From the IMG/VR virus record IMGVR_UViG_3300046512_000280, positions 1 through 27,312 of that record: 27,312 nt of DNA, one strand, 5' to 3'. The notes under the pieces were generated by a model. The model was not told where the DNA came from and ran no database searches. It saw only the letters and a list, made by a program, of their open reading frames with translations. Shown piece after piece: positions 1-27,312 of this stretch; positions within the stretch are counted from its first letter, which is position 1; every line of letters begins with the position of its first letter. The translations under genes were made by a program, and so were the position numbers. This DNA comes from a virus.

Positions 1-35
1 GATCGAGCAAGTTAGCAACGCAACGTCATTTCCCT

Positions 36-64
36 TTGCGCCTTGGTTTGCCTAATCCTGATAA
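36..64 (+). promoter_or_regulatory. Possible native dusA promoter
   Basis: A TTGCGC hexamer (36-41) and TGATAA (59-64) are separated by 17 bp, and the old dusA start lies 40 bp downstream. The match to sigma-70 consensus is modest. After integration this promoter drives only the 25-codon stub. Confidence 0.3.
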
Positions 65-103
65 ACTCCCCCACCTCCCAGCCTCACCGATTCCAGATTC
101 CCA

Positions 104-181
104 ATGTCCGCAGCCAACGCTACACCCGCCCCGCTCTCCCGCCGTTTTTCCGTCGCGCCGATGATGGATTGGATCTACTAA
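104..181 (+). pseudogene. dusA: 5' stub of the original dusA, cut off by integration
   Basis: The reading frame from ATG at 104 encodes 25 residues. It contains LSRRFSVAPMMDW, the conserved N-terminus of DusA that also appears in the intact copy at the far right. It runs into element DNA just after the core repeat and meets a TAA at 179-181. This is the piece of dusA left on the attL side, with no catalytic part. Whether the short peptide is still made is unknown. Confidence 0.9.
161..173 (+). repeat. attL core
   Basis: ATGATGGATTGGA is identical to 26346-26358. Left of it the sequence is host dusA. Right of it the dusA frame is lost. Confidence 0.88.
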
Positions 182-230
182 CGCTAAGCTCCGCTATTTA
201 TAAGGCCTACAGACAATAGCTTTTTCACTC

Positions 231-253
231 GTACCAGTTTTGTACCAGCACCA
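231..253. repeat. Left integrase arm-type sites
   Basis: GTACCA occurs at 231-236 and 243-248. The 14-bp string TTGTACCAGCACCA (240-253) recurs exactly at 26207-26220 near the other end. Short repeats set back from the core on both sides are what arm-type binding sites of tyrosine recombinases look like. The rest of 182-483 shows no gene I can support. Confidence 0.6.
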
Positions 254-483
254 ACCCTCACCCACTATAAACTGCCGCCCTCACAAGAAAATCTCCTCGC
301 CCCCCCTTGCACGCCATCATGCGTCTTCGCCATTCGATGCCAGTGGTCCGCACCTGCTCCGACCACATTTACTCCGACGAGCGTCCTGCCGTCTCCGTAG
401 CAAAATTTAAGCGACCACTTTGTAGTTCCTGTTACGGGCACTGTCGCTGCTATGCTTGGGGCATTCTCGAAAGGAGTCGGTCC

Positions 484-699
484 ATGTCAGGTGATTATTC
501 GCTGCCGGATGTATTGGAAAGGATTTACCACAACCAGCTGGCGCTGGAGGCCGCCGTAATGGAGCTTACGCTGTGGGTGGAGCATAGGGGCTCCGCAGAA
601 GTCGGTGGGAATGTTCGAGGTGCGCTGGAGGCGATTGGCGAAAATGCAGGCCATATCAAACAGGGCCTGGCTCGGCTTAAGGGCATGGATCTCCGCTAG
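484..699 (+). CDS. Small conserved-looking protein of unknown function
   Basis: Encodes 71 residues starting MSGDYSLPDVLERIYHNQLA. The start is chosen because AAGGAG lies 7 nt before ATG 484; a longer frame exists upstream, but its extra 59 residues look non-coding. The product is mostly helical, acidic to neutral, without membrane segment or signal peptide, and ends in a basic helix (IKQGLARLKGMDLR). I recall similar short proteins in Pseudomonas accessory regions but know no function. It stands alone between attL and the large operon. Confidence 0.7.
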   Translation: MSGDYSLPDVLERIYHNQLALEAAVMELTLWVEHRGSAEVGGNVRGALEAIGENAGHIKQGLARLKGMDLR

Positions 700-1096
700 C
701 TTCCAACCAATTCGAAACGACTTCATGGTCGCCTCAGGTAACCCTAACGATTGCTAATATGACCCCAATCGATAGACCGCTTTCAGCCAAAAGAAACCGT
801 CCCAAATGCCTATGAACCCACAGATTGTGCGCACAACTGCTAGGCTTTCCGACCGCGGAAAGGAAAGGTCATATGCCGGACGGCTCCTGAAAAATGGTCA
901 TCAGCAGCGAGCAAGTTATGTGTGGATTTCACTGTAGCCAACCAGCTAAATCGCCCTACAAAAATGGATGTGACTAGCAACGAGGTTCTGTGCAACAGGC
1001 TTATGCGCGTTCCGAGGAAAAGCAGCGCTTGAGCTTTGGCCAGTCAGCTCAATCTGCTACCATTACAGATCTGATTCCAGTACTGTAAAAAACCAT
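700..1096. other. Intergenic stretch upstream of the large operon
   Basis: No convincing gene in about 400 bp. A perfect 12-bp palindrome TTGTGCGCACAA lies at 825-836. The right end contains the inverted repeat listed separately and must hold the promoter of the following operon, but I cannot point to a good -35/-10 pair. Confidence 0.5.
1063..1088. promoter_or_regulatory. Inverted repeat before the operon, possible operator
   Basis: TTACAG (1063-1068) and CTGTAA (1083-1088) form an inverted repeat with half-sites 20 bp apart, two DNA turns, ending 8 bp before the first start codon. Since the first gene looks like an AbrB-type DNA-binding protein, this is a natural candidate for autoregulation. 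Inferred from position only. Confidence 0.4.
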
Positions 1097-1312
1097 ATGT
1101 CGTCGAAAACTGTACTAACTGAAGTATCATTCGGTCCTACCATGATACAGAAAATGCGTAGGATTTCATTGGACGCAAACCTCCTGAGAACTTTGGGCCT
1201 GGAGGAAGGCGATAGCCTTGATGTCGCATTGATGGTAGAGACGGGTGAAATTCGCCTCCGGAAAATATCTTCGGGAAAGCGGAAACTGCCCCCCCAAAGT
1301 GAGGGCAAGTAG
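1097..1312 (+). CDS. AbrB/MazE-type swapped-hairpin DNA-binding protein
   Basis: 71 residues. The middle (MRRISLDANLLRTLGLEEGD, then a short strand pattern ending GEIRLRKI) fits the SpoVT-AbrB fold used by AbrB regulators and MazE-type antitoxins: a beta hairpin, a short helix with LGL and GD, then two strands. The tail is basic. There is no clear ribosome-binding site before ATG 1097, so the message may be leaderless or use a later start such as ATG 1142. It is the first gene of the operon and lies 2 bp before the methyltransferase, which points to a role as operon regulator; an antitoxin role is the alternative. Confidence 0.65.
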   Translation: MSSKTVLTEVSFGPTMIQKMRRISLDANLLRTLGLEEGDSLDVALMVETGEIRLRKISSGKRKLPPQSEGK

Positions 1313-1314
1313 CC

Positions 1315-3015
1315 GTGACGGTGCTTTCGCATGCTCAAAACTCAATCTCATTACCAGAAGAAAGACCAGTAACACTGGCACGAAAGCGGGAAATAGGTGC
1401 GTTCTACACTCCACTTTCTGTGACCAAAGTTTTATGCGACTGGGCAATAAGGTCTCCTGCGGACGTTTTGTTAGAACCCAGTTTTGGTGGTTGCAATTTC
1501 CTCGAAGCATCAGTAAGTAGAATACAAGAACTTGGCTTTAACACTGCCAACAACGTGTATGGTTGCGATATAGATCCCGCGGCCTTTGAAATGCTTTCCG
1601 ACAAAAATATTAAACTGCAACCTGATAACTTCAAACTTAAAAATTTTTTATTGATTCGTCCGAATGAAATATCCGGCGGAAGAGTCGACGCTGTCATTGG
1701 CAACCCTCCATATATCCGATATAGCAAGCTTGACGAAGAACAACAATCCGCAATCCATACTTGGGAAAGTGAATACCAACTGAGACTCAATCGCCGCGCG
1801 AGTCTTTGGACATACTTTAGCTACCACGCCCTACATTTCCTGAAAGATGGTGGACGTATAGCATGGGTGTTGCCAGTAAGCTTTATGACCGCGCAATATG
1901 CTTCGGGCCTTAGAGAACTATTTTTCAAAAGCTTTAAGAAACTGGCTTTCTTCACACTAACTGAGCGAATTTTCTTACTGGAAGGCACGGAAGAAAGGGC
2001 GTTAATCGTATTAGGAGATGAGTTCGGGTCCTATTCAGAGGATGCACACATAACCTCTAATTATGTAGACAACCTACCCGAGCTTTACACCGAAATCAAA
2101 GACTGGTCAAACAACAGCAATGAAACTCCGCCAAGCAATAGCAAATCTAATTTCGGGATAGTTACTGCAACAGTCGAATCAACAGTATCTAGATTAAAAA
2201 CAGACCCATTAGTAAAGGAATTGGGAGAACTCGCTGACATTGGCATTGGTGTAGTGACGGGAAATGCAAAGTATTTTATCCGCCCCTACGCTCAGTGGCA
2301 TGCTGATGGAATTGGTCTTTCACACCTCAGTTACATCATTCCTAAAAGCAGGTTTATTTCCGGGCTGGAGGTGTCAAAATCCGACAAGAACGCCCATACC
2401 GATTTGGGTATTTCATGCTTTGCACTAGACGCCCCGGAAAACACTAAATCCAAAGCCGTTTTACGATACTTGTCAAATTATGGCACTTCGAACATAAAAA
2501 ACAACGCTACATTCGCAAAGCGTGACTGCTGGTACAAGTATCTAGATGGAAAAATTCCAGATGCCTTTTTTGTATTCATGACTCACAACGGACCTCGAGT
2601 GATACTCAACAGTGTGGGCGCCAATACCACCAATGGTTTTTATCGTGTAAATTTCAAACCCAACACCGACATCGCCTTCAAGTTGATTATTATTTCGCTA
2701 CAAACTACATTTACTCAACTAGAGGCAGAAAAACTAGGAAGAGCTCGGGGTTCAGGCGCTCTCAAATTAGAACCCTGTGATGCCAAATTGCTTCCGTTAT
2801 ATCTGCCATCGAAATCCGAATTAGAGATAGAATCTACGTTTTCGCTTGTCGACGCACTTACCCGACAAGGAAGAGAAGACTGCGCTCGCGCCGCCGCAGA
2901 TAGCTTTATATTTTCGGACGCGCCAATTTTTCGTAAAGAGCTCGACCAATTAGCACAAAGTTTAATAACCGCACGAAAGCGAAGAGTTAGAAATAAGGAA
3001 GTAAGTGATGAGTGA
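1315..3015 (+). CDS. N6-adenine DNA methyltransferase, Eco57I/TaqI-like
   Basis: 566 residues from GTG 1315. Motif X is GAFYTP (28-33), the SAM-binding motif is EPSFGGCNF (54-62) and the catalytic motif IV is NPPY (130-133), followed by IRY. This order (X-I-IV) marks a gamma-class N6-adenine methyltransferase. The C-terminal half, about residues 280-560, is long and lacks the methylase motifs, as expected for a target-recognition domain of the TaqI/Eco57I type. I see no nuclease motif at the N-terminus, so it is not an obvious fused type IIG restriction enzyme. Its last 8 bp overlap the next gene. It probably marks host DNA so the partner proteins can tell self from non-self, or acts as the DNA-modifying effector. 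Confidence 0.85.
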   Translation: MTVLSHAQNSISLPEERPVTLARKREIGAFYTPLSVTKVLCDWAIRSPADVLLEPSFGGCNFLEASVSRIQELGFNTANNVYGCDIDPAAFEMLSDKNIKLQPDNFKLKNFLLIRPNEISGGRVDAVIGNPPYIRYSKLDEEQQSAIHTWESEYQLRLNRRASLWTYFSYHALHFLKDGGRIAWVLPVSFMTAQYASGLRELFFKSFKKLAFFTLTERIFLLEGTEERALIVLGDEFGSYSEDAHITSNYVDNLPELYTEIKDWSNNSNETPPSNSKSNFGIVTATVESTVSRLKTDPLVKELGELADIGIGVVTGNAKYFIRPYAQWHADGIGLSHLSYIIPKSRFISGLEVSKSDKNAHTDLGISCFALDAPENTKSKAVLRYLSNYGTSNIKNNATFAKRDCWYKYLDGKIPDAFFVFMTHNGPRVILNSVGANTTNGFYRVNFKPNTDIAFKLIIISLQTTFTQLEAEKLGRARGSGALKLEPCDAKLLPLYLPSKSELEIESTFSLVDALTRQGREDCARAAADSFIFSDAPIFRKELDQLAQSLITARKRRVRNKEVSDE

Positions 3016-5446
3016 AAATAAAAAGGAAGATGACCCAAAAACCGCTCTGACAGAAGCGCTATCTGCAGAGAATTTGGACTATGGAAATATTCTTAAACTA
3101 GCTCACGCTTTGTCTCAAGAGGACCCAGATACAATTCGATTTTCCGTTGATGCCAGTCATATCTCCAGGCTTGGACTGGAGCTAGTATCCAAACAAGAAA
3201 CGGCAATCTCGGAACTTATTAAAAATGCCTACGACGCTGACACCCCTCTTGTAGAGGTGGACTTTTATAACACTGACACCGTAGGTGGCGTGCTTGAAAT
3301 AGTTGACTCTGGGACAGGAATGTCGCGCGACCAATTACTTAATGGCTTCATGCGAATATCTACAGCGGCAAAAGTAGCACAACCACTTTCTCCGAAATAT
3401 GGTAGACAACGCGCAGGCAGAAAAGGGATCGGAAGATTTGCAGCTCAACGGCTTGGTCGCAAGTTAACGATTGTAACTCAACAGGAAGGTGCCAGCTTTT
3501 CTCTAAAGCTATCTATTGATTGGGATATGTTCCTGACTGGCCTTGACCTGCACATGATAGCTAGTCAAATAATAGTAACTCCTTCACGGGGTATGAGTGG
3601 TACCGTTATTAGGATCGAGGAACTACGTGACGCTTGGTCGGAAGCACAAATTAGGCGTGCGTATAGATTTGTATCCGATTTACTACAGCCATTCAAACTA
3701 TCCTCGCCAGAAACACGCCCCAATTCCGATCTATTCTCGGAAACTTGCTACGAACCAGACCCTGGGTTTGATGTGAACTTTTACAGGGCCACTGACGGTC
3801 AGAGAGTAATAATCGCAAGTCATGAGCATAATATACTATCAACTGCATCCGGCCACATCACCGCAAGAGTTGAAAATGGCGGCCAGGCGTTCATAAGCCT
3901 CACATCTGAAAGATATCCGGTTAACCTTGATAATGTACCCTTAAAATTTGATCCGCGGTTACGAGCAAAGACAAAGGAGAAAGTTTCTAATTATAATCTT
4001 TTGGATGGCGTTCAACTGTCTGCACACTATTTCATCGCCGACGAGTTGCCACAGGGCACTAGGGGAATGGTGAGGGATGTTTTGAATCGTACGGGAGGAA
4101 TTCGTGTTTACCGAAACGGCTTCCGAGTTCTTCCGTACGGAGAAAGTTTTGATGATTGGCTGAGCCTGCAGCGGTCGAGTGCATTACGTGAAGTCCTACC
4201 ACCGCATCACAACACTAACTTTTTAGGCTTCGTTGAAATCATCGATGTCGACGGCAATCAGTTTCAAGAAACTGCTAGCAGGGAAGGCCTCATAGAGAAC
4301 GAGGCATTCTACCAACTTCAAGACTTCGCATATCGGGCAATCATTGCGGCCGTTATGGAAATCGCTAGAGCAAGGGGTAAAAAGCTGCATGCGAGCGATA
4401 AATCAACCTATGCCCCTCGCGAGCCTAAGGCCAACCCGGAGAGCGTTAAGGACCAAGCCGCTGAAGTAGCCGAAAGAATCAGAGCAATCGCAGACTCCGC
4501 CGCGCCTCCTCCTCACACAAATCCGGTCACACCCGACAATACAGATATTCCGTTTGGTTTAGACGGACTAGAGCCGCCCGAAAATTCTGGAGATCTCGGC
4601 CAGCTCGCAGATACTGGAGGGCTAGCCGAGGCAGCAAAAGAGCTAGCTAATCTCGCTGACGAAATCGAACAAATAGGTATAGCGTCGGAGTCAGCACTCG
4701 AAGAAGTTGGTATGCTTAGAGTGCTCGCCAGCTTAGGCTTGACAATAGGTGAGTTCACGCACGAAGTACGACATGCTCTTGCTGCACTGGGAGCAATCGT
4801 TGCAGACCTACATACAAGCCACGCAAATTCAAAAATAGCTGAAGAGCTTACCGAGCACGTACTTCTTCTTAGAAGCTATATGCATTACTTTGATGATGCT
4901 GTAATGCAGAATGCACATCGAAAACTCGAAGTATATGAACTTCGAGACATCATCAACGAATTCATTAAAGTTGTACGACCCACATTTACAAGACAGAATG
5001 TCAAAGTCGAGACATCCTTTACTGGTTACGACCTTTTTACAAAGCCCATGCATAAATCCGAATGGGCTTCAACGCTTTTAAACCTATTCACAAATTCATT
5101 AAAAGCAATACACCGAGCCCAGGTTAAAGGTTCCATATTAATTTCATGCTGCTTAGTTGATGGCGAACTTCAAATAGACTTCTCAGATAATGGCGATGGT
5201 ATCCCTATAGAAAATCGCGATAAAATTTTTGATGCTTTTTTCACAACTAGCGCACCACCCTCGACATCAGAAACACACGAAGACCAACTTGTGGGAACGG
5301 GACTTGGGCTTAAGATCGTGAGGGATATAATAGAGTCCGCTGGCGGCTCGATTGAAGCCATCGAACCTGTTGCGGGCTATTCCACATGTATACGCTTGAC
5401 GGTTCCTAGAGCGCGCGAGGATCAGATTGATGCCGACCAATATTAA
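3008..5446 (+). CDS. Dual GHKL ATPase: MORC/Hsp90-like module plus histidine-kinase-like module
   Basis: 812 residues; ATG 3008 is preferred over GTG 3005 because AAGGAA sits 7 nt upstream. The N-terminal ATPase shows the Bergerat motifs: N-box SELIKNAYDAD (E69, N73), DSGTG (100-104) and GRKGIGRF (138-144 region). A middle domain contains GGIRVYRNGFRV followed by PYG, typical of MORC/MutL-like ATP-binding proteins. After a linker rich in Pro, Ala and Glu, residues around 580-800 look like a histidine kinase: GEFTHEVRHAL with H585 as possible phospho-acceptor, N-box with N696, DNGDG at about 727, and GTGLGLK at about 763. No membrane segment, so it is cytosolic. Known: GHKL ATPases of this kind occur beside restriction-modification genes. 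Inferred: a sensor-switch that talks to the receiver-like protein encoded next. Confidence 0.85.
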   Translation: MSENKKEDDPKTALTEALSAENLDYGNILKLAHALSQEDPDTIRFSVDASHISRLGLELVSKQETAISELIKNAYDADTPLVEVDFYNTDTVGGVLEIVDSGTGMSRDQLLNGFMRISTAAKVAQPLSPKYGRQRAGRKGIGRFAAQRLGRKLTIVTQQEGASFSLKLSIDWDMFLTGLDLHMIASQIIVTPSRGMSGTVIRIEELRDAWSEAQIRRAYRFVSDLLQPFKLSSPETRPNSDLFSETCYEPDPGFDVNFYRATDGQRVIIASHEHNILSTASGHITARVENGGQAFISLTSERYPVNLDNVPLKFDPRLRAKTKEKVSNYNLLDGVQLSAHYFIADELPQGTRGMVRDVLNRTGGIRVYRNGFRVLPYGESFDDWLSLQRSSALREVLPPHHNTNFLGFVEIIDVDGNQFQETASREGLIENEAFYQLQDFAYRAIIAAVMEIARARGKKLHASDKSTYAPREPKANPESVKDQAAEVAERIRAIADSAAPPPHTNPVTPDNTDIPFGLDGLEPPENSGDLGQLADTGGLAEAAKELANLADEIEQIGIASESALEEVGMLRVLASLGLTIGEFTHEVRHALAALGAIVADLHTSHANSKIAEELTEHVLLLRSYMHYFDDAVMQNAHRKLEVYELRDIINEFIKVVRPTFTRQNVKVETSFTGYDLFTKPMHKSEWASTLLNLFTNSLKAIHRAQVKGSILISCCLVDGELQIDFSDNGDGIPIENRDKIFDAFFTTSAPPSTSETHEDQLVGTGLGLKIVRDIIESAGGSIEAIEPVAGYSTCIRLTVPRAREDQIDADQY

Positions 5447-6560
5447 GTACCTATGTATTGATGACCAACAAGACTCCACTATCGATCCACTGTTATCCAG
5501 ATTAGAAAATGATGGATTAATCAGTTTTGATAGATGGACTCCAAAAAGCTTGGAGGGCCAACTTCCCGCAATTCAGCAGTTTGTTGCTCAGCAATCCGGC
5601 CCATTTGGATTGCTTCTCGATTTAAGATTAGATGTTGACGCAGATGCAGATGGCAATCGCGTATCTTATCGGGGCCCAACTTTGGCACAAGAGTTACGTA
5701 CGCGAATGGCTGAAGGAACAATTACACCATTCCCAATAGCCCTTTGGTCAGTTAACACTAAATTCCAACAATCGTATTTTGGAGACGAATCATCTCACGA
5801 CCTTTTCGATGATATTTTCGGAAAAGATCGTGAAGTTGCTGACCAACCAAAAGTCGTAGCAGAAAAGCTTGCATCTCTTGCATACGGCTACCATAAACTG
5901 CGCAGTGTTACCAAAACAAATCTAGTGAGCACTTTGGGCTTAAGTGAAGAGGTAAACTCTCCACTATATTCACAATTTTTAGACGAATATTCTCAAATTT
6001 CCATTGAGAGCACGACACACGAACTTGCGCACTTTCTTCTCAACGATCTCATTAGGGTGGAAGGCCTCCTTGTCACAGAGTCGATGATCGCAGCGCGCCT
6101 CGGCGTGAATATAACCAACTCGAAAGACTCTTGGGAAACAATTAAGGAAAAGCTACAAGTCGCGAAGTATACAGGTCCATTTTGCGAGGCTTGGCCGCGC
6201 TTTTGGTGGTTCAGGGTTGAAGATTGGTGGGCCACACTAGAGTCAAATATCTCCGAATTAGGGTTACTGGATAGCCATGAACGCGTCACCAAACTAAATG
6301 AAATATTTTCTACAAAACTTGTTGCCAGTGAACCTATACTACCCAAATATAGCGCTTGCTTTTCTACACTATGTGTAGGTACCTCCTTACCACTGGATCC
6401 TATAGATGGTTTGCGAGTTGTACGCAGGTCCTCACGTACATGGCAAGATACACTTTATGTATCTGCTCATGCGGCGCTTGAGCGGATTAACAAGGATTGT
6501 TGGCGCTTAGATCCCCTAGAAAGGGATCGGTTAGCCTGGATCAAGGAAGAGGGAGCATAA
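5430..6560 (+). CDS. Receiver-like protein with a long unknown C-terminal domain
   Basis: 376 residues from ATG 5430 (GAGGA 8 nt upstream), overlapping the ATPase gene by 17 bp. The N-terminus reads YLCIDDQQDS with the acidic pair D11-D12, and GLLLDLRLD with D64 where a response regulator carries its phosphorylated aspartate. The insert DVDADADGN after D64 and the short first helix make it an atypical receiver. Residues about 130-376 are largely helical and Trp-rich, with no DNA-binding motif I recognise. Gene order right after a histidine-kinase-like ATPase supports a phosphorelay pair, with the C-terminal part acting as output or effector. Confidence 0.7.
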   Translation: MPTNIKYLCIDDQQDSTIDPLLSRLENDGLISFDRWTPKSLEGQLPAIQQFVAQQSGPFGLLLDLRLDVDADADGNRVSYRGPTLAQELRTRMAEGTITPFPIALWSVNTKFQQSYFGDESSHDLFDDIFGKDREVADQPKVVAEKLASLAYGYHKLRSVTKTNLVSTLGLSEEVNSPLYSQFLDEYSQISIESTTHELAHFLLNDLIRVEGLLVTESMIAARLGVNITNSKDSWETIKEKLQVAKYTGPFCEAWPRFWWFRVEDWWATLESNISELGLLDSHERVTKLNEIFSTKLVASEPILPKYSACFSTLCVGTSLPLDPIDGLRVVRRSSRTWQDTLYVSAHAALERINKDCWRLDPLERDRLAWIKEEGA

Positions 6561-6562
6561 TT

Positions 6563-7288
6563 ATGGCTAAAAAACCGTCCCCTGAACTTATCCGAAAAAA
6601 AATGTCCTCTGACCTCATCGAACTATCACAGGTTTTGAAGTCAGGCATGTATGGAACAATCGTAAACCCAGATATTCTTAAGTCATCCGCAAATACGATT
6701 ACACGAACAACTAAAGGTACTACATGGGCATACAAAATACCTGGACTTCAACTCCGAGTAAATGTGCCACAAAGCACGCAACCGGTTGATTGCCCTGGTC
6801 CGTTGACCATTGATGTCGACCTTTCTGTTGCTGGCGACTTTAATAATGATGAAGCGGACCAACTCACTCACTTAGTTTTAGATATAGTCATTAAATCATC
6901 TTGCGGCACACATTTATGCGCATGGCACTTTGACCGGCATATCGAGGGAGGGAATCCCTCGCTTGAGGCACATCCACTGTATCACTTCCAACACGGAGGC
7001 AACGCCATGCTTCCTTATGCTGGCCTTCTTGGGAAAAGCTTATTACTTCCTGCTCCGCGCTTAGCTTTTCCACCTATGGATGCGGCTCTTGCAATCGACT
7101 TTGTGCTGTCAAATTTTTCAGGCGAATGCTGGAGTTTTATGCGCAAGCAGCCCTCCTATTTAAGACTTATTAAAGAATCTCAGAAATTACTATGGCAACC
7201 ATATTTGAAGCGTCTTTCAAATTGGTGGGAAACTCCAATGAAAGAAGAAAAAATAAAAACCATTTCGCTTATGCCTCACCTTGCTTAG
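6563..7288 (+). CDS. Last gene of the putative defence operon, unknown family
   Basis: 241 residues; ATG 6563 is chosen because GAGGGA lies just upstream and the previous stop ends 2 bp before. Features: a basic N-terminus, beta-rich centre, then CAWHFDRHIEGG and HPLYHFQHGG (from H137), a cluster of His and acidic residues that could bind metal or form an active site, followed by LLLPAPRLAFPPMDAALAI. No membrane segment. I do not recognise the family. Its tight linkage to the three preceding genes suggests it is part of the same system, perhaps the effector. The His cluster could also be structural. Confidence 0.65.
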   Translation: MAKKPSPELIRKKMSSDLIELSQVLKSGMYGTIVNPDILKSSANTITRTTKGTTWAYKIPGLQLRVNVPQSTQPVDCPGPLTIDVDLSVAGDFNNDEADQLTHLVLDIVIKSSCGTHLCAWHFDRHIEGGNPSLEAHPLYHFQHGGNAMLPYAGLLGKSLLLPAPRLAFPPMDAALAIDFVLSNFSGECWSFMRKQPSYLRLIKESQKLLWQPYLKRLSNWWETPMKEEKIKTISLMPHLA

Positions 7289-7343
7289 ATACTACTTTCC
7301 ACCTATTAGATGAACAATCCAGCAAAAAATTAGGAGGTCGGTA

Positions 7344-7522
7344 GTGCCTCCGTCAAAGCTGGCATGTGCATGTGAGCATCCTGACCTCATCGCCGACAGT
7401 ATGGTGGACATCCATGAGCGTTGGCCGGTGACTTTATCGCCAAATCTGTCCGGGAATTGCTAGATCGGGCGTCTCCCATAGAACGCATGGAGTACCAGAG
7501 GGAGCCGACCGAAGCGTTCTAG
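7344..7522 (+). pseudogene. Frameshifted remnant of a small gene
   Basis: AGGAGG lies 6 nt before GTG 7344. The first frame gives a protein-like stretch (CEHPDLIADSMVDIHERW), then around 7418 sense continues in another frame (AGDFIAKSVRELLDRASP) to a stop at 7520-7522. Together they would make about 60 residues. One lost or gained base explains this. The original function is unknown. It sits just behind the large operon. Confidence 0.45.
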
Positions 7523-7647
7523 TGATTCAAGGTGGATCGGGCTCTGGGAAATGTGCAGGACCAAGGGGGAAGAACTGATCGCACCGGTAGGAGAGCTAAA
7601 AAGCGACCAACAGCCTTGACTGCAAAAGTAAGTAGCCGCTTTTGTAC

Positions 7648-7776
7648 CTATTTTTTCTTAGGCTTTTTCGGTTTAGGGATTGTCTCTACTGTCGTAGTTT
7701 TTGGATTTTTTTTTGCTTTCTCGACAGGAATAAACTGGCCACTTTCCGAGTCTCTTCCGCGTTTGTTCGCAGGCAT
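7648..7776 (-). CDS. Small very basic protein
   Basis: 42 residues, read on the minus strand from ATG at 7776 with AAGGAG 6 nt upstream. It starts MPANKRGRDSESGQFIPVEK and ends in a Lys/Pro tail (PKPKKPKKK). The pattern GRDSESGQFIP resembles short basic phage proteins with a G-R-D-x-x-T/S-G-x-F-x-P motif. It is the last gene of the minus-strand block, about 80 bp past the adenine methylase. Possibly nucleic-acid binding because of its charge. Being short, it is easily missed. Confidence 0.65.
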   Translation of the reverse strand: MPANKRGRDSESGQFIPVEKAKKNPKTTTVETIPKPKKPKKK

Positions 7777-7855
7777 ACAAAGCTCCTTTTTGGGGATGGC
7801 TGTGTCATCTTTGACCACAGCCACACAGCGTAGTCCATGCAGGACTTGACGCCAC

Positions 7856-8650
7856 TTAGAACAATCCTCCTAACGCTGCCGGCTCCCAATTCATGATCAC
7901 CAGTTCGCCACTCACCTCGGCTTTGCCCTGCCGCTGATTGGTATTGCAATAGCGGATGTCCAGCGTTTCAAAGTGCAAGCCCTCGAATACTCGCCGAATG
8001 TCCGGGTGATCGTTGATGCTCACCATCACCCTGCCCTTGCAACGCCGCATGAAGTCGGCCATCCGCTCGTAGTTCTCGAACGGAAAGTCCACACCATAGC
8101 CGGCGGTCTGCCAGTAAGGCGGGTCCATGTAGTGGAAGGTATGCGACCGATCGTAGCGCTCGGCACATTCGAGCCATGGCAGGTTCTCGACATAGGTGCC
8201 GGACAAACGCTGCCAGGCAGCCGAAAGGTTTTCCTCGATCCGCAGCAGGTTGATGGCCGGGCCGGTGGTCGCGGTACCGAAGGTCTGCCCTGTGATCTTG
8301 CCGGCAAAGGCATGGTGCTGCAGGTAGAAAAATCGCGCGGCGCGCTGGATGTCGGTAAGGGTTTCGGGGCGGGTCATCTTCTGCCACTCGAACACCTGGC
8401 GGGAGCTCAGCGCCCATTTGAATTGGCGCACGAACTCTTCGAGGTGGTTCTGCACAACGCGGTACAGCGTTACCAAGTCGCCGTTGATGTCGTTGAGGAC
8501 TTCAACGGGTGCAGCCTGGGGCCGCATGAAGTAGAGCGCGGCACCGCCGGCAAAGACTTCGACGTAGCATTCGTGAGGCGGAAAAAGCGGGATGAGGCGG
8601 TCGGCCAGGCGGCGTTTGCCGCCCATCCAAGGGATGATGGGTGTAGACAT
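7856..8650 (-). CDS. dam: DNA adenine methylase, D12 class
   Basis: 264 residues from ATG 8650; an upstream TTG would leave no room for a ribosome site. N-terminal IPWMGGKRRL and VEVFAGGAAL are the SAM-binding parts, NDINGDLVTLYRV follows, and DPPYW is the catalytic motif IV; IND with HPDIRRVF closes the fold. This is the Dam/DpnM (D12) family, alpha-class N6-adenine methylation, commonly phage-encoded and used to evade host restriction. A LexA box lies 18 bp upstream, so transcription is probably induced by DNA damage. No restriction endonuclease neighbour is present, which marks it as an orphan methylase. Confidence 0.9.
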   Translation of the reverse strand: MSTPIIPWMGGKRRLADRLIPLFPPHECYVEVFAGGAALYFMRPQAAPVEVLNDINGDLVTLYRVVQNHLEEFVRQFKWALSSRQVFEWQKMTRPETLTDIQRAARFFYLQHHAFAGKITGQTFGTATTGPAINLLRIEENLSAAWQRLSGTYVENLPWLECAERYDRSHTFHYMDPPYWQTAGYGVDFPFENYERMADFMRRCKGRVMVSINDHPDIRRVFEGLHFETLDIRYCNTNQRQGKAEVSGELVIMNWEPAALGGLF

Positions 8651-8667
8651 AAATAGCAAGACCTTTA

Positions 8668-8683
8668 CTGTATGGATAAACAG
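8668..8683. promoter_or_regulatory. LexA (SOS) box 1
   Basis: CTGTATGGATAAACAG fits CTGT-N8-ACAG. It lies 18 bp before the adenine methylase on the minus strand and just before a candidate small RNA on the plus strand, so it could control either or both. Confidence 0.75.
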
Positions 8684-8806
8684 GTGCTAGGCTCGCCGCG
8701 CTTCGTGCACGGAGTAAGAGCCTTGGCTGGACTTGCAGGGACAATCTGCAGGGATGGCGGCCGAGATGGGTGTTGACGCACCCAGCTCGGTCGCTCTTTT
8801 TTCTTT
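8684..8806 (+). ncRNA. Candidate SOS-controlled small RNA
   Basis: This stretch has no credible gene but ends in a strong plus-strand intrinsic terminator with nothing upstream to terminate except a transcript starting near LexA box 1. It can fold into a hairpin AGGCTC/GAGCCT (8689-8694 with 8718-8723), a small TGCAG/CTGCA hairpin (8734-8738 with 8746-8750) and the terminator. The promoter is weak by eye (TTTACT near 8664 and TAGGCT near 8688). The exact 5' end is unknown. Confidence 0.45.
8757..8806 (+). terminator. Strong rho-independent terminator
   Basis: Stem GCGGCCGAG/CTCGGTCGC plus TGGGTG/CACCCA with one A-G mismatch, loop TTGACG, followed by TCTTTTTTCTTT. The T-run lies on the plus-strand side only. 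Confidence 0.8.
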
Positions 8807-8881
8807 AGTGTTGAGGCTACGAAACCGGAACGGCCCAGCAGTTCGTCAGCTTCATCTCGCCTAATCGTCACGCCTCAATTA

Positions 8882-8897
8882 CTGTATATAAAAACAG
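8882..8897. promoter_or_regulatory. LexA (SOS) box 2
   Basis: CTGTATATAAAAACAG matches CTGT-N8-ACAG with an AT-rich centre, 12 bp before ATG 8910. It overlaps a TATAAA-like -10 element, the usual layout of an SOS promoter. Confidence 0.85.
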
Positions 8898-8909
8898 TTA
8901 TCGCAAGGT

Positions 8910-9251
8910 ATGACTGTGGACCCGTACGAAACCGAAGACACCTCAGACTGGCTCGGCTGCCCGACTCCGCTCGAAACCTGCCAGCATCAACTCCGGATGT
9001 ATGAGAACGAGTTTGCGGAACTGACTCTGCAGCTACGCCAAGCTCGGGAGAAAATCTTCAAGCTAGTCGAGATGCACGCCGAAGCTGCCAATGAACGCGA
9101 TACGCTTCGCTCTCAGTTGACCACCGCCAAAGCTGACGTCGCAGAAGCGAAAGGGCTCGCGACTGAGATCGAGACACGGAGCAACTGGCAGTTGATGGCC
9201 AAGGACAAGCACATCAGCGAGCTCACCGCGAAGTTGCGCACCTACACCTGA
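8910..9251 (+). CDS. SOS-controlled coiled-coil protein, unknown function
   Basis: 113 residues starting MTVDPYETEDTSDWLGCPTP. From about residue 25 on it is one long heptad-like helix (MYENEFAELTLQLRQAREK onward), so a coiled coil. No signal peptide or membrane segment. GCAAGG lies just before ATG 8910. It is the only plus-strand gene within the minus-strand lysis/methylase block and has its own LexA box, so it should be made directly on DNA damage independently of phage late transcription. A role in induction timing or lysis is possible but unproven. Confidence 0.75.
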   Translation: MTVDPYETEDTSDWLGCPTPLETCQHQLRMYENEFAELTLQLRQAREKIFKLVEMHAEAANERDTLRSQLTTAKADVAEAKGLATEIETRSNWQLMAKDKHISELTAKLRTYT

Positions 9252-9269
9252 AATTCTCGGCCCCTTGGG

Positions 9270-9803
9270 TTACCTAGCAACAGGAAAATCCGACACCAGT
9301 GCTCGCACATAGGCCTGACAGGCTGACAAGGCAATCAGTCCTTGGTCGCCGTCGTCGGTGATGCCGATAATTCGTTGAGCATGCGCTGGGTTAAGTTGGG
9401 CACGCGCTCCTCCATGAACCACGCCGCCGGCGCCGGTACCGGCTGGCACTGAGCAGCCACTGGCTGAATCCGGGGCGTCGAGGAGGACTGACAGCCGCAG
9501 ATCAGCAGTGGCAAGGCGATCGCGCAGGCGAGCCTGTTTCGTTTGAGCATCGCTCAGTTCCTTGTAATGAGTTTGGTCACTGACCGACAGCCGCTGCTCG
9601 AGGACGAGACGTTTATCCTGCTCGGTCCGTTGCGCGGTGGCGGCGGCATTGCTGAGGGTGTTCAGGTCAGACTGGTGCAGCCCGTCCTGTTCGGCCAACC
9701 TCTTACCGTAACGCCAGTCCTGAACCTTCCAGATGCCAACCGCAGTGGACAGCATCAGCAGCAGAACGCCGGCCAGTGCGACTTTCAGTGCACCAGGACT
9801 CAT
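9270..9803 (-). CDS. Rz: Rz-like inner-membrane spanin
   Basis: 177 residues from ATG 9803. The start overlaps the endolysin stop as ATGA, which suggests translational coupling. The N-terminus has one membrane segment (VALAGVLLLMLSTAVGI) followed by a long periplasmic coiled-coil-like region rich in Gln, Arg and Ala, the shape of Rz i-spanins. With Rz1 it bridges inner and outer membranes and fuses them as the last lysis step. The C-terminal 60 residues share DNA with Rz1. Confidence 0.85.
   Translation of the reverse strand: MSPGALKVALAGVLLLMLSTAVGIWKVQDWRYGKRLAEQDGLHQSDLNTLSNAAATAQRTEQDKRLVLEQRLSVSDQTHYKELSDAQTKQARLRDRLATADLRLSVLLDAPDSASGCSVPAGTGAGGVVHGGARAQLNPAHAQRIIGITDDGDQGLIALSACQAYVRALVSDFPVAR
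9335..9550 (-). CDS. Rz1: Rz1-like outer-membrane lipoprotein spanin, nested in Rz
   Basis: 71 residues in another frame wholly inside Rz. MLKRNRLACAIALPLLICGC is a lipoprotein signal peptide with the lipobox ending ICG-C; the mature part is Pro-rich (QPVPAPAAW). Proline content, lipobox and embedding in Rz are the hallmarks of lambda-type Rz1. It pairs with the Rz product at the outer membrane. Confidence 0.88.
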   Translation of the reverse strand: MLKRNRLACAIALPLLICGCQSSSTPRIQPVAAQCQPVPAPAAWFMEERVPNLTQRMLNELSASPTTATKD

Positions 9804-10225
9804 GGGACGTCCTTGAAGAAAATGTGATGGCCGAGCCTCAGCGTCTCCTTGGCGCCTTTGACCCAACCCGGCGGCTTGGGCATGGTGGTCGCGTAGTAGT
9901 GGGTCGCCCCACCGGTGGGATCTGGTACCTTGCCATCGATCACCTGGTCAGCGGCAATCCGTGCCTGCGCGAGCTCCCGGAACGAAATCTGCTTGGCGCC
10001 ACTCAGGTAGGCGAAGTTCGGGTCGTTCCTGTTCCAGCAACTGAACTGGTAGGGCTTCTGGCACACGCCGGCATAACCCTCCCCCCACCACGACTTGTCC
10101 TTGCCGTCGTTTACGCGGTTGCGGATGGTACAGGCCACGGCGATCTGGCCGGCCAGGGATTCACCGCGGGCCTCGCCCCACAGCGTGCGGGCGAGAATGT
10201 CGCGGTCTTTATCGGATACGGTCAT
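9800..10225 (-). CDS. Endolysin, SleB-type cell-wall hydrolase
   Basis: 141 residues from ATG 10225 (GGAG 6 nt upstream). LARTLWGEARGE, followed by VACTIRNRVN and then GYAGVCQKPYQFSCWN, are the signature of the Hydrolase_2/SleB family, lytic enzymes that cut the glycan strands of peptidoglycan; the Glu of WGEARGE is the likely catalytic acid. There is no signal peptide, so it should need the holin to cross the membrane. It lies directly after two minus-strand terminators, which separate it from the tailspike gene, and overlaps Rz by 4 bp. Confidence 0.9.
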   Translation of the reverse strand: MTVSDKDRDILARTLWGEARGESLAGQIAVACTIRNRVNDGKDKSWWGEGYAGVCQKPYQFSCWNRNDPNFAYLSGAKQISFRELAQARIAADQVIDGKVPDPTGGATHYYATTMPKPPGWVKGAKETLRLGHHIFFKDVP

Positions 10226-10241
10226 CACTTTCTCCAGGCAT

Positions 10242-10265
10242 AAAAAAACCCGCTCGCAGGCGGGT
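10242..10265 (-). terminator. Intrinsic terminator before the endolysin
   Basis: Minus strand reads ACCCGCCTGCGAGCGGGT followed by seven T. Stem CCCGC/GCGGG with a 6-nt loop. It ends about 17 nt before the endolysin start. Confidence 0.7.
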
Positions 10266-10282
10266 CTTCAAATTTCAGGCAC

Positions 10283-10304
10283 AAAAAAACCGCTCAAGGC
10301 GGCT
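10283..10304 (-). terminator. Second, weaker terminator
   Basis: Minus strand AGCCGCCTTGAGCGGTT plus a T-run. The stem is CCGC/GCGG extended by a G-T and an A-T pair. It lies 53 bp past the tailspike stop, in tandem with the next one. Confidence 0.55.
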
Positions 10305-10356
10305 ACTTATCTGGGCACCATTTAACAATGTACTTCTCGTGCGTCGCTGGCCGCCA

Positions 10357-12018
10357 TTATCCCTGGTAGTCGTTCGGCGAAATATCGACTTGGCAATCGT
10401 CCATATTCAGTGGCCCCGCCGCGTTGTGTCGGATGCGCAATCGCCAGTACTGCCCCGGGGATCCGGACACCTTGAACACGCATTTTATACGGTCCTTATC
10501 CGGGTTGACGCCCTTCGGCTCACCTTCACCGTCGACGTAGGCGCCACCTTCGTTGACCAGTTCAAGGGCGATATACTTCGCCGCGCCATCCACTGCCATG
10601 ACCACGGACACGCTGATAGTCATTTTGGTGCAGCCGTTCGGCATAACCAGTCGCTCGGGGTTGGTCAGCGAGAACGCCCCCACGTTGTCGTCTACGATCG
10701 TAGCGAATGAAACAATGTTAGTTACCACTGCCAGACCTGTAGCCATAGACTGGTTGGTCTTGCGGATCTTGGTCGAACGCCCGCGCAAGGAATACGGCTG
10801 TAGCGATGCCGGAATGATCTGGCGTTGCGGCGAGTAGGCGTTCAGGTCGTGGTTCACGTTGTCGATGAGTATCTTGAAGTATTCGTAGGCCTTTCTCCCG
10901 GTCGCTGCCTCAAACGCCGCCATGTAAGCCGGAATGTTGGTAGACGACAGGTTGGCGATGATTGGCCCCGACACTGGACCGGTGCAGTCCCGCATCACAA
11001 AGCGGTTGGGGATATGGCCTTGGATGGCCAGCACACACGAATCCGGTAGACCATCAGGCCCGGAGAACAGGAAGCACTGGAGCAGTTGGACTTCCGTACT
11101 GTTCCAAGGGAACTGGGTATTCGGTGCGCCGATATGAGCAACGATTTGCATGCCGCCGCTTTCGCCGCCGAAACGGGTGTGCGAGGCGGTGAAGCTGCCG
11201 TAGTTATCAACCCAACGGACATTGGGCACCCGGTCAACGCCTACGATGCCCATGTTGGGGATCATGAACGTATCTTTGATGTGCAAGCGCGTCAGAGCGT
11301 TAGGGTCGCTGGGGGACGTGCCCTTGTTGATGATAGCCGCCGTCGAAGGCGCCATGTTGGACTTGTCCTGCTGAATCCAACTCTGGCTGATGGTCATGTG
11401 GTCGCAAGCGTTGTTGATCGCTTGCTTGCACTTGAGAATGCGCACCTTGTGAAGGTTGCACTCGGTAGACAGGTGGGACCATGCATTGCCCAAGGCATCT
11501 GTGCCCGTGGCGAAGGTGTTAATCGCGAAACCGTCGGCCAGCATGATGTCGCAATTTTTGATCTCGACCATGGACGAGTTAATGTTGTTATTGCTGAAGT
11601 TGATCAGGTTGCGCCCGCCGGCCAGGTTGAAGCCCTGGATCTGCCACAGATAGGCCACGCCGCTGAAGATGTCCTTGGTCACGCCGCCGTTCTGCGCGAT
11701 CAGGCATTCTTCGCCTTCGAGGTTCGCATAAGACGGAAGCACCAGCGTGTCACTGATGGCGTAGTCACCAGACCTAACAATTACCCGCGGCGTAGTGCCG
11801 GAATAACTGGCAGACAGGCCGCCAATGGAGATCATGCGATAAGTCGTTTTGTTGCCGATATCGCTAAGCATGTTCTGGAACTGCACGGTGTCGTCCAGAC
11901 CGCCAGCCACGTAGTCGCCCAGTTCAATTTCGCGCTGAACCTTGCTAGCGAGACTGCGCACAACTGTGTTGACGCCCGGTGCCTTGATCGAAACATTCTC
12001 AGCGCCTAATGCACTCAT
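10357..12018 (-). CDS. Phage tailspike with right-handed beta-helix
   Basis: 553 residues. An N-terminal part of about 60 residues (MSALGAENVSIKAPGVNTVV onward) looks like a particle-attachment region; residues about 70-390 have the short repeated strand pattern (RVIVRSGDYAISDTLVLPSY, then further strand repeats) of pectate-lyase-like beta-helix tailspikes, and the C-terminus is a beta-rich domain. Such proteins bind and often cut surface polysaccharide of the host. Its ATG overlaps the stop of the truncated terminase (TGATG). No other tail gene remains nearby, so the particle it once decorated is missing from this element. Confidence 0.75.
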   Translation of the reverse strand: MSALGAENVSIKAPGVNTVVRSLASKVQREIELGDYVAGGLDDTVQFQNMLSDIGNKTTYRMISIGGLSASYSGTTPRVIVRSGDYAISDTLVLPSYANLEGEECLIAQNGGVTKDIFSGVAYLWQIQGFNLAGGRNLINFSNNNINSSMVEIKNCDIMLADGFAINTFATGTDALGNAWSHLSTECNLHKVRILKCKQAINNACDHMTISQSWIQQDKSNMAPSTAAIINKGTSPSDPNALTRLHIKDTFMIPNMGIVGVDRVPNVRWVDNYGSFTASHTRFGGESGGMQIVAHIGAPNTQFPWNSTEVQLLQCFLFSGPDGLPDSCVLAIQGHIPNRFVMRDCTGPVSGPIIANLSSTNIPAYMAAFEAATGRKAYEYFKILIDNVNHDLNAYSPQRQIIPASLQPYSLRGRSTKIRKTNQSMATGLAVVTNIVSFATIVDDNVGAFSLTNPERLVMPNGCTKMTISVSVVMAVDGAAKYIALELVNEGGAYVDGEGEPKGVNPDKDRIKCVFKVSGSPGQYWRLRIRHNAAGPLNMDDCQVDISPNDYQG

Positions 12019-13106
12019 CAGAACTTGGCGAAGTGAGATGTCAAGCTGGTGCCCGGCAGGCAGGCGTAGAGCTCGTTCAGCTCAATGAAGCCGGCACGAC
12101 CGGCAAAGGGTTTCGTCGGTACCCAGCCGCAATTCGGATCACCTGCATCAATCGCGTTGAACACCGTGTTGCGGATGTTCTCCTTGCGCTGGTAGTCGTC
12201 CCAGATTTCCCCGCAGTGCGGGCAGGCATAGCCCGCTGTCGCCGGATCCGCACGCCCGTAGATTTCATGGGGCTGGCCTTCCTCCTCGATGTCGAGCCAC
12301 TTGATGTGCGCGAAGTCCAGCACATGAGCCTGACCGCAGGTGTGGCAGAAGATCGGCAACACCCGGCAATCGGTCTGGGCCAAGCGCGCCTCAGTCTTGC
12401 TCGCGCCCTTGATCGCAGGCGTACCACCGACCAGCATTTTCGAGCCGGGGTAACGTTTGCCACGTTCCTCGAGCAGGGCGATCGCATCGCCCTGCCCCTT
12501 CACGTCGTCGCTGGTATCGTCCGGTTCCTCGACCACCGACAGACCCACCGATGACGTCGACTTCACGTTACCGGGGGAGTTCGAGGCGACCAGCTTGAGG
12601 AAGCCGCCCGGGAAACTCTTATGGTCCCAGCGATTGCCGGAGGACCGGCTGGTGTCCACCGGCATCAACCGGTTGACCTCACTGTTCGCCATCACGCCGT
12701 GCTTGAGCTTCTCGTCATGGAAGTTCTTGCCGTCCTTTTCCTTGGCAAACAGGATCATGATCGGTCGGGGCAGGAACTGGACAAACTTGAACAGGTACCC
12801 GATCAGGAACCAGGTCCAGCCGATCTGCGCGGCTTTCATCAGGTCCACTTCGCTGACGCGCGGATCATCCAGCGCCGCGGCAACGCCGAGAAAGTACGGC
12901 GTGTAGTGGAAGTCGTACAGGCCGTGCAGCACACCACTTTCAGCGGGCAAATAAAACTCAGTGCTCAGGTACTCCGCTGTTGGCACATCACGCGGCGGGT
13001 TGAACTTCCCCGCCGCTGCCAACAAGCTCCGCGCCAAGTTTTCGCGCGTAGCCTGCAATTCGCTCGGTTGTAGGTCCAGCAACTTTGGCCACCACAGATC
13101 GATCAA
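12018..13106 (-). CDS. Terminase large subunit, truncated, fused to a foreign tail
   Basis: At most 362 residues from TTG 13106; the true start may be further in, since this frame overlaps the small subunit by 119 bp. GpA-type ATPase features are seen: MKAAQIGWTW (adapted Walker A), GLSVVEEPDD (Walker B) and LVGGTPAIKG (coupling), then two Cys pairs (CHTCG, CPHCG). GpA proteins are usually 550-700 residues; the C-terminal nuclease half is missing. After NELYA the sequence switches to CLPGTSLTSHFAKF and stops, overlapping the tailspike ATG. This looks like an in-frame deletion joining the terminase to the last codons of the gene that once preceded the tailspike. It could still bind ATP but should not cut DNA. 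Confidence 0.8.
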   Translation of the reverse strand: MIDLWWPKLLDLQPSELQATRENLARSLLAAAGKFNPPRDVPTAEYLSTEFYLPAESGVLHGLYDFHYTPYFLGVAAALDDPRVSEVDLMKAAQIGWTWFLIGYLFKFVQFLPRPIMILFAKEKDGKNFHDEKLKHGVMANSEVNRLMPVDTSRSSGNRWDHKSFPGGFLKLVASNSPGNVKSTSSVGLSVVEEPDDTSDDVKGQGDAIALLEERGKRYPGSKMLVGGTPAIKGASKTEARLAQTDCRVLPIFCHTCGQAHVLDFAHIKWLDIEEEGQPHEIYGRADPATAGYACPHCGEIWDDYQRKENIRNTVFNAIDAGDPNCGWVPTKPFAGRAGFIELNELYACLPGTSLTSHFAKF

Positions 13107-13485
13107 CCGTGAGTTTCTGCACGTTCTCGATTTCCTGAATTAATCGTTCAACGCCGCCCAGGTATTCCCGGTTGGCAAAAGCCGACCAGTCGGACAGCAC
13201 TCGCTCCGCTTCCATGCTGGGGATCAGCGACCGCAATTTCTCGTGATACAGCAGACGCCCGTTGGCTGCCTTGACCCTCCCTTCGTCAATCCGTACGGCG
13301 TTGAGTTCTTCCAACTGACTCCCCCCACGCCCCGCTGCCTTGTTGCGCAGGTCGCGAATGTACGCGGTCCGGATCTCGTCCAGGCTGGCCGTCTGCCAAT
13401 CACTGATGGCCAACCCCTTCAACACATCGCGGGCATTGCGCTCGCTCATGTCCAGGTGATCGGCTATCTCGCGCTGTGTGGGCAT
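12988..13485 (-). CDS. Terminase small subunit, Nu1-like
   Basis: 165 residues from ATG 13485 (GGAG 6 nt upstream). The N-terminus TQREIADHLDMSERNARDVL is a winged helix-turn-helix of the phage Nu1 type, used to recognise the packaging site; a helical middle (LNAVRIDEGRVKAANGRLLY) and oligomerisation region follow. Position directly before the large subunit agrees. It appears intact, which contrasts with the broken large subunit. Confidence 0.8.
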   Translation of the reverse strand: MPTQREIADHLDMSERNARDVLKGLAISDWQTASLDEIRTAYIRDLRNKAAGRGGSQLEELNAVRIDEGRVKAANGRLLYHEKLRSLIPSMEAERVLSDWSAFANREYLGGVERLIQEIENVQKLTVDRSVVAKVAGPTTERIAGYARKLGAELVGSGGEVQPAA

Positions 13486-13664
13486 GGTCATCTCCAAGGA
13501 ATGGACAGGAAGCGGAACCCCCTATGTCGGGTTGAATCTGCAAAAAGATCGGGGTTCGAATTACCCCATTCTCGTGATCGTCCGGAAGGACCCATTGATC
13601 GTGGCAACATGGCCCTACCCCATGCCCAAACCACCCCAACAGCGGGCGAAACCCAGGCCGGCCG

Positions 13665-14396
13665 TCATCCCCGGCCCATCTCGCGAGCCAATGCCCGTCG
13701 AAACAGCGGTTCGAACTCGGCAGCCGCCACGCGATTGGCCACACCGTAGAAGTCAAAGCGGCGCCGGTAGGTCGGACGCTTGACGAAGATCAGGATGGGC
13801 CGCGCCCCACTGCCGACGCGCTGCCAGATGCCAAGCGGGGCTGTGCCATTGCCTGGGCGTCCAACGAAGTAGTCAGGGGCATTGCGATTGCGCCGTTTAC
13901 TGCGCGCCGTGCGGTTGGCCATGAAGCCCGATACACGCTCGGCGGCGCCAAGGGCAGACAGTATCTGCACGATCTGTCCGCGGCTGATGTTGCCGTTGCC
14001 ATCCATTCGAGCGCGCCGACCTGGTACCGCGTACATGTCGGCAGGCATCAGGCCGTAGTGGATCAGCGCCTTTTCGAACCGCTTGTGCGGACGATTGCCG
14101 CCATCCATATGTACCGGCAGGTATTTCGAGGCCGCAACGCCCGAGCTGGCTTCATCCTTGACCCACACCCGGGCGAACAACCGGGTGGCGGTGGCACTAC
14201 GCTTATAGATCGAGTTCAAGGTCCAGCGGGTGGGACGATCAAACACGCGGGCCAGCTCGGCCTTCTCGGCCAACTGCACACGTTCCGCGGTGAACGTCAG
14301 TGCCTTCGCCGCCGCCGTTGGCACCTTGTTGCGAGCCAGCCCACGTACCTCGCGCACGATTTTGTCGATGTTGTCTCGCATCTCAAGCCGCATCAT
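13665..14396 (-). CDS. Phage protein, possibly minor tail protein gpZ-like
   Basis: 243 residues. The N-terminal part (NIDKIVREVRGLARNKVPTA, then AKALTFTAERVQ) resembles the start of lambda gpZ-like minor tail proteins, and the whole is basic and Arg-rich. ATG 14396 overlaps the holin stop as ATGA. It lies between holin and small terminase, an unusual place for a tail gene, so the tail role is tentative and it may instead be a conserved late protein of unknown role. Confidence 0.6.
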   Translation of the reverse strand: MMRLEMRDNIDKIVREVRGLARNKVPTAAAKALTFTAERVQLAEKAELARVFDRPTRWTLNSIYKRSATATRLFARVWVKDEASSGVAASKYLPVHMDGGNRPHKRFEKALIHYGLMPADMYAVPGRRARMDGNGNISRGQIVQILSALGAAERVSGFMANRTARSKRRNRNAPDYFVGRPGNGTAPLGIWQRVGSGARPILIFVKRPTYRRRFDFYGVANRVAAAEFEPLFRRALAREMGRG

Positions 14397-14740
14397 TGCC
14401 CTGGTTCACCACCGGTGGCCGACGACTCACTGACGCCGAGACGCTTGGCTGCCCAACGCTCGTACAGACCGATGGCAACATCGGCCCCTGCCATCGCGGT
14501 CAGGCAACCCAGGCTGCCCGCTGTCCAGATCGTCATACCGGCGCCAATCATCAGCATCATCGCCGACACGCCGCAGACGATGCAGGCACCGGAGCGCAGC
14601 GCCAGGCGCCGCAACAACACCCAGCCCCGGGCTCCGTCTTTATCGGCTCGCCACATCTCGCCCGATACGCCGCCGACCAAGGCCAGGACGATCACTAACC
14701 AGATTGGCATCTCTGCCAGCGCTTGCTGCTCGTTCGTCAT
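14393..14740 (-). CDS. Phage holin, LydA/superfamily III-like
   Basis: 115 residues from ATG 14740 (GGAG 7 nt upstream). Three hydrophobic segments are visible: PIWLVIVLALVGGVSGEMW, the stretch around SGACIVCGVSAMMLMIGAGM, and IWTAGSLGCLTAMAGADVAI; the C-terminus is polar. GGVSGEMWRADKDGARGW is what I recall of LydA-type holins in Pseudomonas phages. It would form membrane lesions that release the endolysin. It is the first gene of the late block, behind the presumed Q-controlled terminator. Confidence 0.8.
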   Translation of the reverse strand: MTNEQQALAEMPIWLVIVLALVGGVSGEMWRADKDGARGWVLLRRLALRSGACIVCGVSAMMLMIGAGMTIWTAGSLGCLTAMAGADVAIGLYERWAAKRLGVSESSATGGEPGQ

Positions 14741-14759
14741 CGCCCTACTCCATAAACGC

Positions 14760-14785
14760 AAAAACCCGGCGCAATGGCCGGGTTT
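14760..14785 (-). terminator. Terminator upstream of the late genes (possible tR')
   Basis: AAACCCGGC/GCCGGGTTT hairpin with a run of five T on the minus strand, 20 bp before the holin start. In lambda-like phages a terminator between the late promoter and the first late gene is what Q overcomes; a Q-like gene lies just upstream. Confidence 0.75.
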
Positions 14786-14836
14786 GGTGTGTGGTGCCTG
14801 CCGCTCTCTGCGGTCGCACCTATCGAAGATGGGTAC

Positions 14837-14865
14837 TTTTTACAGGTGGATTCTCATGGCAGCAA
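14837..14865 (-). promoter_or_regulatory. Possible late promoter PR'
   Basis: On the minus strand TTGCTG (14865-14860) and TAAAAA (14842-14837) are spaced by 17 bp, about 50 bp before the terminator. A fair but not strong sigma-70 match. Confidence 0.35.
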
Positions 14866-14955
14866 CCCCTCTTTAATGCCACCCGGTGAATGTCTGGGCT
14901 ACGCCTAGGCAATGTCGGTGAATATCTTTATTTCGGCTTTCAGCGCCTCTGGCGC

Positions 14956-15232
14956 TGTCCTACCTGTCCCACTATTCAGAATCGAAGTAGGACAGCTGAA
15001 GCCCTTTAAATTCGTGACTCTGCCCTACTGTCCTACCTTTTTTACCTTTCTCTCGTGTATAGAGAAAAAACTAAAAACACGCGTGCGCGCCATAGGCGCG
15101 AACACATGCCCACTACGCACATGTGTGCATGACGTGGGTGAAGGTAGGACGGTAGGACACCCCAGCAACGACGCGGCCTGCAACTGTCCTACTAACCTAA
15201 ATGGCAGTAGGACAAGGCCGGACAGTAGGACA
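14956..15232. repeat. GTAGGACA repeat array, candidate replication origin
   Basis: The octamer GTAGGACA, or its complement TGTCCTAC, occurs exactly at 14956, 14987, 15029, 15152, 15185, 15207 and 15225, with one-mismatch copies at 14965, 15021 and 15144. Copies form two clusters around an AT-rich stretch (15036-15080) that holds a TTTCTCT/AGAGAAA hairpin (15047-15067), the palindrome CGCGCCATAGGCGCG and further inverted repeats. Clustered short repeats flanking an easily melted segment, next to a primase-helicase gene, suggest iterons bound by the initiator. It also fills the 500-bp gap between holin and Q-like gene, where no gene is visible. Confidence 0.65.
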
Positions 15233-15257
15233 GAGACAGACGGAGTGACGCCGGACG

Positions 15258-15623
15258 TCATGCAGCCTTCCCCATCAGCAAGCCTTCGATGTTCACGTGT
15301 GCATCATGCAATCGACGGTAGTAGGTCGGCGCGCTACACCCACAGTGCAACATCTTCTGCGACAGAAAGCTTTCATGGTTGCAGTAGTGCTCCCACACCA
15401 CCAGGGCCAACTCAGGTGCAAGGTGCTTATTGACGATCAGCTCAATATCCGCCGACTCATCCAACAACACTCGGCTGCCCCGGGTCCCCCGTATCAGCTC
15501 GCCCTTGCACTCCATCAACATGGCGATCATGTTTCCGCCACTCGCCCCGCCATAGCCTTCAGTCAACGGCGAATGCAGATCCTGCGCCCACAGCTTGAGC
15601 ATCTCATCGATTCGCTTAATCAA
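15258..15623 (-). CDS. Q-like late antiterminator
   Basis: 121 residues from a TTG start at 15623, chosen because GAGGAG lies 7 nt upstream and the previous gene ends there (8-bp overlap). The sequence KRIDEMLKLWAQDLHSP, followed by GGNMIAMLMECKGELIRG and CGCSAPTYYRRLHDAH near the end, resembles the short antitermination proteins of lambdoid Pseudomonas phages; the YYRRLHDAH end looks like a DNA-binding helix. Its place at the end of the early block, before the late terminator, matches lambda Q. It would let polymerase read through the terminator into holin and the genes behind it. Confidence 0.7.
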   Translation of the reverse strand: MIKRIDEMLKLWAQDLHSPLTEGYGGASGGNMIAMLMECKGELIRGTRGSRVLLDESADIELIVNKHLAPELALVVWEHYCNHESFLSQKMLHCGCSAPTYYRRLHDAHVNIEGLLMGKAA

Positions 15624-17832
15624 AGCAAGGCTCCTCGATCGGAGCCTGCTGCAAGGCAGTGTTACTCCCCCACGTAGCAGGCTTCTGATACGCCCACTGC
15701 CGCACACCACTTTTGGGCAATGCCGTCACACGCTTTTTGCGCCAACCCAGCCGATGCATGATCGCACCAACCCGCATCTGCTCCGGCTTGCCCCAATGGC
15801 CAACATCCAACTTGAGGGCCTGACTCAGAATCTCGTTGCCTGTCGTGGTTTCGCCAATCTGCGACTCCTCCAACCAATGCAGTATCGGCCCTTGCCACTC
15901 GTCTACCACAAAGCGCTCGTCCTGGGCCTCGGCAAACATCCACGTCTCATCCTTGGTCACCCACCAGATATCACCTGCTTCATAGCAAAACACCGCCTCG
16001 GCCCATAGCTGGTCGCGAATCTCGCGCAGTGCATCGAGGTCAACCTTGTTGCAGAACACCGGCCAATAACGCCGGTTGCCCGTGGCGTCCTTGAGGTATT
16101 CCTCCTGGTTGGTGGTGCCCACGAAAACACACTGGCGTGGCACGTCATTCGTTCTGCGGCCGTAGCTCTCGCGATAGGTATCGGTGGAGGCCGAAAAAAA
16201 CTGCTTGGCCTTGGTGCTCTCGGCCTTGTTGAAGCTGTCCAGTTCCCCCAACTCGACAATCCACTTGCCGCGAATCGCCTGAAAGCTGTCCTTGTCCCCA
16301 AGGGCAAACGGCGTGTCCATAAACCACTCGCCGCCAAGAATCCCCATCGCCGTGGACTTCCCTTCCCCCTGCCCGCCTTCGAGGATCATCACCGAGTCGG
16401 CCTTGCAGCCAGGGCGCATGACCCGAGCCACCGCAGAAATCGGCCAGCGCTTGCCGACCTTGGCCGAGTACTCACTGGCCTCAACACCGAGCACGTCGGT
16501 CAACCAGCTTTCCAGCCGAGGCACGCGGTCCCAATCCAGCTTCTCCAGATACTCACGCACCGGGTGAAAGGCATGATCATGCGCGACCACACTGACCGCC
16601 TCGATCACATGGGATGCCTTGACCCGCAGGTTGTACTGCTGCGCAAGCCACTTCATCACCCGCATATCATCGATGTCAGCCCAATCCCCTGCACCGCCGC
16701 CATATGGTGCGGCACGCAGCTTGATGATCTTGGAGCTGAACACGCTGTACCCGATCACCCCTGACCAACGCTCATCATTCCCCAGGATCAATTCGACATT
16801 CTGCATATGCGCAATCAGGGCACCGCTTTCACTGCGCGCCAGCATGTCCTTCCAACCGCCCGCAGCCGGTGGCTTGACCACCGCCAAAACCTGCCGACGC
16901 ACCGCTTCCAACCCCTCGGCAACATGCAGGTCGTTGAAGTCGGTCCACTTTTCTTCCCGCTCACCGGAGAAGATTGGCGCGACCACCTGGCCACCCACAA
17001 TCAACGCGGCGTTGTTCGCCTTCTCTTCACCGGGGTTCCAAGGCTCGCCATTCGGCCGCTTGGTCTTCCAGTCATCGTCGCGGCAAATAATAACTGGGCA
17101 GCCGGGAAACTCCTCGCGCATGGCCTTGGACACTGAGAGCAAGTTGCCCGCATCAAAGGCGATAGCCACCGCCATGGAGGTCGCCATGTGAAGGCTAGCG
17201 CCCGTGGCGTAACCCTCACAGATCAACACTGGTTCACCTGGCTCTGGATGTCCGCCGATCAAGTGAAAAGCACCTTCCTTCGACATGCCGGCAGGCCAAT
17301 AAGTCTTATCGCGACCTGTGTCCTCCTGCTTAACAGGGAAGATCACCTGTAGGCCAACGATCTGATGCCGCACGTTGCTCATTGGCACCAACACCGCGCC
17401 AGTGCGCGGTGCATAACGTACCTTGAACCCAACGATCTGCTTTCGATCAAGATAGGCGCTTTTGCCCTTCTCCGGCATGCGCTTGAACAAACCGGCCGCT
17501 CGGTTGGCCGCTCGCCGTGCCGCGTTGGCCGCCACTTCTGTGGCCTTACGCTTGGCGTCTTCCTGTCGGGCACGCATGACTTCGCGCTCTTCGGGACTCA
17601 TACGTCCGGCCTTCACTTTGATCTTTTGCGACTCGCCCGAACGCCAGTCACCGAAGCTACCAAAGATCAGCGTTCCATTCTTCTCGGTGCGATGCTCGTG
17701 GACGACGTACCAACCGTTTTTTTCCTTGCCCTTGTCCTGGGAGGTTTTACAACGGGTTAGTTTGCCGAATACCAACGGCTGCTCAGGCTCAAGTCCGTAG
17801 TCTGCGAATTGCCCTAGAACCTCATCGAGCAT
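15616..17832 (-). CDS. Primase-helicase: TOPRIM plus VapE-type ATPase
   Basis: 738 residues from ATG 17832 (GGGAGG 7 nt upstream). N-terminal half: a DUF-type region, then a TOPRIM domain with VLICEGYATG (Glu206) and ICRDDDW, as in P4-alpha-like primases. C-terminal half: a VapE/D5-like ATPase with GGQGEGKST (Walker A, K492), ELGELD (Walker B) and VGTTNQEEYL (sensor), ending with a winged-helix-like region. It should unwind and prime the element's DNA. It overlaps the genes before and after it, within the early operon, and lies next to the GTAGGACA array, which may be its origin. Confidence 0.88.
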   Translation of the reverse strand: MLDEVLGQFADYGLEPEQPLVFGKLTRCKTSQDKGKEKNGWYVVHEHRTEKNGTLIFGSFGDWRSGESQKIKVKAGRMSPEEREVMRARQEDAKRKATEVAANAARRAANRAAGLFKRMPEKGKSAYLDRKQIVGFKVRYAPRTGAVLVPMSNVRHQIVGLQVIFPVKQEDTGRDKTYWPAGMSKEGAFHLIGGHPEPGEPVLICEGYATGASLHMATSMAVAIAFDAGNLLSVSKAMREEFPGCPVIICRDDDWKTKRPNGEPWNPGEEKANNAALIVGGQVVAPIFSGEREEKWTDFNDLHVAEGLEAVRRQVLAVVKPPAAGGWKDMLARSESGALIAHMQNVELILGNDERWSGVIGYSVFSSKIIKLRAAPYGGGAGDWADIDDMRVMKWLAQQYNLRVKASHVIEAVSVVAHDHAFHPVREYLEKLDWDRVPRLESWLTDVLGVEASEYSAKVGKRWPISAVARVMRPGCKADSVMILEGGQGEGKSTAMGILGGEWFMDTPFALGDKDSFQAIRGKWIVELGELDSFNKAESTKAKQFFSASTDTYRESYGRRTNDVPRQCVFVGTTNQEEYLKDATGNRRYWPVFCNKVDLDALREIRDQLWAEAVFCYEAGDIWWVTKDETWMFAEAQDERFVVDEWQGPILHWLEESQIGETTTGNEILSQALKLDVGHWGKPEQMRVGAIMHRLGWRKKRVTALPKSGVRQWAYQKPATWGSNTALQQAPIEEPCFD

Positions 17833-18049
17833 GGCGGGCCTCCCGCGATTCAACAACGGACTGGCAAATTACACACAGTTCGCAACCCGACAGGGCAAGT
17901 CGGCGAGCCACTGGGATCGGATCGTCGCAACTTACGCAAAACAGGAAAGAATGCGCCGCCAATACAGGTTTGGCGGCGTTACGTGCAGCGAGGGCTTGAT
18001 CAAGTCGCTCCTGCATTAGGTCATTCGCGAAGTCGGCAAGATCAGCCAT
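17822..18049 (-). CDS. TraR/DksA-type zinc-finger protein
   Basis: 75 residues from the MADLADFAND start. A short helical N-terminus is followed by a C4 zinc finger (CVSC and CVIC, 15 residues apart), the DksA/TraR signature. Such small phage or plasmid versions bind RNA polymerase through the secondary channel and shift promoter choice without ppGpp. It overlaps the primase gene by 11 bp and the CII-like gene by 8 bp, so it is part of the early operon. Confidence 0.82.
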   Translation of the reverse strand: MADLADFANDLMQERLDQALAARNAAKPVLAAHSFLFCVSCDDPIPVARRLALSGCELCVICQSVVESREARHAR

Positions 18050-18560
18050 GGTCAGCACCCCGCGTTGTCTGATTGACGTACGTGGCACGGTTGAACATCC
18101 CCAGAAGCCCTTGAATCCCGCGAAACACCTGTAGGCGAATCTCAGCCAGTTCGCGATCCGTCACAATGCCATCGCCGATGCTTTTGGCCCACGTCTCAGC
18201 CAGGTTTGCCACCTGCCGAAAATACTCAGCAATGCCGGTGGTTAAGGTTTCAGGCATGTCATTGGTGTACGCCTCGGCTAGTTCCTGCCAAGTCGTATCA
18301 CCCACCAACGTATGCACCGCATCGAGAATCCGGCGATCCTTCGTCAGCTCCAGGATTTCCCCGAACTCTTGGATGTTTATGGTGTGCGTGGGATGGGTGG
18401 GTGACAACTTGTGCTGCAGCGTGGTCGGGTTACGGCCGGTGGTGGCGGCGATGGCGGCGGCGCCGCCGGGGTAATCTCGTGCGGCATGGTAAAGCGCTAG
18501 ATCGAGCGGCAATATTTCCCGCTGTGCCCGGTCTACTGAACTTAGAGCGATTCGGCTCAT
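18042..18560 (-). CDS. CII-type phage regulatory protein
   Basis: 172 residues. The part GGAAAIAATTGRNPTTLQHK is a helix-turn-helix; NIQEFGEILELTKDRRILDA and the rest are helical, as in the Phage_CII_2 (CP76) family found early in P2-like and lambdoid Pseudomonas phages. It probably regulates lysogeny or early transcription. AAGGAT precedes ATG 18560. Confidence 0.75.
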   Translation of the reverse strand: MSRIALSSVDRAQREILPLDLALYHAARDYPGGAAAIAATTGRNPTTLQHKLSPTHPTHTINIQEFGEILELTKDRRILDAVHTLVGDTTWQELAEAYTNDMPETLTTGIAEYFRQVANLAETWAKSIGDGIVTDRELAEIRLQVFRGIQGLLGMFNRATYVNQTTRGADHG

Positions 18561-18666
18561 GGCATTAATCCTTGAAAGTTGCCAGTGCCGCGCGACATGC
18601 AGTGGTGATACATTTGCCGCGTGGCTTGAAAGGGCCCAAACGCCGGTTAGATCTTCAGGATCGACA

Positions 18667-18887
18667 CCGGCACCGTGCCGGGGCGAACAATCCGTTGTTC
18701 ACTCCTGGCGCAACAGCTGCCCAATCTGTGGTGGAAAAGGCAGCAACACCAAGGCTTCCGAGCCTTGGAAAGCGCGGTAAAAATCGACGGTTTGCATGTG
18801 GTGTGCCCGTCTATCTTTATCGCGACCCGACAGCGCTGTGGTGGTGCGTGCCGGGAGGAACTGGGCGGCCTTTGGGTCGCCTTTTTT
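18667..18887 (+). ncRNA. Structured region with plus-strand terminator, possible antisense RNA
   Basis: The 256-bp gap between cro-like and CII-like genes holds a perfect 15-bp palindrome CCGGCACCGTGCCGG (18667-18681) and an 8-bp hairpin CCAAGGCT-TCCG-AGCCTTGG (18749-18768). It ends in an intrinsic terminator on the plus strand (18864-18887) that lies inside the last codons of the cro-like gene. A plus-strand RNA here would be antisense to the early transcript. A reading frame over the same stretch (18572-18895, 107 residues) is Arg/Pro-rich and I do not trust it. A C4-type antisense RNA or an Ash-like small protein are other options. Confidence 0.4.
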
Positions 18888-19125
18888 CTACTTGATCTGC
18901 TCTAGTTTCAGGAATTGTGTCGGTGATACCAAAATGCTCCAGCACCTCGGTTAAGGAAACGCAGCCATCGCTTTCGCGAGTCAATGATTTGAGCAGAGAA
19001 ACGCTTGGGTCTTTGCTTCCGTATTTGACATGGATGCGCAGGTAGCTCTCAGCGATTCCGCAACGGCTGGCATAAGCCGCAGCTGCTTGAGAATCCATTT
19101 GGTTGATGTAGTCACGAAGCTTCAT
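18817..19125 (-). CDS. cro: Cro-like repressor
   Basis: 102 residues from ATG 19125, with AGGGGG 7 nt upstream. LRDYINQMDSQAAAAYASRC, followed by GIAESYLRIHVKYGSKDPS, is a helix-turn-helix of the YdaS/Cro type. The last 25 residues (EKRRPKGRPVPPGTHHH region) are basic and coincide with the plus-strand terminator, so they may be poorly conserved. First gene of the leftward early operon, divergent from the repressor. Confidence 0.8.
   Translation of the reverse strand: MKLRDYINQMDSQAAAAYASRCGIAESYLRIHVKYGSKDPSVSLLKSLTRESDGCVSLTEVLEHFGITDTIPETRADQVEKRRPKGRPVPPGTHHHSAVGSR
18864..18887 (+). terminator. Intrinsic terminator, plus strand
   Basis: GGCGGCC-TTTG-GGTCGCC stem of 7 bp (one G-T pair) followed directly by six T. 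Confidence 0.72.
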
Positions 19126-19145
19126 TTGTGTACCCCCTGCAGCGC

Positions 19146-19174
19146 AATTTAACCTCAAAGGTTATTTTTTACAA
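19146..19174 (-). promoter_or_regulatory. Leftward early promoter with embedded operator
   Basis: Minus strand TTGTAA (19174-19169), 17-bp spacer, TAAATT (19151-19146). The spacer is filled by TAACCTTTGAGGTTA, so a bound repressor would block polymerase. It drives the cro-like gene. Confidence 0.65.
19150..19164. promoter_or_regulatory. Repressor operator 1
   Basis: TAACCTCAAAGGTTA, a perfect palindrome around 3 central bases. The same pattern recurs at 19190, 20915 and 20946. Confidence 0.75.
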
Positions 19175-19189
19175 TACCAAAATGGACAT

Positions 19190-19204
19190 TCACCTTGTAG
19201 GTTA
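19190..19204. promoter_or_regulatory. Repressor operator 2
   Basis: TCACCTTGTAGGTTA differs from operator 1 by one base in the left arm, besides the centre. Its centre is 40 bp from operator 1, close to four turns, and 20 bp before the repressor start codon, so it could mediate autoregulation. Confidence 0.68.
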
Positions 19205-19223
19205 ATTCGCCCATCATTTGCGC

Positions 19224-19871
19224 ATGAAAATTTCAGATACTCGCCTCCAAAATTTTCGAAGAGTCTTGACCGATAAGAAACTTCGACTGATCGATGTTGC
19301 CGAATTACTTGGCAAGGCTCCTGCACAAGTCAGCGCCTTCGGGGGAAGGAACCCTACTAAAGGAATAGGTGACCAGATTGCTCGTGAAATCGAAAAAGCT
19401 CTAGATCTGCACAGCGGCTATCTCGATATGCCATTCGGAATCGGTGAATTTACAAATGCTACGGTGTTAAGCCACACAGGAAGAAAATTGCCAGTAATCG
19501 GTTCAATCGCTGCAGGATTGTGGTGTGAGCCAGCTGGGAGTTTTGATCCTCGGGATGCTGAAGAGTGGATCGATGCACCAGGCCCGGTCGGTCCACGGGC
19601 CTTCATTCTTCGGGTCGAGGGCATTAGCATGGAGCCCAAATTTGTCGAAGGCGATAAAATCGTTATTGACCCTTCACTTGATGCCCTACCTGGACATTTC
19701 GTAGCAGCAAAAAGGTCAAGAGACCAAGCAGCAACACTCAAGCAGTTAAGACAGGAAGGAAGCGAGCAATATTTGTTCGCCTTGAATCCGGACTGGCCAG
19801 ATCGGATTATCAAAATGACAGAGGAATGGACTATTTGTGGCCGCGCTCGATGGAAAATCTCCGACCTATAA
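19224..19871 (+). CDS. Self-cleaving S24 prophage repressor (CI/PrtR-like)
   Basis: 215 residues from ATG 19224; no ribosome site is visible, so the message may be leaderless as in lambda cI. Residues about 20-60 form a helix-turn-helix (LIDVAELLGKAPAQVSAFGG). The C-terminal half is a LexA/CI peptidase: cleavage site A97-G98 in SIAAGLW, nucleophile S135 in GISMEP, and K173 in ATLKQL. RecA bound to single-stranded DNA should trigger self-cleavage and induction. It is divergent from the cro-like gene, with matching operators on both sides of the region. In pyocin loci the same kind of repressor (PrtR) holds PrtN off. Confidence 0.9.
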   Translation: MKISDTRLQNFRRVLTDKKLRLIDVAELLGKAPAQVSAFGGRNPTKGIGDQIAREIEKALDLHSGYLDMPFGIGEFTNATVLSHTGRKLPVIGSIAAGLWCEPAGSFDPRDAEEWIDAPGPVGPRAFILRVEGISMEPKFVEGDKIVIDPSLDALPGHFVAAKRSRDQAATLKQLRQEGSEQYLFALNPDWPDRIIKMTEEWTICGRARWKISDL

Positions 19872-19900
19872 AATCGAACTCTCATAAGTAACGGAATATT

Positions 19901-20911
19901 ATGACGGATAACGCAGGCCACATCAAAAATCCTTTGACAGTAATTTCGCGATTTGCAGCTATAGCCGAAATAAGCGGAACAGCAGTACTACCATTTATTT
20001 CACCCGAAAACCAAGCCACATATATATGGTTCTTGATGCTTTTTCCGACACTACTAGTCGGGACATTTTTTGTAACACTCAACTACAACCATAAGACTTT
20101 ATACGCGCCATCAGATTACCAAAATCAAAATCACTTTCTAAATCTTTTCGGCATTGTTACCCCAGATGAGCGTGACAAAAAGCTGAGCGAAGAAGTCGTG
20201 GAAGAAACTGTTCCAGTGGCCGCTGAAACTCAAGGGGCACCAGACAAAACGCTGGAAAACACTTCTACAACTCCTAGAACCTCTGCATCTGAGCTCACGT
20301 CCGACTGTGATGTTGAAGTTCAGACGAGCGACGTTGATAAACCTTTATCTCACAATGAAACTGAGACCTCAGCAGAGCCTGAGGAGCCAGAGTTTTCAGA
20401 TAACGCACCTCAAACAAACTTTGATTTTCAAGCGTTCGCAGAACGAAGCAAAAAAGAATCAATGTTGAAACTTAAAGAAATTGAAAAAAGCGCTATCGAA
20501 AAACTAAGATCCCTTACCGATATAGCTTTTTTTGAAAACGTTAAATTCGAGATACCAGGCTTAAATCAACCATTGATTTTCGATGCTATAGCAGACCAAA
20601 ACGAGACCATTCACATTGCAGAAGTTAAATACTTTGAAAAAATAAAGTTTTCGACTACTCGATTCAACGCAACCATCAACAACGCATACATAGCCGCAAA
20701 AAAAATCTATAGCGTCTCAAACCGTAAAGTTTTATTGCATCTAATCGTTGTGTTAAATAAACCAGGATCCGCTGGCACCTATCATAATATTAGAGTATCT
20801 CTAACCAATTTTTCAGCAAGGTATAACTTGCCCATTAAAATTTATATCACTACCGCCGACCTTCTGGCCTCCGATGACAATGCATGGATCATCGACAGCA
20901 ACCAATCGTAA
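19901..20911 (+). CDS. Membrane-anchored protein with PD-(D/E)xK-like nuclease domain
   Basis: 336 residues, 29 bp after the repressor, so probably made in the lysogen. One or two membrane segments lie near the N-terminus (YIWFLMLFPTLLVGTFFVTL). Residues about 90-180 are acidic, Ser/Thr/Glu-rich and look disordered. The C-terminal domain has a helix, then FDAIADQNETIHIAEVKYF: D228, E241 and K243 fit the D...ExK core of restriction-endonuclease-like folds, followed by an alternating strand/helix pattern. AT-rich compared with its neighbours. Lysogeny genes next to a repressor often protect the host from other phages, so an exclusion role is likely but unproven. The nuclease match is by eye only. 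Confidence 0.7.
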   Translation: MTDNAGHIKNPLTVISRFAAIAEISGTAVLPFISPENQATYIWFLMLFPTLLVGTFFVTLNYNHKTLYAPSDYQNQNHFLNLFGIVTPDERDKKLSEEVVEETVPVAAETQGAPDKTLENTSTTPRTSASELTSDCDVEVQTSDVDKPLSHNETETSAEPEEPEFSDNAPQTNFDFQAFAERSKKESMLKLKEIEKSAIEKLRSLTDIAFFENVKFEIPGLNQPLIFDAIADQNETIHIAEVKYFEKIKFSTTRFNATINNAYIAAKKIYSVSNRKVLLHLIVVLNKPGSAGTYHNIRVSLTNFSARYNLPIKIYITTADLLASDDNAWIIDSNQS

Positions 20912-20935
20912 AAACAACCTAAAAGGTTGTTTTTT
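20911..20935 (+). terminator. Terminator that also resembles a repressor operator
   Basis: ACAACCT-AAA-AGGTTGT with a T-run of six. It ends the repressor transcript. Its core CAACCTAAAAGGTTG (20915-20929) has the same AACCT-N3-AGGTT as the operators, with both end bases changed. Confidence 0.7.
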
Positions 20936-20936
20936 A

Positions 20937-20964
20937 TTGACACATTAACCCTCAGGGTTATTAT
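20937..20964 (+). promoter_or_regulatory. Rightward promoter with embedded operator
   Basis: TTGACA (20937-20942), 16-bp spacer, TATTAT (20959-20964). The operator TAACCCTCAGGGTTA (20946-20960) fills the spacer, the same layout as at the leftward promoter. It should drive the operon beginning at 21001 and be shut by the repressor. Confidence 0.8.
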
Positions 20965-21000
20965 TGCCTCACTCTTCCACCACAGAGCGAGGCAACACCA

Positions 21001-21176
21001 TGCACACCACAGCCACCCTGCACGTCCATCCGGCCGCTGCTAACCCATCCCGCATCATGGAAATTCGCCGCCTAGCGCAGTACCTGGGATGCGCGTTTAT
21101 TCCACACAAACCCAAGCTGGCGGCCCGCACCGCACCTGCACCGTTTGATCCGAACGGCGGAGGGCACGCAGCATGA
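21001..21176 (+). CDS. Small protein of unknown function
   Basis: 58 residues starting MHTTATLHVHPAAANPSRIM. ATG 21001 is used because it follows the promoter and a weak GAGG signal; an upstream frame would begin within the promoter. It contains EIRRLAQYLGCAFIPHKPKL, a basic helix and short strand. First gene of the rightward operon; it ends ATGA into the next. Confidence 0.6.
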
Positions 21177-21763
21177 GCAAGTTCAAACTCGACAACCGCA
21201 CGCTGCAACTCCTCAACGCCCAGGTCAATCTGAGCGAAACGTTCAATCACACTCTGCGGTCGACGCCGCAACGCGAAGCACTGCCGTTTCGCCTGAAGGT
21301 TGAACGGAGCGCCATTGACACCCTCTTCACCTTAGAACTGGGCACCGAGCGCCACACGCTAACCTTGCAGAATGAAAAAAAGATGCACCTTAAGCTGGCC
21401 GACTTTATCGAAGAGATTGCCAACGGCCCGCTTGACCCCAGCAACACAGCCGATCCAGTGAACGCCCCTCACGCTAACCGACAATATGCGCGGTTTGATG
21501 TCGAGAATAGGCAGAAGGTGTTCGAGCTTGTACGCACCGGCGGCTCACTTAGCCTCGACATGGGCTTCGAACTCCCATTGCATGTCGCTATCCACCGCAC
21601 ACAAACACGCCCAGGTATCACTACCATCATGAGCATCGGCGTGAAGCGCCCGCGTACCAAGTGCTTCACTGTGTGCGGCACAGATGTCGAGATCTATGAG
21701 CAAGTAGCCGAATCCATCAATCACCTGGCTGCTGTGGCGACTCCCGCCGCGCATGCTGCCTGA
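21173..21763 (+). CDS. Phage protein of unknown function
   Basis: 196 residues, beta-rich in the centre (RLKVERSAIDTLFTLELGTE, followed by RHTLTLQNEKKM), helical C-terminus. No signal peptide, membrane segment or motif I recognise. ATGA overlap with the gene before it, so translationally coupled within the repressor-controlled operon. Confidence 0.65.
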   Translation: MSKFKLDNRTLQLLNAQVNLSETFNHTLRSTPQREALPFRLKVERSAIDTLFTLELGTERHTLTLQNEKKMHLKLADFIEEIANGPLDPSNTADPVNAPHANRQYARFDVENRQKVFELVRTGGSLSLDMGFELPLHVAIHRTQTRPGITTIMSIGVKRPRTKCFTVCGTDVEIYEQVAESINHLAAVATPAAHAA

Positions 21764-21772
21764 GGTGATGCC

Positions 21773-22057
21773 ATGGAACGCACACTCGCCCAAGCAGCTA
21801 CCAAACTCGGACTCACACGCCCCAAGTTGATCGTGCTCATGCGCGAGAAAGGCCTTCTCAACGCCCGCAACTTGCCGGCCTTCCCAGTTCGCGACCGCGA
21901 ATTCCTGCGGATCAAAGACGGCACCTGGTATCACGAAACCGCTGGCATGCAATACAGCCAATCGACCAAAGTCCGGCAAGCCGGCATGCGCTGGCTAGCC
22001 GAGCAACTGGGCCTCGATTTTCCTGATATTCCGGCCGACAACCGTGACGTGGCCTAG
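21773..22057 (+). CDS. KilAC-type antirepressor-like protein
   Basis: 94 residues. LAQAATKLGLTRPKLIVLMR, then GLLNARNLPAFPVRDREFL and a strand pair IKDGTWYHETAGMQYSQSTK fit the KilA-C domain of phage antirepressors, here without the N-terminal Bro/KilA-N part. GAGGTG precedes ATG 21773. It may bind the repressor or its operators and help induction. Confidence 0.75.
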   Translation: MERTLAQAATKLGLTRPKLIVLMREKGLLNARNLPAFPVRDREFLRIKDGTWYHETAGMQYSQSTKVRQAGMRWLAEQLGLDFPDIPADNRDVA

Positions 22058-22277
22058 GGAGTACGCCCGCCAGATCGTCGCCATGCGCACACGCGAGGAG
22101 CGCAACGCTGCGCTCCTCGAAGTGCCGGAGCATCTGCGGGAGCTGACTAAAACGCACTGCCTGAACGCATGGAATCACCCATCAAGATTCAAACGCAAGG
22201 AGGCCACGCAAGCCCATGACCAACACCAATCAAAACCCACTCCGGCTGATGCCGGCACCGGAAACCGTAACCGTTGA
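22044..22277 (+). CDS. Small protein of unknown function
   Basis: 77 residues from GTG 22044, overlapping the previous gene by 14 bp and the next by 62 bp. The N-terminal half (TWPREYARQIVAMRTREERN, followed by AALLEVPEHLRELTKTHC) is a helical pattern I recall from small Pseudomonas prophage proteins. The C-terminal tail is low complexity. Function unknown. Confidence 0.6.
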   Translation: MTWPREYARQIVAMRTREERNAALLEVPEHLRELTKTHCLNAWNHPSRFKRKEATQAHDQHQSKPTPADAGTGNRNR

Positions 22278-22542
22278 ACTGCTCTACCGCACCTTCGGCG
22301 ATGTGCTTATTCCCTTGGAGAAGCTTCGCCTTCAGTACTTTCGCAATCTCAACGAACAGACGTTCGCGTCCGATCTCGACAACGGCCGCATCCCATTGCC
22401 AGTGACCACGCTCAAAGACAGCCGCAAATCCTTCAAGTACGTCCACATCCGCCATCTGGCGTCGTGGATCGACATCAGAGCCTATTCAGCTGACGAGGAG
22501 CAGGCAAAGAAACAGATAGATTCAACCCCGCAAGACAAGTAA
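22216..22542 (+). CDS. PrtN-family activator, divergent copy
   Basis: 108 residues. From about residue 20: LLYRTFGDVLIPLEKLRLQY, then F..LN...F..DL..GRIPLPVTTL, KS-K..HI..LASWID, matching the second PrtN gene at 24770 along its whole length (IPLE, YF..L, G.I..P.T.L, S.KS.K, HI..LA...D). PrtN activates pyocin genes in P. aeruginosa. This copy has about 15 extra N-terminal residues. AAGGAGG lies 12 nt before ATG 22216, a rather long spacing; ATG 22249 is another option. Confidence 0.75.
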   Translation: MTNTNQNPLRLMPAPETVTVELLYRTFGDVLIPLEKLRLQYFRNLNEQTFASDLDNGRIPLPVTTLKDSRKSFKYVHIRHLASWIDIRAYSADEEQAKKQIDSTPQDK

Positions 22543-22592
22543 CCCAAACGGCTGCCACCACCGGCCGGGTACAACAACCAGGAGCACACCAC

Positions 22593-23012
22593 ATGACCAC
22601 AATTCAGATCTGCGCACTGATCGCCCTCATCTTGCTCGTAGGTCTTACCTATTGGGCTGGCTATCGCGGCGGCTTGATCGATGGCCGCATCGAAGGTATT
22701 GACGAAGGAAAGGCCATTCAGCAATCAGATAACTCAGTAACTATCCAGGATCTGAAGCGATCGCTTGATCAGGCCCAGGCCCACCACAAGCGACTGTACT
22801 CCCACTACGAGCGCGCATTGACTGCTTCAAAACTGGGAGAACCAGAACGCCAAATCCTGCTGGATGTCGCAGAGAAACTGCGTATCGCGGCCGGGACATT
22901 CAGCGCATTTCGCACAGGCAGAAAACTCGAACGAGACACTCTTACGCTCCGCGATCAAGCGCTCACCATGGCAGCCCTTCTGGAGCCGGCAGCTCAGGAG
23001 GAGACAGCATGA
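22593..23012 (+). CDS. Membrane-anchored coiled-coil protein
   Basis: 139 residues with an N-terminal membrane segment (ICALIALILLVGLTYWAGY), a Gly-rich turn, then long helices (IQDLKRSLDQAQAHHKRLYS). AGGAG lies 8 nt before ATG 22593. The shape resembles i-spanins but it sits in the regulatory operon far from the lysis genes. Function unknown. Confidence 0.65.
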   Translation: MTTIQICALIALILLVGLTYWAGYRGGLIDGRIEGIDEGKAIQQSDNSVTIQDLKRSLDQAQAHHKRLYSHYERALTASKLGEPERQILLDVAEKLRIAAGTFSAFRTGRKLERDTLTLRDQALTMAALLEPAAQEETA

Positions 23013-23230
23013 ATCGAGTTAGCCCAATGCTGCGCCTCACCCCAAAGGCTGCCGGCCAGTTGCAGCAGCGATGCACCAAAACCACCAACGAACTGCAGGA
23101 GCTGACTCGTTTTCGTAAAGAGTTCGACCGGCAACTTGTCGCGCTGGTCGGCAATGACGTTATGCGCCAACTCCATAAGGCGACCCACAACGCCCTACTA
23201 CTGGCCGATCTCGTGAAGGAGGCCGCATGA
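23009..23230 (+). CDS. Small helical protein, unknown function
   Basis: 73 residues, entirely helical (LTPKAAGQLQQRCTKTTNEL onward), basic. Good ribosome site GGAGGAG and ATGA overlap with the gene before it, and the same overlap with the gene after it, so it is part of one coupled chain. Confidence 0.65.
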   Translation: MNRVSPMLRLTPKAAGQLQQRCTKTTNELQELTRFRKEFDRQLVALVGNDVMRQLHKATHNALLLADLVKEAA

Positions 23231-23769
23231 ACTGCATCCTCACGCATACCGGAAGACGATTTGATCTGTTTGAGCCGGACGCAGACATGATCGATCCACG
23301 GGATATTTCCCACTCGCTCGCCCACCTGTGCCGCTTCAACGGCCATACTCGCGAGTTCTACAGCGTGGCCCAACACAGCTGCATTGTCGCGGACCTGGTG
23401 CCCGAAGAACACAAGCTTGCAGCCTTACTCCATGACGCCGCCGAAGCGTACCTAGGCGATATGACCCGGCCACTCAAGCAGTGGATACATGCCTACCAGG
23501 ACTTTGAATATTGGACCTGGCGGCGTGTATGCGAACGCTTCGACATTCCCTCCGAACTGCCCGGCTGTGTTCAGCAGGCCGACCTGATTGCCTTAGCCAC
23601 CGAACGCCGCGACCTCATGTCAACCGACCCGGCTATCTGGGATTGTCTGATCGGCATTGAACCCATGGCTGAATCCATCCGTCCATGGCCCGCCACCGAA
23701 GCACTGCTCACGTTTCACCAGCGCCTGATGGACCAACTCGTTATCAAACACCGGAGGAAAGCGGCATGA
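23227..23769 (+). CDS. HD-domain phosphohydrolase, YfbR-like
   Basis: 180 residues. HSLAHLCRFNGHTREFYSVA, then QHSCIVADLV, LLHDAAEAYLGDMTRPLK and a late QQADLIALATERR give the H...HD...D metal-binding set of the HD superfamily, closest in outline to YfbR-type deoxynucleoside 5'-monophosphatases. A phage could use it to adjust nucleotide pools. AAGGAGG lies just before ATG 23227, and it overlaps its neighbours by 4 bp on each side. Confidence 0.8.
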   Translation: MNCILTHTGRRFDLFEPDADMIDPRDISHSLAHLCRFNGHTREFYSVAQHSCIVADLVPEEHKLAALLHDAAEAYLGDMTRPLKQWIHAYQDFEYWTWRRVCERFDIPSELPGCVQQADLIALATERRDLMSTDPAIWDCLIGIEPMAESIRPWPATEALLTFHQRLMDQLVIKHRRKAA

Positions 23770-24773
23770 AGACGGAACAGAACACCACTCAGACATCTAC
23801 CGCTTTGCTCCGCAACGCTACTGGCGTCGACACGACGGAAACAAACTGTCTCTGCTGCGCAGCAGCAGGCATTATTGCTTCTTCCAGCGCCACTGCCAAG
23901 GCACTTATACCCCACGAAAAGCTGCGCGAGGCAGCGACATCTGATGCAACGCTTATCGCTCGGGATCGCCCGCCCGCGCAGCCTCTTGTGGGGTATAAGC
24001 ACATTCAGGATTCAAATTGTGGCCAGTATTTCAGGAACCTCTGCGCCTGCTCCAACCGCAATCCTTCTGAGGGCTATGACCGCACGGTTTTTGGCCAGCT
24101 CCATGTAATATCGATCACGATTGTCAAATTCGGGATCAGAGAGAGAGCGCTGGGCATATTCTCGAACATCGCGCACCGCATGGCGCAATTCCAACCATCC
24201 CAGTGCCACCTCGGAAACAGGTACCTGGATGAAACTCACCTCCCTCGAAAGCGACTCACATTCCTGAAGCGACACAATAAGCTTGAGAACAGCGTCATGT
24301 TCTGGGTGCTTTTGAATTATGTAGCTATAGGAGTTAACCGAAACCTGCGTTGCGTATTTCGCCACCCCATATATTTTCTTAAGAAGCTCATTATCTTGGC
24401 TCTGCATAGCCTCGATTCGCTCATTGCTTTGCTTGTTAGCAACCCAAACAGCGATAAGGATAGCAACCACAGATCCAACAGCCTGAACCCACGCGGCAGC
24501 GTCTTCTTTTGCATCAAAAGCATCCAGCACGACGAAAAGAGCCCACCCAAGGGCTCCGGTAGCAAGGAAAACCCATACAGACCATATAGACGCCAATGCC
24601 ATACCTCGCGGTACTCTCCATCGGATCACGACTTGCTTCCTTTTCAGTTAGAAAACTCGGGGGAAAATGCCAGCTTCGTGCAGCCCAGTCCATGTAGGTC
24701 CTTTATGAGTCCTCTCAGTTACGAACTGTGCGACTCGCATCAACTCCAATCTGTAGCTCAGGAGGCAGCATGA
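23766..24773 (+). CDS. Unknown protein; start clear, 3' part doubtful
   Basis: ATG 23766 overlaps the HD gene as ATGA and has GGAGG upstream, so translation starts here. The first 80 residues (MKTEQNTTQTSTALLRNATG onward) include a Cys pair (CLCC) and cross the 96-bp hairpin. Beyond about 24010 the frame stays open but runs antisense to the membrane-protein gene 24012-24629 and looks like shadow translation. It then ends in an ATGA overlap with the prtN gene. A likely story is a short gene into whose 3' region a foreign gene was inserted, leaving the frame open by chance; a real 336-residue protein is less likely. Confidence 0.4.
   Translation: MKTEQNTTQTSTALLRNATGVDTTETNCLCCAAAGIIASSSATAKALIPHEKLREAATSDATLIARDRPPAQPLVGYKHIQDSNCGQYFRNLCACSNRNPSEGYDRTVFGQLHVISITIVKFGIRERALGIFSNIAHRMAQFQPSQCHLGNRYLDETHLPRKRLTFLKRHNKLENSVMFWVLLNYVAIGVNRNLRCVFRHPIYFLKKLIILALHSLDSLIALLVSNPNSDKDSNHRSNSLNPRGSVFFCIKSIQHDEKSPPKGSGSKENPYRPYRRQCHTSRYSPSDHDLLPFQLENSGENASFVQPSPCRSFMSPLSYELCDSHQLQSVAQEAA
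23904..23999. repeat. 96-bp imperfect hairpin element
   Basis: CTTATACCCCAC (23904-23915) pairs with GTGGGGTATAAG (23988-23999), and GCTGCGCG (23921-23928) with CGCGCAGC (23975-23982). With the partly matched 5 bp between, this is a 25-bp stem around a 46-nt loop. Possible dinucleotide CA on both sides. No T-run, so not a classic terminator. It lies inside a reading frame and at the 3' side of the opposite gene. Confidence 0.75.
24012..24629 (-). CDS. Two-segment membrane protein on the opposite strand (cargo gene)
   Basis: 205 residues from GTG 24629, with AAGGAAG 7 nt upstream; ATG 24602 is a weaker option. Two membrane segments: SIWSVWVFLATGALGWALFV and WVQAVGSVVAILIAVWVA, separated by an acidic loop (LDAFDAKEDAA). 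The rest is a helical cytosolic domain (ANKQSNERIEAMQSQDNELL onward). It is the only minus-strand gene within the rightward operon, lower in GC, and must have its own promoter. This is the usual picture of a moron gene expressed in the lysogen, such as a superinfection-exclusion or effector membrane protein. No family recognised. Confidence 0.75.
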   Translation of the reverse strand: MIRWRVPRGMALASIWSVWVFLATGALGWALFVVLDAFDAKEDAAAWVQAVGSVVAILIAVWVANKQSNERIEAMQSQDNELLKKIYGVAKYATQVSVNSYSYIIQKHPEHDAVLKLIVSLQECESLSREVSFIQVPVSEVALGWLELRHAVRDVREYAQRSLSDPEFDNRDRYYMELAKNRAVIALRRIAVGAGAEVPEILATI

Positions 24774-25045
24774 ATACAGCTTTCATCCTGATGGCTCAGT
24801 ACAACGGCCGGGCGATCATCCCGCTGGAACAAGTGTGTACGGACTACTTCACACACCTAACCACTGATATGTTCCAGCGCAAGGTGCTGGCTGGCCAGAT
24901 CAAGATCCCGATCACTCGCCTCGAGTCGAGCCAGAAAAGCGCAAAGGGAATCCACATCACCGACCTTGCGGCCTACCTCGATCTGCAAAGGGAAGCAGCA
25001 GTCAAGGAATGCAACCAACTCAGCGGATACCGCCGAGCCAGTTAA
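24770..25045 (+). CDS. prtN: Pyocin activator PrtN
   Basis: 91 residues from ATG 24770 (CAGGAGG 5 nt upstream). MNTAFILMAQYNGRAIIPLE, then YFTHLTTDMFQRKVLAG and IPITRLESSQKSAKGIHITD are close to P. aeruginosa PrtN, which binds P-boxes and switches on pyocin genes after the repressor PrtR is cleaved. Here the S24 repressor would hold it off through the operator at 20946. It is the last gene before the integrase and ends 1 bp from the integrase stop, convergent. Confidence 0.88.
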   Translation: MNTAFILMAQYNGRAIIPLEQVCTDYFTHLTTDMFQRKVLAGQIKIPITRLESSQKSAKGIHITDLAAYLDLQREAAVKECNQLSGYRRAS

Positions 25046-25046
25046 T

Positions 25047-26171
25047 TCATTGCTTGCCCCAGGCGCCCAGCTTCACGGGCGCCTGAATGATCTTTTCTAA
25101 CCACGGCCATTCGGCATAGTGGTCACCCCTCCCGCGAAGATGCGTGTATCTGCGCAACGAGTTCCAATCCCGATGCCCTGAAACACTAGCCACTCGGGGG
25201 ATATCCCAGTCCATTTCAAATAACCGACTCACGCCTTCATGCCGCAGATCATGGAAGTGCAGATCGTCAATCATCAAAAATTTGCATGCCTTAGCCCAAG
25301 CAGTGGAGATCGATGACGAGTTGTACGGGAAAATCTCCGCACGTTCTTTTGGCATGGTCTGCAGAATGCGCCAGGCTTCATCGGGGAGGTGACACCAAAC
25401 ATCGTTGCCGATCTTCTGCCCGGGGTTCTTCATGTCTCGCACCATCACCCGCTGACGCTCCTCATCGACGTCTTCCCACAGAATTCGACTGATCTCGTCC
25501 TGCCGGCGAGTGGAAAACAACGCGAAGCCAATGACTTTAAGCATGTTGATCGAACTGGGGCGACGTTGCAGCATGTCGACGAAATGCTTCAGCAGCTTAT
25601 CCAGTTCATCCTTCGTCGGCCGCCGGTCGCGCTCACGACTTTTCATGTTGTAGCCCAGCTTCCTTAATACCTTCCGAGCGTCCGCCATTGCATGGGCATC
25701 CACCTCATACCCCCAAGCTGGCCGGGCAATCGACAGGACTGCACCCAGATGCGCTAAATCATTGCCGGCAGTCTGCGGCTGAACACTGCCGCCCTCCTTG
25801 CTCATTCGCCAGAGCGCAAAGTCCACCAACCGTTGGCTATTTATGTCGGAATCTACAGTCTGACCAAACTCCGACGCGGCAATAGCATTCAGAGTGGCCT
25901 CCTTGGTTTTACCCAACGGTCGGACTTTCTCCATTTCATCCAGATACTGCTTGATCATGTCCTGGACCGTGACACCCTTGCGGTTCGCTCGCTCAATCGC
26001 ACCCGGCTGATCCAGTTCTGCCTCACGTCGCCGCACCCAGGCTTGAGCTGCCTGTTTCCGGGCGAAGGTCTGGCTCTCTTGGTAGACTTGCGCTCCCTCG
26101 CGGAACAGGCGTATTTGTGCCGTGTAGCTGACTGAGCCATCGGTGCGTTTTCGTGCTCTGATCGTTGCCAT
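25047..26171 (-). CDS. int: Tyrosine-type integrase of the dusA family
   Basis: 374 residues from ATG 26171 (MATIRARKR); the frame stays open upstream through the arm-site repeats but that part is not protein-like. The N-terminal 160 residues are the arm- and core-binding domains. The catalytic domain shows Arg in STRRQDEISR, HDLRHEG (HxxR), SGHRDW (His) and the nucleophile Tyr in LRRYTHL. It lies next to attR, reading inward. No clear ribosome site. TGGTACA repeats sit immediately before its start, so the protein may repress its own synthesis. Confidence 0.92.
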   Translation of the reverse strand: MATIRARKRTDGSVSYTAQIRLFREGAQVYQESQTFARKQAAQAWVRRREAELDQPGAIERANRKGVTVQDMIKQYLDEMEKVRPLGKTKEATLNAIAASEFGQTVDSDINSQRLVDFALWRMSKEGGSVQPQTAGNDLAHLGAVLSIARPAWGYEVDAHAMADARKVLRKLGYNMKSRERDRRPTKDELDKLLKHFVDMLQRRPSSINMLKVIGFALFSTRRQDEISRILWEDVDEERQRVMVRDMKNPGQKIGNDVWCHLPDEAWRILQTMPKERAEIFPYNSSSISTAWAKACKFLMIDDLHFHDLRHEGVSRLFEMDWDIPRVASVSGHRDWNSLRRYTHLRGRGDHYAEWPWLEKIIQAPVKLGAWGKQ

Positions 26172-26178
26172 AATCGAC

Positions 26179-26281
26179 TGGTACAATTCCGAAAGTGATT
26201 GGTACATTGTACCAGCACCATCGAAAAAACGCCTGAAAACGCCTAAAAACACGCTATAAACACGTTGAGCAAAATGGTACA
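26179..26281. repeat. Right integrase arm-type sites and phased repeats
   Basis: TGGTACA at 26179, 26200 and 26275 and inverted TGTACCA at 26208; 26200-26214 is the perfect palindrome TGGTACATTGTACCA. The string TTGTACCAGCACCA (26207-26220) is shared with 240-253. AAAACGCCT at 26226 and 26236 repeats with a 10-bp period, as expected for a helper protein such as Xis or a bending protein. TATAAA at 26255-26260 may be the -10 of a promoter for the restored dusA. Confidence 0.65.
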
Positions 26282-27284
26282 AAACACTCACTCTAGCCCA
26301 GTAAACTCACGCCCTGCGCTGTCTCGTCGGTTTTCCGTTGCCCCCATGATGGATTGGACCGACCGCCACTGCCGCTTTTTCCTGCGCCTGCTGTCGAAAA
26401 ACGCCCTGCTCTACACCGAAATGGTCACCACCGGAGCCCTGCTCAACGGCGATCACGAGCGTTTCCTGCGGCACAACGAGGCCGAGCATCCGCTGGCGTT
26501 GCAGCTTGGCGGCAGTGTGCCGCTGGACCTGGCGGCGTGTGCGCGCATGGCGCAGGAGCATGGTTACGACGAGGTGAACCTGAATGTCGGCTGCCCGAGT
26601 GATCGGGTGCAGAACAATATGATCGGCGCGTGCCTGATGGGGCATCCGCAGTTGGTGGCCGATTGTGTGAAGGCGATGCGTGATGCGGTGTCGATTCCGG
26701 TGACGGTCAAGCATCGGATCGGGATCAACGGGCGGGACAGTTACGAGCAGTTGTGTGATTTCGTCGGCACGGTGCGCGATGCCGGGTGCACCAGTTTTAC
26801 CGTGCATGCGCGGATCGCGATTCTGGAGGGGTTGTCGCCGAAGGAGAACCGCGACATTCCGCCCCTGCGTTATGACGTGGCGGCGCGGTTGAAGGCGGAT
26901 TTTCCGGAGCTGGAGATCATTCTCAACGGCGGGATCAAGACGCTGGAGGCCTGCCACGAGCATTTGCAGACCTTCGACGGCGTGATGTTGGGCCGCGAGG
27001 CGTATCACAACCCGTATGTGATGGCCGAGGTGGACCAGCAGCTGTTCGGCAGCACGGCGCCAGAGATCACACGTGCTGAAGCACTGGCGCAGCTGCGGCC
27101 GTATATCGCTGCACACGTCGACGCCGGCGGTTCGATGCACCACATCACTCGCCATGTGCTGGGGCTGGGCACCGGGTTCCCGGGTGCGCGCAAGTTTCGG
27201 CAGTTGTTGTCGGTGGATATCCACAAGGCCAAGGAGCCCCTGGCCTTGCTGGATCAAGCTGCGGAGCTGCTTGAAGGGCGTTAA
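26274..27284 (+). CDS. dusA: tRNA-dihydrouridine synthase A, restored by the element
   Basis: 336 residues from ATG 26274 (TTG 26265 would add three). FMN-dependent reduction of uridines in the D-loop of tRNA. SVAPMMDWTDRHCRFFLRLL is the FMN-binding start, NLNVGCPSDRVQNN holds the catalytic Cys, VKHRIGIN and LNGGIK are further Dus motifs; length is normal for DusA. The first 24 codons come from the element, so the gene now has a new N-terminus (MVQNTHSSPVNSRPALSRRF) and probably a new promoter. The remainder is host sequence. Confidence 0.95.
   Translation: MVQNTHSSPVNSRPALSRRFSVAPMMDWTDRHCRFFLRLLSKNALLYTEMVTTGALLNGDHERFLRHNEAEHPLALQLGGSVPLDLAACARMAQEHGYDEVNLNVGCPSDRVQNNMIGACLMGHPQLVADCVKAMRDAVSIPVTVKHRIGINGRDSYEQLCDFVGTVRDAGCTSFTVHARIAILEGLSPKENRDIPPLRYDVAARLKADFPELEIILNGGIKTLEACHEHLQTFDGVMLGREAYHNPYVMAEVDQQLFGSTAPEITRAEALAQLRPYIAAHVDAGGSMHHITRHVLGLGTGFPGARKFRQLLSVDIHKAKEPLALLDQAAELLEGR
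26346..26358 (+). repeat. attR core
   Basis: ATGATGGATTGGA, identical to 161-173, encoding MMDW of DusA. Confidence 0.88.
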
Positions 27285-27312
27285 TGCCCGGTTGTTCTCG
27301 CCATTTCAGCCA

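What the first reader, a model, noticed from the sequence alone, without database searches (positions are those of the whole stretch)
14956..15232. Array of about ten GTAGGACA/TGTCCTAC motifs: likely origin of replication
Seven exact octamers in under 280 bp, where chance predicts about 0.01, in two clusters around an AT-rich and hairpin-rich centre, close to a TOPRIM/VapE primase-helicase. This parallels phage P4, where the alpha protein binds clustered repeats at its origin, but with a different motif. VapE-type elements with a defined iteron of this sequence are not known to me.
Basis: partly seen in the sequence, partly recalled or inferred. Interest (0 to 1): 0.76.

Follow-up and report, generated by a model that had tools for sequence, protein, structure and literature searches.

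The report
Phage replication origin bound by primase
This is very probably the DNA replication origin of a Pseudomonas temperate phage: about ten short repeats in two mirror-image clusters, which the phage's own primase-helicase appears to read through a DNA-binding domain at its end, since in hundreds of relatives the repeat sequence and two amino acids of that domain change together.

Summary
Seven exact GTAGGACA octamers lie at 14956-15232 and nowhere else in the window; three more sites have one mismatch. They form two mirror-image half-arrays, (- -)(+)(- -) and (+ +)(-)(+ +), around a 40-bp AT-rich stretch and a hairpin-rich centre. The array sits downstream of a TOPRIM/VapE primase-helicase, past a small PA0613-family gene.

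All 80 loci that could be scored (76 cellular Pseudomonas loci, three phages, the window) carry an array at this place. The repeat core varies: GTAGGAC, GTGGGAC or ATGGGAC. It tracks two residues of the primase's predicted C-terminal winged helix. Residue 707 is Lys with A and Arg with G at repeat position 3, in 245 of 245 loci. Residue 694 is Ile with A and Met with G at position 1, in 243 of 245. The intervening gene tracks the repeat less well, so linkage alone is a poor explanation. An R-pyocin locus that has the neighbouring genes but no primase has no array.

Best reading: the phage origin, bound by the primase's C-terminal domain, as in SaPI/PICI-type initiators; a new member of a known kind. 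Binding and replication are inferred; only about four independent switches support each residue link.

The parts
14956..15040 (.). half-array 1: sites at 14956(-), 14965(-, 1 mismatch), 14987(+), 15021(-, 1 mismatch), 15029(-)
   Evidence: layout (- -)(+)(- -) conserved in relatives
15041..15080 (.). AT-rich stretch (70% A+T), candidate melting region (DUE)
   Evidence: position conserved in alignment; function inferred by analogy with PICI origins (PMC6092414)
15081..15143 (.). G+C-rich, hairpin-prone centre between the half-arrays
15144..15232 (.). half-array 2: sites at 15144(+, 1 mismatch), 15152(+), 15185(-), 15207(+), 15217(+, degenerate), 15225(+); mirror image of half-array 1
   Evidence: (inverted repeats I1, I3, I4)
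15616..17856 (-). TOPRIM/VapE primase-helicase, proposed initiator (746 aa)
   Evidence: PF05272, Toprim_3; phrog_2249 E=8e-226; PDB 7PDS PriRep1
15685..15894 (-). codons 655-724: predicted C-terminal winged helix, proposed repeat-binding domain
   Evidence: AlphaFold2; similar to 7PDS C-terminal part, Z 6.6
15775..15777 (-). codon 694 (Met), in the predicted recognition helix; Met/Ile tracks repeat position 1 (G/A)
   Evidence: 243 of 245 loci
15736..15738 (-). codon 707 (Lys), first wing strand; Lys/Arg tracks repeat position 3 (A/G)
   Evidence: 245 of 245 loci
15258..15710 (-). PA0613-family gene between primase and array; tracks the repeat type less closely, so probably not the binder
   Evidence: NF051483 E=5e-57, phrog_4300

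Best explanation
The array is the replication origin of a Pseudomonas temperate phage. The primase-helicase encoded just upstream binds the octamers through its C-terminal winged helix; residues 694 (recognition helix) and 707 (wing strand) read repeat positions 1 and 3. Each of the two mirror-image half-arrays seeds one helicase ring; the rings face each other across the AT-rich stretch, melt it, load themselves, prime with the TOPRIM domain and start two forks. Shown here: the array, its layout, its conservation and the residue-base co-variation. Inferred: physical binding, two opposed rings, melting, bidirectional replication.
For: Array at the same place in 80/80 scorable loci; heptamer density 6-28 per kb in the array against 0-0.5 per kb elsewhere in the locus. 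Residue 707 is the best of all 746 columns for repeat position 3 and residue 694 the best for position 1. On a tree without the C-terminal domain, 4 of 4 independent pairs for each residue agree. Repeat type (position 3) needs 3 changes on the C-terminal-domain tree, 12 on the primase N-terminal tree and 6 on the tree of the gene lying between. L062/L063, two prophages of one host: primase 99.6% identical in 401-640 but 83% in the C-terminal domain, with repeats switched. Pyocin locus without primase has no array. Marinobacter relative (47% identity) keeps a similar mirrored layout with a different repeat, GGGGTGACC. SaPI Rep binds iterons downstream of its gene with its C-terminal domain (PMC7581432); Gram-negative PICI origins have two iteron sets flanking an AT-rich region (PMC6092414).
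Against: No experiment. The number of independent switches is small (about 4 per residue; sign test p=0.125 each). Array and C-terminal coding sequence are close, so linkage contributes. The code does not extend to distant relatives: the L393 group and L397 have Arg with GTAGGAC, and the Marinobacter protein has Lys with another repeat. Two Ile694 loci (L252, L254) have GTGGGAC. A few relatives have degenerate arrays (2-3 heptamers, e.g. L054, L059). The recognition domain rests on a predicted structure.
Confidence: 0.85

Rival explanations
1. The array is an operator or enhancer for a phage transcription regulator (PA0613-family protein, DksA-like protein, CII-like protein or repressor) controlling the late lysis genes.
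For: It lies just upstream of the holin gene and beside a conserved late-control element and terminator; a PA0613-family gene is adjacent.
Against: The PA0613-family gene tracks the repeat less well than the primase C-terminal domain although it lies closer to the array (6 against 3 changes). In the pattern-scan loci, most of them distant, the array follows the primase stop by a median of 48 bp. The R-pyocin locus keeps DksA, PA0613 and the late-control element but has no array. The CII-like, DksA-like and repressor proteins were not tested for co-variation.
Confidence: 0.07
2. The array is a packaging (pac/cos) or partition site rather than an origin.
For: Terminase genes lie in the same direction a few genes away (L083).
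Against: Repeat type co-varies with the replication protein's DNA-binding domain, and of the arrays in other phages whose neighbours could be classified most lie beside an initiator helicase. Terminase was not tested for co-variation.
Confidence: 0.03
3. The residue-repeat association is only physical linkage: C-terminal coding sequence and array are inherited together, and another protein binds the array.
For: Most Lys/Arg switches look like recombined C-terminal domains (residues 10-640 94-97%, C-terminal 77-83% identical).
Against: The gene lying between fits the repeat type worse than the farther C-terminal domain does. Some position-1 pairs differ by only 3 residues in the C-terminal domain, including 694 (L319/L309). 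Residues 694 and 707 fall in the predicted recognition helix and wing.
Confidence: 0.1

Closest known systems
SaPI Rep-ori, including PriRep1 (PDB 7PDS, 'Similar to D. nodosus vapE')
   Same: Hexameric initiator helicase; C-terminal domain recognises iterons directly downstream of its gene (PMC7581432); 7PDS is the only sequence match in the PDB (E=2e-66) and the top fold match, covering the C-terminal domain too.
   Different: Here a full-size phage family of Pseudomonas, a TOPRIM (not AEP) primase fused to the helicase, a different repeat, and a small gene between primase and array.
Gram-negative PICI pri-rep-ori (e.g. EcCICFT073)
   Same: [quoted passage not shown] rep plus ori supports plasmid replication there (PMC6092414).
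   Different: PICIs are satellites; relatives of this window are complete phages of about 39-42 kb. Repeat sequences not compared directly.
SCCmec Cch2 / putative ori
   Same: Isolated C-terminal domain binds short repeats downstream of the helicase gene (PMC7581432).
   Different: Three AAGTG repeats, separate primase-polymerase.
Satellite phage P4 alpha protein and ori/crr (from memory)
   Same: Primase-helicase fusion that binds repeated short motifs at its origin.
   Different: P4 uses another motif and two separated cis regions (ori and crr); here there is one site only.

Membership tests
SaPI/PICI-type helicase-initiator with downstream iteron origin | VapE/D5-like AAA+ helicase domain with Walker A | tested here: met
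   PF05272 E=2e-79; 7PDS match; motif GGQGEGKS in the sequence
SaPI/PICI-type helicase-initiator with downstream iteron origin | C-terminal winged-helix DNA-binding domain | tested here: met
   by prediction only:
SaPI/PICI-type helicase-initiator with downstream iteron origin | short repeats just downstream of the initiator gene, in two sets flanking an AT-rich region | tested here: met
   one small gene lies between
SaPI/PICI-type helicase-initiator with downstream iteron origin | initiator binds the repeats and the pair supports autonomous replication | not testable with these tools
   only co-variation available
PICI (satellite element) | lacks its own virion/packaging genes, depends on a helper | tested here: not met
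   window has a terminase ATPase gene; relatives are 39-42 kb phages, with terminase genes where shown
phage P4 alpha/ori | second separate cis region (crr) with the same repeats | tested here: inconclusive
   the octamer occurs at one place only, but the window is a fragment, so a distant second site cannot be excluded
phage P4 alpha/ori | origin repeat of P4 type | not tested
   P4 sequence not compared

The most novel reading that the evidence does not exclude
Two residues (694 and 707) form a portable recognition code for origin repeats in this primase family, and phages change origin identity by swapping a module made of the C-terminal domain plus array, which would let related prophages in one cell replicate without cross-talk (as in the pair L062/L063 of one Pseudomonas host).
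Probability: 0.35. Interest if true: 0.65.

Novelty: new member of a known kind. Interest (0 to 1): 0.52.

Why it matters
It gives a family of Pseudomonas prophages (a near-full-length relative of the primase in about 15% of 399 genomes searched) a concrete origin and initiator. It also supplies natural variants in which the initiator's binding domain and the origin repeat have switched together. That makes origin specificity and compatibility between co-resident prophages directly testable with natural proteins and DNA.

Tried and rejected
PA0613-family protein as the repeat binder: its best columns are weak and lie mostly where its reading frame overlaps the primase gene, and its tree needs more repeat switches. 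Repeat position 8 (A/G): the G loci look like one clade and many columns track them equally, so uninformative. A structured RNA in the array: no Rfam match at gathering threshold; a weak match to the Pseudomonas sRNA P9 at 14761-14846 (16.4 bits against a cut-off of 43) was not supported in relatives or the pyocin locus. The DNA-pattern scans also return chance hits; only clusters of at least 4 sites were used. Literature searches for the repeat together with 'iteron', and for an origin in these Pseudomonas phages, found nothing relevant; the library is open-access only. GC-skew mapping of the origin was not done because gene orientation confounds it in phages. The AlphaFold2 model of the whole primase is of modest quality (mean pLDDT 67), so the C-terminal domain was also folded alone.

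Full report
THE OBSERVATION. In 100 dinucleotide shuffles no octamer of any sequence reached more than 3 copies in 277 bp; here there are 7. Adding three one-mismatch copies and one degenerate copy gives eleven sites. Their orientations are (- -)(+)(- -) in the first half and (+ +)(-)(+ [+] +) in the second: two mirror-image half-arrays. Between them lie a 40-bp AT-rich stretch (15041-15080, 70% A+T) and a G+C-rich, hairpin-prone segment (15081-15143).

SURROUNDINGS. The window is an IMG/VR virus record. On the minus strand the order is CII-like activator, DksA-like zinc-finger protein, TOPRIM/VapE primase (746 aa), PA0613-family protein, array, holin, tail-type protein, terminase. The same early-gene order occurs in Pseudomonas aeruginosa phages LPPA36, vB_Pae_U5 and Haddon, 39-42 kb.

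CONSERVATION. Eighty loci could be scored: the window, 76 cellular Pseudomonas loci from the genome scan and the three phages. All have a cluster of the heptamer [GA]T[AG]GGAC in the 360 bp after the PA0613-family gene, on average 6.4 sites (2 in the most degenerate), at 6-28 per kb against 0-0.5 per kb in the rest of the locus. The repeat core differs between lineages: GTAGGAC, GTGGGAC or ATGGGAC.

WHICH PROTEIN READS THE REPEAT. Comparing repeat type with every primase column gave a perfect match at residue 707 (Lys with A, Arg with G at repeat position 3; 74 of 74 loci with at least four sites). Residue 694 was Ile in the three ATGGGAC loci and Met otherwise. I fixed this as a rule and tested it on 177 distinct, previously unseen viral-contig loci, 171 with at least four sites: Lys707 gave GTAGGAC in 88 of 88, Met694+Arg707 gave GTGGGAC in 71 of 71, Ile694+Arg707 gave ATGGGAC in 10 of 12. 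Over all 245 loci the position-3 rule has no exception and the position-1 rule two. The fraction of A at position 3 within an array is 0.50-1.00 with Lys and 0.00-0.44 with Arg.

HOW INDEPENDENT IS THIS. Related phages are not independent data. On a tree of the primase without its C-terminal domain, the data contain only four independent position-3 pairs and four to five independent position-1 pairs; all four well-supported pairs agree for each, but each set alone cannot reach significance. Linkage was tested as an alternative. The PA0613-family gene lies between the primase C-terminal coding region and the array, so linkage alone predicts that it should fit the repeat type at least as well. 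It fits worse for position 3: the type needs 3 changes on the C-terminal-domain tree (residues 694 and 707 removed), 6 on the PA0613-family tree, 4 on residues 401-640 and 12 on residues 10-400; for the rarer position-1 change the trees hardly differ (4, 3, 3, 5). In two prophages of one host (L062, L063) the primases are 99.6% identical over 401-640 but 83% in the C-terminal domain, and their repeats differ: the domain and the array appear to have been exchanged together. In L319 and L309 the domains differ at three positions only, 694 among them, and the repeat differs at position 1.

STRUCTURE. AlphaFold2 predicts a winged helix for the C-terminal domain: helix, strand, helix, recognition helix (690-702), and two wing strands (706-709, 721-724), with moderate confidence. 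Residue 694 lies in the recognition helix and 707 in the first wing strand. The closest solved protein by sequence and fold is PriRep1 bound to DNA (7PDS); its C-terminal part matches the isolated domain with Z 6.6 over 89 residues, within the range of other winged helices.

A NATURAL CONTROL. An R-pyocin-type record from P. aeruginosa (L086) has the DksA-like gene, a PA0613-like gene, the holin and the late-control element GTAAAAAGTAGTCAT...GGTGCG, but no primase between them. Its interval contains one heptamer, which is chance level, and no array.

DISTANT RELATIVES. A Marinobacter phage relative (primase 47% identical) has, right after the primase gene, an array of another repeat, GGGGTGACC/GGTATGACC, in a similar mirrored arrangement. 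DNA-pattern scans of viral contigs found 125 loci with at least four sites: 97 have a VapE-type primase, with the array 8-449 bp (median 48) past its end, many only about 30-43% identical to the query proteins. Among the other 28, ten of those examined carry another initiator-type helicase: DUF927/Cch with its C-terminal HTH (L474, L486, L489, L495, L499, L503, L510, L530) or DUF5906 (L497, L527); two more have AAA_25 proteins, one with a TOPRIM match (L487, L491); the rest are truncated, unexamined or unresolved. Outside the Pseudomonas clade the two-residue rule fails in some families (L393 group, L397), so it is a clade-level code.

MECHANISM. By analogy with SaPI Rep, which binds iterons downstream of its gene through its C-terminal domain, and with Gram-negative PICI origins, which have two iteron sets flanking an AT-rich region (PMC7581432, PMC6092414), I propose that each half-array nucleates one helicase ring, that the rings face each other, open the AT-rich stretch and start two forks, primed by the TOPRIM domain. 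Binding, ring number and bidirectionality are inference.

VERDICT. It is a new member of a known kind. The part that a specialist may find new is the natural repeat-switching tied to two residues.

Noticed in passing
14762-14880 (minus strand): Strongly conserved late-control region before the holin: TGGCATTAAA..TTGCTGCCA, CTGTAAAAAGTA..CATCTTCGATAGGTGCG and a terminator AAACCCGGC..GCCGGGTTT; partly shared with the R-pyocin locus. Looks like a late promoter, leader and terminator, possibly controlled by the PA0613-family or a PrtN-type regulator.
   Followed up: partly
1315-7288 and 7856-8659: Restriction-modification-like genes: Eco57I-type methylase (566 aa), an 813-aa protein with two HATPase domains resembling a type II restriction enzyme model, two further unknown ORFs, and a separate type II methyltransferase.
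   Followed up: no
10357-13106 (minus strand): The terminase ORF (362 aa) matches only the ATPase domain; the next 553-aa ORF has no family match, and no capsid genes were recognised to the left. The prophage may be rearranged or defective here.
   Followed up: no
L390:5700-6026: Marinobacter phage relative has a mirrored array of a different 9-mer (GGGGTGACC) directly after its primase.
   Followed up: partly
L474, L486, L489, L495, L499, L503, L510, L530: GTGGGAC arrays beside DUF927/Cch-type helicases, a different initiator family using the same heptamer.
   Followed up: partly
L062 and L063: Two prophages of one Pseudomonas host with nearly identical primases but exchanged C-terminal domain and different repeats.
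   Followed up: yes
L252, L254: Only loci with Ile694 whose arrays are GTGGGAC; they carry Leu at 685 where the other Ile694 proteins shown have Tyr or Phe.
   Followed up: partly
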